From assembly GCF_003992135.1 (NCBI RefSeq), contig NZ_RQVN01000004.1, positions 62,001-126,000 on the forward strand: a stretch of 64,000 nucleotides of DNA, read 5' to 3'. Below, one piece after another: positions 1-64,000 of this stretch. How positions within the stretch are numbered: position 1 is the stretch's first letter; the number at the start of each line of letters is the position of its first letter. Under the pieces are notes generated by a model. It saw only the letters and a list, made by a program, of their open reading frames with translations, was not told where the DNA came from and ran no database searches. The position numbers and the translations under genes are program-made. The stretch comes from Veillonella sp. VA142 (lineage in GTDB: Bacteria > Bacillota > Negativicutes > Veillonellales > Veillonellaceae).

Positions 1-286
1 GGTCAAAATGTTCCAGACCTTCACAGATGAGCAAATCATACACGTCCCAAGGATGTACTTGTTTCACAATTTGAGCTGTTTCTATGGTCCTTTGTATATC
101 CAACACCTCATGCATAGCACTCACATCTGTGTGAGACATAATCATCATATAGCTTCGTCCCCTATCATGTAATGCTTCCAACAGGGCATATGTTTTTCCT
201 ATGCCTACTTCACCTGAGATAAGTAATGTCCGCAACAAAGGTTCTTGCAAAAAGAGATGAAGGCCTGTATGTATTTGTTCACTCAT
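1..286 (-). CDS. ATP-binding protein, ChlD/BchD-like (partial, 3' end outside window)
   Basis: Only the first 95 codons are present; the frame is open to the window edge. The start at 286 follows a strong AGGAGGTGAA ribosome binding site. A P-loop GEVGIGKT lies near residues 26-33. The gene directly follows a ChlI-like ATPase, so a D-type chelatase partner (AAA domain followed by a von Willebrand A domain) is the likeliest identity. That is inferred from position: the VWA part, if present, lies outside the window. It would act in the cytoplasm with the ChlI-like and CobN-like proteins. Alternative: an unrelated AAA protein. Confidence 0.6.
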   Translation of the reverse strand, partial: MSEQIHTGLHLFLQEPLLRTLLISGEVGIGKTYALLEALHDRGRSYMMIMSHTDVSAMHEVLDIQRTIETAQIVKQVHPWDVYDLLICEGLEHFD

Positions 287-324
287 ACCCTTCACCTCCT
301 TTAACAAAATCTCTGGTTCTTCTA

Positions 325-1263
325 CTATACCTCTGTTGTATCATAAGTAGCCCATAAATTCTCTAACATACTTTTATCAAATTCACGTTGCTCAAAGGGT
401 TTCCGTTTCATCCGATGAGCTACCACAAGAGGTGTCAACTGTTTCAGATGCTCCATTGTCACACAGTTCTCCCCTTGTAACGCCGCTAAGGCCCGGCTGC
501 TAGTGAGCAAGGTAATATCCGAACGATGCCCCTCTACCCCTAGAGTAATCGATATATTGGCAATCAATTCTAATAGATTTGTATCTACTGTAATCGTAGG
601 CAACGCTTTACGAGCTGTTTCAATAGTGTTACGCAAGGCTTCATCCTCCTTGCGATAGGATTCAATAAAGGATTTGGGGTTATCTTCAAAAGCCAATCGA
701 CGACGCAAGACTTCCATCCGCAATGCTACATCCGTTTCTGCTTTTACCATCACAGATAAGCCAAAACGATCCAACAATTGCGGGCGAATAACCCCTTCCT
801 CTGGGTTCATGGTGCCCACCAAAATAAATCGTGATGGATGACTATGGCTAATGCCCTCCCGTTCAACACGATTCACACCCATGGCCGCCACATCTAACAA
901 TGTATCCACTAAGTAATCCTCTAGTAAATTGACCTCATCCACATAGAGAATATTTTCGTGAGCCTCAAATAAAATACCTGGAGAAAACTCTTGCTTCCCC
1001 TCCTGTAGCATCCGCTCAATATCCAAGGTGCCCACCAATCTATCTTCCGTGCAATGCAATGGAAGATCCACCACTTTCATAGGTGTTCCATCACTATGCA
1101 TAGGTAGCACCTTCGCTAAGCCTCGTACCGCCGTCGATTTCGCAGTTCCCTTATCACCTTGTATCAACACACCACCTACCCGTGGGTCTACCGCATTGAG
1201 GAGCAACGCCAATTTCATTTGTTCTTGTCCTACTAAGGCTGTAAAAGGATATATAATACTCAT
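325..1263 (-). CDS. Magnesium-chelatase-type AAA+ ATPase, ChlI/BchI-like subunit
   Basis: A 312-residue AAA+ protein with Walker A GDKGTAKST (residues 36-44), Walker B ILYVDEVN (about 105-112) and the sensor region VGTMNPEEG, all typical of the I subunit of Mg/Co chelatases. Family members form ATP-driven rings that power a large CobN/ChlH-type subunit. The length matches short BchI proteins. It starts one base downstream of the ABC ATPase stop, so it is translationally tied to the transport genes. Its large-subunit partner is presumably the CobN-like protein encoded upstream in the same operon. The substrate cannot be read from the sequence. Confidence 0.88.
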   Translation of the reverse strand: MSIIYPFTALVGQEQMKLALLLNAVDPRVGGVLIQGDKGTAKSTAVRGLAKVLPMHSDGTPMKVVDLPLHCTEDRLVGTLDIERMLQEGKQEFSPGILFEAHENILYVDEVNLLEDYLVDTLLDVAAMGVNRVEREGISHSHPSRFILVGTMNPEEGVIRPQLLDRFGLSVMVKAETDVALRMEVLRRRLAFEDNPKSFIESYRKEDEALRNTIETARKALPTITVDTNLLELIANISITLGVEGHRSDITLLTSSRALAALQGENCVTMEHLKQLTPLVVAHRMKRKPFEQREFDKSMLENLWATYDTTEV

Positions 1264-1264
1264 G

Positions 1265-2065
1265 TTAATCTCCTTGCCAACGTCCTTTGGTAGGGATAAT
1301 TTCTATGCGCAATTGTCCATACCGTTTATCTCTGAATACATCTGTATCCATATCGAAGGCCCGTTTAATATACTCTGGCTGCAATACTTCTTCTGGCGCA
1401 CCATCTGCAATGACACGATGCTCCCCAATGAGCAATAATCGTGTGCAGTATTTAGCAGCTAATTCTAAATCATGTACAACGGTAATGATGGTTTTTCCTT
1501 GCTTGCACAAATGTTGAAAGAATCGGAACATGTCATCACTATGACCTTTATCGAGGGATGAGGTAGGCTCATCTAAGAGCATAATATCTGTCTCTTGAGC
1601 CAGGGATTTAGCTAACAAAATGCGCTGTTTTTCGCCCCCGCTGACCTGTTCTAACCGATGATCTTTTAAATGCGATACTCCTGTATACGCCATCACTTCT
1701 TGCACAATTCGGCGATCTTCGTCGCTTTCACTATCCCACCAAGATTGATACGCATAACGACCAGTCATGACGATTTCTTCAGCGCTGAAAGCGTAAGGAA
1801 TCTCCACTTGTTGTTGCATATAACTCATCGTTTTAGCAATAAAAGTATCCGATTGTTTCGCCAAATCTTGTCCATTTCCATAAATATGCCCCTCATAGGG
1901 TAATAGCTGGCGAATCGCTTTTAGCAATGTGGTTTTACCATTCCCATTCGCCCCAATGATACCAATACATTCGCCTTTGTAAAAGTCTTTGGTTACGTCT
2001 TGAACGATCGGTTGTCCATCACGACATACAGATACCTGTTCTAAGCGCAATACTACATCATTCAT
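1265..2065 (-). CDS. ABC transporter ATP-binding protein (FecE/BtuD/HmuV type)
   Basis: A 266-residue nucleotide-binding subunit with Walker A GANGNGKTT (38-46), signature VSGGEKQR (141-148), Walker B IMLLDEPTS (161-169) and switch histidine in VVHD. It energises import of an iron complex, haem or cobalamin through the FecCD permease. Its start overlaps the permease stop by four bases, so the two are translationally coupled. Family and complex are clear; substrate is inferred from the operon. Confidence 0.92.
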   Translation of the reverse strand: MNDVVLRLEQVSVCRDGQPIVQDVTKDFYKGECIGIIGANGNGKTTLLKAIRQLLPYEGHIYGNGQDLAKQSDTFIAKTMSYMQQQVEIPYAFSAEEIVMTGRYAYQSWWDSESDEDRRIVQEVMAYTGVSHLKDHRLEQVSGGEKQRILLAKSLAQETDIMLLDEPTSSLDKGHSDDMFRFFQHLCKQGKTIITVVHDLELAAKYCTRLLLIGEHRVIADGAPEEVLQPEYIKRAFDMDTDVFRDKRYGQLRIEIIPTKGRWQGD

Positions 2066-3057
2066 AGAGAACCTCCTTTCACTTTCAAACGATGTAAGAG
2101 GAATAAGAAATACGGTGTTCCTAATAAGGCCGTCATAATACCCACTCGTATATCAACAGGGTGGAACAAAGTCCGTCCCAATGTATCGCACAGCAGTACA
2201 AAACAAGCACCCCCTAAGGCAGAAGTAGGTATCACGAGGCGATGGTCAGGTCCCACTAAGAGGCGCACCATATGCGGCACCACGAGGCCCACAAAACCGA
2301 TACTACCACCTACGCATACAGAAATAGCCGTCATCATAGCCGACAAGAGCAAGAAGATCATACGATACCGATTGGTATTCATGCCTACAGATCTGGCTTC
2401 TACTTCACCCATCACTAAAATGTTTAAATGTTTACTCAAGGCTATAATAATCCCTGTTCCTACGGCAATGGTAGGTAGCGCAATAGCCACATGATCCCAT
2501 CGGCGATATTCTAAACTACCAACCATCCAGAATAGAAATTCTTTCAAACGATATTCATTCATCAACGTTAAAATTCCAGATGTTAAGGATCCCAATAGCA
2601 TACTAATAGCCACACCTGCTAACAATAAAATACGAGGGTCCATTCGCCCTTTATACCAACTGAGGAGCATTGTAATGCCCAGCGCTGTCAAGGCGCCAAT
2701 AAATGCAAAGGATGGCATGTAATAGGCACTCACCGATGACAACCCCAACGCTATCGCAATAACCGCACCTGTAGAGGCCCCTGATACAACGCCCATAATT
2801 CCTGGATCTGCCAACGGATTACCAAATACACCTTGAATTACCGTCCCTGCAATGGCCAAGGCCATACCAATTGAAATAGCTACTAAAATTCTAGGCAGGC
2901 GTATAAAATATAAAATTCGTTCTTGCTCCTCTGTTAAGTGCAAGAAATCACTAGCACTGACGGGAATAATTCCCATACACAGGGACATGACAATAAGCAC
3001 CAATAGCAGTATCATCATGCCACTCATATAGAACCACGGTCTATTCATGCGTGCCAT
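2062..3057 (-). CDS. FecCD-family ABC transporter permease
   Basis: A 331-residue polytopic inner-membrane protein with about ten hydrophobic segments and the typical GVVSGASTGA and GFVGLVVPHMVRLLVG stretches of BtuC/FecD/HmuU permeases. It is the channel of the importer formed with the ATPase downstream and the binding protein upstream. The start lies inside the end of the binding-protein gene (17-base overlap). Substrate class: siderophore, haem or cobalamin; haem is favoured by operon context. Confidence 0.92.
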   Translation of the reverse strand: MARMNRPWFYMSGMMILLLVLIVMSLCMGIIPVSASDFLHLTEEQERILYFIRLPRILVAISIGMALAIAGTVIQGVFGNPLADPGIMGVVSGASTGAVIAIALGLSSVSAYYMPSFAFIGALTALGITMLLSWYKGRMDPRILLLAGVAISMLLGSLTSGILTLMNEYRLKEFLFWMVGSLEYRRWDHVAIALPTIAVGTGIIIALSKHLNILVMGEVEARSVGMNTNRYRMIFLLLSAMMTAISVCVGGSIGFVGLVVPHMVRLLVGPDHRLVIPTSALGGACFVLLCDTLGRTLFHPVDIRVGIMTALLGTPYFLFLLHRLKVKGGSL

Positions 3058-4015
3058 CTCCTTTCTCGCTCTCTCGAAGGATGCGCAAAATATCTTTCAT
3101 AGATTCACCAATAAACTGATTCCCCGTATATAAATCTGATGCCGGCATGGTAACCACTCGACCTTCTCGAACGGCTCTAACCGTTTGAAGACCAGGATTA
3201 TCTCGATACAAGGCTTGCCAAGCCATTTCGCTTTTGTCGTACACCGGTATGAGAATCACATTCGGGTCCATTTCAATAATACGCTCTTCTGTGAAAGCTG
3301 TCCTAGGTGCATAACCTAAATGACTTGGTCCGTTCACAAGACCCATGACACGGGTCATATCATCAAATAGGCTATCTGAACCTGCATAACCATCCATGGA
3401 TGACATAGAAATCACTACTTGCCCTTTTGTTTCTGCAGATAGCGCTTTCACCTCTTCAATATCTTGTTGCATCTTAGCAGTCATGTCACGAGCCTTATGT
3501 TCTGCTCCAACAACCACTCCCAATCGCTCTACTAACTCTAAGGTTCCTTGTACCGTTTTAGGACTACTAACAATGACCACTGGAATCCCCATATGATCTA
3601 GTCCATCTAGTACATCTCTATTTGTATACTCAGGAGCAAGCACCAAGTCAGGGTGTAAATATACAATTTTTTCCACCGCATAGGAGTATAAAGAAACTTT
3701 CACAGATTTTGCCAATTCATAGTTCGGCCCATATCCCTTTGTTTTTGATAGAAAGCTAACAGCTCCTAATCGACTAGGCCCTACCATCTCTAATAGTATA
3801 GGTTCATAGGCAGAAGTTAAGGAAACGATTCGCTTGGCCTCTGCAGGTACTACTACAGAACGTCCCCAATCATCGATTACGATACGTTGCGTCCCTTCTA
3901 CTACATGCGTTGAATCCCCCTGATCATTCCCTCCAATCCATGGATGATATCCTACTAGGAGTCCTAGTACAATGAATAAACATGCTATCCACAAGGTTTC
4001 ATTACGTTTCATCAT
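3041..4015 (-). CDS. Periplasmic binding protein, BtuF/FecB/HmuT type
   Basis: A 324-residue solute-binding protein with an N-terminal hydrophobic segment (about residues 8-22), then a TroA-superfamily fold recognised from DDWGRSVVVPAEAKRIVSL, LHPDLVLAPEY and GIPVVIVSS. There is no lipobox cysteine after the hydrophobic segment, so it is either released to the periplasm or tethered by an uncleaved anchor. The tandem ATG codons follow GAGGGATATT inside the end of the CobN-like gene. It would hand a metal complex from the TonB receptor to the permease. Confidence 0.88.
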   Translation of the reverse strand: MMKRNETLWIACLFIVLGLLVGYHPWIGGNDQGDSTHVVEGTQRIVIDDWGRSVVVPAEAKRIVSLTSAYEPILLEMVGPSRLGAVSFLSKTKGYGPNYELAKSVKVSLYSYAVEKIVYLHPDLVLAPEYTNRDVLDGLDHMGIPVVIVSSPKTVQGTLELVERLGVVVGAEHKARDMTAKMQQDIEEVKALSAETKGQVVISMSSMDGYAGSDSLFDDMTRVMGLVNGPSHLGYAPRTAFTEERIIEMDPNVILIPVYDKSEMAWQALYRDNPGLQTVRAVREGRVVTMPASDLYTGNQFIGESMKDILRILRESEKGDGTHE

Positions 4016-7000
4016 AATATCCCTCTAAGTCATCTTCCAAAGACATTGCCACATCGCGCAATCCTTCTTTGCGAGCCTCACTAGCCTTCCAAAGTCCTCG
4101 TTGTTCTGCTTCCAATAAAGTATGACAAATATCCCCTAAGGCCCAAGGGTTCACTTGGCGCATCCAATCCTGTATATTCTGATTCATGACATACTCATCT
4201 GTGTAGGCATCATACATCCAGTCTTGAATCATATCACTAGTAGCATCCCATTCATAGGTATGTTGTACATAGGAAGCCATATCAGAAGCCCCCTTATAGC
4301 CATGTTTCATCATACCCGCTATAAAGATAGGGTTCATTGGTTCACTGCGGAACTGGCGTTGAATTTCATCTTCTAGGGATCGTACTAAAATGTCTTTACG
4401 GTACGTTGTATCACCTATGAACGATTTCGGTTGTACTCCTTTGATAGATTCTACAGCTGCGATCATCCCCCCGTGGTAAGCATTGAAATCATCTGTGCTT
4501 AACAAACTAACCTCTCGGTTATCTTCATTTTTCACAGTTACTTCGATGGAACCTAATCGCTTCCGAAACTGTTGATGGCTTGGAATAATCTCACCTTGCT
4601 CATCATATCCATAACCACCCCATGTGACATAAGCATTGGCTAAGTCCTCACGAGTAGACCAATTGCTTTGTTCTAAAATTTGATTCACTCCTGCCCCATA
4701 GGCACCTGGTGCGTCACCAAAGACACGAATCGAAGCAGCTTTGATAGCTTTTTCATACTCCATACCTTCCTCTACTAACGCGGCTGTATCTAGGTCTATA
4801 TGTTTCTTCACATAATTCACGCTATAGTCTTCAGCAAGAGCACCCACCATTTGCACAGCTTTCGCAATCCACATGACTCCAGAAGGCATCATGTCTCGAA
4901 ATAAACCACTAATACGGCTCGTCACGTCGATACGTGGTCGCCCTAATTCCTCGAGAGGTATGACTTCTAAATCGGATACACGACTCCCTGTGTAAACGGG
5001 CCGTACCCCTAATAGATAGAATACTTCTCCCATACATTGACCGTGCGTGCGTTGTGTGTTGTCAGCCCACAAGACTATACCGATTTCCTCTGGATATCGC
5101 TGTTCTTCTCGAATATATTCATTGAGCAACGCATCCCCTAATTCACACCCGATGGAATAAGCAGGTACGGTCGGTAAAGTCCGTTCATCTACGCCATAAA
5201 AATTGCGCCCCATCGGCAGCACATCGATACCACTATTGGTAACAGCGCCCCCAATATTAGGCGGAATATACTTACCTTCCAAACCTCGTAACAATTGGTT
5301 CATTTCCTCTGTCGTTTGGCGCAACCCTGTGAGATAGGTCTTACACAAGGTTTCCTTTTGTGCATCGTCTGGCACACCATGCATGTCTAGGAACGCATCT
5401 ATATAGCCAGCTTCTTCCTCTGTGGTTGGATTTTTCCCTAATATATGCAAACCACAGCGAATATGACGATTTTGGATGTCCATCAAATAGTTATGAATAT
5501 CCCCTAACAGTTCTTCTGCCTCGTCTACACAAATGGATTCAGCTAAGGCTCGCCACTCTTCTTCACTGACAGATTTATCTGTTACAAAGTATGCCTGTCC
5601 ACTCTCTTGATACCAGTCGAAGGATTCGCACAAATGCTCTAAATGGCAATCTTTTACAGAAGATAAAATATATCCTAGCACCACTTGCTCTTGGTTCATT
5701 TCCTGCGATTTTGTATGGTCATATTCGTCCAAATACCGTTCTAACGTTTCATAGTCACCATACAAGCCAGACCGTTTCATAGGTGGCGATAAATAACTAA
5801 GTAAGGCAGCATGACTACGCCGTTTGGCTTGGATACCTTCACCAACGATGGTTGTCCAGTACGGATAGAGATTAGGGAGATCTTCGATACCTAACTGAGG
5901 GTAACAATAGGAACTTAATGCCGTTCCCTTACCCGGTAACCATTCTAAGTTACCATGGGTTCCCATATGGATAGTCACATCGGCTTGAAATATCATGCGC
6001 ACCCAATGATACACCCCTTCATAGTGATACGTAGGCGGAATATCTGGTGAATGGTACAATGCATCTGGGTTATCACTAAATCCACGTGGCGGTTGTACTA
6101 ATACCCATACATTGCCAAAGGCCACTCCGGGAATAATGAGTTCATCCTCTTCTACAAATATCTTCCCTATAGGCTGTCCCCAATGTTTCAGTAGTGATTC
6201 TTGGGTATCACTATCCAGCTTTGAAAACCATGTCGTATAGGCTTGTTTCGGCAGTTTTGGGGCTTTCTCTACGGCTGAATCGGTCAAACAATCTACGTCA
6301 TTGGTAGCATGTTTAGTCAGTATAGTCATGAGCTCCTCACTCGTTTGAGGGAGCCCTTCTACTGCATATCCTATCTGTTGTAATTCTTGTAACAGCCGTA
6401 ATACAGACTCTGGAGTATCTAGACCACAAGCATTACCAATGTGGGAATTTTTCGGCGGATAATTATGAAGGAATAGAACAATCTTAACATTTGCCTTGTC
6501 TTTGCATTGTAATGTAATCCATCGTTTGGCTTGTTCTACCATTTTTTGAATGCCCTCAAGATATGGTTTAAAATAGTAGCCTCTTTCCTCAGAATATGTT
6601 CTAGTCCCTACAATATGACCGTCTAGAATGCCATCTATTTCTGGCAATGATAAGGAAAAGGATATATCCGATGGCTCTAACCCTTGAGATCTCCGTTGCC
6701 AGCTTTCAAAGCTCGTATACGTAACAAAGCCCTGTAAGATAGGGATGGCTAACTCAGCCATTTCCTCACGGCTTGCCCCCTGCAAGCCAATAATGGAAAA
6801 CTTGCATGTATTAATGATGAGAGATATCGTCTCTTTCACTTGATGAGCAAATAACGTGTCCCAACACTCATACCATCGTAATTGTCCACCTGATTTACTG
6901 CTGTATTGACCAAATACTAATACCGGCGATAAGCCTTGTTCTAATGCACGATCATAGAGTGCATAAGGATAATCTAATTGACCTTGCACCCATTCATCTC

Positions 7001-7541
7001 GATAGAAGAATATGCCCACTACGGGACCATCATGGGTGTAATCCTTACGATATGCCTCATAAGATGGATAGACTTCCCCTTGCCTGCCTAAAATACCTTG
7101 GTACGGTAGTTCTTTCACCAGTTGTACTGGCCCTGTATACCCTCGTAAGGATAGCATATATTGGCACAGTCCATAGAAATTTTCTGTTCCACCTTGGTGC
7201 AAATAGTCCTTAATTCGATCAATACTTTCATCTGTAACACCATATCGCTGTACATCCGACGCTGAATCATGGAATAGTAATACATAAGGAACTCGTTTTT
7301 GTGTCATATATTTATGAATCCCTTTTACCAAAGGCGTATCTAACGTACTGCCTACATGAGTAAATAGAACTATATCCGCCATATCAATAGCTCGCTCAGC
7401 ATCCGCTAACTCTATATTTTCGGATGATGACAGAAAGACTATGCCCAAGGACATAGTCTCATCTGTATACTTTTGTTCTATTTCTTTAGCCCACTGCCAA
7501 TGTTTTGTCATGGATGTGATGAGTAAAATAGAATGTTTCAT
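4002..7541 (-). CDS. CobN/ChlH-family metal chelatase large subunit (HmuS-like)
   Basis: At 1179 residues this is the usual size of CobN and HmuS proteins. The family core is visible as MGTHGNLEWLPGKG near residue 530 and LWADNTQRTHGQCMGE near 820. CobN inserts cobalt into hydrogenobyrinate diamide in the aerobic B12 route; HmuS relatives in Bacteroidota haem loci act on haem. Here the gene lies 10 bases after a TonB receptor and just before a BtuF-like binding protein, the HmuR-S-T-U-V order, and AAA partners follow. This organism also has the anaerobic cobaltochelatase cbiK near 31 kb, so a role in handling imported haem or another tetrapyrrole is more likely than in B12 synthesis. That function is inference. 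Confidence 0.85.
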   Translation of the reverse strand: MKHSILLITSMTKHWQWAKEIEQKYTDETMSLGIVFLSSSENIELADAERAIDMADIVLFTHVGSTLDTPLVKGIHKYMTQKRVPYVLLFHDSASDVQRYGVTDESIDRIKDYLHQGGTENFYGLCQYMLSLRGYTGPVQLVKELPYQGILGRQGEVYPSYEAYRKDYTHDGPVVGIFFYRDEWVQGQLDYPYALYDRALEQGLSPVLVFGQYSSKSGGQLRWYECWDTLFAHQVKETISLIINTCKFSIIGLQGASREEMAELAIPILQGFVTYTSFESWQRRSQGLEPSDISFSLSLPEIDGILDGHIVGTRTYSEERGYYFKPYLEGIQKMVEQAKRWITLQCKDKANVKIVLFLHNYPPKNSHIGNACGLDTPESVLRLLQELQQIGYAVEGLPQTSEELMTILTKHATNDVDCLTDSAVEKAPKLPKQAYTTWFSKLDSDTQESLLKHWGQPIGKIFVEEDELIIPGVAFGNVWVLVQPPRGFSDNPDALYHSPDIPPTYHYEGVYHWVRMIFQADVTIHMGTHGNLEWLPGKGTALSSYCYPQLGIEDLPNLYPYWTTIVGEGIQAKRRSHAALLSYLSPPMKRSGLYGDYETLERYLDEYDHTKSQEMNQEQVVLGYILSSVKDCHLEHLCESFDWYQESGQAYFVTDKSVSEEEWRALAESICVDEAEELLGDIHNYLMDIQNRHIRCGLHILGKNPTTEEEAGYIDAFLDMHGVPDDAQKETLCKTYLTGLRQTTEEMNQLLRGLEGKYIPPNIGGAVTNSGIDVLPMGRNFYGVDERTLPTVPAYSIGCELGDALLNEYIREEQRYPEEIGIVLWADNTQRTHGQCMGEVFYLLGVRPVYTGSRVSDLEVIPLEELGRPRIDVTSRISGLFRDMMPSGVMWIAKAVQMVGALAEDYSVNYVKKHIDLDTAALVEEGMEYEKAIKAASIRVFGDAPGAYGAGVNQILEQSNWSTREDLANAYVTWGGYGYDEQGEIIPSHQQFRKRLGSIEVTVKNEDNREVSLLSTDDFNAYHGGMIAAVESIKGVQPKSFIGDTTYRKDILVRSLEDEIQRQFRSEPMNPIFIAGMMKHGYKGASDMASYVQHTYEWDATSDMIQDWMYDAYTDEYVMNQNIQDWMRQVNPWALGDICHTLLEAEQRGLWKASEARKEGLRDVAMSLEDDLEGYYDET

Positions 7542-7551
7542 ATCGTACCTA

Positions 7552-9522
7552 CTAGAAATGATAGGAATAATTCACATAATAATTACGCGGTAAATCCCAG
7601 TATTCCCATTCGCCTTGAGAGATGACATTTTTACGATTTAACAAGTTATTTACATAGAATCCAATTGTTTGTGACTCATTCGGGCTATAGTTTACATGGG
7701 CATTTATATTGATAAACTCTGGATTGCGTTGTTTGTCCCGATTATAGGCACGAATACCCCAATAGGACGCAGCTAATCCAACTTGCCATTTATCTTTTTC
7801 ATAATCTAAGGCTAGGTTTAACTCTAATTTAGGAGCTGTTTGTACCCAATCTTTTTTATTAACATCTTGTTTTTTAGGATTAGAGTAGGATGCACCTAAG
7901 GTCATAATTATATCACTAGTTACATACGATTTATACTCTGCTTCAACCCCTGTATTGCGGAATTCTCCACCATTGATACGAATAGTTTTACGATTTCCAT
8001 CAAGAGGATTCTCCGCCCAATCAAAGAAATTTTTAAATTTCATGTGATACAGACTAACACGCCAAGAATCTCTCTTATTAGCTTGTTTATACCCAATTTC
8101 ATAATTCCAACCTTCTTCTGGTTTCAATTTGCCACCTGGTATTTTCATATACTCAGAAGGTTTAATTTTTTTAGGATCTGTTACCCATTTAAAAGCATCA
8201 TGAATATTCGGCATTGTAAACGCTTTACCTATATTCGTATAGATGGATTTTGAACTATCAATCTTGTACAAGGTTTGCCATTGTGGTGTAAATACTTGTT
8301 GATCTTTAATCGGATCATTAATAACTTGGTATCGACCACCAATAGTAGTGCTGAAAGATGGAGTAATCTGGAATTCATAATTACCATATAATGCTACAAT
8401 ATTACGTCCTGCTTTTACCATGTGATTCGCCTCTGATTTACCATGGTATGCTTCATGAATTGCCTGCACCCCTAACACTGCTTTATTTGTATCCTTATGC
8501 GCCTTCCAAGTATGCTGTGCCTCTACACCCACTTTATAAGCACCATAATTATAAGGGCTTTGCACATACGCAGGTTTCGCTAAACTGTTGCTTTCGCCTA
8601 TTAATCGACGAGTATTAAAGAATACGCTTGCTTTCGTTGTTGCATCCTCATAGACAATAGATCCATTATTTTTAATATCTCGATAATGCCAATATTTGGT
8701 TTCTGTTAAAGCCGATTTTTTCGGTGTCCATTTTGCCTTTGGTATGGTACTAATTTGTCCATATGTAGAATCGCTTTGTTGACGCATATAGTTAATTGTT
8801 ACATAATCATGTGGCTTCACATTCACCGCTATATTATGAGCATACCCCTTATCACGTGTATTGTAGTAATCAAGCCCTGTTCTATTTGGAGATGTTCTCG
8901 CTTGTGCCCCATAGTACTCTTTTGATGTGGAAATTTCAATTTTTTCAGTGCCTACAGTAGTCGCATATTTTTTATAGCCTTCATTACCAATGCCCGTTTC
9001 AATTGTACCATGCGCTTTCGTTGGTGTTTTTGTAATCACATTCACAACACCTCCTAATGCTTCGGAACCATATTGTGCAGACGCAGCACCGCGAACGATT
9101 TCAATGCGTTCAACATTATCCATCATCAGACCATTTAAACTGTTTTTACCATCTAAATTGATAGGTGCACCATTCACTAAGACCAAGGCGCTTCTATCTA
9201 AGCCACGGATATTCGTACGACTTTCCATACTGCCAAACTCTAATCCTAAGGGTCCATAACTAAAAGTTGTGATACCTGTAGCCTGTCCTACTGCGTCAAA
9301 AATACTCTTCGCTCCAGAGTTTTTCAAGTCTGCTTGATCAATAACCGTAACAGATGCTGGTGTTTCTAAATCTTTTGTCTCAAACCGTTGTGCTGTCACA
9401 ACCACTGGATTAAGTACCGTTACAGGTCCTAAATCTGTTATAGATTGTGCTTTTACTATACTTACCGTAGAACCTACAATTCCTGCAAGAACTGCTAAAT
9501 ATAATGCCTTCCCTTTCATCAT
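7552..9522 (-). CDS. TonB-dependent outer-membrane receptor (HmuR-like by context)
   Basis: A 656-residue receptor with a signal peptide (about residues 1-25), a plug domain (about 45-165, with SRTNIRGLDRSALVLVNGAP and RIEIVRGAASAQYGSEALGG) and a C-terminal barrel ending in YSYHF, the usual aromatic terminus. It imports a metal chelate across the outer membrane using TonB energy. AGGAGG at 9528-9533 serves ATG 9522 or 9519; the second has the better spacing. It heads the chelatase/ABC operon. A transcribed leader of about 140 bases with hairpins precedes it. Confidence 0.93.
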   Translation of the reverse strand: MMKGKALYLAVLAGIVGSTVSIVKAQSITDLGPVTVLNPVVVTAQRFETKDLETPASVTVIDQADLKNSGAKSIFDAVGQATGITTFSYGPLGLEFGSMESRTNIRGLDRSALVLVNGAPINLDGKNSLNGLMMDNVERIEIVRGAASAQYGSEALGGVVNVITKTPTKAHGTIETGIGNEGYKKYATTVGTEKIEISTSKEYYGAQARTSPNRTGLDYYNTRDKGYAHNIAVNVKPHDYVTINYMRQQSDSTYGQISTIPKAKWTPKKSALTETKYWHYRDIKNNGSIVYEDATTKASVFFNTRRLIGESNSLAKPAYVQSPYNYGAYKVGVEAQHTWKAHKDTNKAVLGVQAIHEAYHGKSEANHMVKAGRNIVALYGNYEFQITPSFSTTIGGRYQVINDPIKDQQVFTPQWQTLYKIDSSKSIYTNIGKAFTMPNIHDAFKWVTDPKKIKPSEYMKIPGGKLKPEEGWNYEIGYKQANKRDSWRVSLYHMKFKNFFDWAENPLDGNRKTIRINGGEFRNTGVEAEYKSYVTSDIIMTLGASYSNPKKQDVNKKDWVQTAPKLELNLALDYEKDKWQVGLAASYWGIRAYNRDKQRNPEFININAHVNYSPNESQTIGFYVNNLLNRKNVISQGEWEYWDLPRNYYVNYSYHF

Positions 9523-9665
9523 TACTTCCTCCTAACTGTAGCCCTTGGCTACCATCTACGTGTATCCACATGCCCATTGTGGAACGCAGCCTATTACCCT
9601 TTCAGTCAAAGGATTTTACCATGCAATTACTCATGCTCTTTCATTGCGTGTAAAAATATATTTTT
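9523..9665 (-). promoter_or_regulatory. Structured leader of the TonB-CobN operon, identity unresolved
   Basis: Two hairpins are visible: TCCACA/TGTGGA with a 7-base loop (arms 9565-9570 and 9578-9583) and GTAGCC/GGCTAC with a 3-base loop (9538-9552) just before the Shine-Dalgarno sequence. I looked for cobalamin riboswitch conserved boxes and a Fur box and found neither. The second hairpin could gate ribosome access. Function is inferred only from position and pairing. Confidence 0.35.
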
Positions 9666-9840
9666 AGTATATCATACTATAAGTTTCATATGGTAGTAAA
9701 ATAAATTTTATTTATCAACTATCACGGTGCATCAAAATCAATATTGTATCTGCAGGGATTAGCTTATCAGTCCCTTGTCACCTAGCATATTTTCTTACAT
9801 CGTAGGAACATATACTAGTAGCCCTACCTCAAAGTACACA

Positions 9841-9867
9841 AAAAGCCGCCACAGCTGTGACGGCTTT
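9841..9867 (-). terminator. Rho-independent terminator after the YgbA-like gene
   Basis: The stem AAAGCCG.CACAGCTGTG.CGGCTTT followed by T residues on the minus strand lies 22 bases beyond the stop of the YgbA-like gene. It ends the minus-strand housekeeping run and separates it from the TonB operon. Confidence 0.8.
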
Positions 9868-9888
9868 CATTATATATTAATGTTAATT

Positions 9889-10236
9889 TTATTTTAGTAT
9901 ACCTCGTTCCAATAACAAGTGACGTATCGTCATGATAGGATGCCTCCATAGCATACGAGGTCCACTATAGCGCATAACTTGTCGAATTTTTTCACGATAG
10001 GTAGGTGCATAGCAATGTGTTTTACACATGGAGCAAAACGTTTTCTCTTCCATATGAGGACATTGTTCAACTCTTGTCTCGGCATACTTCACAAGATCCT
10101 CACAATCCGTACAAAGTTCTCTTGCTTTTGTTCCATGATGACCATGGCAATAGATTTCTATCATATGGCGAACGATTTTTAACTCTAACAATCGTTTTTC
10201 CATAACCTCTGTAGATTTCTTTTTTTGATCACTCAT
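9889..10236 (-). CDS. YgbA-like protein (nitrous oxide-stimulated promoter family)
   Basis: A 115-residue protein closely recalling E. coli YgbA: IEIYCHGHHGTK, LCTDCEDLVKYAE, CSMCKTHCYAP and VMRYSGPRMLWRHPI are shared family stretches. It has seven cysteines, several in CxxC spacing, which suggests metal or cluster binding. E. coli ygbA belongs to the nitrosative-stress (NsrR) regulon; the biochemical role here is unknown. It is the last gene before a terminator, 17 bases after the DUF554 gene, so probably co-transcribed with it. Confidence 0.85.
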   Translation of the reverse strand: MSDQKKKSTEVMEKRLLELKIVRHMIEIYCHGHHGTKARELCTDCEDLVKYAETRVEQCPHMEEKTFCSMCKTHCYAPTYREKIRQVMRYSGPRMLWRHPIMTIRHLLLERGILK

Positions 10237-10253
10237 ACGTAATACCTATGCAT

Positions 10254-10979
10254 TCATAGTGTAATTGGCAAAAATGTTAACAACATGGCAATAAATATAG
10301 CTGGCAACAAGTTTGCCACTCGAATTTTATTAGGCCACAATACATTAATGCCTACACAGAAAATTAAGATAGATCCCACATAGGATAAATTATCAATCGC
10401 CTCTGGGGTCATAAGCGGTGCCGCTAAATGAGCTAAGCCCGTAATCATCCCTTGGGTAATCCCCACTGGTAAGAAGGAGAACAAGGCTCCTTTTCCCATG
10501 GAGGATGCCATGACCATCACAATAATACCATCTAAAATACTTTTAACAACCATCGTACTATAATCACCAGTCAAACCATCTTGGATGGATCCAATGACAC
10601 CCATGGCTCCTACCGTAAATGTCATGGATGCCGTAATGAACGCATTGGTAAACTGCGGATCACGGCTATTGCCAGTTTTTAATTTCAACCATTCTCCAAT
10701 GGCAGTAATACGTCGATCAAAGTCGATGAGTTCCCCTATGATAGCCCCTAGAACCATAGAGATAATCATCATCATAGGTCCCGTTGTATGCAAACTATCG
10801 CTAACAATAACCAACATATATTGCATTGTGCCACTCATTCCTAAGAGAAGGATAATGATGCCACATACCATCATGAGCGTTTCTTTTAAATTCTCTTTCA
10901 TACGGTGTCGAATAAAGAGTCCTAATAAGCTACCACAAATAATCAACACCACATTTAGGATGGTTCCCATACCATGCAT
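10254..10979 (-). CDS. DUF554 (YdfK/YqgA-type) membrane protein
   Basis: A 241-residue integral membrane protein with about seven hydrophobic segments. It shows the family features IICGSLLGLFIRHR near the N terminus and FTVGAMGVIGSIQDGL in the middle. Members are conserved inner-membrane proteins, possibly transporters, with no agreed function. The start at 10979 has GAGGAG six bases upstream. It lies 18 bases after pyrR on the same strand. Confidence 0.85.
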   Translation of the reverse strand: MHGMGTILNVVLIICGSLLGLFIRHRMKENLKETLMMVCGIIILLLGMSGTMQYMLVIVSDSLHTTGPMMMIISMVLGAIIGELIDFDRRITAIGEWLKLKTGNSRDPQFTNAFITASMTFTVGAMGVIGSIQDGLTGDYSTMVVKSILDGIIVMVMASSMGKGALFSFLPVGITQGMITGLAHLAAPLMTPEAIDNLSYVGSILIFCVGINVLWPNKIRVANLLPAIFIAMLLTFLPITL

Positions 10980-10997
10980 TGATTGCTCCTCATCTTT

Positions 10998-11513
10998 CTA
11001 AAAAATTACTACACTGTCGTCTCCATCCACTTCATGCACACGAACTTGCACCGTCTCCAAGTGGGAGGTAGGAATATTTTTCCCTACATAGTCAGCTCGT
11101 ATAGGTAGTTCCCGATGCCCACGGTCTACCAACACAGCTAATTGGATGGCGCTCGGTCTACCCGCATCCATCAGTGCATTCAAAGCAGATCGAATGGTGC
11201 GACCTGTGAATAATACATCATCTACAAGAATCACAATTTTACCCGTCGTATCCATCGTAAACGGAGGCCCTTCCTTCGGTTGATTGCTCCGATCATCTCG
11301 ATACAAGGAGACATCCATTGTTGCCACATCTACTTGAATCCCTTCAATGGCTTCAATTTGAGCTTGTAATCGTTTTGCTAGATATACACCACGGCGCTCA
11401 ATACCAATGATTAAGGCATTAGATAATCCTTTATTACGTTCCAAAATTTCGTGCCCAATACGACGAATGGCACGCATCATGCCAGCTTCATCAATTAAGA
11501 TACGTTCTTCCAT
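10998..11513 (-). CDS. pyrR: PyrR bifunctional pyrimidine regulator / uracil phosphoribosyltransferase
   Basis: A 171-residue PRTase-fold protein with the PRPP loop VILVDDVLFTGRTIRSALNAL (near residue 100) and the PyrR-type stretch RRGVYLAKRL. PyrR binds pyr mRNA leaders to cause attenuation and has weak uracil phosphoribosyltransferase activity. No pyrimidine biosynthesis gene is near; it follows the pseudouridine synthase by 11 bases. Any pyr operon it controls must lie elsewhere. Confidence 0.95.
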   Translation of the reverse strand: MEERILIDEAGMMRAIRRIGHEILERNKGLSNALIIGIERRGVYLAKRLQAQIEAIEGIQVDVATMDVSLYRDDRSNQPKEGPPFTMDTTGKIVILVDDVLFTGRTIRSALNALMDAGRPSAIQLAVLVDRGHRELPIRADYVGKNIPTSHLETVQVRVHEVDGDDSVVIF

Positions 11514-11524
11514 AGTATCACTCC

Positions 11525-12442
11525 TTATCGATTATGCTCTTTCGCATACTCAATACATGCCAAGAAATCTTCCGGCAATGGTGCTTCAAAATGTAAGTCT
11601 TCCCCTGTGATAGGATGTTTCACAGATAAAGTTTTAGAATGCAAAGCCTGCCCCACAATAGGGAAGTCCATTTTGCGGAATCCATAGAATGGGTCATTCA
11701 CCACAGGATGTCCAATATAAGCTAAATGTACACGAATTTGGTGAGTTCTACCCGTTTCTAATTGGCATTCTATTAATGTATGCTTACCATATCGCTCCAA
11801 TACTCGGAAATGGGTTACTGCTTCCTTGCTATTTTCAAAGACCACAGCCATTTTCATACGATCTTTAGGGTGGCGACCAATAGGGGCTTTTATAGTGCCT
11901 TTTTCTTCTGCAATATTACCCTGTACTAATGCATAGTAGGTTCTGGTAGCACTATGTTCTTTCACTTGCTCTGCTAATCCCAAATGTGCTTCATTATTTT
12001 TTGCTGCCATCATAACACCCGATGTATCTTTGTCTAAGCGGTGCACAATGCCAGGTCGAATCTCTCCATTAATACCAGATAAATCTTTACAATGAAAGAG
12101 AAGTGCATTTACCAAGGTCCCAGAATGGTTACCCACCGCAGGATGCACTACCATCCCACGAGCTTTATTCACCACGATCATATGGGAATCTTCGAAAAGA
12201 ATGTCCAGTGGAATATTTTCTGGTTCTACCTCCACCTCGTGCACTTCTGGAATGATTACAAGGATATCACTGCCCTGTGATAGTTTCAAATTCGATTTAC
12301 CCGTTTTACCATTCACTTGTACATGGCCTTCTTTCACTAAGGATTGTACATAGCTTCGCGACTGACCAAGTTCTTTTGTGAGGTACACATCTAATCGTGT
12401 ACCCTCATCTTGAACATCTACTATATATTGTTTTGTTTCCAT
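11525..12442 (-). CDS. rluD: RluD-family 23S rRNA pseudouridine synthase
   Basis: 305 residues: an N-terminal S4 RNA-binding domain (about 15-75), then a RluA-type catalytic domain with IVHRLDKDTSGVM carrying the catalytic aspartate (about 140) and GRTHQIRVHLAYIGHPV. It modifies uridines in 23S rRNA. It sits directly downstream of lspA, the common Firmicutes arrangement lspA-rluD-pyrR. The exact target uridine cannot be told from sequence, and a second RluA-family gene lies at 57.3 kb. Confidence 0.9.
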   Translation of the reverse strand: METKQYIVDVQDEGTRLDVYLTKELGQSRSYVQSLVKEGHVQVNGKTGKSNLKLSQGSDILVIIPEVHEVEVEPENIPLDILFEDSHMIVVNKARGMVVHPAVGNHSGTLVNALLFHCKDLSGINGEIRPGIVHRLDKDTSGVMMAAKNNEAHLGLAEQVKEHSATRTYYALVQGNIAEEKGTIKAPIGRHPKDRMKMAVVFENSKEAVTHFRVLERYGKHTLIECQLETGRTHQIRVHLAYIGHPVVNDPFYGFRKMDFPIVGQALHSKTLSVKHPITGEDLHFEAPLPEDFLACIEYAKEHNR

Positions 12443-12450
12443 TATTTACC

Positions 12451-12891
12451 TCATCGTTTCTGGCTTTCATAGGACCAAAAATATAGAATCAATAAAGGTA
12501 CACCAATGCAAATACCAATATCTGCAACATTGAAAATAGGCCATATCCGGAAATCAAAGAAATCCACTACACCACCTAAGTATAAACGATCCCAAGCATT
12601 TCCTAAGGCGCCGCCTAAGAGTGTACCTGTACCAATTCGTGCATATATTGGGGCTGTAGCTAATTTTTTACGCCCCATATACATAGCACCTAGTAACAGT
12701 ACCACTACTAGCAATAATATCCATCGTTGGTTCATCAGCACACCAAAGGCAGCCCCATGGTTTACAATATAGGTCCAATGAAATACATCAGGTACAACTG
12801 GCACAGATTCACCTAACCGAAAGTGGCTGCGTACATACCATTTTGCTACTTGATCAAGTACAAAGGTTAAGATACTTATGATATAAATCAT
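12451..12891 (-). CDS. lspA: Lipoprotein signal peptidase II
   Basis: A 146-residue inner-membrane aspartic protease with four hydrophobic segments and the family motifs VNHGAAFG, GNAWDRL and VVDFFDF followed by FNVADIGI. The two conserved aspartates (DR and NVAD) are present. It removes signal peptides from diacylated prolipoproteins. The start overlaps the tex stop codon by four bases. Confidence 0.96.
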   Translation of the reverse strand: MIYIISILTFVLDQVAKWYVRSHFRLGESVPVVPDVFHWTYIVNHGAAFGVLMNQRWILLLVVVLLLGAMYMGRKKLATAPIYARIGTGTLLGGALGNAWDRLYLGGVVDFFDFRIWPIFNVADIGICIGVPLLILYFWSYESQKR

Positions 12892-15278
12892 CGTTTACGC
12901 CCTCCACGATCAGCCCATTGTTGTAATAAAGCACCTAGGTCCTGTTCTTTTTCTCGACGGTTTCCACCATTGCCTTTATTTCTATCTCGCCTAGAACTAC
13001 CTTTTGAGTTTTTAGGATTTCTAACCTGTTGTCTTTCACCTTTTTGTTGTTCATTATTTTTATGTTGTGTATCTCGACGAGGCTTTCCAGTGCTATTATA
13101 TCTACGACTTTGGCGGTTTGGATCTTTTGGCTTTTCTCGTTTCATAGATAAACCGATACGATTGCGTTTTGTATCGACAGAGATAATCTCCACTTCGATA
13201 ATATCTCCTACTGCCAACACATCGGATGGGTGTTCATGATAGGCGCAAAACTCGCTTTTATGCAGCAGTCCATTGATTTTCACACCAAAGTCTACAAAGG
13301 CCCCAAAGTCCACCACATTATGAACCGTTCCTTTTACCACGGTACCGACTTGAACATCTTCCAAACTCATAATTTGTTTACGAGTCATAGGTGCTGGTAA
13401 ATCTTCCCGTGGGTCACGACCTGGTTTTTGCAAGGCTTCTACAATATCTCGCACGGTCGGTACACCAGCATCTAGCTGTCTCGCCAACTCTTCCACATCC
13501 ACCGCTTGAAGTTTCACTTTTACCATTTCCAGCATCGCTTTATCTCGTAAATCTTCTAAGGACATCCCCAATTGTGTAAGCACTCCTCTGGCAATCTCAT
13601 AAGACTCTGGATGGACTGGCGTCGCATCTAACGGGTTCTCCCCTTTACCGATGCGCAAGAAACCGGCACATTGTGTAAAGGCCGCAGGGCCTAAACGTGC
13701 TACTTTTAATAATTGTTTACGGCTAGTAAAAGCACCATGTTCCTTACGGTAGGCAATAATATTATTTGCCACGGTGCTAGAAATACCTGACACATGCTTT
13801 AAAATTGCTGGAGATGCTGTATTGAGCTCTACACCTACATGGTTTACCACAGTTTCTACCACTTGATCTAAGGTGGCGCCCAATTGTTTTTGATTCACAT
13901 CATGTTGGTATTGACCGACACCGATTGATTTTGGATCAATCTTCACAGATTCCGCCAATGGATCTTGTACACGGCGCGCAATAGATACAGCACCACGGAT
14001 AGATACATCTAAATCTGGCAATTCTTCGATAGCCAACTTAGAAGCAGAGTATACGGAGGCACCTGCTTCATTGGTAATAATATAGTGACAATCTAAGCCT
14101 TCTTCAGCAATCATGGCAGATGTAAATTGCTCTGTTTCATAAGACGCCGTACCATTGCCGATAGAAATCAAAGTAACACCATATTGACGGATTTTCTTAG
14201 CCAATTCTTGTTTGGCGCGCTCTGCTTGTTTATCACTCATCGTAAGATAGTAAGCACCATAATCTAGGACATTACCCTCCCTGTCGATGATAGCCATTTT
14301 ACAACCTGTACGATACCCTGGGTCTAAGCCCATGATGACATGTCCAGATAAAGGTGCTTGCAGCAATAGATTGCGCAAGTTCGTCCCAAACACTTTGATA
14401 GCCTGTTCTTCTGCTTGCTCTGTCATAGTATTCCGTGTTTCCCGCTCTAAAGATGGATATAATAGACGCTTATATCCATCAGCAATCGCCTCAGCAATAT
14501 ACGAGTGCTCTACCCTAGTATCGCCTTGTACTGTATCTACCATATATTGGATAAAGGTTTCATCCGATACCACAAAGCTAACTTTTAAAGCCCCCAAGGT
14601 TTCCCCTCGGTTCATCGCTAATACACGATGGGATGGGACTTGACGAATGGGTTCCTTGTATTCTTCATTGTACTGTAAGAATCCTTGGTTTACTTCTTCT
14701 TCGCCTACTAGCTCTGTTTTCATATGTCCTGTTTCCCACATGGCTTTACGCAAATATTGGCGAACATCTGCTCGTTCACTCGTTTCTTCTGCTACAATAT
14801 CCATCGCCCCTTGTAAAGCATCTTCCACAGTAGGCACTTCTTCATTAAGGTACTCTGCCCCCATTTGGCGTAACTTGTCTTCTGTAGTAATTGTGAACAA
14901 GGCTTGTGCTAACGGTTCCAAACCACGGTCTCTAGCCATGGACGCACGAGTTCGTTTTTTCGGACGGAACGGCAAATACAAGTCTTCTAACTCTTGCAAT
15001 TTCATAGCTTTCGTAATGGCTAAGGACAATTCTTCTGTCAATTTGCCCTGTTCTTCGATAGATTTTGTCACTTCTTCCTTACGCTGCAACAAATTGCGCA
15101 AATATTTCGTCCGCTCTTCGATATCACGTAATTGTTCATCTTTTAGCTCGCCAGTCACTTCTTTTCGATACCGTGCAATAAATGGTACTGTATTGCCCTC
15201 ATCTAATAAAGTTATAGCCGCTTCTACTTGATGTGGCTTTACCCCTAATTCTTGGGCTATCACTACATGTATTTCCAT
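12888..15278 (-). CDS. tex: Tex-family RNA-binding transcription accessory protein
   Basis: 796 residues from ATG 15278, which follows GGCGG and lies one base past the folA stop; an upstream in-frame start at 15296 would overlap folA. Domains in order: N-terminal helical Tex domain, YqgF-like RNase H fold (GLDPGYRTGCKMAIID, about 330), helix-hairpin-helix (SGISSTVANNIIAYRKEHG, about 510) and an S1 domain (GTVVKGTVHNVVDFGAFVDFG, about 645). A basic tail of about 80 residues rich in R, K, N and Q follows, longer than in many homologues. Tex proteins bind RNA and affect transcription; the precise role is unsettled. Confidence 0.93.
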   Translation of the reverse strand: MEIHVVIAQELGVKPHQVEAAITLLDEGNTVPFIARYRKEVTGELKDEQLRDIEERTKYLRNLLQRKEEVTKSIEEQGKLTEELSLAITKAMKLQELEDLYLPFRPKKRTRASMARDRGLEPLAQALFTITTEDKLRQMGAEYLNEEVPTVEDALQGAMDIVAEETSERADVRQYLRKAMWETGHMKTELVGEEEVNQGFLQYNEEYKEPIRQVPSHRVLAMNRGETLGALKVSFVVSDETFIQYMVDTVQGDTRVEHSYIAEAIADGYKRLLYPSLERETRNTMTEQAEEQAIKVFGTNLRNLLLQAPLSGHVIMGLDPGYRTGCKMAIIDREGNVLDYGAYYLTMSDKQAERAKQELAKKIRQYGVTLISIGNGTASYETEQFTSAMIAEEGLDCHYIITNEAGASVYSASKLAIEELPDLDVSIRGAVSIARRVQDPLAESVKIDPKSIGVGQYQHDVNQKQLGATLDQVVETVVNHVGVELNTASPAILKHVSGISSTVANNIIAYRKEHGAFTSRKQLLKVARLGPAAFTQCAGFLRIGKGENPLDATPVHPESYEIARGVLTQLGMSLEDLRDKAMLEMVKVKLQAVDVEELARQLDAGVPTVRDIVEALQKPGRDPREDLPAPMTRKQIMSLEDVQVGTVVKGTVHNVVDFGAFVDFGVKINGLLHKSEFCAYHEHPSDVLAVGDIIEVEIISVDTKRNRIGLSMKREKPKDPNRQSRRYNSTGKPRRDTQHKNNEQQKGERQQVRNPKNSKGSSRRDRNKGNGGNRREKEQDLGALLQQWADRGGRKR

Positions 15279-15279
15279 T

Positions 15280-15765
15280 CTATTTCCGCCTTTCATAAGT
15301 TACAAAATCATAGGCCAAGTCCTCTTGCCCAGCGCCAGGTGTACGCTCTATTTCAATCCATTCTGGCTTAGTATGCTCAGTAAATGTCACATCCCCGGTG
15401 AAAGCCTGATGTAACTCTGTCACATACAAACGATCTGCATAAGGCGCCATACTTGTATACACCTGCGCCCCGCCAATACAGTACACCATATCTAGGCCCT
15501 TAGCTGCCTGAACTGCATCCTCTGGACTATGAAAGACTTTCACGCCCTCATAAGGTGGTACATAATCCAATTGAGATGTAATCACCCAATGTTCACGATT
15601 AGGTAACAAAAACGGTAAGGACTCTAATGTTCTACGCCCCATAATAATAACGTGCCCCGTCGTACGCTCTTTAAAATATTTTAAATCTTCTGGAATGCGC
15701 CAAATCAACTGATTGTCCTTACCTATAACGCCATTCTCAGCCACTGCTACAATCATTGCTAACAT
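15280..15765 (-). CDS. folA: Dihydrofolate reductase
   Basis: 161 residues, the usual size, with MIVAVAENGVIGKDNQLIWRI, the catalytic acidic residue in IPEDLKYFK, the NADPH-binding GRRTLESL and CIGGAQVY, and a C-terminal FVTYERR. It regenerates tetrahydrofolate from the dihydrofolate made by thymidylate synthase, whose gene lies 10 bases upstream. Confidence 0.96.
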   Translation of the reverse strand: MLAMIVAVAENGVIGKDNQLIWRIPEDLKYFKERTTGHVIIMGRRTLESLPFLLPNREHWVITSQLDYVPPYEGVKVFHSPEDAVQAAKGLDMVYCIGGAQVYTSMAPYADRLYVTELHQAFTGDVTFTEHTKPEWIEIERTPGAGQEDLAYDFVTYERRK

Positions 15766-15775
15766 AGATAACTCC

Positions 15776-16567
15776 TTACACAGCCACGGTCATAGATAGT
15801 TTCCCTAAATGCTCATAACCTTCTAACGTAATATCTTCTGGTTTGAAATCATAGAAATTCTTAACATCTGGGTTTAATTGTAACACCGGAGCCTCTAAGG
15901 CTTCATTCTTACGCTCTAATTGTGTGCGTAAGGCTTCTACATGGTTTTCATAGATATGCGCATTATTGATAACATGCGTGAATTGCCCTGGCTGTAATCC
16001 AGATACTTGGGCAATCATATGCACTAATGCGGCATATTGAGCCGTATTAAAAGGCACACCTAATCCCATATCTCCACTGCGTTGGACAAGCATACAGTTT
16101 AAACGACCATCAGTGACATCCCATAATGTTTCATAAGCACATGGCTGCAAGGCCATATCTGGTAAATCCTCAATATTCCACAAGGTCACAATCATACGAC
16201 GGCTTTGCGGATCGTTTTTCAGCATATCTAACAAATTGTCCAATTGCTTATACTTTGCAATTTGGTAACCATAGGCCTTGCCGATTGTGCCATCCTCACG
16301 CATCCATTCATCCCAAACTTTTACATTCATGGCCTGCAACTGGCGCACATCATTAGATTGCATCTGCCAAATCCAAAGTAATTCTTTAATGGCCGTTTTG
16401 AAAGCTACAAATTTCGTGGTTAAAATAGGAAATTCCTCAGCTAAATTGAATTGCATCACTTGATGCGGTAATTTATAGGTCGCAATGCCTGTACGATTGT
16501 TGGCATAATATCCATGATCTAATATATTTTCTATAATTCGTAAATATTGCGTATCTGCTAAACTCAT
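15776..16567 (-). CDS. thyA: Thymidylate synthase with a variant active-site loop
   Basis: 263 residues. The dUMP-methylating fold is clear: the nucleophile is Cys143 in [10 protein letters not shown], with [15 protein letters not shown] and NAHIYENH supplying the substrate-binding Arg, Asp, Asn, His and Tyr. E. coli-type enzymes read PCH followed by QF around the nucleophile; here the His is Ala and the Gln/Phe positions are Leu/Trp. It is paired with folA. GGAGGC precedes the start. The enzyme is probably active but from a divergent subgroup. Confidence 0.93.
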
Positions 16568-16750
16568 CTATGCCTCCTTGTATGCCAAAATACTCTAAAC
16601 TGTATCAGTATATATTATTTGTATTTGCATCAGTATTTATATCTATATCTGTCTTTAAATTTATAGGAATATATATATTAATAATCACAGTAACAGGTGT
16701 ATTGATTTCTACAGTGTTATCTAAATTAACTTCTACATTTCCACCTCTAG

Positions 16751-18574
16751 CTATATTCTACCCTTAAACTCAGCAATAACTTTCAAAAATTCATTGCCGT
16801 ATTTGCATAGTTTCATATCGCCCACACCTTTCACATTCGCCATATCTCCTAAAGTCAATGGTTCTTTTGCTACCATATCCAATAACGTAGCATCAGAAAA
16901 GATCATGAACGGTTTTACCCCTTCTGTTTTTGAAAGTTCCAAGCGATGCACACGTAATGCCTCAAATAAGGAGTTTTCTTTAGTAGCTTTCGCCACGCCG
17001 GCTACACTAGATTTCCCACGCTTTTGTAATGGTCGATGCTCTCCTACTTCGATGGGTACATCTTTTACCGTTACACGTCCAGCTAATACTTCATGTCCCT
17101 GTTCCGTAACGGACAGAATAGGATATTGTCCTCCCGAAGAGGTAATATACCCCATCGCCATTAAGCGCTTAATAAAGCCTTTTACATCTTTATCTGCCCA
17201 ACGATTTAATTTACCAAATACGGATAATCGGTGTAAGCGAAACTTCTCAATGCGCTCCGTCCGATTCCCACATAGGATATCTGCAATCATGGTCACTCCA
17301 TATCGTTCTTCTGTATTCCAAATCGTCTGCAATACGGCACCCGCCTCGGCTGTTACATCCACAGCTACTCGTGGTTCATCACAAGTACTGCAATGATGAC
17401 ATTGATCCCAAGGCACTTGCTCTCCAAAATAAGACAACATAAATTTACGCAGACACAAAGGAGTATGACAATAATCGATCATAGTTTGTAGCATATTCCG
17501 CTCAATCCGTTGTCGTTCTGGTGGCAAGTCACTTTGACTTAGAATATATTGATGCACTGCCACATCTTGCCCATTGTAGAGCAAAATACAATCTGCATCA
17601 GCTCCATCCCGTCCAGCACGGCCTGCCTCCTGGTAATAACTTTCCATATTTCGTGGCATTTGATAATGGATTACATATCGCACATTACTTTTATCGATGC
17701 CCATGCCAAAAGCATTGGTGGCTACCATAACTTGTACTTCATCGAAGGCGTAACGATTCTGTTGGTACTTACGCTCTTCATCAGATAAGCCACCATGGTA
17801 ATAGCCTGCTTTCACGCCGTATCGCAAAAGCTCACGATATACCTTTTCCACATTCGCCCTAGTGGCACAATAGACAATCCCCACATCATTTGGATTGTGT
17901 AGCACATAATCCCGTACATATTCCATACGCTTGCTTTCGTGAATCACAGAAAACGCTAAATTAGGACGATCAAATCCCGTAATATGCACACGCGCATTCT
18001 CCAATCCTAAGAGCTGTTTCATATCACGCTCAACTTCTTCCGTAGCGCTGGCTGTGAAAGCCCCTACCACAGGTCTATGGGGCAAGCTCTTAATAAAAGG
18101 TCCTATAGCCGTGAAAGAAGGCCTAAAATCATGCCCCCATTGTGACACACAATGAGCTTCATCAATAATCACTTGGCTAATTGGTAGTCCTCTTAAAAAC
18201 TCGCAGAACCCTTCAGATTCTAATTTTTCCGGCGCCAAGTATAATAATTTAATCCGCCCTTCACGTAAATAATACAGAATTTTATTTTGTTCTTCTCGAC
18301 TGAGCGTACTATTCATATACGCTGCTGGCATGCCTTGCTCTTTCAAAGTATCCACTTGATCCTGCATCAAGGAAATCAATGGAGAAAAGACAATGGTAAT
18401 TCCTGCCTTTAGCATAGCAGGAATCTGAAAGCAAATCGATTTACCTGCTCCCGTAGGCATGATTCCTAACACATCTTGGTTCTCTAACAAAGCTGTCACC
18501 GGTACCTCTTGAGCAGGGCGAAAACTGGAATATCCATAAAAATGTTGCAATGCTCGTAAAGCTCTAGCATCCAT
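16751..18574 (-). CDS. recQ: ATP-dependent DNA helicase RecQ
   Basis: 607 residues from ATG 18574, chosen because AGGAGG lies eight bases upstream; the longer in-frame start at 18607 has no such site. Helicase core with Walker [13 protein letters not shown] box in [15 protein letters not shown], and [11 protein letters not shown] zinc-binding RQC region (cysteines in CLRKFML and CHHCSTC) and a C-terminal HRDC domain with VKGVGDMKL follow. It unwinds recombination and repair intermediates 3' to 5'. Confidence 0.95.
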
Positions 18575-18963
18575 ATGTCTTTCCTCCTTTCTAATGCACT
18601 CATTCATCTAATTGTATCTATTTATTATACCATTTTTATAGATACCTATAAACTATTCCGACAAGAACTCTCCTTTCTTTTCCATAGTCATTGCCTATAT
18701 CGTTATATGCACCTTACAGTTTTTTATACTATTCCCTTAGTGTAATAATTTCTTTCGTCATGAACTAGCAGACATACCTATCTTGTTACACATTCCCCTT
18801 AAGACAGTACCTTCCTTACCGCACGTTATAACTTCCTAACAAGACCTACTAGGATTTATAATCGTGTCCATACACATTCGTAGGAAAGATATACTAATTC
18901 TTACAGCCCCAGTGATTACTAAATATATGCTTTATGCTCGCCTCATCCCTAAGTATATTCTAC
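18575..18963 (-). other. Non-coding AT-rich stretch between recQ and the putP terminator
   Basis: About 390 bases with no ORF of plausible length carrying a ribosome binding site. The recQ Shine-Dalgarno lies at its left edge. I see no clear hairpin, repeat or RNA gene. Confidence 0.5.
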
Positions 18964-19007
18964 AAAAAAATGTTGGCACCACTCCCAAAGGAGTAGCCCC
19001 AACATTT
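18964..19007 (-). terminator. Terminator after putP
   Basis: Arms AAATGTTGG and CCAACATTT enclose a nested ACTCC/GGAGT hairpin; the minus-strand copy is followed by seven Ts. It lies 21 bases beyond the putP stop. Confidence 0.85.
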
Positions 19008-19027
19008 CATTTACTAGGTATATGTAA

Positions 19028-20509
19028 TTATAAAATATGCATTTGCTCTGATGCGTCGAACTCCGCTTGGATTTTTTTACTTGGATCATGGTCTAATAAA
19101 CTAACTACGAAGATAGCAATGGTAGACAAGATGAAGCCCGGTACGATTTCATACAAGCCGAACCAACCAAATTGTTTCCATACAAGAACGGTAATGCCAC
19201 CCACTAAGATACCTGCGATACAACCTTTTAGAGTCATGCGTTTCCAAATCAAAGAGATTAAGATAGCTGGACCGAACGCAGCGCCGAACCCAGCCCATGC
19301 ATAGGCAACCATCGTCAAGATGTAGCTTTGTGGATTCACTGCCATCACAATGGCAATGGCAGATACAATCAATACCGTAGCACGGCTAACCATGACAAGC
19401 TCACGATCCCTTGCATCACGAGCAAATACATTACGATATAAATCTTGAGACACAGAAGAGGCGGTCACCAACAATTGCGCGGAAGCTGTACTCATGATAG
19501 CCGCCAATACAGCAGACCAAATTAAACCAGCAATGAACGGGCTAAAGAGACTTTCACTCATCACAAGAAATACTGTTTCTGCATCAGCATCTACTAACGG
19601 TGTTGTTAAGTATACTTTACCAACAAGACCCACTGCCACCGCAGCCAACAAGGAGATAACCACCCAAATCATGGCAATGTTCGTTGCTTTTTTCAACTCT
19701 TTCGCATCGGAAATTGCCATAAAACGTACTAAGATATGCGGTTGACCGAAGTAACCAAGACCCCATCCTAGGCTAGAAATGATACCCACCACCAAGGTGA
19801 AAGTATCTTGTTCCGGCCCCCAAATGGACAAGCCAGCAGGGAACTCCGTAGCAATTAACTGCGCCGTTTCCACAGGACCACCTAAATACATGGCTGCCGT
19901 CACAGGCACTAGCAAGATGGCAAAGAACATCATCATCCCTTGGATACAGTCTGTCCAACTTACAGCTAGGAAACCACCTAGGAAGGTGTAGAAAATAACT
20001 ACGCCTGCTGTAATAAATAGAGAGGTCATATAATCTAATCCAAAGATAGTATTAAATAACTTACCACCTGCTACGAATCCTGAGGATGTGTAAATTAAAA
20101 AGAAAATAACGATAAAGATAGCAGAGACTACCGGCACAATTCTTGATGTATCATGAAAACGGTTTTTCAAGTAATCCGGTATGGTCAAACTGTTGTTCGC
20201 TACCTCTGTATAGTTGCGCAATCGTTTCGATACAAACACCCAGTTTAACCACGTTCCCAATGCTAAACCAATGGCAATCCATAACGCCGATATCCCTGTT
20301 GAGTAGGCAAATCCAGGTAAACCCATCAACATCCATCCGCTCATATCAGATGCTTCTGCACTCATGGACGTGATCCAAGGGCCCAGCTGGCGACCTCCTA
20401 AAATATAGTCGTCTAAGCTATTAGACTTGCGGTAATAATATACCCCGATGTACATCATGAGGCCTAGATACAATGCAAATGCCCCAATCACTTCAAAATT
20501 GTTGTACAC
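19028..20509 (-). CDS. putP: Sodium/proline symporter (SSS family, PutP-like)
   Basis: 493 residues with about 13 hydrophobic segments and PutP hallmarks: DDYILGGRQLGPWITSMSAE, SDMSGWMLMGLPG near the N terminus and WAGFGAAFGP in the middle. It takes up proline with sodium across the inner membrane. It is monocistronic, with its own terminator. Substrate assignment rests on overall resemblance to PutP; another SSS substrate is possible. Confidence 0.88.
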   Translation of the reverse strand: MYNNFEVIGAFALYLGLMMYIGVYYYRKSNSLDDYILGGRQLGPWITSMSAEASDMSGWMLMGLPGFAYSTGISALWIAIGLALGTWLNWVFVSKRLRNYTEVANNSLTIPDYLKNRFHDTSRIVPVVSAIFIVIFFLIYTSSGFVAGGKLFNTIFGLDYMTSLFITAGVVIFYTFLGGFLAVSWTDCIQGMMMFFAILLVPVTAAMYLGGPVETAQLIATEFPAGLSIWGPEQDTFTLVVGIISSLGWGLGYFGQPHILVRFMAISDAKELKKATNIAMIWVVISLLAAVAVGLVGKVYLTTPLVDADAETVFLVMSESLFSPFIAGLIWSAVLAAIMSTASAQLLVTASSVSQDLYRNVFARDARDRELVMVSRATVLIVSAIAIVMAVNPQSYILTMVAYAWAGFGAAFGPAILISLIWKRMTLKGCIAGILVGGITVLVWKQFGWFGLYEIVPGFILSTIAIFVVSLLDHDPSKKIQAEFDASEQMHIL

Positions 20510-20633
20510 CCTACTCCTCCTTTCCTAATCCTTTCAGCTTTACTTAAAATTCTATAGAATGCATTCAGCATTAATCTGTTTTATTATATCATAAAAATAT
20601 CTTCTCGTTACTACTTTATTTTATTATTATATG

Positions 20634-20662
20634 TTGCATGTTGCAATACAATTGTTTATAAT
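20634..20662 (+). promoter_or_regulatory. Sigma-70-type promoter of the toxin-antitoxin pair
   Basis: TTGCAT (20634-20639), 17-base spacer, TATAAT (20657-20662). The spacer repeats TTGCA and contains CAATACAATTG, which could be an operator for the ribbon-helix-helix antitoxin. AGGAG before the ATG at 20696 follows. Confidence 0.7.
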
Positions 20663-20695
20663 TTAACTAACATAGTAAACTGAAAGGAGAGCCTC

Positions 20696-20986
20696 ATGAA
20701 ATCTGCTAGTGTTAATGTCCGAATTAATGAAAATATCAAACAACATGCTGAAGCTATTTTAGAAGACCTTGGACTAAGTCGCGCTGTTGCTATTGATTTG
20801 TTTTATCGGCAAATTATCCTACATAAAGGATTACCTTTTGATCTAAAGTTAAATACACCACCTCTTAGTACAGCTGACTTTAGTCCTTCAGAATTAGAAG
20901 ATATTTTATCTCGTGGAGTCGAAGAAACAAACAAGGGTCATGGACGTTCTGCTAAGGAATTTTTCACTACTTTACTAGGAGAATAA
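20696..20986 (+). CDS. RelB/DinJ-family antitoxin
   Basis: 96 residues. The N terminus (SVNVRINENIKQHAEAILEDLG, then LSRAVAIDLFYRQIILHKGLPFDLKL) is the ribbon-helix-helix DNA-binding domain of RelB/DinJ antitoxins; the C terminus (SELEDILSRGVEETNKG) would wrap the toxin. A toxin gene starts two bases after the stop. Such antitoxins repress their own promoter together with the toxin. AGGAGA precedes the start. Confidence 0.88.
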   Translation: MKSASVNVRINENIKQHAEAILEDLGLSRAVAIDLFYRQIILHKGLPFDLKLNTPPLSTADFSPSELEDILSRGVEETNKGHGRSAKEFFTTLLGE

Positions 20987-20988
20987 TT

Positions 20989-21339
20989 ATGGAAACCTAT
21001 GATATACAGCTTTCAGCATTTGCGGAATACAATTTATTAAATATCTATTGCTACATAGCTGAATCTTTCTCAATAGAAACAGCTAAATACACTTCGCAAA
21101 AAATTTATAAAGCTATAGAGAGTTTGTCATATCTACCGCATCGATATCGTATTCTAAGTGTATCTAAGTACACCAAAAATGTATACCATATCTATTCTTT
21201 CGAGAAATATGACATTTATTATAGTATCAACGAAATACATCATACAGTTACCATTCTTGCCGTATTAAACCAACGTCAGGCTCCTAATTATAGCTTGTTT
21301 CTACAGGAACTTTCAGCAGTATACGGAAAATACATATAG
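20989..21339 (+). CDS. RelE/ParE-superfamily toxin
   Basis: 116 residues with the family outline: an N-terminal helical hairpin (LSAFAEYNLLNIYCYIAESF), SLSYLPHRYRIL, and strands ending in YDIYYSINEIHHTVTILAVLNQRQ. It most resembles ParE/RelE toxins, which block gyrase or cleave ribosome-bound mRNA; which of the two applies is not readable here. The start is two bases after the antitoxin stop, with GGAGAA inside that gene's end. A shared bidirectional terminator follows. Confidence 0.85.
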   Translation: METYDIQLSAFAEYNLLNIYCYIAESFSIETAKYTSQKIYKAIESLSYLPHRYRILSVSKYTKNVYHIYSFEKYDIYYSINEIHHTVTILAVLNQRQAPNYSLFLQELSAVYGKYI

Positions 21340-21348
21340 ACTTTATGC

Positions 21349-21374
21349 AAAAAGGACCCCGAGGGGTCCTTTTT
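21349..21374. terminator. Bidirectional terminator between the toxin gene and eno
   Basis: AAAAAGGACCCC, loop GAG, GGGTCCTTTTT. It is symmetrical, with T tracts on both strands, and serves the converging plus-strand toxin-antitoxin operon and minus-strand glycolytic block. Confidence 0.9.
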
Positions 21375-21389
21375 CATATTCACATATTC

Positions 21390-22688
<1,299 letters not shown>

Positions 22689-24215
22689 TTATTGTACTAA
22701 CAAACTTTCACCACTCATAGCTTCAGGTTGTTCTATACCACCTAATGCCAACATGGTTGGTGCCAAATCACATAACCGACCTGGTCGCAAGGTCACACCC
22801 TCTGGAGCACCCACTAAAATAAGTGGCACCGGATTCGTGGTATGCGCTGTGTGTGGAATTTCTGTGGTATGGTCCATCATGACCTCAGAATTTCCATGGT
22901 CTGCTGTAATCAACAATTGTCCATTCATATCTTGAATAGCTTTCACGATTTTTGAAAGCCCTGCATCTACAGCCAAAATCGCCTGTTTTGCGGCTTCGAA
23001 ATCACCCGTATGGCCCACCATATCTGGGTTTGCATAGTTCAAGATAATCATATCATACTTACCACTACGAATAGCGGCCACAACCTTTTCTGTTACCTCT
23101 GGGGCACTCATTTCTGGTTGCAAATCATAGGTAGCAACCTTCGGAGATGGCACTAAGACTCTATCTTCCCCAGGGAACACATCTTCCTTGCCACCATTAA
23201 AGAAATATGTCACATGAGCATATTTCTCTGTTTCTGCAATGCGCAATTGACGGTAACCGCCCTTGGATAATACTTCTCCTAAGGTATCTGTTAAAAGCTC
23301 TTTATCATACACCACAGGTACTGGCAAGTCCGCTTCATAGCGTGTCATACTCGCCACATAGGAACCTTGCAATACATATTTTCGTTCAAATCCAGTGAAT
23401 TTAGGGTCTACCACAGCACGTACCAATTGACGAGCTCGGTCAGGACGGAAGTTAAAGAACAAGATCGCATCGCCATCTTGCATACCTTTGTACCCTTCCG
23501 CCACGGATGGAATGAGAAATTCATCTGTCGTTTCCTCTGCATAACTGCGTTCCACCGCTTCATGGGCACAAGCGACTGATGTACCACTACCACAGACTAT
23601 GGCATTATACGCTAGTTGTACACGCTCCCAACGTTGATCACGGTCCATGCCGTAATAACGGCCACCTACAGTAGCAATGGAGCCTAAACCCAATGCCTTG
23701 CAGTATAAAGCGATATCATCAATATAGGCCAACGCACTTTGCGGCGGTACATCACGACCATCTAAGAAGGCATGGATATATACAGTTCCCACACCGGCAT
23801 CCTTAGCGCCACGAAGTAAGGCTTTCAAATGGTCAACATGAGAGTGAACGCCCCCATCCGATAACAATCCCACTAAATGTAAAGCTTGTTTAGCCCCTTC
23901 TTCATAGGCTTTCACCAAAGTGGGACGAGTGAATAAGGTCCCTTCCTTCGCTTCTTTCGTAATTCGCGTCAACTCTTGGTACACAATACGTCCTGCACCA
24001 ATGTTCAAATGGCCCACCTCAGAGTTTCCCATCTGTCCATCAGGCAAACCCACCGCCATACCAGACGCTTCTAATAAGGTGTGAGGACATGTATCCCATA
24101 GTTCTAAAAATGTTTGGGGATTTGCTTGTACCACAGCATTTGTTGGGTCTTGACCATCCCCAATACCGAACCCATCAAGGATCGTTAGCATCACTGGTCC
24201 TTTTAATTTTGCCAT
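22689..24215 (-). CDS. gpmI: Cofactor-independent phosphoglycerate mutase
   Basis: 508 residues of the alkaline-phosphatase superfamily: metal-binding TILDGFGIGD, the phosphoserine loop GQMGNSEVGHLNIGAGR, HAFLDGRDVPP, and ITADHGNSEVMMDH with IPHTAHTTNPVP at the C terminus. It interconverts 3- and 2-phosphoglycerate using Mn ions. It sits between tpiA and eno in the same operon. Confidence 0.97.
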   Translation of the reverse strand: MAKLKGPVMLTILDGFGIGDGQDPTNAVVQANPQTFLELWDTCPHTLLEASGMAVGLPDGQMGNSEVGHLNIGAGRIVYQELTRITKEAKEGTLFTRPTLVKAYEEGAKQALHLVGLLSDGGVHSHVDHLKALLRGAKDAGVGTVYIHAFLDGRDVPPQSALAYIDDIALYCKALGLGSIATVGGRYYGMDRDQRWERVQLAYNAIVCGSGTSVACAHEAVERSYAEETTDEFLIPSVAEGYKGMQDGDAILFFNFRPDRARQLVRAVVDPKFTGFERKYVLQGSYVASMTRYEADLPVPVVYDKELLTDTLGEVLSKGGYRQLRIAETEKYAHVTYFFNGGKEDVFPGEDRVLVPSPKVATYDLQPEMSAPEVTEKVVAAIRSGKYDMIILNYANPDMVGHTGDFEAAKQAILAVDAGLSKIVKAIQDMNGQLLITADHGNSEVMMDHTTEIPHTAHTTNPVPLILVGAPEGVTLRPGRLCDLAPTMLALGGIEQPEAMSGESLLVQ

Positions 24216-24234
24216 AATCTACCTCAAACTAATA

Positions 24235-24984
24235 TTAACACGCTTTAATAATTCCAGTAAAAGATTCTGCTTTCAAGGAAGCACCGCCCACTAACGCACC
24301 ATCTACATGGGCTTGTGCTAAAATATCTTTCGCATTCTCCGGTTTTACACTACCACCATAGAGAATACGTATTTGTTCTGCAATCTCAGGGGTATACATA
24401 GCAGCGATTTTCTCGCGAATGCTTTGACATACCTCCCCCGCTTGTTCAGCTGTCGCCGTACGTCCTGTGCCAATGGCCCAAATTGGTTCGTAGGCAATCA
24501 CCACTTCTGTCATCTCTTCTGCGGGTACTCCATGTAACCCCATTTCTAATTGGGAATGAATGAAAGCTACCGTTTCTCCGCTTTCACGTTGGTTTAAACT
24601 TTCACCCACACAAAGAATAGGGCTCATACCATGTTGTAAAACAATACGCACACGTTTATTCACACAGCGATCAGCTTCTTTAAAAATAGAGCGGCGCTCG
24701 GAATGGCCTACAATCACGTAAGATACGCCTAAATCTGTCAACATCGCCGGAGATACTTCCCCTGTATAGGCGCCAGATTCTTCGTGGGAAACATTTTGTG
24801 CTCCTACACGAATCTTGGTATCTTCTGCTAAATCAGTCACTGTGCTAATAGCTGTAAAAGGTGGACATACCACGACTTCACAACTAGCATCAGTAACTAA
24901 AGTTTTTAATTGTTCTACGAATACGGTAGCTTCCGTATTCGTCATATGCATTTTCCAGTTTCCTGCAATGATCGGTTGTCGCAT
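24235..24984 (-). CDS. tpiA: Triosephosphate isomerase
   Basis: 249 residues with substrate lysine in AGNWKMH, catalytic His in VIVGHSERR, catalytic Glu in VIAYEPIWAIGTGRTA, and the phosphate-binding YGGSVKPEN and VGGASL loops. It interconverts dihydroxyacetone phosphate and glyceraldehyde 3-phosphate. It starts 10 bases after pgk ends. Confidence 0.98.
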   Translation of the reverse strand: MRQPIIAGNWKMHMTNTEATVFVEQLKTLVTDASCEVVVCPPFTAISTVTDLAEDTKIRVGAQNVSHEESGAYTGEVSPAMLTDLGVSYVIVGHSERRSIFKEADRCVNKRVRIVLQHGMSPILCVGESLNQRESGETVAFIHSQLEMGLHGVPAEEMTEVVIAYEPIWAIGTGRTATAEQAGEVCQSIREKIAAMYTPEIAEQIRILYGGSVKPENAKDILAQAHVDGALVGGASLKAESFTGIIKAC

Positions 24985-24993
24985 GATAACCTC

Positions 24994-26172
24994 CTACGCT
25001 TCTTGTAAGGCTGCAATACCTGGTAGTACTTTGCCTTCTAAATATTCTAAGGATGCACCGCCACCAGTGGAAATATGCGAAATTTTATGACTTAAACCGC
25101 TTTTTTCAATAGCTGCTACAGAATCTCCGCCACCCACGATAGTAGTTGCACTCGCCTCTGCCACCGCTTTTGCTACCGCATTCGTACCGCTAGCGAAGGC
25201 TTCCATTTCGAATACGCCCATAGGACCATTCCAAACGATCATTTTCATCGATGCCAAAGCTTCAGCAAATAACTCACGGCTCTTCGGACCAATATCTAAC
25301 GCCATCCAACCATCTTCAATAGCTGTCGCATCCACCACTTTATGATTAGCAGTTTCACTGAAAGCGTCAGCCACTACGAAATCTACTGGTAACAATAAAT
25401 TAGTATTTGTTTCTTTCGCACGATTGATTAATTCACGAGCCAGCTCAAATTTGTCAGCCTCCACCAAAGATGTCCCTATATTATGACCTTGGGCTGCCAC
25501 AAAAGTATTCGCCATACCACCGCCAATAATTAACACTTCTACTTTTGGCAACAAATTAGAAATGACTTCAATTTTATCACTTACCTTTGCACCACCTATG
25601 ATGGCTGCAAATGGGTGTTCTGGATGTTCTACTGCACCGCCAACATAGCGAATTTCTTTTTCTAACAAGAACCCAGCTCCCATTGGTAAATATTTCGTAA
25701 TCCCTTCCACGGATGCATGGGCACGGTGAGATACGCCGAAGGCATCATTAACGCCCACTTCTGCTAAGTCAGCTAATGCTTTTGCAAAGGTAGGATCATT
25801 TTTCTCTTCTTCTTTGTAGAATCGAAGATTTTCCAATACTACCACATCACCGGACTTCATTTCACTGACCGCTTGTGCAGGGATATCGCCGATGCAATCC
25901 TCTACAAAGCGAACTGGTTGTTCTAAGAGTTCACTCAATCGCTTGGCGCAAGGAGCTAAGGTAAACTTTGGTTTACGTTCTCCTTTTGGGCGTCCTAAAT
26001 GAGAGGCAATGACAACTTTGGAACCTTGGTCAATCAAATGACGCAATGTTGGCAATGTGGCACGAATCCGTGTATCATCAGTGATAACACCTTCTTTCAA
26101 AGGTACATTAAAATCAACTCGTACAAAAACAGTTTTATTTTCTACATTCATATTTGCTAGTGAAAGTTTCAT
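24994..26172 (-). CDS. pgk: Phosphoglycerate kinase
   Basis: 392 residues, two-domain kinase with [32 protein letters not shown], and the nucleotide loop [14 protein letters not shown]. It makes or uses 1,3-bisphosphoglycerate. A terminator-like hairpin separates it from gap, so its level may differ from gap. GGAGA precedes the start. Confidence 0.98.
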
Positions 26173-26204
26173 ACTATCTCCTATGTATATCCAACAAACA
26201 TGCC

Positions 26205-26229
26205 AAAAAGGGACTACTCTCGTAGTCCC
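26205..26229 (-). terminator. Terminator-like hairpin between gap and pgk
   Basis: GGGACTAC, loop TCTC, GTAGTCCC, then TTTTT on the minus strand. It lies in the 64-base gap-pgk spacer. It may be a partial terminator letting gap exceed the downstream genes, or an mRNA-end stabiliser. Confidence 0.75.
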
Positions 26230-26236
26230 CGGCAGA

Positions 26237-27244
26237 TTATAAGCCTCGTTTGCTCATGTACACAGCTAGGTCAACAATACGAGAGGAATAGCCCCACTCA
26301 TTGTCATACCAAGCTACTACTTTTGCCATATTGCCTTCCATCACCATTGTCAAGTCTGCATCTACGATAGAACTACGCGCATCACCATTGAAGTCTTTGG
26401 ACACTAATGGCAAATCAGATACTCCAAGAATACCTTTCAACTCACCTTCAGCTGCTTTACGGAATGCCGCATTGATGTTTTCTTTAGTTGCCTCTTTTTC
26501 AAGTTCTACTACTAAGTCTGTAACAGATACATTTGGTGTCGGTACACGAAGAGCAAAGCCATTTAATTTACCTTTTAATTCAGGTAATACTAAAGCCACT
26601 GCTTTTGCTGCTCCTGTTGTAGTAGGAATAATAGACATTGCTGCTGCACGAGCACGACGTAAGTCTTTATGTGGTGCATCTAATACACGTTGGTCATTAG
26701 TGTAAGAATGAACTGTTGTCATCATACCACGTTTAATGCCGAACTCTTGATGCAATACTTTTGCGAACGGAGCTAAACAGTTTGTAGTACAGCTTGCATT
26801 AGATACAACATGATGCGTAGCTGGATCGTATTCACTTTCATTCACACCCATAACAATCGTTTTATCTTCATCTTTACCAGGTGCAGAAATAATTACTTTT
26901 TTAACAGTACCACCAAGATGAGCCGCTGCTTTTTCACGAGAACGGAACACGCCAGTACATTCAATCACAACCTCTACACCTTCAGAGGACCAATCAATAT
27001 TCGCTGGATCACGGTCACAGAATACACGCGTTTTTTTGCCATCTACTACTAAGTAATCACCATCTATTGTCACATCACAGCTTAAATTGCCGTGAATAGA
27101 GTCATGCTTGAACAGTAAAGCAGAACCTTCAATATCGCCAGTATCATTAATAGCTACTACTTCCACATCTGGATTGTTAAGAGCGGCGCGCATTACACAT
27201 TTACCAATACGACCAAAGCCATTAATACCAATCTTCACTGCCAT
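26237..27244 (-). CDS. gap: Glyceraldehyde-3-phosphate dehydrogenase
   Basis: 335 residues from ATG 27244, which has AGGAGG eight bases upstream; the TTG at 27250 is too close to that site. The Rossmann motif [10 protein letters not shown] is followed by the NAD-type AINDTGD, and the catalytic Cys is in [12 protein letters not shown]. It interconverts glyceraldehyde 3-phosphate and 1,3-bisphosphoglycerate. It heads the glycolytic/gluconeogenic block; no cggR repressor gene lies upstream, unlike in many Firmicutes. Confidence 0.97.
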
Positions 27245-27293
27245 AATCAATTCCTCCTAAAATTTCTTATACTACATGAGTTGTTATAATTCT

Positions 27294-27322
27294 ATTTTAC
27301 AAGACTATTGTAGTTGGTGCAA
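27294..27322 (-). promoter_or_regulatory. Promoter of gap
   Basis: TTGCAC (27317-27322), 17-base spacer, TAAAAT (27294-27299) on the minus strand, about 50 bases before the start codon. Confidence 0.55.
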
Positions 27323-27349
27323 GTTTTTTGTAGTTGACGTAATAGATAA

Positions 27350-27393
27350 CAATAGAGGAAAACTGATATACCTCTATCAGCTTTCCTCTATTG
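27350..27393 (-). terminator. Long perfect hairpin between the unknown gene and gap
   Basis: CAATAGAGGAAA.CTGATA pairs with TATCAG.TTTCCTCTATTG around a short loop. Neither side has a good T tract, so it may be a weak terminator for the unknown gene at 27.4-27.9 kb or a regulatory structure upstream of the gap promoter. Confidence 0.5.
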
Positions 27394-27444
27394 TATGTAC
27401 TACAAATTTTCAACTTTAGTGATTATATATGTATCTATACTTTA

Positions 27445-27882
27445 TTAATGCAGCACCCTCTTTTGAGAACTATATACCCGTTGTTTCATATACCAACAAT
27501 GATAAGTTCGTTGCAACTCTTGCAACTGTTCCGCTAATACTCCTCCTTGCAATAGTGCTCGTACCAACTCAGCTGATTTAATAAATAGTTCATCAATTTT
27601 AGCAGCTTTTATATAATTAATACTCCCTTCATTACTAATAATTAAATCCACTAAACTTACGTATTCTTCCACAATTCCATCATTAAAATTTGTACGTTCT
27701 AGTTGATTCTGATTAATCGCTAAATTCATGCAGGTACAGAGCATGCACATGTAATCTACAGCCCCTTCTAATTTTTTCGGCGTTAACCTACTATGCAATT
27801 GTTCTTTGGCTACTGTCAAAGACGTACTAAAAAGGATTTTATAAAAACCCGTCTTGTCTAACGTATAACTGTATTCGTTCAT
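27445..27882 (-). CDS. Hypothetical protein, predominantly helical
   Basis: 145 residues from ATG 27882, chosen for GAGGGAG six bases upstream (an in-frame ATG at 27897 lacks a site). I do not recognise the family. It is predicted helical, with no signal peptide or membrane segment, a cysteine-rich patch CMLCTC near residue 50 and the acidic region GIVEEYVSLVDLIISNEG. It is alone between the tRNA-Leu region and gap. A toxin, antitoxin or phage role cannot be supported. Confidence 0.6.
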   Translation of the reverse strand: MNEYSYTLDKTGFYKILFSTSLTVAKEQLHSRLTPKKLEGAVDYMCMLCTCMNLAINQNQLERTNFNDGIVEEYVSLVDLIISNEGSINYIKAAKIDELFIKSAELVRALLQGGVLAEQLQELQRTYHCWYMKQRVYSSQKRVLH

Positions 27883-27952
27883 AGCTTTCTCCCTCATATG
27901 CTACTTTTAGTAAATCCATACGTTCTTGCACAAGTTTTTTACCCTCTGACAT
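27839..27952 (-). CDS. Possible 37-residue ORF overlapping the start of the unknown gene
   Basis: ATG at 27952 with GGGGTG nearby, reading MSEGKKLVQERMDLLKVAYE onward and running out of frame into the next gene. It might be a coupled leader peptide. Weak evidence. Confidence 0.25.
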   Translation of the reverse strand: MSEGKKLVQERMDLLKVAYEGESYERIQLYVRQDGFL

Positions 27953-28252
27953 AGGTCACCCCTTTCTTTATGCTATGTATTCACACTTTTCTCTCTAGGA
28001 CTTCCTAGTAATATCTTTATCCTATATCACACTTTTTTGGGATTTATTATCACCTTGATTTGCATTTATCATATATAATTTTCTACAATTCGTCAATTAT
28101 TTTTCATCATGAAAGCTATATAAAATAATCATAACAACTCTTATTTAAAGCTATTGATGGCTAATTCTTACAACGCATCCATGGCTAATTACTTCTTATT
28201 CACTATAATCCTATCCTTACTCATTAAATAAAACTATCTATCAAAAAGCAAC
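27953..28252 (-). other. AT-rich non-coding stretch
   Basis: About 300 bases between the unknown gene and the tRNA terminator. The 10-mer ATGGCTAATT occurs twice about 27 bases apart (28150-28190); otherwise I see nothing. Confidence 0.4.
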
Positions 28253-28284
28253 AAAAAAGCAGATACTGTTTTCACAGTATCTGC
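28253..28284 (-). terminator. Terminator after tRNA-Leu
   Basis: GCAGATACTG and CAGTATCTGC arms (28259-28268, 28275-28284) followed by TTTTTT on the minus strand, seven bases past the tRNA 3' end. Confidence 0.88.
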
Positions 28285-28291
28285 TAATCGT

Positions 28292-28375
28292 TGGTGCCGG
28301 AGGTGGGACTTGAACCCACACGGTGTTACCCGCTTGATTTTGAGTCAAGTGCGTCTGCCATTCCGCCACTCCGGC
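28292..28375 (-). tRNA. tRNA-Leu (anticodon CAA)
   Basis: 84 bases including an encoded CCA. The acceptor stem GCCGGAG pairs with CTCCGGC; the anticodon stem CTTGA/TCAAG carries the loop CTCAAAA with anticodon CAA; there is a variable arm and a T-loop GGTTCAAGTCC. It reads UUG leucine codons. A consensus promoter and a terminator bracket it, so it is an independent unit. Confidence 0.95.
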
Positions 28376-28389
28376 TCGTCAACGATATA

Positions 28390-28418
28390 AGTATACACAG
28401 AGGCAAAAAAAATGTCAA
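28390..28418 (-). promoter_or_regulatory. Consensus promoter of tRNA-Leu
   Basis: TTGACA (28413-28418), 17-base spacer starting with eight Ts, TATACT (28390-28395), about 15 bases before the tRNA. Confidence 0.85.
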
Positions 28419-28488
28419 TCTTTTTCCACTTTTTACACTATACCTAAAATGCAAATAAGAATTACATTTTAATATTATTCTATTTTTA

Positions 28489-29865
28489 CTAGTTACGTTG
28501 ACTATAGCTCTCACATGAATCAACAAAAGCTTTTGCAGCCACTTCACTGCCAGAGAAATTAATATGTAAATAGGAGGCTAAAATATTTTTATGTGCATAT
28601 CCACCTTGATACGCCTTAGGTTTACGTCCTCCAACTAGCTCAAACGCCCACGGAAACGGGCTTTGTGTAGGTGTCATAGTAGAAAAATGAAACTCATGTC
28701 CACGTAACGTATCTTTCACAGATCCTAAAATACTTGGCTCCAGCATAGTGGCACTTACATAACCTACCCGTTGTAAGCTTTGTTGCATTTCACAGGTAGC
28801 TGGTACAAGCCCTACCATAGAGTAGGTATTTCCCTCAAAATCAGTCACTGCTTCTGTCATATACATGAGACCACCGCATTCTGCATAGATTGGCATCCCT
28901 TTCTCACTGGCCTTGCGAATACTATCTTTCATAGATTCATTTTGCCCTAATTGAGACAAAAACATTTCCGGGAATCCGCCTCCAAAAAAGACACCATCAA
29001 CTTCTGGTAAAGCTTGATCTTGTAGGGGGCTAAAATAATGTAATTCTGCACCTTCCGCTTCTAAGGCTGCTAAGCTAGCTGGATAATAGAAGGAAAAGGC
29101 TTCATCCATGGCGATGCCAATACGCGCTCGTTTATCTATGGTTTCTGCAGTTTCAACATCTTCTACAGATAAGTCAGATGCACTTTTCGCCAATTCTACT
29201 AATGCATCCAAATTCACCATTACTTTTACAGCCTCACGAATGGTCGCAATAGCCTCTGTGGGATCAATTTCTGTCACTGGTGTTAATCCTAAATGACGTT
29301 CTGGTGATTGCATCCGTTCATCGCGACGGATGGCACCTAGTACAGGGATTCCTAATTTCTTCATTGCCGTCCGTATCATATGTTCATGATTATCCGATCC
29401 TAATCGATTCAAAATAACCCCACCAAATTGTATCTCTGGATCATAATCCCGAAAGCCTTTAGCAATGGCTGCTGCGCTTTCTCCCATAGCCTTACAATCG
29501 ATCACTAATACCACTGGTGCATTTAAATCTTTGGCTACTTGCGCCGTGGAACTAACACCTTCACGTCCCCCATCATAAAGGCCCATCACGCCTTCTATAA
29601 TGGAAATATCTGCTGTTTCTGCTTGTCCAGCAAAAAAAGGAATCAATTTATGTGGTGGCACAAGCCAGGTATCTAAATTGTAACATTCTCGTCGGCTAGC
29701 AATTTTATGAAAGCCCGGATCAATATAGTCCGGGCCTACTTTAAATGCCTGTACCGCTTTGCCCTGCTCTGTCAAAGCCGCCAAAAGCCCTGCTACAATG
29801 GTTGTTTTTCCGACACCTGAGTTGGTGCCTGCTATGACAATTCTTGGTCGTTGTACAGTGTTCAT
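28489..29865 (-). CDS. cbiA: Cobyrinate a,c-diamide synthase
   Basis: 458 residues. N-terminal ATP-binding domain with AGTNSGVGKTTIVAGLLAAL; C-terminal type I glutamine amidotransferase domain with GGGFPEMF, nucleophile Cys in YAECGGLMYM and His in GHEFHFS. It amidates the a and c side chains of the corrin ring using glutamine and ATP. It follows cbiL by 10 bases, so both belong to one cobalamin transcription unit. Confidence 0.95.
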   Translation of the reverse strand: MNTVQRPRIVIAGTNSGVGKTTIVAGLLAALTEQGKAVQAFKVGPDYIDPGFHKIASRRECYNLDTWLVPPHKLIPFFAGQAETADISIIEGVMGLYDGGREGVSSTAQVAKDLNAPVVLVIDCKAMGESAAAIAKGFRDYDPEIQFGGVILNRLGSDNHEHMIRTAMKKLGIPVLGAIRRDERMQSPERHLGLTPVTEIDPTEAIATIREAVKVMVNLDALVELAKSASDLSVEDVETAETIDKRARIGIAMDEAFSFYYPASLAALEAEGAELHYFSPLQDQALPEVDGVFFGGGFPEMFLSQLGQNESMKDSIRKASEKGMPIYAECGGLMYMTEAVTDFEGNTYSMVGLVPATCEMQQSLQRVGYVSATMLEPSILGSVKDTLRGHEFHFSTMTPTQSPFPWAFELVGGRKPKAYQGGYAHKNILASYLHINFSGSEVAAKAFVDSCESYSQRN

Positions 29866-29875
29866 AACATACCTC

Positions 29876-30583
29876 TTAGCGATCTTTACGTTTCGCCAAA
29901 ATTGTAGATAAATAGTTTAATTTTGTATCAGATGGTAATGCATCTACATTGCCATAGACTTCTTCTTCTGGTAGACCAACACGAGAAATCATCACAGCTT
30001 CTTCTGCCATATCATGTTTGCGAAGCGTTTCTTGTACTTCAGCAAAGTTTCTATATACCTTCATGATAACCGCATCATCAGCTACAGCAAGTACAGCATC
30101 AATTTTTTCTTTTGGTGCTGTGGCTGGAATAATCGCCAACACTTCTTCCTTCTCTACGATTGGGTACCCCAAGTGGGATCCAATAGCACAGAATGCAGTA
30201 ACACCAGGAATAGTTTCAATCTCAAATCCAGCAGCTTCTACTAAACGATATACATACATATATGTACTGTAGAACATCGGATCTCCCAATGTTAAGAATG
30301 CCACTTTTTTTCCTTGCTCTAGTAAGCCAGTAATGATTTGACGTGCTTCTTCCCAGCCTTTAGATTGTTCATTATTATCTAATACCATTGGAAATACAAC
30401 AGGTACGATTTCTGTATGTTCTTGAATATATGGTTCTGCAATATGTAATGCTACAGATCCATCTTTCTTTTCCGTTTTCGGCGTAATGATGGCATCTGCT
30501 TCTCCCACAATACGAGCAGCCTTTACAGTCATCAACTCAGAGTCTCCCGGACCTACACCAATACCATATAATTTACCTTTCAT
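29876..30583 (-). CDS. cbiL: Cobalt-factor II / precorrin-2 C20-methyltransferase
   Basis: 235 residues from ATG 30583, which has GAGGTG upstream; a longer frame reaches 30637 without a site. SAM-dependent tetrapyrrole methylase fold: GIGVGPGDSELMTVKAARI at the N terminus, LGDPMFYSTYMYV near residue 90, and PGVTAFCAIGSHLGYP. It methylates C20 of cobalt-factor II in the anaerobic route. It lies between cbiK and cbiA. Confidence 0.93.
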   Translation of the reverse strand: MKGKLYGIGVGPGDSELMTVKAARIVGEADAIITPKTEKKDGSVALHIAEPYIQEHTEIVPVVFPMVLDNNEQSKGWEEARQIITGLLEQGKKVAFLTLGDPMFYSTYMYVYRLVEAAGFEIETIPGVTAFCAIGSHLGYPIVEKEEVLAIIPATAPKEKIDAVLAVADDAVIMKVYRNFAEVQETLRKHDMAEEAVMISRVGLPEEEVYGNVDALPSDTKLNYLSTILAKRKDR

Positions 30584-30611
30584 TAGGACACCTCTTTTAT
30601 CTATCAATATT

Positions 30612-30634
30612 GAATTAGTAAGAATCACTAATTC
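30612..30634 (-). repeat. Perfect inverted repeat just upstream of cbiL
   Basis: GAATTAGT and ACTAATTC arms with a 7-base loop in the cbiK-cbiL spacer. It could be an operator or an mRNA hairpin; nothing decides between them. Confidence 0.4.
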
Positions 30635-30748
30635 CAAACCACTTTAACCCATTTAGTATATCATGACTTACAACGAATGTATACGATACGACTCAGTGAT
30701 TGCTCATGTTAAAAATCGCATAACCATCGATATATATGATTTATAACT

Positions 30749-31573
30749 TCAAAATCGTTTTTGATATAATCCTTGCATAGCATCTGCCAAATGATTCAAA
30801 TAAATATCTTGAATTTCTTTGTATTCTCCAAGGCCTTTTTCATAGGATACCACTTCATAGCCTGCTACTGTTAATTCAGAAAGTAAACTCTCCTCTTCTT
30901 CTCCAAATAAATCATTTAATGCATGGTCACCACAAACTAATAATAAAGGATGTAAATGCACTCTTTTGCGTTCATGACCTTCTTGTTTCCATTGTTGTAA
31001 AACATCTGCAGGCGTCGGGAAATTTTCCAAGGTAGCAACTGATGTATTGCGGAAACCTTCATACTGTAATTTTAATTGTAGTACTGCGTAAGATGCATTT
31101 CCTACATTAAACCCACCATGACCTACTAAGAATAACTCTTCTGTTGTAGGAATATTTAAAACCTTGATAAAGCGATTAATCAAAATTTGATAATCGTCTG
31201 GCACTTCCTCTTCTTGTCCCATAAAATACAAAAGAGGTCTACCAAATACGATTTCCTGTACAGAACCTTGCCCTTGGAAAGCCATAATATTTTTGCGAAG
31301 TTTATCAAACTCTGCACCACCAACTAAATGTGTAGGCTGTACAATAATACGTTCATACCCTTCTGCCACAATCGATTCCATAGTCTCAATTTCATTTTGG
31401 AATACAATATTTCTCTCTTTTAATCTTTTAATAACAATCCGTGATGTGAAAGCTACACGAACTTCATGATTCGGATTAGCTTTACGAATGGCATCTACTA
31501 CTGGAAAAATTTGATTTTCTCTAGCACTATCCACAGTAGAGCCAAAAGATGTGACTAATATAATCTCTTTCAT
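30749..31573 (-). CDS. cbiK: Anaerobic sirohydrochlorin cobaltochelatase
   Basis: 274 residues from ATG 31573, preceded by AGGTGAGG. The metal-binding histidines expected for CbiK fall in LVGHGGFNVG (His152) and LHPLLLVCGDHALNDL (His208, His217). It inserts cobalt into sirohydrochlorin without ATP, the early step of anaerobic B12 synthesis. No signal peptide, so it is cytoplasmic. cbiL and cbiA follow. Its presence argues that the CobN-like protein at 4-7.5 kb serves another purpose. Confidence 0.93.
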   Translation of the reverse strand: MKEIILVTSFGSTVDSARENQIFPVVDAIRKANPNHEVRVAFTSRIVIKRLKERNIVFQNEIETMESIVAEGYERIIVQPTHLVGGAEFDKLRKNIMAFQGQGSVQEIVFGRPLLYFMGQEEEVPDDYQILINRFIKVLNIPTTEELFLVGHGGFNVGNASYAVLQLKLQYEGFRNTSVATLENFPTPADVLQQWKQEGHERKRVHLHPLLLVCGDHALNDLFGEEEESLLSELTVAGYEVVSYEKGLGEYKEIQDIYLNHLADAMQGLYQKRF

Positions 31574-31613
31574 ATTGTACCTCACCTTTAAATTAAGAAT
31601 ATACTTTGCTTAT

Positions 31614-31642
31614 AGTGTATAAAAAAAATAGAGTTCTGTAAA
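31614..31642 (-). promoter_or_regulatory. Candidate promoter of cbiK
   Basis: TTTACA (31637-31642), 17-base spacer, TACACT (31614-31619), about 40 bases before the start codon. This leaves too little room for a cobalamin riboswitch. Confidence 0.4.
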
Positions 31643-31660
31643 ATAAATATAAGTCATTAT

Positions 31661-31704
31661 AAAAAAGCTATACCCAGTCGCTTACATAACAACTGGGTAT
31701 AGCT
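31661..31704 (-). terminator. Terminator of the ctsR-clpC operon
   Basis: AGCTATACCCAGT pairs with ACTGGGTATAGCT; a run of six Ts follows on the minus strand. It lies 12 bases past the clpC stop. Confidence 0.9.
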
Positions 31705-31715
31705 CGTTTCTTTTA

Positions 31716-34136
31716 TTACTTCACGGTAATCGCAATATCATCCTGTTCTACTACCACATGAATTGTTTTACCTTCTGACGCTTTTCCTTCTAAGATTGCA
31801 TCAGAAATTGGATCTTCTACCAACCGTTGGATGGCTCGTTTCAATGGTCTTGCTCCCATAGCAAAGTCTGTTCCTTCTGCTACGATTTTCTCCATAGCTT
31901 CATCAGATACTTCTAATTCCATACCTTGTTCATGTAATCGTGTTGTCACAGACTGTAGCAGAATACGCACAATACTTTGTAATTGCTTTGTTTCTAGAGC
32001 GTGGAACACAATCATTTCATCAATCCGATTCAAAAACTCTGGACGGAAATGAGCCTTCACAGCTTGGAGCACATCTTTTTTCATAGACTCTGTATCTTTT
32101 CCGCTTTCTTGTTCCCCTTTAGCGGCTAAAAATCCCATAGCTGCTGTATCTTCTTTAAGGTACTTCGCTCCTAAGTTACTTGTCATAATAATCACGGTAT
32201 TTCTGAAATCGACTGTACGACCTTGGTTATCTGTTAATCGTCCATCATCCAACACTTGCAATAACATATTAAAGAAATCTGGATGTGCCTTTTCTACTTC
32301 ATCAAAGAGAACCACACTATATGGACGACGACGAACAGCCTCAGTTAATTGACCCCCTTCATCATATCCAACATAGCCCGGAGGCGCTCCCACTAAACGG
32401 CTCACCGCATGTTTTTCCATATACTCTGACATGTCGATACGAATCATGGCATTTTCATCACCAAATAAATTGGATGCTAAAGATCTAGCTAGTTCTGTTT
32501 TACCAACCCCAGTAGGGCCTAAGAATAAGAAGGAACCAATAGGGCGTTTAGGATCTTTTAATCCAGCTCTAGCACGACGAACAGCTTTTGATACAGCTAT
32601 CACCGCTTCATCTTGACCGATGACACGTTGGTGTAACTCTTCTTCCAATCGTAGCAACCGTTCCGATTCTTCCTCCGCCACACGTGAAACAGGAATACCA
32701 CTCCATTCAGATACTACTGCAGCAATTTCAGACTCTGTAACCACTAACTTGGATTCGCTATCTTTTTTGCTATCTTCTTGTTTTGATGCGATATCAGACT
32801 CTAATTCTTTTTCTTTATCACGAAGTGTAGCTGCTCGTTCAAAGTCTTGGGCTGTTACAGCTGCTTCTTTTTCTTTTTGTACTTGCACCAGTTCATCTTC
32901 TAATGCTTTTACATCCGGAGTCGCTGTAAACACAGCCATACGGATTTTAGAGGCCGCCTCATCCATCACATCAATGGCCTTATCTGGCAAGAATCGATCT
33001 GCAATATACCGGCTAGATAAATGTACTGCTGCTGCCAAGGCTTCATCAGTAATTTGTACCTTATGGAATGCTTCGTAGCGATCACGTAAACCCTTCAAAA
33101 TAGATAAGGCATCTTCTTCACTTGGTTCACCTACTTGTACAGGTTGGAAACGACGTTCTAGGGCAGCGTCTTTTTCAATATGTTTCTTATATTCATCTAA
33201 AGTAGTAGCACCAATCACTTGGAAATTACCACGAGCTAAAGCTGGTTTTAGGATATTCGCTGCATCCATGGCCCCTTCTGTAGCACCTGCTCCAATCAAA
33301 GTATGAATTTCGTCAATGAATACTATCATATCCTCATGATTTTGCACTTCATCCATTACTTTTTTTAAGCGTTCTTCAAATTCACCACGATATTTCGCTC
33401 CTGCTAACATGGAGCTTAAACTTACAGAGATAATCCGTTTATCTCGTAATACATCTGGCACATCTCCACTGACTATACGCTGTGCTAATCCTTCAGCAAT
33501 AGCCGTTTTGCCAACACCTGGCTCACCAATGAGCACAGGATTATTTTTTGTCCGGCGACTTAAAATTTGTATCACTCTTTGAATTTCTGTATCACGCCCT
33601 ATCACTGGGTCAATTTTCCCTTGTTTTGCACTTTCATTAAGATCTGTAGCATAATCAGAAATTTCACCTAAATCACTAGCTGCTGTTTGATTAGAACTTT
33701 GTTCTTCTCCCCCTACAATAGCATTTACTTTTTCTACTACATCTTCAGGACGAATCCCTTTCGCCGCCAATAATTGCATAGCTACGCCGCCACCATCATA
33801 CAGTAGGCCCAATAAAATGTGCTCTGTACCAATGTAGTTATGTCCACGGCTATTGGCTGCTTGTTGCGCTAAATCTAATACATGTTTCGTACGAGGTGTC
33901 ATTTGTAATTGTCCACCACTATGTGTACCTTTACCAACTGCATGAATCACTTCTTGTTCCAACGCCTTGCCTTCTATGCCTAAGGCTTTCAAAGCACGGG
34001 CAGACACTGATTTTTCTTCTTCTACAAGACCTAATAACAAATGTTCAGTTCCTACATAATTATGTTTATATTCAATTGCTTTTTCTTGGGCAATGGCTAA
34101 GGCCCGTTTTGCCCCTTCTGTGTATCTTTCTATCAT
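31716..34136 (-). CDS. clpC: ATP-dependent Clp protease ATPase subunit ClpC
   Basis: 806 residues. Two N-terminal Clp repeats (about 1-145), AAA1 with [15 protein letters not shown] (about 205), a UVR-containing middle domain (about 420-455), AAA2 with [15 protein letters not shown] (about 545) and a C-terminal D2-small domain. It unfolds proteins for ClpP and, in Firmicutes, recognises arginine-phosphorylated clients made by McsB. The start overlaps the mcsB stop by four bases. It is controlled by the CtsR promoter at 36.3 kb. Confidence 0.97.
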
Positions 34137-35206
34137 GATTTTCCTCCTTTTAAACCTCGTAACAAGGTATCTCGTATCACTTGTGCCCGTTGACTATCAC
34201 GTTCTTGCGTACCCATCGACTCTTTCCCTACTAATTTAGCTAGGAAATTTGGTCTTGTTATGACTAGCATTTCATGAAAGTTCATCGTCACATCTATTAA
34301 TTTCATATCTATGCCTAACTGCACATCACTCAACAAAGCCAAGGCTTCTTCTCCCGAAATACGGCGTGCATGTGTTAAGATACCATAGGACCTCCATACC
34401 TTATCTTCTATACCTTCTTTGTCTGTTGTCCACAATTCGGCTCTAGCTTTTTCTTCCTCTTTTACTACACCTTGAATAATCTGTGAAAGCTGTTCAATTG
34501 TCGCCTGCTCACTAATTCCCATAGTTTGCTGATTTGAGATTTGATATACATGGCCTAACCCCTCAGATCCTTCACCATATAACCCACGCACAGAATACCC
34601 CATGCGAATAATACTACGGATAATACGTTGTAGTTTCCCTGTCATTGATAAAGCTGGTACATGGACCATCACAGATGCTCTCATTCCTGTTCCTACATTA
34701 GTAGGACAGGCTGTTAAATACCCAAACTCTTTTGAAAACGCATAGTCATATTTACTTTCTATCACATCATCGATGGCTATGGCTCGTTCATAAGCTTTTT
34801 CTAATTGTAGTCCCAATTCCATCGACTGAATACGCAAATGATCTTCTTCGTTCACCATAATGGAAATACGAGAATCTTCAGAAATGATGACGCTTCGTCC
34901 TGAACTCGGAGTAGCCAAATTAGGAGAAATTAGGTGCTTTTCTACCAATACATCTCGTTCAACAGCACTTAACGATTCCAAGTTAATTTTTGAAAAGCTT
35001 TTTCCATAAACTGTTTGCAAGGGGGTAATCATAGACCGCATATACCCATCAACTTTGGTCAAATCACTGATATCTCCTCGATTCGTAAAAGGTATACCCT
35101 TAAAATTTCTTGCTAATCGAATACGACTTGATAATACAATACGATGATCTAAGTCGCTTTCTTTCATCCAAGGTGACAACGCCTCATCTAAAATAGTATG
35201 TAACAT
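34133..35206 (-). CDS. mcsB: Protein-arginine kinase McsB
   Basis: 357 residues of the phosphagen-kinase fold: IVLSSRIRLARNFKGIPF, CPTNVGTGMRASVMVHVPAL near 175 and GLYGEGSEGLGHVYQISNQ near 210. In Firmicutes it phosphorylates arginines, marking proteins for ClpCP and inactivating CtsR. GGAGGG precedes the start, nine bases after mcsA. It needs McsA as activator. Confidence 0.96.
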   Translation of the reverse strand: MLHTILDEALSPWMKESDLDHRIVLSSRIRLARNFKGIPFTNRGDISDLTKVDGYMRSMITPLQTVYGKSFSKINLESLSAVERDVLVEKHLISPNLATPSSGRSVIISEDSRISIMVNEEDHLRIQSMELGLQLEKAYERAIAIDDVIESKYDYAFSKEFGYLTACPTNVGTGMRASVMVHVPALSMTGKLQRIIRSIIRMGYSVRGLYGEGSEGLGHVYQISNQQTMGISEQATIEQLSQIIQGVVKEEEKARAELWTTDKEGIEDKVWRSYGILTHARRISGEEALALLSDVQLGIDMKLIDVTMNFHEMLVITRPNFLAKLVGKESMGTQERDSQRAQVIRDTLLRGLKGGKS

Positions 35207-35215
35207 AGACCCTCC

Positions 35216-35734
35216 TTACATCGATTCTTTAGACTGTTCCAAAGACTTAATTTTGTCACGAATTTGTGCAGCTTTTTCAAACTGCTCTTGTTTTACCGCC
35301 TGAATTAGCTCATTTCGCAATTGTTTAATAGTTTGCTCTACTTTCAAATCTGCTGCCCCGCGCTGAGGAATGCGGCCTTCATAAGAAGTAGATCCTTGAA
35401 TCCGCTTAATTAATGGAACTAAATGCGTCTGAAAAGCCTCGTAGCACCCATCACAACCTAATCGACCTTGATGATTAAAAGCTGATATAGTCATTCCGCA
35501 CTGTGGACAAGTACTTACTTTGCTGTTCCCTAGTGCACTTTGAGGATACATAACATTGGCAAAAAATTGATTATTGAAAAATGTATCATCAAACATAGAG
35601 GAAAACATAGATTCCTTCCCCTGCTCCTTTTGATTTGCACACTGTTGACAATAATGATGCTCTTCTTTCACTCCATTTACAATAGATGTCATATGAATAT
35701 TGGCATTCTCTTTACCACAAGAATCACATTTCAT
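35216..35734 (-). CDS. mcsA: McsA, activator of McsB
   Basis: 172 residues. Two zinc-binding cysteine sets: CDSCGKEN with HYCQQCANQ, then CPQCGMT with GCDGCYEAF. A C-terminal UVR motif (VKQEQFEKAAQIRDKIKSLE) follows. It binds metal and activates the arginine kinase. It is the second gene of the ctsR operon, three bases after ctsR. Confidence 0.95.
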   Translation of the reverse strand: MKCDSCGKENANIHMTSIVNGVKEEHHYCQQCANQKEQGKESMFSSMFDDTFFNNQFFANVMYPQSALGNSKVSTCPQCGMTISAFNHQGRLGCDGCYEAFQTHLVPLIKRIQGSTSYEGRIPQRGAADLKVEQTIKQLRNELIQAVKQEQFEKAAQIRDKIKSLEQSKESM

Positions 35735-35737
35735 CTC

Positions 35738-36214
35738 CTACACCTCCTCATTCACAATGTTCATAATAGCTTGATAAAAACGTTCTGCTGCTTCCTTTCT
35801 ACGTTCTACTGGTACATCTTGTAAAATTCTAACAAATGCTTCATGTAACATAGCTGCTTCACGCTTTGTAATACGTGCTTCTTTCATATGTTGGAATAAT
35901 ACTTGGTCAATGTGACCAATTGTAATAACAGGTTCCTCTTCATTGCGCTTTTTAGTTTTTCCTAAGGGAATCAAGACCTGTCTCCTTACTGGTTCCATAA
36001 CTCTAGTAATCGTGATAGATCCTCCTAGTCCTCGTCTGGATTGAACAATAAATCCTCTGTCATTGGAAAAGCGCGTACTTAATACATAGCTAATTTGTGA
36101 AGGAGCACAATCTAATACCTCAGCTAGTTCATTTCTCCTCACTGTAATACCTTCCTGTTCTTCTAGTAACTTCGTCAGTATAAATTGTTCAATCTTATCT
36201 GCTAAAACACTCAT
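35738..36214 (-). CDS. ctsR: CtsR transcriptional repressor
   Basis: 158 residues from ATG 36214 (AGAGG seven bases upstream; the tandem ATG at 36217 is closer). N-terminal winged helix with RNELAEVLDCAPSQISYVLSTRF and RGLGGSI, the tip that inserts into DNA. It represses Clp genes at heptad repeats and is released on heat or protein stress. Operators for it overlap its own promoter, so the operon is autoregulated. Confidence 0.95.
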   Translation of the reverse strand: MSVLADKIEQFILTKLLEEQEGITVRRNELAEVLDCAPSQISYVLSTRFSNDRGFIVQSRRGLGGSITITRVMEPVRRQVLIPLGKTKKRNEEEPVITIGHIDQVLFQHMKEARITKREAAMLHEAFVRILQDVPVERRKEAAERFYQAIMNIVNEEV

Positions 36215-36340
36215 CATACAACCTCTTTCTTTTTATATAATGTTCTATTCACTACCATTAGGCTATAACTCTTTTAACAACATTCTATGACAATGAATAT
36301 ACTCATCAATATTTGACTTTTTGTTCTTTTCTATGGGTAA

Positions 36341-36394
36341 AGTATATCTGACTTTTTGACCTTTGTCAATTACTTTTTTGACTTTTTGACTTTA
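36341..36394 (-). promoter_or_regulatory. ctsR promoter with two CtsR operators
   Basis: TTGACA (36364-36369), 17-base spacer, TATACT (36341-36346). The spacer itself reads AAGGTCAAAAAGTCAGA, the CtsR heptad pair, and a second pair AAAGTCAAAAAGTCAAA lies just upstream (36377-36393). A single half-site AAAAAGTCAAA lies downstream of -10 (36311-36321). Bound repressor would cover the promoter. Confidence 0.9.
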
Positions 36395-36454
36395 TTAGTA
36401 AAAAATATTGGAATTACTCATATATGTAGCTCCAACATTGATTTTTAAAGCAGA

Positions 36455-36489
36455 AATAGGTAGCCTTTCTAATAGAAAAGCTACCTATA
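36455..36489 (-). terminator. Hairpin distal to ferritin, probable terminator
   Basis: TAGGTAGC (36457-36464) and GCTACCTA (36480-36487) arms with an inner TTTC/GAAA pairing; the T tract is short on both strands. It lies beyond the repeat-bearing stem-loop in the ferritin 3' region. Confidence 0.5.
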
Positions 36490-36510
36490 ATATATTCTAG
36501 CAAACAACAT

Positions 36511-36636
36511 CACTCTTACAAATATCAATTTGTGTTTATGTGTTATGTGTTAGGTTTGTGTGTTTGTGTGTTTGTGTGTTTGTGTGTTTTATATGTGTTA
36601 GGTTTGATATGAAGTTCCCACTTCACTGTAAGAGTG
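36511..36636 (-). repeat. Stem-loop carrying tandem GTTTGTGT repeats in its loop
   Basis: Arms CACTCTTACA (36511-36520) and TGTAAGAGTG (36627-36636) enclose four head-to-tail GTTTGTGT copies (36554-36585), flanked by two copies of ATGTGTTAGGTTTG (36545-36558, 36593-36606). It sits 10 bases beyond the ferritin stop, in its 3' untranslated region if transcribed. The minus-strand RNA would read ACACAAAC repeats. Confidence 0.7.
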
Positions 36637-36646
36637 AGTGTATCAA

Positions 36647-37132
36647 TTATTGACGGCTGCCTAATTTGGAGTCCAAGAATAACTGTGCAGAACGGCTATC
36701 TTGTGCAAATGTGAATTGATCTACTAAGTCAGTTGCATTTGCTTCTTCTTCCACTTGTTCTTCTACGAACCAGTTTAAGAAAGATACTGTTGCATAATCT
36801 TTTTCTTCTAATGCTAATGCATATAAGTCGTGGATTTTGCCAGTAATCATTTGTTCATGAGCTAATACAGCTTTTGCTACTTCTAAAGGATTTGTCAATG
36901 CAGATGCAGTATTTTTTACATCACCTAAAGTTACTTTTTCATTGTTACTTTGTAAGTAATCAATGAATTTGAAAGCATGAGTTACTTCTTCTTGGTATTG
37001 TGCACGTAACCATGCAGAGAAACCTTTGAAGTTAGCATCAGCCATAGCTAAGGAAAGTGCTAAATATGTGGATGCTGCATTAAATTCGAAAATTACTTGT
37101 TCGTTAAGAGCTTGTGCTACTTTTTGATTCAT
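36647..37132 (-). CDS. ftn: Non-haem ferritin
   Basis: 161 residues from ATG 37132 (GAGG upstream; an in-frame ATG at 37147 lacks one). Ferroxidase ligands are visible in VIFEFNAASTYL (Glu, Tyr), QYQEEVTHAFKFIDYL (Glu, His) and NWFVEEQVEEEANA (Glu, Gln). It oxidises and stores iron as a 24-subunit cytoplasmic shell. It has its own promoter; no Fur box is evident there. Confidence 0.95.
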   Translation of the reverse strand: MNQKVAQALNEQVIFEFNAASTYLALSLAMADANFKGFSAWLRAQYQEEVTHAFKFIDYLQSNNEKVTLGDVKNTASALTNPLEVAKAVLAHEQMITGKIHDLYALALEEKDYATVSFLNWFVEEQVEEEANATDLVDQFTFAQDSRSAQLFLDSKLGSRQ

Positions 37133-37198
37133 GTTTTTATACCTCATATATACTTATATAAACTAAATAAAATCGATATCTTCTCATATCGTGATTTC

Positions 37199-37227
37199 AT
37201 TATAACAGACTAATCGAAATAAATCAA
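37199..37227 (-). promoter_or_regulatory. Ferritin promoter
   Basis: TTGATT (37222-37227), 17-base spacer, TATAAT (37199-37204). A short GATAT/ATATC hairpin (37175-37190) lies in the leader. Confidence 0.7.
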
Positions 37228-37400
37228 TCTTCTTTTTCTATTTTTTTCGATTTTTTATCATTATTTTTAGATTTTGAGAAGGACTATATATTATATGGAC
37301 TGAAATGCTCAATCATTCATGCATATCTCTATGAAAGAGAGTATACTATCTATGCAAGAACTTTCATTATATAATATTATACACATTGGAGGTGAGATAT

Positions 37401-38441
37401 ATGATGAGTCTAATTAGTCGCGCTTTTACCCGAGCGAAACAAAATCTCAGTTCTCATAAAGTAAAAATATATATTGTCTCTGGTTTCTTAGGGGCAGGAA
37501 AGACAACATTTATTCAGCAACTCATACAAGAATTACCAGATCCAACAAGAGTTTTAATTTTAGAGAATGATTTTGGCCAAGTCAATTTAGATGGAGCCAT
37601 TCTTCGAGAAAAAGGATATACCGTTCGTGAGCTTACATCTGGGTGCATTTGTTGTAGCTTAGCTGGAGATTTTCGCAGAGCTTTAATAGATATTTTAGAT
37701 ACCCAAGATGTAGATTATATTATTATTGAACCATCCGGAGTAAGCCAATTATCGGATATCCTAGCTATTTGCAAAGATTCATCGATTGCAAAACGCATTG
37801 AACTCACTGGTTGTGTATCTATAGTTGATGCTATGAGAGCCCCTATGTATTATAAAAACTTTGGTATTTTCTTCAAAGATCAAATTGCATACTCTAGCCA
37901 AGTTTTTATTAGCCATCAAGAAGATGGGAATCTTCTGCAAAACACCTTGGAAATTATACGTAGTTTAAATCCAGCAGCACCTATCTACATTGTGCCATGG
38001 AACGAAATTACACTTTCAAAATACATTTCAATGTACCCACGAGAGCAAGCCATATCATCCGTATCTCCTAGTAAGAGTATTGAAAATCATACAGGGCACC
38101 ATACGGTACGGAATCATCCTGAGATCTCTCATCATGACCATATCGCGCATCATGCACAGGCTAAAGATACTTTCTTGACATGTACTGTAGAGTGTACCTT
38201 ACCTCGTACAATCGATGAGTGGCAAGATCATTTAAAAGCCCTCATCGAAACAAATGCAACAGGACATATATTACGCTTAAAAGGTTGCATTCCCCTTTCC
38301 ACGGGAGGACAAGCTTTGGTGCAATACAATGGCAGTGGTTTAGAGATTACTCCTACCACATTACATGATTCATATTTAACCATCATTGGCCCCTCTTTAA
38401 ACAATGATGCATTGCAGTCTTTTATTAACGGAACAATGTAA
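37401..38441 (+). CDS. COG0523 (CobW-like) metallochaperone GTPase
   Basis: 346 residues from ATG 37401, which has GGAGGTG six bases upstream. G3E GTPase with Walker A SGFLGAGKTT (about 28-37), the metal-site CxCC in SGCICCSLAGD, and the IIEPSG stretch. A histidine-rich loop near residues 228-253 (HHTVRNHPEISHHDHIAHH) separates it from the C-terminal CobW_C domain. Members deliver zinc, cobalt or other metals to clients. The next two genes form a tight cluster with it, as ycgR/ycgQ-like genes do in other Firmicutes. Zinc is the commonest substrate; not proven here. Confidence 0.9.
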   Translation: MMSLISRAFTRAKQNLSSHKVKIYIVSGFLGAGKTTFIQQLIQELPDPTRVLILENDFGQVNLDGAILREKGYTVRELTSGCICCSLAGDFRRALIDILDTQDVDYIIIEPSGVSQLSDILAICKDSSIAKRIELTGCVSIVDAMRAPMYYKNFGIFFKDQIAYSSQVFISHQEDGNLLQNTLEIIRSLNPAAPIYIVPWNEITLSKYISMYPREQAISSVSPSKSIENHTGHHTVRNHPEISHHDHIAHHAQAKDTFLTCTVECTLPRTIDEWQDHLKALIETNATGHILRLKGCIPLSTGGQALVQYNGSGLEITPTTLHDSYLTIIGPSLNNDALQSFINGTM

Positions 38442-38446
38442 TACGT

Positions 38447-39934
38447 ATGCAAACTATTCCCACCTATGTAGTGATGGGCTTTCTTGGCTCTGGAAAAACT
38501 AGCACCATCACCACTGGCATTGAAAGCCATAAAATATCAAATGTTCTTCTCTTTCAATTTGAGCAGGGCATAGAACGTCCCTCTCTTTCCAACGACAGAG
38601 TCCATACCTTCTCCATCGATGATGATCATGGCAATACTATCTCTGCATGTCAACAAGTATTAAAAGAGCATCAGTATCGTGAACTTTGGATTGAATGGAA
38701 TGGAATGGGGTCTTTAGAAACTTTTGAAGAACTTTTTCTCCGCTCTCCCTTAGGTGATATGTTAACTATCAAACATATCTATTATGTAACACATCCAGAC
38801 TGGATTACATCACAGCTCCCTTATTTAGGAGAAATTCCTCTTTCACAAATTCGTTATAGCGATACTATTATACTTGCTAATACCTCAGCAGAAAAAGCTA
38901 CTGAATATACTGAGTTAGCTCCTAATAGCACTTGGATTGCCTGTGAAAGTGTAACACAATGGCCCTTTGTAAAACCTATACAAATTGCTAAACCTAGATG
39001 GAAGCAATATGCTATAATTCCTATCCTCTTAGCCTTGGGGTATATGTTTTATGTACAGCCTAATTGGGTGACTATGACAACGGCCATCCTATTACAGATG
39101 GTCCCTTTCTTACTCTTAGGGACTGGTATTTCTGTCATAGTGGAACAATATGCCTCCCCCTATCGTATCGAAAAATATTTACATCGCTCCCCTATTTTTG
39201 CCTATATACTAGCCATAATAATGGCATGTACTATGCCTCTTTGTGACTGTGCAGTAATTCCTATCTTACGTAGTCTAACACGTCAGGGTATGGCTCCAAA
39301 GATAAGTTTATTCTTCACGATGATTAGCCCTTTGGTCAATCCTATCGTCCTACTCTCCACCTATTATGCATTTCCTAAAGAACCTATGATACTTTGGGGA
39401 AGACCTCTCTTAGGAATTGTATTAGCTTTTCTAGTAAGTCAATATTGTGGTCCCCGCATCTACGGTCGTACCGATGCATTCCCACCATGGAAACAATTAA
39501 CCTTAGTAAAATCGCTATCAAAAGATGTAGGATTTTTTGGAAGATTGCAAGAAGAAACCTTACGCCTATTGCCCTTTATTATAATTGGGTCTATACTAAG
39601 TAGTGGGTTACAATTATTTTTACCTAAACAGTGGCTCCAAGATATATCCTTATCTGGTTCCATTCTAATCATCTTGGGTATGATGGTCCTCGCCTTTTGC
39701 GTATCCATCTGCTCTACCGCAGATGCCATTATCGCTAGGTCTTTTATGAACGTCATTCCTGTACCAGGAATTTTGGCATTTTTAATTTTTGGACCTTTAT
39801 TAGACATTAAAAACTACGTTTTGTTACGTAATCTGTTCCCAAATTCCTTTGTGAAAGTATATAGTATTTCTATTATTCTGGGAACAACGATTATATGTAT
39901 CCTATTTTCGTTCATAGGAGGTTATGCACTATGA
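38447..39934 (+). CDS. Fusion of a CobW-like P-loop domain and a UPF0718 (YcgR-type) permease
   Basis: 495 residues. The first 180 resemble a COG0523 GTPase (Walker A VMGFLGSGKTST, WIEWNGMGS in the Walker B area) but lack the CxCC metal motif. Residues about 190-495 are a polytopic permease with the UPF0718 signature MPLCDCAVIP and ICSTADAII. Such permeases are thought to move metals or other small solutes; this fusion suggests nucleotide-regulated transport. The start is five bases after the GTPase gene; the stop overlaps the next start. The permease identity is firm; the N-terminal function is inference. Confidence 0.85.
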   Translation: MQTIPTYVVMGFLGSGKTSTITTGIESHKISNVLLFQFEQGIERPSLSNDRVHTFSIDDDHGNTISACQQVLKEHQYRELWIEWNGMGSLETFEELFLRSPLGDMLTIKHIYYVTHPDWITSQLPYLGEIPLSQIRYSDTIILANTSAEKATEYTELAPNSTWIACESVTQWPFVKPIQIAKPRWKQYAIIPILLALGYMFYVQPNWVTMTTAILLQMVPFLLLGTGISVIVEQYASPYRIEKYLHRSPIFAYILAIIMACTMPLCDCAVIPILRSLTRQGMAPKISLFFTMISPLVNPIVLLSTYYAFPKEPMILWGRPLLGIVLAFLVSQYCGPRIYGRTDAFPPWKQLTLVKSLSKDVGFFGRLQEETLRLLPFIIIGSILSSGLQLFLPKQWLQDISLSGSILIILGMMVLAFCVSICSTADAIIARSFMNVIPVPGILAFLIFGPLLDIKNYVLLRNLFPNSFVKVYSISIILGTTIICILFSFIGGYAL

Positions 39935-40689
39935 AATACATTCCTACAATTAATATCCACGCAGCGGTAGAAATCGTGGCCTCTGCTAGTTGCAGTCTAT
40001 CTTTGTTGTATTTATTAACAACAGGCTCCATCTATCGTTTAATTGCCCCTAATTCTTATATCATTGCTTTACTATGGGCCTTAACATTATTGTTATTATG
40101 GAGCACGATTAAGGCAAGTAAAAATATGTTCCGTCGAGCCTATGGTTCTTCGTATCGAAACGCTATCCTTTACGGATTATGTACATTGCTCTTAAGTCCA
40201 TCTATCTTCCATGCCCAAGCCTTTGCTTTACCAGCAGAAGAACCGGTGGACCAAGTCATTTCCATTACCAAAGAACCGGTTCCAACGAATGATTACAAAA
40301 ATATTGGCGATGGTATTGATGACACTCATCGACACATTACATTAACATCTAAAAATTACTACGATACAATTTTGAAAGTATCTAATCACATCGAGAAATA
40401 TAAAGGATATACGGTAACCGCTACAGGGTACATTTCCTATCATGACAAAGCATTACAAGGAAACGACTTTGTATTAGCTCGCGATTTAATGATTTGTTGC
40501 GTAGCAGATATGTCCCCATTTGGATTGCCTACTGAGTATTCCTCTTCTACGCCATTATTAGAACATAGTTGGTACACCATGGAAGGAACCATCAGCACAC
40601 GTAACTTCCACGGCGTAGAACAACCATACATCATAAACAGCAAAATTACACAAGCAGATGCTATCGATGGATATATTTTCCCTAACTAA
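39931..40689 (+). CDS. TIGR03943/YcgQ-like membrane protein
   Basis: 252 residues from ATG 39931, with TAGGAGG upstream and an ATGA overlap with the permease stop; a longer open frame to 39895 is not needed. It has hydrophobic segments near 12-30, 37-55 and 75-95, then a soluble region with VTATGYISYHDKALQGNDFVLARDLMICCVADM, recalling the usual partner of UPF0718 permeases. Probably the second subunit of the transporter encoded just upstream. Substrate unknown. Confidence 0.8.
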   Translation: MKYIPTINIHAAVEIVASASCSLSLLYLLTTGSIYRLIAPNSYIIALLWALTLLLLWSTIKASKNMFRRAYGSSYRNAILYGLCTLLLSPSIFHAQAFALPAEEPVDQVISITKEPVPTNDYKNIGDGIDDTHRHITLTSKNYYDTILKVSNHIEKYKGYTVTATGYISYHDKALQGNDFVLARDLMICCVADMSPFGLPTEYSSSTPLLEHSWYTMEGTISTRNFHGVEQPYIINSKITQADAIDGYIFPN

Positions 40690-40704
40690 ATAACAGTAAA
40701 AATT

Positions 40705-40735
40705 CGCACATCAGATTATTCTGGTGTTCGTTTCT
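40705..40735 (+). terminator. Possible weak terminator after the TIGR03943-like gene
   Basis: GCACATCAG and CTGGTGTTC can pair around ATTATT, followed by GTTTCTT. The stem contains a mismatch and G-T pairs, so confidence is low. Confidence 0.35.
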
Positions 40736-40798
40736 TATCATATTTTCTATAGATTATCTATTTGCAGTTATATAATAAACATTTAGGAGGGGACTATT

Positions 40799-40969
40799 AT
40801 GGAACAGTCAAATTTAAAAAATAATGTTGCCTTAAAAAATGAACCTCATCATTCCGTTAAGGTAAGAGTAGACCCGTTTTACTCTAAAGAAAACCTTCAA
40901 TACATTAGGGATGGAATTGCTGCACTAGATGCAGGATTAGGTGTTGAACATGATATTAAAGATGCATAA
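40799..40969 (+). CDS. Short RelB/DinJ C-terminal-like protein, probable antitoxin remnant
   Basis: 56 codons with a strong AGGAGGGG site. Its second half (VRVDPFYSKENLQYIRDG, then LGVEHDI) matches the pattern that ends RelB/DinJ and YefM-type antitoxins, but the DNA-binding domain is absent; the first half has no recognisable fold. No toxin gene follows; a terminator does. It may be a decayed antitoxin or a stand-alone decoy. Confidence 0.6.
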   Translation: MEQSNLKNNVALKNEPHHSVKVRVDPFYSKENLQYIRDGIAALDAGLGVEHDIKDA

Positions 40970-40975
40970 ACTAAT

Positions 40976-41019
40976 AAAAGCCATACCCTATCTGATTTCT
41001 CAGATAAGGTATGGCTTTT
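40976..41019. terminator. Bidirectional terminator between the short ORF and the large TonB gene
   Basis: AAAAGCCATACC continues into TATCTG and pairs with CAGATA then GGTATGGCTTTT. Nearly the same hairpin recurs at 45876-45919, on the other side of the TonB gene. Confidence 0.88.
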
Positions 41020-41031
41020 ACCATTTATAGA

Positions 41032-44000
41032 TTAAAATTTATATTCGACAGCTATCTTAGTATAATCGCCTAAATCAAATTTTTCTCCTCCATATAAAGT
41101 ATCTCTACTATGAATACCTTTTGCATTGAATGTATAAGATGCAGATACATTAACATCCTGTAATGGCGTATATCTACCTCCTACAGTAAAGCTTTGTACA
41201 CCATCTAAATAACGATCTGGCAATGAATTAGTTCCATTACCACCGATAAATGATCCATGCTCAAAGTATTTATAGTCTGCATATGCATTCCAGGAACCAA
41301 CATGTTTCTGTTCTGGATGACCCACATCTAACCGAATCGTCCAGAATTTAGGGTATGAACCAATGCGTCTACCTTTGGAAGTAATAACACTATTATCATA
41401 GGTATATTGATTTTCACCATTTAAATATTTACCAAAAGATGTTCTATTTTGCCCTATATCTGCTGACACAGTTAACGTATCAGATGGCTTCCATACTAGC
41501 CCTACTCCGAGTACATTAGCTACCTGATTATATTGATACACATCATTTCCAGAAGCATTCGCATACTGCAATGTATGAGTTGAATCCTGTGTTGATCGCA
41601 TATACCAAGCTTGTACACCCCAATGTCGACCAATTTGATGTTTAAGCTGTGTAAAGAATGCTTTATTAACAGATGGAATCGTATCTTGAACAAGTACATT
41701 ACCAACAACAGGAACACGATACCCTTCTTGTTCTAACAAGTGTAAAGGAAGTGAACTATTATTCTCCGGTTTCCACAGCTCACTCGCTAACAACAACAAG
41801 ACACGTTTAGCTAATGGCGAAATATTACTCTTCACGAATCCAGTTGCTCTAGATCCATTAGGTAGTTTCTTAGTCAATGTCATCCATGCTGTATCTTTAT
41901 TCCAAAGCGATGTAATTGCTTTTGCTTTCGCTTCCTCTTGTGTCATGCGAACAAATTTGGAAGCATCAAATTTAGATAAAATGATTCCACCGTACCGTTT
42001 ACCACGATTTATCGTTCCCAAATCCTCTAGTACATCATTTCCTAAATAGGTTCCATACCCGTAAAAGTCTGAATGTAACTTATAGGATCCATCTTTTAAC
42101 AAGCCAGAGTTAGATACATACCTGGACCAATCCTCTTTATTTTCTCCTACTTGCATTGTTACATCCCAAGCTTTTGTAGCATCTTTTTCTAACAATGCTG
42201 TATCATTAGAAGCGCTCTTAGTATATACTTGTGGCAAGTCCGTAGTCATATATTCACCTACAACTTGACCAGCCGTATTAGTAACAGTCACTTTCCTCCA
42301 TATGAAACTATTCATATAGTATTGACCACTTCGATCATGTAATTTTTCATACAATTTAGGGTCATCTTTTTCAATGACCTTCATATATGTATCTATAACT
42401 GCTTTTTCCTCTTCTGGAGATTGAGCTGCTTCTAGTTTATCCCGTAGCGTTTTAAAATTATTTACATGCACACTACCATCTGTATACTCTCCTGTTAAGC
42501 CCGTCTTATCAAATGAACCTTGTCCTAACCATTCATCTTTTGTTGGTGGTCTACTAAATGATGTTTTAACAGCATGTGTGTAAGCAGAATCGGTAATACC
42601 AGTACTACGACGGAAATCTCCATATCCCATTCGTACTTCTGTCATCGGGCTTGACCATATGGCTCTCACACCATCATAGGAATCATTAAACCAGTATCCA
42701 GTCGTGCCAAGGGCTTCATATAAACGACCAACCGACCATTTCCAGTCATTCTTATGATGATTGACTTCTAATCGTTTTACCGTTACTGATTGTATGCCTG
42801 CATGCATTCCAGCATCAATTGACTGTTCTTTTCCCTTATATGATTTAGTCTCTACCGCAACATCTATCGAGGTATCTTTAGTCACAGTTCCTTTCACTCC
42901 TACCTGTACTGTGGAACTATAACCATGATTAGCCTTTTCTAAATAATTTTTATATGCATCTCCAATGGTACTTGTTGCTGTCACTCTAGCCTCTGTAGGT
43001 TTTTCTTTACCTGTAAAACTACTCCACGCACCATGATAGGACCCGAAAAATGTAAGAGGTTCTTGGATAGATTCTTGACGGATGAACCAATTCAACGGCG
43101 TATTAAAAGTTTTCTGTGATAACCTTGTAATTCCTTGGTAGCTGCGTTCACTACTATCCGCCCCAAATTTCATGTGTAAACCTACTTTATACATTCGCTC
43201 TTGATGAGCTTGGGCATCATCACGATGATTAAAGATATTATCAACACCTATGTAGGCAAGGGAATCTTTTCCTATTTTCTTTTGGAGCATAGCATTCCAA
43301 ATAGCAAAACTTTTTCTTTCGTAGGTTTGTTTCCCTTTTTCTGCAAAAGCGTATTGTGAATCGCCATTGCCCAAATCATTATGTACATAGTTACCATTAT
43401 TAGCAATAGTATTACTATCTAACATATGAATATAGTAATCTCCCCAAAGAGATGCTTGCCAACCAGATTTTTTATTTTCATACTGCAATCCTATATCGAT
43501 TTTATGTACAGGTTTATTTAATAACTGTGCCGGCATCGTTGGGTCACTGATATTACGAGCATGTAAATAAGTATAGCCGAGTCGTGTAGAAAGGTTAGTG
43601 TTGAGGGCATATTTTATTTCTCCTTCTACACCTGTAATTTCAGCTTTCCCTATATTTTTAAAGCTATAAATCATATCTGGAGGCGTTATCCACGTATTCT
43701 TACCTGCATCTGGATTAAAATTCATCAACTTCCCGGTAAAATAGGTTGTCATATAATTTTTTATATCATTATGGAACACCATCATACGACTGTGTAATCG
43801 TTTCGTATCATATTCAAAACCAAGGTCTACATTGATAGATTTTTCTGGTTTTAAATTAGGATTGCCAATCCAATAATAACCTAACTTACCAACACCAAAA
43901 TCATATGGCATCCCTGCATACATTTCCCAGTTATAGTATAATTCCCCCATCCCTGGTTCTGTATAAGCAGTTCCCACATTGGTTTTGATTCGATAGTTTC

Positions 44001-45729
44001 TATTTCCATGTACATAATGAGTTAGCCCTAAATTAAATGTCACTGTATTACCGAATAAATTACTATTGTCCCATCGAAGGATAGGTGTGAAGAATGTATT
44101 CTTATTTAACTGCCAAAAATCTGAAATGGCAATGTTCATTTTTCTAATATTTGAAGTACCAATAGTCTGGCGATTTCTACGACTTGTTCCCTCTTCTGTA
44201 AATGTTTTCCCATGCCATTTTAACGTTTTTGCATCATAGTATCGACGCATAATAATATCATCATCTGGCAAATCACCATCCTCATTAGGTGTTCGTAGAC
44301 TTTCATTTTCAGCACGCAATTCTTCTGCAAATCTATGAATTCTATCTTCATCTTCTACATCATTGGTATAATCCTGATAGGTATAGCTAGGAATGACCGC
44401 CTTCCCTTGGTGATTTTTATACCCATATAACTCATAAGCCTGATCATATTGTGGTATATCTGCTTCATCACGATATAATGCATAATCATAGACTTTGGAA
44501 CTAGGCTCACCAACACCTTTATCACTATGAAGATTTTTATCAAAGTCCCATGGATTTATATATCTTGTATGTATAGACTTCGCACTTTTCAACCGACTAC
44601 CTGAGCCGTTCTCTTCACTATAGCCCACTCGGTAGGATAAAAAATGATGGTTACCTACTTGTTGATTTAAAGTGGCATTTAATTTCCATTCACGGTGCTT
44701 CACATCATCAATATAATGTAGCGTATTTTTGCCTTCATAGGGAGAAAAGATAGCGGTAGATGAAATTGTTTTATCAAATTCTTTCTGATTATAAATAGAT
44801 AGATCAACTTTCCAGTCTAGATTTTTTTGATTATTTCCTGCGTATGTAAGTTGATGTCTCCATCGTTCTATATTTCTTCCATAATGTACTACTGGATCAG
44901 GAGCATCATTGGAATGTTTAATATCCCTATTTGTATCTTCCTTCCAATGTGTAGACTGTACACTGAAATGATGATTTGCATTGGCATCATACTCAGCATG
45001 AAATCCTAGCTCTTTAATATCTCCATAGTATCGTAATGCATTATGCACACTCCCCGATTGATTCATGGCCCCTATAAATTCTTTTTGACTATAAATAGGC
45101 ATAATATCCCGTTTACTACTATATAAAGAAACTCTACCTTTCCCTATATTTCCGGAATTAGCTCTAATAAATATATTCTTATAAGGTAACACACCATGGT
45201 CGCCTCTTATTCTACGTCCTTCTACATTCAACTCCAGTTGACTATGTTTAGTCGGTTTTGCAGTTACCACGTTGATGACGCCACCCATGGCATTCGCTCC
45301 ATATTTAGCTGAAGAAGCCCCTCTAATAACCTCAATACGATCAATGGATTCTGCACCTAAACGTTGCAATTCATCCCCTTGACCTAAATAGGCTTCCATC
45401 TCACCCATCACTGGCTGACCATTAATAAGAATTAGCGTATGACGAGGCTCTGCTCCACGAATTGATAGAGCCACTCGACCCATAGCATCTACAGTTCGAC
45501 TTACCCCAGTTTCAGTAAAAATAATATCTTCCACAGATTTAGCTTGCTTGTTAACAATATCTGCTTTTGAAATCACTGTTGTTGATAAACTTTCATCTTT
45601 TAAACTTTCTATAATTGGATTTGCACTTACATATACAGAATCTGCTGTTGCACCTTGCACACTGCTTAATGAAAGTAAACACCAAGATGCTATAGCTCCT
45701 GATATCCATGCTCTCTTACTTCTATACAT
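41032..45729 (-). CDS. Giant TonB-dependent receptor fused to a second outer-membrane barrel
   Basis: 1565 residues, about twice the usual receptor length. Signal peptide (1-29), plug (about 45-160, with LSIRGAEPRHTLILINGQP and RIEVIRGASSAKYGANAMGG), then a barrel that reaches a typical outer-membrane C terminus VGLHMKF at residue 855. The remaining 710 residues have no signal peptide, contain a helical insert rich in K and E (about 1065-1110), and end in a porin-like run closing with IAVEYKF. The Fur box at its promoter suggests an iron-repressed iron or haem receptor. Function of the extension is unknown; it may be a co-receptor or porin-like partner. Confidence 0.88.
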   Translation of the reverse strand: MYRSKRAWISGAIASWCLLSLSSVQGATADSVYVSANPIIESLKDESLSTTVISKADIVNKQAKSVEDIIFTETGVSRTVDAMGRVALSIRGAEPRHTLILINGQPVMGEMEAYLGQGDELQRLGAESIDRIEVIRGASSAKYGANAMGGVINVVTAKPTKHSQLELNVEGRRIRGDHGVLPYKNIFIRANSGNIGKGRVSLYSSKRDIMPIYSQKEFIGAMNQSGSVHNALRYYGDIKELGFHAEYDANANHHFSVQSTHWKEDTNRDIKHSNDAPDPVVHYGRNIERWRHQLTYAGNNQKNLDWKVDLSIYNQKEFDKTISSTAIFSPYEGKNTLHYIDDVKHREWKLNATLNQQVGNHHFLSYRVGYSEENGSGSRLKSAKSIHTRYINPWDFDKNLHSDKGVGEPSSKVYDYALYRDEADIPQYDQAYELYGYKNHQGKAVIPSYTYQDYTNDVEDEDRIHRFAEELRAENESLRTPNEDGDLPDDDIIMRRYYDAKTLKWHGKTFTEEGTSRRNRQTIGTSNIRKMNIAISDFWQLNKNTFFTPILRWDNSNLFGNTVTFNLGLTHYVHGNRNYRIKTNVGTAYTEPGMGELYYNWEMYAGMPYDFGVGKLGYYWIGNPNLKPEKSINVDLGFEYDTKRLHSRMMVFHNDIKNYMTTYFTGKLMNFNPDAGKNTWITPPDMIYSFKNIGKAEITGVEGEIKYALNTNLSTRLGYTYLHARNISDPTMPAQLLNKPVHKIDIGLQYENKKSGWQASLWGDYYIHMLDSNTIANNGNYVHNDLGNGDSQYAFAEKGKQTYERKSFAIWNAMLQKKIGKDSLAYIGVDNIFNHRDDAQAHQERMYKVGLHMKFGADSSERSYQGITRLSQKTFNTPLNWFIRQESIQEPLTFFGSYHGAWSSFTGKEKPTEARVTATSTIGDAYKNYLEKANHGYSSTVQVGVKGTVTKDTSIDVAVETKSYKGKEQSIDAGMHAGIQSVTVKRLEVNHHKNDWKWSVGRLYEALGTTGYWFNDSYDGVRAIWSSPMTEVRMGYGDFRRSTGITDSAYTHAVKTSFSRPPTKDEWLGQGSFDKTGLTGEYTDGSVHVNNFKTLRDKLEAAQSPEEEKAVIDTYMKVIEKDDPKLYEKLHDRSGQYYMNSFIWRKVTVTNTAGQVVGEYMTTDLPQVYTKSASNDTALLEKDATKAWDVTMQVGENKEDWSRYVSNSGLLKDGSYKLHSDFYGYGTYLGNDVLEDLGTINRGKRYGGIILSKFDASKFVRMTQEEAKAKAITSLWNKDTAWMTLTKKLPNGSRATGFVKSNISPLAKRVLLLLASELWKPENNSSLPLHLLEQEGYRVPVVGNVLVQDTIPSVNKAFFTQLKHQIGRHWGVQAWYMRSTQDSTHTLQYANASGNDVYQYNQVANVLGVGLVWKPSDTLTVSADIGQNRTSFGKYLNGENQYTYDNSVITSKGRRIGSYPKFWTIRLDVGHPEQKHVGSWNAYADYKYFEHGSFIGGNGTNSLPDRYLDGVQSFTVGGRYTPLQDVNVSASYTFNAKGIHSRDTLYGGEKFDLGDYTKIAVEYKF

Positions 45730-45753
45730 TTACAACACATCCTTCCATAAAGT

Positions 45754-45802
45754 AGTAATGATTATCATATTTACTATATGACTTTCAAATAGGTACTGTC
45801 AA
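45754..45802 (-). promoter_or_regulatory. Promoter and Fur box of the giant TonB gene
   Basis: TTGACA (45797-45802), 18-base spacer, TATAGT (45773-45778). Directly downstream, 45754-45772 reads AGTAATGATTATCATATTT, agreeing with the E. coli Fur consensus at 14 of 19 positions, including the TAATGATTATCAT core. Iron repression is inferred. Confidence 0.75.
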
Positions 45803-45875
45803 GAAATAAATCATCTCTCTTATAAATTATTAAGGCTATACAATCTATAATCTGTCAATTGTAGTATAACAGCAC

Positions 45876-45919
45876 AAAAGCCATACCCCTATCTGTTTCC
45901 AGATAAGGGTATGACTTTT
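45876..45919 (-). terminator. Terminator of the M16 peptidase gene
   Basis: AAAAGCCATACCCCTATCTG pairs with CAGATAAGGGTATGACTTTT. T tracts lie on both strands. Confidence 0.85.
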
Positions 45920-45960
45920 CTATATCAGCAGTTATATAAACTACTTCTCGTATGTCATGA

Positions 45961-48870
45961 TTATTGTGGCAAGTTACCCACTTTGTCAAAGAGTTGTTCC
46001 GCGTCTTTGATGCGTTGTTCGCTACCCATGACAACGATGTGGTTATCGCGTAGTACTTTTTCAATGACATCTGCTAATCCTCGTAAGTCTTCTACTGTTG
46101 TTTCCAACACTTGTTGACGGAAAGCAGTCATATTTGCTTCATTGGTCTTGCCAAAGTATAAGCTCATAGCACGAGCACCTTGTAGGAATGGTGTATTAGA
46201 TACATCTAGGCCACTCATGGTACCAATAATATATTTACGCATTTCTCGTGGAGATAAATCTAATTCGCGCAAATAGGTTGGCAATCCATCATACACTTGC
46301 AATGTATTCTCCAAGTTAGGATCACGGTAGGAACAGAATACCATATTACCATTATTATGGAAATTAGCAAAGGCTCCATACGCCCCACCTTGCACACGAA
46401 TCAAATTCCATAAATAATCGTAGCGCAACATAGTTTCTAAAACGCTCATCGTCCCAGTATGTGTTCCACCATGATCACGGAAGTTACCACCTTTTGCCAC
46501 ATATTGTACCTTACCAGAGGTAGCTAAACCTTCATTCACATAGGATTGAGTCATTGTTAGCTGTGCTTCCCAACTATCATCACTTAAAACAGCAGTGATA
46601 TCGTCTAAATGTACTAAGAATGTATCTAATTCTTCCGTAGTACCTACAAAAGACACCTCCAAATTATCCTTACGGAACAAACGTTGTTGTACTTTCACCA
46701 ATTGTTCTGTCACACCAGCTAATAATGTTTCATTATCTAAGACTTCTACTAAACGACGGAAATAGCCTAGCGTATCTTGGTCTCTAAATTTACCAATTTT
46801 CGATACTTTCGCCATAAGCAAGTTAGTAACAATCGTATTACCACGGCGGAATGCTTCTGTATCCCAGATAGCTTTTCCTTCTTTTAACAATTCTACAAGG
46901 CGTTCTTGGCTATCAAACTTTGTGCGTCCTACAATCTCTCCAAGTAGAGATGTTAAATGACCAATGTTGGATGCTAACGCCTTACTACGAACGACTGCTA
47001 ATGGTACAAAAGCATCACGTTCATTATGAATGGCTACTGGCAATACATCCATCGTATATCCACCTAAATGAAGATTGATTTCTTTAGCCACCTCCGCATA
47101 GGTATATCGTTCCGTATCTAATCGACCTAATACATCTGACAATAACTCTGCATAAAATACTTCGTTTTCTTGCAAGGATTCCATATTGAAGTACAAGCTA
47201 ACATAATTAATCCCTCGTGCAGGTACATCGATATGATGGACACGAATACCTTTATGGTCAATTTCACGACGTGGTGTGACTTCTACTACAGGAGAAATAT
47301 CGGATAGTTCTAACAAAGGAATTGTTGCCAATGCTTCTTCAGAGTCAACCGCTTGTTGCATTTCTTTTAATTTCGTTGTTTGCTCGATAATATGAACAAT
47401 CTCCGCCTCACTCATATTAGATTTAATAGCCGCCAGTTTAGCAGTCTCTTCTTGTTCTTTTTTCTCTTGTAATCCTTTTTCTGGATACAAGGATACTAAA
47501 CCTTTATGCGTGTTATCTAAGATATAGGTACGCAATAGGTTTTCATAGAAATCGGTAGATAATCCCTCACGAAGTGTTTTCAATACTGGTTCATATTGTA
47601 ATAATTCAATCGGATCTTTATCATACAACCAATTATCCATCACTCGCAAACCATAGGCAAGACCAATTGGACGACCTCCGAAATCTGCTTCACGCAAAAT
47701 GAACTCAATACGATTCAAGGAGGCTTCTAATAATTCTTTATCTAAGCCTGTATCTACTAATTGGCGTAACGTACTTTCTACCACTTCTTGCAACTGTGCT
47801 TGATTTTCAATTTCAGAACCTGTGACACTAATTTCAAACAATGGCTGACGAATACCATCCATGTAGGAGCCGCTTACATCACTACCAATATTTGCTTTCA
47901 CTAAAGCTTCTTTCAACGGTGCTGATCCAGATGTAAATAAAGCATGATTCAACACTTCAAAAGCTAAACTTTGGGTGAATGTCATTTCTGGGAATACATA
48001 GGTTAAGGAATGAATAGCTTTGCCCGTATCACTTTCATCATTGCCAATACCATATGGAAACGATGCCACCACTGGTTCAGATAAAGGTTCTTGCATACCA
48101 ATACTAGAATCTACGTCAATAGCATGGAAGTTTGACAAATATTCCCCATCGATGAATGCTAAGGTTTCTTCAATATTCATATCTCCATATAGATAGATAT
48201 AACTATTGGACGGATGGTAATAGGAATCATAGAAGGCTTTAAAGTTTTCATAGGTCAAATCTGTAATGTTATCAGGATATCCACCAGAATCATGACCATA
48301 GGTAGTATCAGGATATAACAACTCCATTTTATGATGATCCAATTGAGAATCAGGTGAGGAGTATACTCCTTTCATCTCGTTGTAAACAACACCTTTATAG
48401 GTCAATGGATCTTCTGGAGATTCTAACTCATAATGCCATCCCTCTTGCATCACGATCATTGGATCCTTAGCTACACGAGGATAGAATACGGCATCTAAAT
48501 AGACATCCATCAAATTATGAAAGTCTGCATCATTCTTACTCGCCACTGGATACACAGTTTTATCAGAGTATGTCATAGCATTTAAGAATGTGTTCAGAGA
48601 GCCTTTTACTAATTCAACAAAGGGCTCTTTTAACGGAAATTTGCGAGAACCACACAACACAGAGTGTTCCAGAATGTGAGCGACCCCAGTGCTATCATGA
48701 GGAGGGGTACGAAATGCTACATGAAATACTTTATTTGTATCTTCTGTATCGATGTATAACAAACGTGCACCAGATTGCTCATGCTGTAACATATAGGCTG
48801 TGCCATTCACCTCTTGAACAGGTTCAATTCGCTTTACACGAAAACCTGCATAAACTGTATTTAACTTCAT
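45961..48870 (-). CDS. M16C zinc metallopeptidase (PreP/presequence-protease type)
   Basis: 969 residues, the normal length of the single-chain M16C group. The inverted zinc motif HILEH lies in GVAHILEHSVLCGSRKFP (about residue 67), with the third ligand in YNEMKGVYSSPD. The C-terminal half carries the inactive homologous domain. No signal peptide, so it is cytoplasmic. It degrades short peptides. A Fur-box-like sequence lies upstream. Confidence 0.93.
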   Translation of the reverse strand: MKLNTVYAGFRVKRIEPVQEVNGTAYMLQHEQSGARLLYIDTEDTNKVFHVAFRTPPHDSTGVAHILEHSVLCGSRKFPLKEPFVELVKGSLNTFLNAMTYSDKTVYPVASKNDADFHNLMDVYLDAVFYPRVAKDPMIVMQEGWHYELESPEDPLTYKGVVYNEMKGVYSSPDSQLDHHKMELLYPDTTYGHDSGGYPDNITDLTYENFKAFYDSYYHPSNSYIYLYGDMNIEETLAFIDGEYLSNFHAIDVDSSIGMQEPLSEPVVASFPYGIGNDESDTGKAIHSLTYVFPEMTFTQSLAFEVLNHALFTSGSAPLKEALVKANIGSDVSGSYMDGIRQPLFEISVTGSEIENQAQLQEVVESTLRQLVDTGLDKELLEASLNRIEFILREADFGGRPIGLAYGLRVMDNWLYDKDPIELLQYEPVLKTLREGLSTDFYENLLRTYILDNTHKGLVSLYPEKGLQEKKEQEETAKLAAIKSNMSEAEIVHIIEQTTKLKEMQQAVDSEEALATIPLLELSDISPVVEVTPRREIDHKGIRVHHIDVPARGINYVSLYFNMESLQENEVFYAELLSDVLGRLDTERYTYAEVAKEINLHLGGYTMDVLPVAIHNERDAFVPLAVVRSKALASNIGHLTSLLGEIVGRTKFDSQERLVELLKEGKAIWDTEAFRRGNTIVTNLLMAKVSKIGKFRDQDTLGYFRRLVEVLDNETLLAGVTEQLVKVQQRLFRKDNLEVSFVGTTEELDTFLVHLDDITAVLSDDSWEAQLTMTQSYVNEGLATSGKVQYVAKGGNFRDHGGTHTGTMSVLETMLRYDYLWNLIRVQGGAYGAFANFHNNGNMVFCSYRDPNLENTLQVYDGLPTYLRELDLSPREMRKYIIGTMSGLDVSNTPFLQGARAMSLYFGKTNEANMTAFRQQVLETTVEDLRGLADVIEKVLRDNHIVVMGSEQRIKDAEQLFDKVGNLPQ

Positions 48871-48983
48871 AATACCTCTTTTCTATCTACTAAACATACA
48901 ACGGTCATACCTAGCACGCTAGTTTTAACCGTTGTTATATATGTATAACAATTTGTCATAATACTAACTTATTATATCATGTT

Positions 48984-49002
48984 CTCAATGAGAATCATAA
49001 TA
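48984..49002 (-). promoter_or_regulatory. Fur-box-like sequence upstream of the M16 peptidase gene
   Basis: The minus strand reads TATTATGATTCTCATTGAG, 13 of 19 positions of the Fur consensus with core TATGATTCTCATT. It overlaps the stop codon of the upstream membrane-protein gene and lies 114 bases from the peptidase start. It could be chance in AT-rich DNA. Confidence 0.35.
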
Positions 49003-49552
49003 CAAATAAGTGAATAAGACCTGCAAAAATCCAAATCACAGCGCCCCATTTATAGGCCTTTTTCCCAATGCTAAATTCTATGCCACGGCTCATATTATAT
49101 CGTGTAACACCATAAGGAATAAGAATGTACAATACCCATGCTAACACCATGTAGGAAAATTCTAAGTCATACCGCACATGCGCAGATAATAAACCTACAA
49201 TAAATATGGTATCCCAAATCCAGCGATCATAGACTGTCTTAGGTGCTTCTTGTCCTTCTAATACGGGGCGTAAATGAGATACTGATACGATTTCAAATAC
49301 TTGCACAACCCCTATACCTAAGGCTATGGCAAGAACGGTTTGTACAATGGTCACACCATCAATGCCTAATAGGGAAATATTTCCTGTCACCCCATACACA
49401 GCTACCACAATCATACCCAATAATTGTAATGCCTTTGTAACTTCTTCTTTTTGCTGTTCTTTCACTGTGGTTCGTTCATAAAACATGCGTTGAAAGGGTG
49501 TAGAAATCCGATTTAATACTAATGCCACAAAAATTGCCATCATAGAAACCAT
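48995..49552 (-). CDS. Conserved-looking membrane protein of unknown function
   Basis: 185 residues with about five hydrophobic segments (near 3-12, 42-58, 66-86, 112-145 and 165-183) and a cytoplasmic stretch TTVKEQQKEEVTKAL. I do not recognise the family. One base separates it from the aminopeptidase gene, so the two are co-transcribed. Confidence 0.7.
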   Translation of the reverse strand: MVSMMAIFVALVLNRISTPFQRMFYERTTVKEQQKEEVTKALQLLGMIVVAVYGVTGNISLLGIDGVTIVQTVLAIALGIGVVQVFEIVSVSHLRPVLEGQEAPKTVYDRWIWDTIFIVGLLSAHVRYDLEFSYMVLAWVLYILIPYGVTRYNMSRGIEFSIGKKAYKWGAVIWIFAGLIHLFVL

Positions 49553-49553
49553 A

Positions 49554-50870
49554 CTATACCTCCCCTAAAAATACTGTTAATAACCGATTTAACTCGATTT
49601 GGTCATAGGTACCCATCAACTCCCGTGCGGAATGCATGGCCAACAGCGGTAACCCTACATCCATGGTCCGCATCACTAATTGTGCTGAAGAAATAGAGCC
49701 TACTGTGGAGCCACCTGGAATATCCGAGCGATTCACATAAATTTGATGCTTAATGCCATGGGTCTCACATAAATCTGTCACAATCGCTTGTGCCACCGCA
49801 TCTCCTGCATAGGATTGAGAACTAGCAATTTTTAAAACTACACCACCATTCAAAGTAGGATAATTAGTAATATCGTTTTTCTCTCCGTAATTAGGATGAT
49901 AACCATGAGCCACATCAGAAGAAATCATAAAGCCTTTTGCAATGTCCGCTTCACAGGCTTCCTCTGAAAATCCCAAGGCACGGTACACGCGGCGCACTAC
50001 ATTTGGTAATAACAGGGAGGCACCCCCTTGTTTTGTACGACTGCCCACCTCTTCGTTATCAAATAGGAATACCATACGAATCCCTGTAGCATTTTGTTCT
50101 TTCGCACTTATAATACCTTGCAGGCAAGCATAACAGGATGTAAGATTGTCTAACCGTGGAGCACTGATATATTCCGCATCAAAGCCTACCGTTTCCACTG
50201 TATCCGTATTATATACGGTTAACTCATAGGATAAAATATCTGCCGGTTCACAGCCAATTTCTTCAGCTAACAAGGCTTTTAATAGAGTCTTGTCATCTTC
50301 ATACTCTGCACCTACACCACGCATCAAAATGAGTGGTAACATTTCTTTTTGCTTATTGAATACAGCCTTTTCATTAACCTGGCGATTCATATGGATGGCT
50401 AAGCTGGGAATCGTAGCCACTGGACGAGCAAAGTCGACATAATGTGTATCTAACTCTAGGGAGTCTTTCCCTTTTGTCACTACTACACCAGCTAAGGACA
50501 ATGGCCTGTCAAACCAAGTATATTGAATTAATCCGCCATAGCTTTCTACATTAAGCTTACCATAGCCTTTGTCAGTAATCATCGGATTTGGCTTCACCCG
50601 GAATCCTGGAAAATCGGTATGGGCAGACGCAATACGCAATGTCTTTCTAGGGTTTTCTCCAATATGGAATGCCACCAAAGTAGTACCATATACATCAATC
50701 ACATAATCTCCTACAGTTAAGTCCCATTCTTCATCCATGGATAAAGGTGTAAAGCCTTGTTCTTCTAGTCGTCGATAAGACTCCTCCACCGTATGATACG
50801 GTGATGTGGAGCTTTCAATATACTCAAAAAAGTCAGCATACATAGCTGTTACTTCGTTTTGTTCACACAT
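49554..50870 (-). CDS. apeB: M18-family aminopeptidase
   Basis: 438 residues from ATG 50870, which directly follows AGGAGGAATT; an ORF extension to 50924 is rejected. Metal-binding motifs of M18 enzymes: RIASAHTDFPGFRVKPNP (His, Asp), LFDNEEVGSRTKQGG (Glu), ISSDVAHGYHPNY (Asp) and a C-terminal HSARELMGTYD. It removes N-terminal residues from peptides in the cytoplasm. It follows the Mrp ATPase gene by 56 bases. Confidence 0.93.
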   Translation of the reverse strand: MCEQNEVTAMYADFFEYIESSTSPYHTVEESYRRLEEQGFTPLSMDEEWDLTVGDYVIDVYGTTLVAFHIGENPRKTLRIASAHTDFPGFRVKPNPMITDKGYGKLNVESYGGLIQYTWFDRPLSLAGVVVTKGKDSLELDTHYVDFARPVATIPSLAIHMNRQVNEKAVFNKQKEMLPLILMRGVGAEYEDDKTLLKALLAEEIGCEPADILSYELTVYNTDTVETVGFDAEYISAPRLDNLTSCYACLQGIISAKEQNATGIRMVFLFDNEEVGSRTKQGGASLLLPNVVRRVYRALGFSEEACEADIAKGFMISSDVAHGYHPNYGEKNDITNYPTLNGGVVLKIASSQSYAGDAVAQAIVTDLCETHGIKHQIYVNRSDIPGGSTVGSISSAQLVMRTMDVGLPLLAMHSARELMGTYDQIELNRLLTVFLGEV

Positions 50871-50926
50871 AATTCCTCCTATGAAAAATACCATAGGTAC
50901 AACGTACACTATGGTATTGTCCACGC

Positions 50927-51751
50927 TTACTCTGGTAAGCCTACTGATTCTAAATTTGTTGTTGTAATCGTTTCAATTTCACCAGCGTCGCACAATTCTG
51001 CCACTTTTGGATCGATTGGTAATCGACCTAGCAACAATAAATTGTATTTTTTCAACACTTCATCAATGTGACTTTCACCAAAGATTTTATAATCTTTTCC
51101 ATTATCTGGGCAATGGAAGTACGCAAAGTTTTCTACCACACCAATGATAGGTACTTGCATCATATCCGCCATTTTTACCGCTTTTTCCACAATCATGGAC
51201 ACCAAATCTTGCGGGGATGTAACCACGATAATACCATCCAATGGTAAGGATTGGAACACTGTCATCGCTACGTCACCCGTTCCAGGAGGCATATCAACGA
51301 ATAAGTAATCTACATCGCCCCATACTGTATCGGAGAAGAATTGTTTTACTACATTGCCTACTATAGGTCCTCTCCAAAGGACTGGATCCGATTCATCATC
51401 CAATAATAAGTTTACAGACATGACTTTTACGCCATTTTTAGACACAATAGGATACATCAATTTTCCGTCATCACTACGTACTTTGTCTTTCAAGCCAAAC
51501 ACTTTTGGAATGGATGGACCAGTAATATCTCCATCAAGAATCCCTACAGATTTGCCTTTACGGGATTGGCTCACCGCCATCAAGCTTGTCACTAAGGATT
51601 TACCAACACCGCCCTTACCGGATACAATGCCGATGACCTTTTTCACATGACTTCTATCATTTGTCTTTACTGTTACATCTACTGGTTGTTGCGTACCGCA
51701 TCCGCTAGAGGATCCGCAACCGCTGCAACCACCGTTATCTCCACATGCCAT
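50927..51751 (-). CDS. Mrp/NBP35-family P-loop ATPase (Fe-S carrier)
   Basis: 274 residues from ATG 51751 (AGAAGG upstream). A cysteine-rich N terminus (MACGDNGGCSGCGSSSGCG), then the deviant Walker A SGKGGVGKSLVTSL, LDGDITGPSIPKVFG, VDMPPGTGDVAMT and a C-terminal FAYFHCPDNGK half-site. Members carry and transfer 4Fe-4S clusters. The N-terminal cysteines could hold an additional cluster, as in eukaryotic NBP35. Confidence 0.93.
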   Translation of the reverse strand: MACGDNGGCSGCGSSSGCGTQQPVDVTVKTNDRSHVKKVIGIVSGKGGVGKSLVTSLMAVSQSRKGKSVGILDGDITGPSIPKVFGLKDKVRSDDGKLMYPIVSKNGVKVMSVNLLLDDESDPVLWRGPIVGNVVKQFFSDTVWGDVDYLFVDMPPGTGDVAMTVFQSLPLDGIIVVTSPQDLVSMIVEKAVKMADMMQVPIIGVVENFAYFHCPDNGKDYKIFGESHIDEVLKKYNLLLLGRLPIDPKVAELCDAGEIETITTTNLESVGLPE

Positions 51752-51945
51752 AATAAACCTTCTTTCTATATGTCTGAAAGTTCTCAGAACTTTCTTTGCC
51801 ATAACAATGAATGCCATTCACACCTGTGAACGCATGTATATCCTATATATTTATAGGTATATATATTATAACATAGGATACAGGAAAGTCGAGCACCTAA
51901 AAGTTAGTAAATTATAATTAACCGCTTATGGTTTATTTCCTATAA

Positions 51946-52034
51946 TAGAAACAAGATAAATGCACTCATCCCTCCGGGGGTCTGTATGAAAAATAACCTT
52001 CTCAATTATCGCGTAATCGAGGAGGTTATTTTTT
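51946..52034 (+). ncRNA. Candidate small RNA on the plus strand
   Basis: TATAAT at 51951-51956 could serve as a -10 box; after about 10 bases a C/G-rich patch CCCTCCGGGGG leads into the hairpin at 51989-52034 with a T tract on the plus strand. No ORF. The same hairpin also terminates the converging aminotransferase gene, so part of the signal is explained without an RNA gene. Confidence 0.3.
51989..52034. terminator. Terminator of the aminotransferase gene, bidirectional
   Basis: AAAATAACCTTCTCAATTA pairs with TAATCGAGGAGGTTATTTT, with T runs on both sides. Confidence 0.85.
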
Positions 52035-52073
52035 ACCACTCTTCTTATGACACGCTATTAACTATATCAGCAT

Positions 52074-53267
52074 TTATTCCCCACAATACTCACGTGTCAA
52101 TTCTCCAATGATTTGCATGCCTTTACGGATATCTTCCAAAGATGGCACAGTATAGCTTAAACGGAAATGTTGTCCATAAGGAACTCCATCTGCTGCAAAG
52201 GCACCACTTTTTACAATACCTACTTTGCGAGCAATAGCCTCTTCAAAGAAGGCATCGCAATCCACATGGTCTGGTAAGGTCATCCACACAAACATACCAC
52301 CAGTAGGCTCTGTTAGTTGCACTTTAGAGCTACCAGATTCACGAAATGTATCCAACATAACTCGGCATTTTTCTTGATACACCTTGCACACCTTTTGTAT
52401 CTGCTCATCATAATCGATATGTTCTAGCAAATAGCTTACCACACGTTGTGTGACTAGTGGCATTTGACCATCACAATTATTCTTCATCACTTGGATAGCT
52501 TGAATCACTTCACTCGGACCATATAAGAATCCCACTCGTAACCCTGCAGAAATCGTTTTAGAATAGGACCCTGCATAGAGCACGCGATTATCCGTGTCCA
52601 TTTCTTTAAATGTCGGCACTCGTTCGCCAGCGAAACGAATTTCACCATATGGATCATCTTCGTAAATGAACAAATCGTAAGCTTTCGCAATCTCATAAAT
52701 GGCTTTTCTTCGTTCTAAAGGCATAGTAATACCTGTAGGGTTTTGAAAGTTAGGAATCAGATAAATATATTTACCTTTTCCAGATTTTGCGGCCTCCTCC
52801 AGGGCTTCTGGAATCATACCCTCTCCATCTGTAGGAATGCCCACCGCTTTGCCACCTACACTGCGCACTGCATTAATAGCACTAGTGAAAGTATACGCAT
52901 CCATGTACACTTCATCGCCAGCATCACATACTGTACGAGGTACTAAGCCTAAGTCTTGGCCTGCACCGATAGACAATAACAACTGTTGATTTTCTGTCGG
53001 CATGTGATGAACATGTACTAAACGGTGCAATGTTTGCTCTGCTAACTTGCCATCTCCTTGCATGGGGCCATATTGTAAAATTTCTAATGGATTCGTATGT
53101 ACAATATGGTCAAAGGCAGATTGAATTTCTTCTACTGGCACCACTTCACCAGCAGGATTTCCTATGCCAAAACTAATAAACCCAGAAATCCCTGCACCAC
53201 GTTCAAACACATCTCGAATGAAATTAGGGCCCTTACTGATGGACCGTTCTGGCAATGCAAATGCCAT
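52074..53267 (-). CDS. PLP-dependent class I/II aminotransferase
   Basis: 397 residues from ATG 53267 (AAAGGAGTG upstream). Fold type I aminotransferase with the internal-aldimine lysine in YAGSYSKTISAGLRVGF (about 240), IPNFQNPTGITM, and DLFIYEDDPYGEIRF. It resembles the 2-aminoadipate/aromatic (LysN-like) and MocR-catalytic groups. Monocistronic. The exact amino acid cannot be assigned. Confidence 0.85.
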   Translation of the reverse strand: MAFALPERSISKGPNFIRDVFERGAGISGFISFGIGNPAGEVVPVEEIQSAFDHIVHTNPLEILQYGPMQGDGKLAEQTLHRLVHVHHMPTENQQLLLSIGAGQDLGLVPRTVCDAGDEVYMDAYTFTSAINAVRSVGGKAVGIPTDGEGMIPEALEEAAKSGKGKYIYLIPNFQNPTGITMPLERRKAIYEIAKAYDLFIYEDDPYGEIRFAGERVPTFKEMDTDNRVLYAGSYSKTISAGLRVGFLYGPSEVIQAIQVMKNNCDGQMPLVTQRVVSYLLEHIDYDEQIQKVCKVYQEKCRVMLDTFRESGSSKVQLTEPTGGMFVWMTLPDHVDCDAFFEEAIARKVGIVKSGAFAADGVPYGQHFRLSYTVPSLEDIRKGMQIIGELTREYCGE

Positions 53268-53434
53268 AAGAATCACTCCTTTTATATCTTATATTGATTT
53301 CTATGTATTTCTGTTCATTTCTGCCATATAGCTACACGATTATATAGTAATAACTATACAGTAAAGAACTATGTACTATGTATATGATATCCTAGTAGGT
53401 ATAGACTTCACACTATTTCCCCCACGGATATGAT

Positions 53435-53464
53435 AAACAGGAGCAACAGAGTTGCTCCTGTTTT
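53435..53464 (-). terminator. Hairpin between pyc and the aminotransferase gene
   Basis: A perfect stem AAACAGGAGCAAC / GTTGCTCCTGTTT with loop AGA, 87 bases past the pyc stop. Short T tract on either strand. Confidence 0.75.
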
Positions 53465-53550
53465 GCATGTTATAAACTATGTCTTACATCATAATTTGCA
53501 CCATAACTTGGTCTATATTTGACATGCCGGCACAATATAAATTATATCAG

Positions 53551-56500
53551 CTAGTTAGCTACATGCGCTTGTTCTTCGATAGTTATCAAGCAATCGCCAC
53601 TTTCAATACGGCTACCTTCACGGACATGGATAACACCTACTACACCAGATACTGGCGCTGTAATCGTTGTCTCCATCTTCATCGCCTCTGTCACCACAAG
53701 AGCGTCACCTTTTTTCACAGCTTGACCTACTTGTGCCACAATTTTTACAACAGAACCGGATAATGTAGCTCCTACTTCACCTGGTTTACTTGGGTCCACT
53801 TTATGACGAACCACACCGGTTGTTTTAATGTGTTTATCATGAATTTTAATCGTTCTAGGTTGACCATTCAATTCAAATAGAACATAGCGATTACCATCTT
53901 CATCAGCTTCACTCATTTGGATGTATTTAATCACCAATGTTTTACCTTGTTCAATGGTTACTTCTACACTTTCACCACGTTTCATACCAAAGAAGAAGGT
54001 TGGTGTATCCAACACACTCACATCGGAATAGTCATGTTTGAACGTAGTATAATCAGCAAATACCTTAGAGTATAAACAATGAGCAATTACATCTTCATCT
54101 GTAGTGCCTGCCCCTTTTTCTGCTAATTCTCTACGAACTAGTTCAAAATCAACTGATGGCAACATAGCACCAGGACGTCCATCCAATGGTTTTTCACCTT
54201 TCAAGACGATTTGTTGTAAACGTTCAGGGAATCCCAAGTATGGAGTACCAATATAGCCCTTAAAGAATTCTACCACCGATTGTGGGAAGTCCAATGTATC
54301 ACCTTTATCGTAGATATCTTGTTCTGTCAAATTATTTTGCACCATGAACAAAGTCATATCCCCTACAACTTTAGAAGATGGTGTTACTTTGATGATATCC
54401 CCAAATAACATACTCACTTCGTGATATACACGTTTAATATCTTCCCAACGTTCTCCAAGACCAACACTTTTCGCTTGTTGCTGCAAGTTGGAATATTGTC
54501 CACCAGGCATTTCATGTTGGTATACAGTTGTATTTGGATAAGAAGAAGTATGGTCTACCCCTTTGTAGTATGGGCGAATGGATCCAAAGTAATTGGAGGC
54601 TTCTTCCATATAGTCTACATTCATAGTTGGTTGACGATCATGTCCAGTCAAACCATAGTACATGGAACTCATGCTAGGCTGGCTTGTACCATTGGCAAAA
54701 GCGGAATATGCTAAGTCGATAATATCTACCCCTGCATCTACAGCACGGCCATAGGAGTATATGGCATTGCCAGAACCTTCATGGGTATGTAAATGAATTG
54801 GTAAGTCTACCGCATCTTTTAATGCGCTTACTAAGTTATACGCCGCTTGAGGTTTTAACAACCCCGCCATGTCTTTAATAGCCAAAATATTAGCCCCTGC
54901 TGCTGCTAATTCTTTACCCATGTTGACATAATATGCCAAGTTATATTTATCACGACGAGGGTCTAGAATATCTCCTGTATAGCATAAGGCAACTTCTGCT
55001 ACTTTACCTTGATTACGTACTTCATCGATGGCTACCTTCATATTATCTAAGCTATTTAAGCTGTCGAAAATACGGAATACATCGATACCATTTTTGCCAG
55101 CTAATCGGATAAATTCACGCACTACATTATCTGCATAACTTGTGTATCCTACCGCATTAGAGCCACGAAGCAACATTTGTAACAAGATGTTTGGCACTTG
55201 TTCACGGAACATACGTAACCGTTCCCATGGATCTTCATGCAAGAAACGATACGCTACATCAAAGGTTGCGCCGCCCCAACATTCTAGGGAGAATAAATTA
55301 GGCAACCCTTTAGCCACACGACCCGCTACACGGGCCATATCTGCGGTACGCAAACGAGTAGCGAACAAGGATTGATGAGCATCACGCCATGTGGTATCTG
55401 TGAACAATACTTTTGGTTGTTCTTGTACCCATTTAGAAAACTTTTCTGGTCCTAATTCATCTAATTTTTGTTTTGTCCCCGCTGCTGGTGCACCGGCTAT
55501 ATTAGATGGCATAATGATAGGTTCAAATGTTGGCACTTCTTCTTTGTGTCCATTGTAACCATTCACAGTTACATCAGCGATGTAGCGAAGTAATTTTGTA
55601 CCTCTATCTTTATCTTTTTTCAAGTTAAACAATTCTGGATGTTCGTCGATGAAATGAACGTTGTAATCTCCAGATTGGAACACTTCATGTTCTAATACAT
55701 TCACCAAGAAGTGCACATTCGTTTTTACACCACGAATACGGAACTCCCGCAAGCAACGCAACATTTTACGGATAGCTTCTTCTGTGGACAACGCCCAAGA
55801 TGTAGCTTTTACTAACAAGGAATCATAATATGGGGTAATGACTGCACCGGTGAAAGCATTGCCACCATCCAAACGAATACCAAAACCACCAGAACTACGG
55901 TACGTAATCAATTTACCTGTATCTGGCATGAAATTGTTGTTTGGATCTTCTGTAGTAATACGACATTGGATGGCTACCCCTTCACAACGAATATGTTCTT
56001 GTGCAGGAATAGCTACCGCTTCACTGTGCAATGCATGACCTTCGGCAACACGAATTTGCGTATGCACAATGTCGATGCCTGTAATCATTTCAGTTACTGT
56101 ATGTTCTACTTGAATACGAGGGTTTACCTCAATGAAATAGAAGTTTCCATCTCCAGTTACCAAAAATTCTACCGTACCAGCACTGACATAATTCACGTGT
56201 TTCATGATTTTCACCGCTGCTGCACAAATACGGTCACGCAAGTCATGAGACAAGGCAAAGGCTGGCGCTACTTCTACTACTTTTTGATGGCGACGTTGGA
56301 TAGAGCAATCCCGTTCATGTAAATGCACAATATTACCATGTTCGTCACCGATGATTTGTACTTCAATATGTTTGGGCTCTACAATTAATTTTTCAACGTA
56401 CACATCATCATCACCAAACGCCATTTTTGCTTCGGATTTCGCACGATCATAAGCATCACGAAGTTCTTCATATTTTGTCACTTCACGCATACCACGACCG

Positions 56501-57003
56501 CCACCGCCATTAACGGCTTTGATCATCAACGGATAGCCATATTTCGCAGCAAATGTTTCTAATTCTGCAAACTCCTTCAATGGACCATCACTGCCAGGAA
56601 TCATCGGTATATCTGCTTTTTTGGCTTGAATCCGAGCATTGACTTTGTCCCCGAACATCACTAAATGTTCTACTTTAGGACCGATGAAAGTAATTCCTTC
56701 TTCTTCACAACGTTGTGCAAAATGAGCATTTTCAGATAAAAATCCATACCCTGGATGAATCGCATCTACATCATGTTCCTTCGCAATACGAATAATATCT
56801 TCAATATCCAAGTATGCATCTACTGGTTTTTTACCTTCCCCTACTAAATAGGATTCATCCGCTTGATTGCGATGTAATGAAAGTGCATCTTCGTTAGAAT
56901 AAATAGCTACCGTGCGAATGCCCATTTCGTTACATGCACGAAGTACACGAATGGCGATTTCACCACGGTTTGCTACTAATAGCGAGCGTATTTGTTTCAT
57001 CAT
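53551..57003 (-). CDS. pyc: Pyruvate carboxylase
   Basis: 1150 residues, full-length single chain. Biotin carboxylase domain (1 to about 450, ATP loop NGGGGRGMR), carboxyltransferase domain (about 530-800, TTWRDAHQSLFATRLRT), an allosteric/tetramerisation region, and a biotin-carrier domain with AMKMET near the end. It makes oxaloacetate from pyruvate, bicarbonate and ATP, the entry to gluconeogenesis and the reductive C4 route. GGAGGG precedes tandem ATG codons. A hairpin (ATTCCA/TGGAAT) lies in the leader near 57025-57050. Confidence 0.97.
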   Translation of the reverse strand: MMKQIRSLLVANRGEIAIRVLRACNEMGIRTVAIYSNEDALSLHRNQADESYLVGEGKKPVDAYLDIEDIIRIAKEHDVDAIHPGYGFLSENAHFAQRCEEEGITFIGPKVEHLVMFGDKVNARIQAKKADIPMIPGSDGPLKEFAELETFAAKYGYPLMIKAVNGGGGRGMREVTKYEELRDAYDRAKSEAKMAFGDDDVYVEKLIVEPKHIEVQIIGDEHGNIVHLHERDCSIQRRHQKVVEVAPAFALSHDLRDRICAAAVKIMKHVNYVSAGTVEFLVTGDGNFYFIEVNPRIQVEHTVTEMITGIDIVHTQIRVAEGHALHSEAVAIPAQEHIRCEGVAIQCRITTEDPNNNFMPDTGKLITYRSSGGFGIRLDGGNAFTGAVITPYYDSLLVKATSWALSTEEAIRKMLRCLREFRIRGVKTNVHFLVNVLEHEVFQSGDYNVHFIDEHPELFNLKKDKDRGTKLLRYIADVTVNGYNGHKEEVPTFEPIIMPSNIAGAPAAGTKQKLDELGPEKFSKWVQEQPKVLFTDTTWRDAHQSLFATRLRTADMARVAGRVAKGLPNLFSLECWGGATFDVAYRFLHEDPWERLRMFREQVPNILLQMLLRGSNAVGYTSYADNVVREFIRLAGKNGIDVFRIFDSLNSLDNMKVAIDEVRNQGKVAEVALCYTGDILDPRRDKYNLAYYVNMGKELAAAGANILAIKDMAGLLKPQAAYNLVSALKDAVDLPIHLHTHEGSGNAIYSYGRAVDAGVDIIDLAYSAFANGTSQPSMSSMYYGLTGHDRQPTMNVDYMEEASNYFGSIRPYYKGVDHTSSYPNTTVYQHEMPGGQYSNLQQQAKSVGLGERWEDIKRVYHEVSMLFGDIIKVTPSSKVVGDMTLFMVQNNLTEQDIYDKGDTLDFPQSVVEFFKGYIGTPYLGFPERLQQIVLKGEKPLDGRPGAMLPSVDFELVRRELAEKGAGTTDEDVIAHCLYSKVFADYTTFKHDYSDVSVLDTPTFFFGMKRGESVEVTIEQGKTLVIKYIQMSEADEDGNRYVLFELNGQPRTIKIHDKHIKTTGVVRHKVDPSKPGEVGATLSGSVVKIVAQVGQAVKKGDALVVTEAMKMETTITAPVSGVVGVIHVREGSRIESGDCLITIEEQAHVAN

Positions 57004-57294
57004 AATCCCTCCTCAATTTTGCATATTCCAGTATTACTACCATTTGGAATAGACATTTGTATACCTCATTATACTCCTAAACGTTGAAATTAGCTAGATA
57101 TAAACAGTGGTTATTGGTAAAGTTCCTAAAAGAATTATATGAATATAAAAAACCGATATACAACTTTTGTCTATACGATAGAGTATGTGTATATTTTTTG
57201 TAATCATTGACCATATTATCACTTTCTATGATATGATAAATTATATAATCTACATTTTGATACATATACAATTTACTCAGCTACAAGGACATCT

Positions 57295-58158
57295 ATGCAA
57301 CCTATTTTATATTTCACACTTTCATTAGATCATGCTCCATGCTCCATGAATCAAGCCATCCGAGAGCAAAAGATATCCCAAGCAATGCGCCGTCGTCTTC
57401 GTCGTGAGGGTTCGTTTCTTGTGAACGGAGTACCTGCCACTTGGGATACGTTGCTACATCCAGGTGATTCCATAAAAGTTCACCTCACTAAAACATCACA
57501 CATCGACCCTACTCCTATGGATTTGGATATTCTATTCGAGGATGAGCACTTATTAGTGATTAACAAACCTGTAGGCATGCTTATGCACCCTACTTCTTCT
57601 GAAAGATATCACACACTTGCCAACGGTGTGTTGGCTTACTTTCAACAACATGATATAAATGCTAGCTTTCATCCCATCCATCGACTAGATAAGGACACAT
57701 CTGGTCTCGTTATCATCGCTAAGAATGCCTTGGTTCAACATGCTTTCACCAAGCAGCATTCACGCATCCAAAAAGTATACGATGCTATAACCGATGGTAT
57801 TATTCCTGTCAGTAATTTATCCATTCATTTCCCTATTGCTCGCTTAGAGGGTAGCATTATTGAACGTTGTACTCATCCACTAGGGCAACCTGCCCATACG
57901 GATATAACCGTAGTCCAACGACATCCACACCATACCCATGTGCGCTGTTACCTGCACACAGGACGGACTCACCAGATCCGAGTTCACCTTAGTGCTCTAG
58001 GGTACCCACTCGCAGGGGATGATTTATACGGAGGCTCCTTAACATGGCAAACCAAACAATGCTTGCATGCATCAGAACTACATTTTATCCATCCCATGAT
58101 ACAAGAGTGGATCACATTGCAAGCACCATTACCAGAGTATTTTAATAAAATTCCATAA
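57295..58158 (+). CDS. RluA-family pseudouridine synthase
   Basis: 287 residues. Short N-terminal S4-like part, then HRLDKDTSGLVIIAK with the catalytic aspartate (about 133) and HTGRTHQIRVHLSALGYPL. It modifies uridine in rRNA or tRNA. It is the second RluA-type gene of the window and shares only the family motifs with the 11.5-kb one. AAGGA precedes the start. Target unknown. Confidence 0.9.
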   Translation: MQPILYFTLSLDHAPCSMNQAIREQKISQAMRRRLRREGSFLVNGVPATWDTLLHPGDSIKVHLTKTSHIDPTPMDLDILFEDEHLLVINKPVGMLMHPTSSERYHTLANGVLAYFQQHDINASFHPIHRLDKDTSGLVIIAKNALVQHAFTKQHSRIQKVYDAITDGIIPVSNLSIHFPIARLEGSIIERCTHPLGQPAHTDITVVQRHPHHTHVRCYLHTGRTHQIRVHLSALGYPLAGDDLYGGSLTWQTKQCLHASELHFIHPMIQEWITLQAPLPEYFNKIP

Positions 58159-58160
58159 CA

Positions 58161-58196
58161 AAAAAACTGACACACTCCAAGAGCATGCCAGCTTTT
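58161..58196. terminator. Terminator between the pseudouridine synthase gene and fba
   Basis: AACTGACACACTC pairs (with G-T pairs) with GCATGCCAGCTT; T or A tracts flank both sides, so it can serve both converging genes. Confidence 0.75.
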
Positions 58197-58207
58197 CTCA
58201 AATCAAA

Positions 58208-59137
58208 TTAAATTTTATTGTTGCAACCTAATACATTTTTGATTTTATGTTGTACCATAGCTTGGATAGCCTCACGGCCAGGTCCCAAGTATTTACGAGG
58301 ATCAAACTCTGCAGGATTATTGGCTAATACTTCACGAATACTTGCCGTCATCGCTAAGCGCAAGTCTGTATCGATATTAATTTTGCATACTGCCATTGTA
58401 GCTGCTTTACGGAGCATCTCTTCAGGCACCCCTTGTGCACCTGGGATTGCGCCACCAAAGGAGTTACATTTTTCTACGAATGCTTGTGGTACAGAGGATG
58501 CTCCATGCAATACGATTGGGAAATTCGGCAACAATTCGCCTACTCGTTGTAAACGGCCGAAATCTAAATATGGAGTACCTTTAAATTTATACGCCCCATG
58601 GCTTGTACCGATGGCAATGGCTAAAGAATCTACCCCAGTTAAGCGAACAAACTCAGCCGCTTCTTCTGGATCGGTAAATAACGCATCTTTTTCGCTAACG
58701 TTGACATCGTCTTCCACACCTGCTAAACGGCCTAATTCACCTTCTACTACAACACCGTGTTTGTGAGCATATTCCACTACACGCGCAGTTAACTCTACAT
58801 TTTTTTCAAAAGGATGTTTAGACCCATCAATCATAACAGACGTAAAACCACTGTCGATACAGTCTTTACAAATTTCAAAATCATCACCGTGGTCCAAATG
58901 CAAAGCGATAGGAAGATCTGTATCGATTAAGGCAGCTTCCACCAATTTTGTTAAATACACAGGCTTAGCATATTTACGAGCCCCTGCAGATACTTGCAAG
59001 ATCAATGGAGCTTGCTCTACCTTTGCCGCATCCACAATACCTTGGATAATTTCCATATCGTTTACATTGAACGCACCAATGGCATAGCCTCCAACATAGG
59101 CTTTCTCAAACATCTCTTTCGTAGATACTAATGGCAT
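58208..59137 (-). CDS. fba: Class II fructose-1,6-bisphosphate aldolase
   Basis: 309 residues. Zinc ligands in ALHLDHGDDFE (about 82) and the later His in IAIGTSHGAYKF and LHGASSVPQAF. It condenses dihydroxyacetone phosphate with glyceraldehyde 3-phosphate in gluconeogenesis. Monocistronic, away from the triose block. Confidence 0.96.
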   Translation of the reverse strand: MPLVSTKEMFEKAYVGGYAIGAFNVNDMEIIQGIVDAAKVEQAPLILQVSAGARKYAKPVYLTKLVEAALIDTDLPIALHLDHGDDFEICKDCIDSGFTSVMIDGSKHPFEKNVELTARVVEYAHKHGVVVEGELGRLAGVEDDVNVSEKDALFTDPEEAAEFVRLTGVDSLAIAIGTSHGAYKFKGTPYLDFGRLQRVGELLPNFPIVLHGASSVPQAFVEKCNSFGGAIPGAQGVPEEMLRKAATMAVCKINIDTDLRLAMTASIREVLANNPAEFDPRKYLGPGREAIQAMVQHKIKNVLGCNNKI

Positions 59138-59255
59138 AATGGGCCTCCTTGTAATATATAATTAAATACATTATTAATGACTATATATTGTTATTATACC
59201 GTATCTACTAGAGCGATTCAAGAAAAATCTATATTCTCAAAGGCTGTCAATATGA

Positions 59256-59284
59256 TTGAGAACATGCCTATTCTATGGTACAAT
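59256..59284 (+). promoter_or_regulatory. Promoter of the flippase-like gene
   Basis: TTGAGA (59256-59261), 17-base spacer, TACAAT (59279-59284). The -35 box is also the right arm of an inverted repeat TTCTCAA/TTGAGAA. Confidence 0.6.
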
Positions 59285-59336
59285 TAAAAGTGAGTCTTTC
59301 ATAGATTCAATCGAATCTTTCAGTATAGGAGATATC

Positions 59337-60893
59337 ATGGTTAATCGATTTTTACAGGGTACGCTCATCTTGACGATTGCGGGATTTGTGGTGAAAGCTA
59401 TTGGTAGCTTGAACTGGATTTTCTTATCCCGTGTTCTCAGCGGTGAGGGTATCGGTATCTACCAAATGGCATTTCCAGCGTATTTATTGGCGCTGCAGCT
59501 ATCCAGCGCAGGAATTCCTATTGCCATTTCTATTATGACTGCGGAAAAATTAGCAAAACAGGATTTATTGGGAGCCAAGAAAGTATTTTCTATTTCTTTC
59601 AAAATGCTATTTGTTCTCGGTCTATTGTTCAGTATTGCCGTCTATGGCTCTGCCCAATGGCTTATTGACATTAATTTCATTACAGACCCTAGGGCATACT
59701 ATTCATTAATCGCTCTATCACCTGCGGTATTCTTTGTCACCCTCATTTCTTGCTATCGAGGCTACTTACAAGGTTGGCAAATGATGACCCCTACGGCTAT
59801 CAGCCAAATTGTAGAACAGTTACTACGTGTTGTAGTGATGTTGGGGGCGGCGTATATCTTGCTGCCTTATGGATTAGATGTGGCTGCTGGTGGTGCTAGC
59901 TTGGGGGCAGGTATCGGTGCGGTCGGTGCCTTAGTGGTACTCATGTACTATTACTATCGCCTACCAAAACAATTAGACGAACCGATGATAACTACAGAAC
60001 CACCTGAAAGTTCTAAGTCCATCATTCGTCGTTTAATCAATTTATCTATCCCTATCGCCTTGGCTAGTATGATGTTACCTATTGTAGCCATGTTAGATGT
60101 AGCGATTATTCCACGGCGATTAATCGATATCGGGTATCCGCTCCATGAAGCTACAGAGCTATACGGATATTTATCAGGTATGGCGGTGCCTCTTATCAAC
60201 TTAGCCACCATCATTACGGCAGCCATTGCCACAAGCATTGTGCCAGCCGTTTCCAACGCTGTATCCATTAAGGATATCAAACAAGTATACTATCGTACAG
60301 CAGGTTCTATGCGGTTAACCTTCGTAGCAACGATTCCTTTCACGGTGATGCTATACGTTTTGGCAGAACCAGTGGTATCCACTATTTATAATGCACCACG
60401 TGCAGCAGAAGCCACGCAAATCTTAGCGTGGGCCATCTTCTTTTTGGGGCTTCACCAAGTGACCACTGGCATCCTACAAGGGCTCGGTAAACCACGCATT
60501 CCCGTTATCAACATGGGCATCGCAGCCATTGTGAAAGTCATCTTAAACTGGGAATTAACGGCTATCCCTGCATTAGGTATTGGTGGTGCTGCTTATGCCA
60601 CTGTCGCCGACATTGGTTTTGCTGCCCTATTGAATCTTATCTGGATTCATCGCCATACAGGCTACTTTATCGACCTTATCTTATTGGGTAAAAACATCGT
60701 CTCCGCCTCCATCATGGGTGTGGCTATGTATTATTTCTATCCACTCTTACAAGGAAGTATCCCAACATTCTTTAATATCATGATTACCGCTATCATAGGT
60801 GCACTTATCTATGTAGCTATCATGATCGTTCTGAAAGGACTCAACAAAAATGATGGAGCCCGATTACCTGTAGTTGGTCGCTTCTTTAGATAA
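59337..60893 (+). CDS. MATE/MOP-superfamily flippase (SpoVB/polysaccharide-exporter type)
   Basis: 518 residues from ATG 59337 (TAGGAGA upstream; an extended frame from 59256 covers the promoter and is rejected). About 14 hydrophobic segments; the first reads GTLILTIAGFVVKAIGSLNW, typical of SpoVB/MurJ-like exporters, with YQMAFPAYLLALQLSSAGIPIAIS. It probably moves a lipid-linked sugar precursor across the inner membrane. No polysaccharide genes are adjacent, so the substrate is open. Confidence 0.88.
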   Translation: MVNRFLQGTLILTIAGFVVKAIGSLNWIFLSRVLSGEGIGIYQMAFPAYLLALQLSSAGIPIAISIMTAEKLAKQDLLGAKKVFSISFKMLFVLGLLFSIAVYGSAQWLIDINFITDPRAYYSLIALSPAVFFVTLISCYRGYLQGWQMMTPTAISQIVEQLLRVVVMLGAAYILLPYGLDVAAGGASLGAGIGAVGALVVLMYYYYRLPKQLDEPMITTEPPESSKSIIRRLINLSIPIALASMMLPIVAMLDVAIIPRRLIDIGYPLHEATELYGYLSGMAVPLINLATIITAAIATSIVPAVSNAVSIKDIKQVYYRTAGSMRLTFVATIPFTVMLYVLAEPVVSTIYNAPRAAEATQILAWAIFFLGLHQVTTGILQGLGKPRIPVINMGIAAIVKVILNWELTAIPALGIGGAAYATVADIGFAALLNLIWIHRHTGYFIDLILLGKNIVSASIMGVAMYYFYPLLQGSIPTFFNIMITAIIGALIYVAIMIVLKGLNKNDGARLPVVGRFFR

Positions 60894-60980
60894 CTAAGAA
60901 TGACAAATTTCAAGTTATTTAGATAATTAAATATCCCTACTTCTGGACCATTCTTTAGATGGTCTATACGAATATACTTA

Positions 60981-61016
60981 AATACCTTTGAAAGATAACT
61001 TTCAAGGGTATTTTTT
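60981..61016 (+). terminator. Terminator of the flippase-like gene
   Basis: AATACCTTTGAAAG, loop ATAA, CTTTCAAGGGTATT, then six Ts, 88 bases past the stop. Confidence 0.88.
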
Positions 61017-61101
61017 ATAGACAGGTTGCTATCTGCTAGCGCCATCCACCTACAACATATACTACCAAATACCTAATCACTCCACCTAAAAAACTAGTTA
61101 C

Positions 61102-61131
61102 AAAAAAGAACAGCCCCAAAGGACTGTTCTT
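61102..61131 (-). terminator. Terminator after rplT
   Basis: AGAACAG and CTGTTCT arms with an inner CC/GG pairing; six Ts follow on the minus strand, 40 bases past the rplT stop. Confidence 0.88.
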
Positions 61132-61170
61132 CTACGCACAACCTATTATATAGGTCATTATCTATTTGTC

Positions 61171-61521
61171 TTACGCGTTTTTAGCGATTTCTACTAATTT
61201 CGCGAATGCAGCTGCATCATGTACTGCCAAGTCAGCCAACATTTTACGGTTAATTTCCACACCAGCTTTTGTTAAACCAGCGATGAAACGGCTGTAGGAT
61301 AAACCATTGATACGGCTTGCTGCATTGATACGAGCGATCCATAATTTACGGAACTCACGTTTTTTAGCACGACGGTCACGACGAGCATAATATAATGCTT
61401 TCATTACGGATTCGTTCGCTTTTTTGAATAAGCGAGAACGTGTACCACGGTAACCTTTAGCTAATTTTAAGATTTTTTTATGACGTGCATGCGCTGTTAC
61501 GCCTGTTTTTACTCTTGCCAT
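61171..61521 (-). CDS. rplT: 50S ribosomal protein L20
   Basis: 116 residues, the normal size, with [35 protein letters not shown] and [20 protein letters not shown]. Assembly protein of the large subunit and, in Firmicutes, a repressor of its own operon through the infC leader. Third gene of infC-rpmI-rplT. Confidence 0.98.
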
Positions 61522-61568
61522 TATTGTATTCCTCCAATATCGTTATATGTTACTAAAATATTTGAATC

Positions 61569-61766
61569 TTATGCGTATGGTAAGCATTTAACTACGCGTT
61601 TGTAGTCAGATTTGCTAACCAATGTAGCTTTACGAAGATTACGTTTACGTGCTGGAGATTTTTTCTCTAAGATATGGCTTTTGAAAGCTTTTGCACGTTT
61701 GAATTCACCACTACCTGTTACTTGGAAACGTTTAGCCGCTGCGCGACGAGTTTTAATCTTTGGCAT
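61569..61766 (-). CDS. rpmI: 50S ribosomal protein L35
   Basis: 65 residues, highly basic, starting [20 protein letters not shown] and ending VKCLPYA. It is 11 bases after infC and 47 before rplT. Confidence 0.97.
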
Positions 61767-61777
61767 TATTCTTCCTC

Positions 61778-62293
61778 CTAATTACCTTTTTTAGCTAAAA
61801 TCATTGTCATGTTTCGGCCTTCTAGTTTCGCTTCTTTTTCAACAACCGCTTGGTCAGTTAATTCACCAGCAAAACGAGTCAGCACATTAAGCCCCAATTC
61901 TGGGTGGCTCAATTCACGACCGCGGAACATGATCGTTACCTTAACTTTATTACCATCACCTAAGAATTTAGCTGCATTTTTAAGTTTTACATAAAAATCA
62001 TGATCTTCGATGTGAGGACGAAGCTTCACTTCTTTCAACGTGAAAGTTTTTTGCTTCTTCTTTGCTTCTTTTTCGCGTTTTTGTTGCTCATAACGGTATT
62101 TACCATAGTTCATAATACGACAAACTGGTGGTTTACCATTAGGGGCTACTTCTACTAGATCTAAATGTTGTTCTTCTGCCATAGCTAAGGCATCACGAAC
62201 AGACATAATACCTAACTGATCATTATCTGCACTTACGACACGAACTTCGCGAGCACGGATTTCTTCATTAATACGCGGTGTATCTTTGCTAAT
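61778..62293 (-). CDS. infC: Translation initiation factor IF-3, ATT start codon
   Basis: 171 residues. The correct start is ATT at 62293: GGAGGT (62301-62306) lies at the right distance and the protein then reads (M)[19 protein letters not shown]. The longer ATG frame to 62371 reads through the leader terminator and is not a protein. N-domain, then C-domain beginning [21 protein letters not shown]-3 polices start-codon choice, and infC genes with rare starts are discriminated by it, giving autocontrol. Confidence 0.96.
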
Positions 62294-62425
62294 ACTAGTC
62301 ACCTCCAAAGGGATAAAAAAATCGGATGGCACAAGGCCATCCGAGCATAGTTTGTAACTATCTGTACCCAATATTTCATGACATTAGGTGAGAAGCGGAT
62401 GGCTTCTACTTGTTAATACTCAATT
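62294..62425 (-). promoter_or_regulatory. infC leader with terminator and antiterminator (L20-type leader)
   Basis: A terminator CGGATGGC, loop, GCCATCCG, followed by seven Ts (62315-62343) lies just before infC. A second GCCATCCG (62396-62403), within an upstream AGAAGC-type hairpin, can pair with the terminator 5' arm instead, so read-through is switchable. In B. subtilis, L20 binds the equivalent leader; L20 control here is by analogy. Confidence 0.8.
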
Positions 62426-62454
62426 AGTATACGCTATTAAGCCATATTTGTCAA
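62426..62454 (-). promoter_or_regulatory. Promoter of infC-rpmI-rplT
   Basis: TTGACA (62449-62454), 17-base spacer, TATACT (62426-62431), a consensus promoter. Confidence 0.88.
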
Positions 62455-62556
62455 GGACTCTCCCCTTTAACTTTATATATTATTACTTTACAGCAATATA
62501 CTTTGTATGAATTACTAATATGTCATAAAGTAAAAGCACTAGTATACAACTCTGAT

Positions 62557-62585
62557 AAAAAGGCCCTCCCAAAGGAGAGCCTTTT
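62557..62585 (-). terminator. Terminator after nifJ
   Basis: AAAAAGGC.CTCC, loop CAAA, GGAG.GCCTTTT, 20 bases past the stop. Confidence 0.88.
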
Positions 62586-62605
62586 CATATTACTTTTGCT
62601 ATTGA

Positions 62606-64000
62606 TTAGCCTTGTTGTAATTCGTCTTCAAAACCTTTTTGTAAACGAACATAAGATTGACGGCGTTCTTTAGCTAATTGTTTGTTGATTTCTAACAATT
62701 CTTTGCTCATTGCAGGAACTGCTTTACCCAAAGATGTATAACGAACTTCTTTTCCTAAGAAGGAGTCGAATAATTCGTAATCAGGTTCTTTGGAATCAAG
62801 GCTGAATGGGTTTTTGCCTTGTGCTTTTAATGCTGGGTTGTAACGGTATAAATCCCAGTAACCAGATGCAACAGCTTGTTTAGTTTCAGCTTGTGCATTA
62901 CCCATACCGCCTTTGATACCATGGTTGATACATGGAGCATAAGCAATGATTAGGGATGGACCTGGATATGCTTCAGCTTCTGCCAATGCTTTCATCAATT
63001 GGTTCATGTCAGCACCCATACCAACTTGAGCCACATAGATATTGCCATATGTCATAGCGATCATGCCAAGGTCTTTTTTGTTTGTACGTTTACCTTGCGC
63101 AGCGAATTGAGCAACCGCACCTACGCGAGTAGATTTAGATGCTTGACCGCCAGTGTTGGAGTATACTTCTGTATCGAATACGAATACGTTAACGTCTTCG
63201 CCAGAAGCCAATACATGGTCAAGGCCACCGAAACCAATATCGTATGCCCAACCGTCACCACCGAAGATCCATTGGGAACGTTTTACAAGGTATTGTTTTT
63301 TAGCCAATACTTCTTTTACAGCTTCTGTTTGTTCTACTTTGGAAAGAGCATCGATCACTGCTTTAGCACGGTCACGAGTACCTTCGCCTTGAAGACGTTT
63401 TTCTAACCATAAGTCAAGAACTTGTTTAGTTGTTTCATCAGCTGTTTCAGCAATGGAAGCTACAGTGTCAGCTAATTGTGCACGGATTTTTTCAGTACCG
63501 ATGAACATACCATAACCGAACTCAGCATTGTCCTCGAATAAGGAGTTAGCCCATGCAGGACCTTGGCCTTGTTGGTTTTTAGTGTATGGAGATGCTGGCA
63601 TAGATGCACCCCAAATAGAGGAACAACCTGTCGCATTGGCAATCATCATACGGTCACCGAATAATTGAGTAATCAATTTAGCATATGGAGTTTCACCACA
63701 ACCTGCGCAAGCGCCAGAGAACTCAAGCAATGGAGTTTTGAATTGGGAACCTTTTACAGTTTCTTGTTTCATTGGGTGAGATTTAGTTGGTAATGCTACA
63801 CCATAATCCCAAGCTGGAGCAAATTCTAATTCGCCATCGATAGGACGCATTTCGATTGCTTTTCCTTTAGGAGCTGGACAGATATTCACGCAGTTACCGC
63901 AACCTAAGCAGTCTAATGGAGATACTGCAATACGGAATTGCAATTCACCTTTAGTCATCATTTCTGGAATTGTTTCAAAGTTTTCAGGTCCTGCTGCTGC
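62606..64000 (-). CDS. nifJ: Pyruvate:ferredoxin oxidoreductase, C-terminal part (5' end outside window)
   Basis: 465 codons, open to the window edge; the internal ATG near 63961 is not the start because the frame continues upstream. A 4Fe-4S motif CLGCGNCVNICP, then the thiamine-diphosphate domain with CAGCGETPYAKL, ATGCSSIWGASMP and FGGDGWAYDIGFGGLDHV, and the C-terminal SNTGGQASKSTRVGAVAQFA. It cleaves pyruvate to acetyl-CoA and CO2 with reduction of ferredoxin. About 60% of the usual chain lies beyond the window. Confidence 0.97.
   Translation of the reverse strand, partial: AAAGPENFETIPEMMTKGELQFRIAVSPLDCLGCGNCVNICPAPKGKAIEMRPIDGELEFAPAWDYGVALPTKSHPMKQETVKGSQFKTPLLEFSGACAGCGETPYAKLITQLFGDRMMIANATGCSSIWGASMPASPYTKNQQGQGPAWANSLFEDNAEFGYGMFIGTEKIRAQLADTVASIAETADETTKQVLDLWLEKRLQGEGTRDRAKAVIDALSKVEQTEAVKEVLAKKQYLVKRSQWIFGGDGWAYDIGFGGLDHVLASGEDVNVFVFDTEVYSNTGGQASKSTRVGAVAQFAAQGKRTNKKDLGMIAMTYGNIYVAQVGMGADMNQLMKALAEAEAYPGPSLIIAYAPCINHGIKGGMGNAQAETKQAVASGYWDLYRYNPALKAQGKNPFSLDSKEPDYELFDSFLGKEVRYTSLGKAVPAMSKELLEINKQLAKERRQSYVRLQKGFEDELQQG

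What the first reader, a model, noticed from the sequence alone, without database searches (positions are those of the whole stretch)
41032..45729. TonB receptor that carries a second outer-membrane barrel in the same chain
A complete receptor appears to end at residue 855 with an aromatic-terminated strand, yet the frame runs 710 residues further to another outer-membrane-type C terminus. No signal peptide lies at the junction, so a recent stop-codon loss joining two genes is unlikely. Two barrels in one polypeptide would pose an unusual assembly problem for BAM and might couple substrate capture to a second pore.
Basis: partly seen in the sequence, partly recalled or inferred. Interest (0 to 1): 0.7.

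Follow-up and report, generated by a model that had tools for sequence, protein, structure and literature searches.

The report
TonB receptor fused to OmpM porin
A Veillonella-type bacterium makes an outer-membrane iron or heme receptor that carries a complete second pore, taken from the OmpM porin family, in the same protein chain; dozens of related Negativicutes have the same old fusion, so it raises a real question of how one chain folds into two barrels and what the second pore does.

Summary
Observation confirmed. ORF 41032-45729 (-) encodes 1565 residues with two predicted, complete outer-membrane barrels. Residues 1-855 are a normal TonB-dependent receptor: plug plus 22 strands, ending where BtuB and Cir end. 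After a variable linker, residues 891-1565 form a 16-strand porin barrel. Its best solved match is OmpM1 of Veillonella parvula (Z 28.8, 2.6 A), and both halves align to OmpM barrels in profile comparison. It lacks OmpM's SLH anchor and has a ~315-residue, fast-diverging insert, by my strand mapping in extracellular loop 4.

This is no lost stop codon: 75 frames across Veillonella, Megasphaera, Anaeroglobus, Selenomonas, Centipeda, Colibacter and Sporomusaceae join the two barrels (53 at >=1500 aa). None breaks at the junction, and the halves have congruent trees.

Relatives lie 0.2-2.8 kb from HutW (anaerobic heme degradation) in 15 genomes; two loci read gene by gene also hold ExbB, ExbD, TonB and a flavodoxin. 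41 of 42 genomes with the fusion have HutW. A Fur-like box precedes the window gene. Best reading: an iron-regulated heme/hemoprotein receptor with a built-in OmpM-type porin carrying a surface domain. Multi-barrel outer-membrane proteins are already a described class, so this is a new variant. The window copy's function is inferred.

The parts
45753..45767 (.). Fur-box-like palindrome (ATATGATAATCATTACTA), 24-38 bases upstream of the start codon
   Evidence: 2 mismatches to TGATAATNATTATCA. Window-wide matches of this quality are not rarer or commoner than chance; the support is the position, its conservation in the ortholog L075, and the excess upstream of relatives: 34 of 64 with <=3 mismatches against about 4 in shuffles
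41032..45729 (-). Whole gene: 1565-residue TonB-dependent receptor / OmpM-type porin fusion
45646..45729 (-). Sec-type signal peptide, about residues 1-28
   Evidence: read from the sequence; no signal-peptide predictor was run
45622..45642 (-). TonB-box-like motif DSVYVSA, residues 30-36
   Evidence: position and pattern in alignment A4; inspection only
45277..45600 (-). Plug domain, residues 44-151
   Evidence: PF07715, E 7e-20
43165..45243 (-). 22-strand TonB receptor barrel, residues 163-855
   Evidence: PF00593 107 bits, up to profile position 436/436; AlphaFold2 pLDDT 76.2, pTM 0.73; VIA Z 33-40 to FecA, PirA, Cir, BtuB, FepA
43165..43194 (-). Last receptor strand MYKVGLHMKF, residues 846-855: an internal beta-signal-like sequence
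   Evidence: aromatic or hydrophobic at 855 in all 63 fused proteins, F in 52; last strand of the model
43060..43164 (-). Inter-barrel linker, residues 856-890, presumably periplasmic
   Evidence: 33-68 residues in relatives, conservation 0.27; pLDDT below 50 over model residues 832-859, i.e. protein 858-885
42616..43059 (-). OmpM-type porin barrel, strands 1-7, residues 891-1038
   Evidence: AlphaFold2, VIA match to OmpM1, HHalign 96.7% to OmpM barrels
42670..42708 (-). Porin loop 3, GTTGYWFNDSYDG, residues 1008-1020
   Evidence: conservation 0.83; loop 3 constricts the pore in OmpM1 (PMC10628300); loop number from my strand mapping
41665..42615 (-). Inserted alpha/beta domain of about 315 residues, residues 1039-1355, assigned to extracellular loop 4
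   Evidence: fold confidence mostly 85-95; conservation 0.30 in its core; no solved relative found by sequence; loop assignment by mapping strands onto OmpM
41035..41664 (-). OmpM-type porin barrel, strands 8-16, residues 1356-1565
   Evidence: HHalign 99.7%, E 4e-26 to OmpM barrels; PF16930 Porin_5 in all 20 members scanned
41200..41265 (-). Porin loop 7, FEHGSFIGGNGTNSLPDRYLDG, residues 1489-1510: the most conserved motif of the porin domain
   Evidence: window scores 0.88-0.91; loop 7 also constricts OmpM1 (PMC10628300)

Best explanation
The gene encodes a Fur-regulated outer-membrane receptor made by an old fusion of a CirA/FepA-type TonB-dependent receptor with an OmpM-type porin. Predicted by structure and sequence: residues 1-855 form a plugged 22-strand barrel driven by TonB; a flexible linker leads to a second, 16-strand barrel that has lost OmpM's SLH anchor and gained a large inserted domain. 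Topology (even strand number in both barrels) puts the linker in the periplasm and, by my strand mapping, the insert on the cell surface in loop 4. Inferred: the family is the heme receptor (HmuR role) of the anaerobic heme-uptake operon of Negativicutes; the loop-4 domain captures or positions the heme carrier beside the receptor mouth, and the porin barrel anchors it, perhaps as a pore and as a trimer scaffold. BAM must insert two barrels from one chain, using one internal and one C-terminal beta-signal. Confidence: two-barrel architecture about 0.95; heme uptake for the family about 0.7, for the window's own copy about 0.5; capture role of the insert about 0.35.
For: Architecture. VIA puts OmpM1 at Z 28.8 against about 21 for the next porins. 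Old and maintained: 75 joined frames, no break at the junction; N and C trees correlate (Mantel r 0.87, best of 999 permutations 0.21; 38 of 60 splits shared). Heme context: HutW (TIGR04107 above cut-off) 0.2-2.8 kb from a fused gene in 15 genomes: 12 Veillonella with one inherited arrangement, plus G087, G099 and G120; fused gene next to ExbB-ExbD-TonB-flavodoxin-HutW in L097 and L063; IsdE-like heme-binding protein plus HutW beside the copies in L061. HutW in 41 of 42 genomes with the fusion against 60 of 258 without. The same gene set in Fusobacterium nucleatum degrades heme anaerobically (PMC10404700). Iron control: Fur-like boxes.
Against: No joint model of both barrels was possible. The window copy is not in a heme operon: its neighbours are an M16 peptidase and a CobW/ArsP-type metal-transport set, and HutW lies 56 kb away on the same contig. 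By sequence the receptor half is nearest to siderophore receptors Cir and PfeA, not heme receptors, and scores far below the NCBIfam hemin-receptor cut-off. The Fisher test ignores common ancestry. The receptor model is only moderately confident (pLDDT 76). No solved relative of the insert was found, so its binding role is a guess.
Confidence: 0.62

Rival explanations
1. Two barrels as described, but the substrate is a siderophore or another metal complex, with the porin domain only a structural partner (for example a trimer scaffold holding three receptors).
For: Nearest solved sequences are Cir, PfeA, PirA and FepA. The window copy sits by a metal-transport gene set. OmpM1 is a trimer (PMC10628300). 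Megasphaera cerevisiae carries many copies, as receptor families for varied ligands do.
Against: Repeated linkage to HutW and its operon in several lineages. Paralogs may still differ in ligand.
Confidence: 0.25
2. The chain is cut in the linker after export, giving a separate receptor and a separate porin, so the mature membrane holds two ordinary proteins.
For: The linker is long, variable and predicted disordered.
Against: No conserved cleavage motif in the linker (alignments). The fusion is kept in all relatives and never split at the gene level, which has no obvious advantage if the parts act alone.
Confidence: 0.08
3. One very large barrel of about 38 strands instead of two.
For: No joint prediction could be run. 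SlpA shows that OmpM-like barrels can reach 30 strands (PMC10628300).
Against: Each half aligns over its full length to closed barrels with their own last strand. The linker between them is disordered and variable.
Confidence: 0.03
4. Recent stop-codon loss or sequencing artefact joining two genes.
For: Some draft genomes have broken copies.
Against: 97%-identical ortholog in Veillonella sp. CHU740 (L075), two more fused paralogs in the own genome, joined frames in several families, no break at the junction.
Confidence: 0.01

Closest known systems
OmpM1 of Veillonella parvula (SLH-anchored 16-strand porin; PDB 8bys, 8bym, 8byt; PMC10628300)
   Same: Same predicted 16-strand barrel (VIA Z 28.8, rmsd 2.6 over 286 residues, about 19% identity); detectable sequence homology in both halves; conserved loops 3 and 7, which form OmpM1's constriction
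   Different: No SLH domain or coiled-coil stalk; a TonB receptor in their place; a ~315-residue insert that I place in loop 4
CirA / PfeA / FepA / BtuB-type TonB-dependent receptors
   Same: Plug and complete 22-strand barrel, TonB-box-like motif
   Different: The chain does not end at the last strand; a second barrel follows
HmuR and the anaerobic heme-uptake operon of Fusobacterium nucleatum (hmuTRUV, hmuW, hmuF; PMC10404700)
   Same: TonB receptor beside HutW/HmuW-type radical SAM enzyme, flavodoxin, ExbB, ExbD and TonB in related loci
   Different: That paper describes the receptor (HmuR) as an ordinary TonB-dependent receptor; its text as searched mentions no porin fusion. The window's own copy stands outside such an operon
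Multi-barrel outer-membrane proteins such as GfcD/YjbH (Solan, Pereira, Ben-Tal 2021, doi 10.1073/pnas.2104059118, as cited in PMC11494523 and PMC8592465)
   Same: Two membrane barrels in one chain
   Different: GfcD is a 12- plus 13-strand protein for lipid-anchored polysaccharide; here a plugged TonB receptor joins a general-porin-type barrel. Whether the 2021 survey lists this combination could not be checked (paper not held)

Membership tests
TonB-dependent receptor | Plug domain and TonB receptor barrel | tested here: met
   PF07715 71.9 bits, PF00593 107.3 bits, both over cut-off
TonB-dependent receptor | Closed 22-strand barrel | tested here: met
   Model with 22 strands by my count; Z 33-40 to solved receptors over 507-603 residues
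TonB-dependent receptor | TonB box and energy coupling by TonB | tested here: inconclusive
   Box-like DSVYVSA by inspection; coupling not testable here
OmpM (SLH-anchored porin) | 16-strand OmpM-type barrel | tested here: met
OmpM (SLH-anchored porin) | N-terminal SLH domain | tested here: not met
   No SLH in the Pfam scan up to E 1; genuine OmpM homologs in the same search space do show it
OmpM (SLH-anchored porin) | Trimer and general diffusion | not testable with these tools
   needs purified protein
Pfam PF16930 Porin_5 | Score over the family cut-off | tested here: met
   Window copy borderline: 22.2 bits in the genome search but 20.0 in the protein scan, cut-off 22; all 20 relatives match, best E 5e-10
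Multi-barrel outer-membrane protein | Two closed barrels in one chain | tested here: met
   By prediction of each half apart; no experiment and no joint model
TonB-dependent heme receptor (HmuR-like) | Sequence family of hemin receptors (TIGR01785) | tested here: not met
   106 bits against a cut-off of 317
TonB-dependent heme receptor (HmuR-like) | Operon with heme-degradation genes | tested here: inconclusive
   Met for relatives, not for the window copy
TonB-dependent heme receptor (HmuR-like) | Binds and imports heme or hemoproteins | not testable with these tools
   needs growth or binding tests

The most novel reading that the evidence does not exclude
The porin barrel is a working second pore of the uptake machine: its loop-4 surface domain strips or holds the heme carrier next to the receptor mouth in the same molecule, doing in one chain what separate co-receptor lipoproteins (TbpB, HpuA, BtuG) do elsewhere. 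V. parvula and relatives would then have iron-induced 16-strand porins that were missed because they are annotated as TonB receptors, and BAM would fold two large barrels from one chain by an internal and a terminal beta-signal.
Probability: 0.3. Interest if true: 0.8.

Novelty: new variant of a known kind. Interest (0 to 1): 0.62.

Why it matters
It is a conserved, multi-genus case of a plugged TonB receptor and a general-porin-type barrel in one chain. It makes a BAM question directly testable: how are two large barrels inserted from one polypeptide, and is an internal beta-signal used? It also bears on a published statement that the four OmpM proteins are likely the only porins of V. parvula (PMC10628300): strain SKV38, the one used there, encodes two of these fusions (L114), each ending in an OmpM-type barrel. 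And it suggests an unusual receptor for anaerobic heme uptake in commensals of the mouth and gut.

Tried and rejected
Stop-codon loss or split genes: rejected. Phase variation as the cause of broken copies: no long homopolymers or repeats at the breaks, so decay or draft errors are likelier. SLH-anchored OmpM membership: rejected, no SLH domain. Phylum-wide spread: in 398 genomes of the phylum only Negativicutes matched; the 84,980-species scan with two motif patterns also gave only Negativicutes. Other phyla were covered only by those exact motifs, so absence there is weakly tested. Sequence relatives of the inserted domain: none convincing (hits to designed solenoids and OspC look like chance helical matches). 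Hydrophobic alternation of the 16 porin strands was only weakly above shuffles (114 of 2000 reach it), so it is not used as evidence. Fur boxes: within the window alone the pattern is not above chance. Literature searches for a TonB receptor-porin fusion found none, but the library lacks most subscription papers, including the 2021 multi-barrel survey.
Full report
What is there. The frame 41032-45729 on the minus strand is open for 1565 residues and starts with a Sec-type signal. Pfam finds a plug (44-151) and a TonB receptor barrel that runs to its last profile position at residue 832. A profile of the receptor half finds Cir, PfeA, FepA and BtuB among solved structures.

First barrel. AlphaFold2 on residues 27-885 with 18 relatives gives pLDDT 76.2 and pTM 0.73, with 22 barrel strands by my count of its secondary structure; the last strand lies at residues 846-856 and the tail after it has pLDDT below 50. 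VIA-align 2 matches it to FecA (Z 40.4), PirA, FyuA, Cir, BtuB and others; BtuB and Cir reach their own final residues (594 and 663) at model residue 829, which is protein residue 855.

Second barrel. AlphaFold2 on residues 861-1565 with 20 relatives gives pLDDT 85.8 and pTM 0.71. The best solved matches by Foldseek and by VIA are the OmpM1 porin entries of V. parvula (Z 28.3-28.8, rmsd 2.6-2.7, 284-287 residues aligned of about 310-320, 19-20% identity), well above the next porins at Z about 21. Profile comparison with OmpM barrels taken from the own genome and from other Negativicutes gives 99.7% probability for the back half (E 4e-26) and 96.7% for the front half (E 4e-10). All 20 relatives match Pfam Porin_5; the window copy is borderline (20.0 bits, 22.2, cut-off 22). 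Unlike OmpM, no SLH domain is present, while true OmpM genes found by the same means have it.

The insert. Between the strands that align to OmpM strands 7 and 8-9 lies an insert of about 315 residues (261-425 in relatives). Counting strands on the model and on OmpM puts it in loop 4, which faces outward. This rests on my mapping and not on coordinates, which were not available. Its core is poorly conserved (0.30) while the loop-3 and loop-7 motifs, which form the constriction in OmpM1 (PMC10628300), are among the most conserved parts of the domain (0.83-0.91). No solved relative of the insert was found by sequence.

Age and spread. The own genome has two more fused copies in tandem. A search of 300 genomes of the class and a scan of 84,980 species found the porin domain in Veillonella, Megasphaera, Anaeroglobus, Selenomonas, Centipeda, Colibacter and Sporomusaceae. 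In 71 loci, 75 frames contain both the receptor's end and the porin's start, 53 of them 1500 aa or longer. All C-only fragments begin inside the porin domain, so breaks are never at the junction. Trees of the two halves agree (63 proteins, Mantel r 0.87 against a permutation maximum of 0.21; 38 of 60 splits shared). This points to one old fusion that has stayed together.

Context and function. Relatives of the gene lie 0.2-2.8 kb from HutW, the radical SAM enzyme of anaerobic heme degradation, in 15 genomes. Twelve are Veillonella that share one inherited arrangement; three (G087, G099, G120) are other lineages. In L097 (V. denticariosi) the order is fused receptor, ExbB, ExbD, TonB, flavodoxin, HutW; in L063 (Sporomusaceae MAG) ExbB, ExbD, TonB, flavodoxin, HutW, fused receptor. 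In L061 an IsdE-like heme-binding protein and HutW lie beside fused copies. HutW is present in 41 of 42 genomes with the fusion and 60 of 258 without (p 2e-21, not corrected for ancestry). A Fur-box-like palindrome sits 24-38 bases before the window gene, and 34 of 64 related genes have a box with at most 3 mismatches against about 4 expected from shuffled sequence (shuffles kept base content only, and relatives are not independent). I therefore read the family as the heme receptor of the anaerobic heme-uptake operon known from Fusobacterium (PMC10404700). For the window copy this is an extension: it stands between an M16 peptidase and a CobW/ArsP metal-transport set, has an ortholog in only one of five other genomes of its genus, and may have another ligand.

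Mechanism. Shown by prediction: two complete barrels and a flexible linker. Follows from strand parity: linker in the periplasm. Inferred: uncut insertion of both barrels by BAM with one internal beta-signal (MYKVGLHMKF, with an aromatic or hydrophobic residue at 855 in all 63 proteins); a capture or positioning role for the insert; a working pore in the second barrel.

Novelty. Multi-barrel outer-membrane proteins are an accepted class (Solan et al. 2021, known here only through PMC11494523 and PMC8592465). I found no report of a TonB receptor-OmpM fusion, but could not read that survey. I file it as a new variant. [quoted passage not shown] parvula, and strain SKV38 encodes two of these fusions (L114). 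The V. parvula outer-membrane proteome found TonB family proteins Vpar_0065 and Vpar_0066 in the membrane (PMC5491611); these adjacent tags may be the tandem fused pair, which I could not verify.

Noticed in passing
L076, L084, L085, L088, L089, L096, L099, L101, L103, L105, L107, L110, L112, L135, L136, L143, L144 (Megasphaera cerevisiae DSM 20462): One genome carries some 17 copies or fragments of the fused receptor, many with broken frames; no long homopolymers at the breaks, so probably decay or draft errors rather than phase variation.
   Followed up: partly
window 37386-40689: CobW GTPase, a CobW-like domain fused to an ArsP_1-type permease, and a TIGR03943/DUF1980 subunit: a putative metal efflux or uptake set beside the receptor.
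   Followed up: partly
window 40801-40970: Small ORF of about 55 residues on the + strand between the DUF1980 gene and the receptor's 3' end, with a good ribosome-binding site by eye.
   Followed up: no
L055:3126-5447: A YadA-type trimeric autotransporter adhesin lies directly upstream of the tandem fused receptors in the own genome.
   Followed up: no
window 7552-9522: A separate 656-aa frame with a TonB receptor plug region and no second barrel (weak match).
   Followed up: no
G000:C4:45737-46990: The own genome's HutW gene lies on the same contig, about 16 kb before the window starts.
   Followed up: partly
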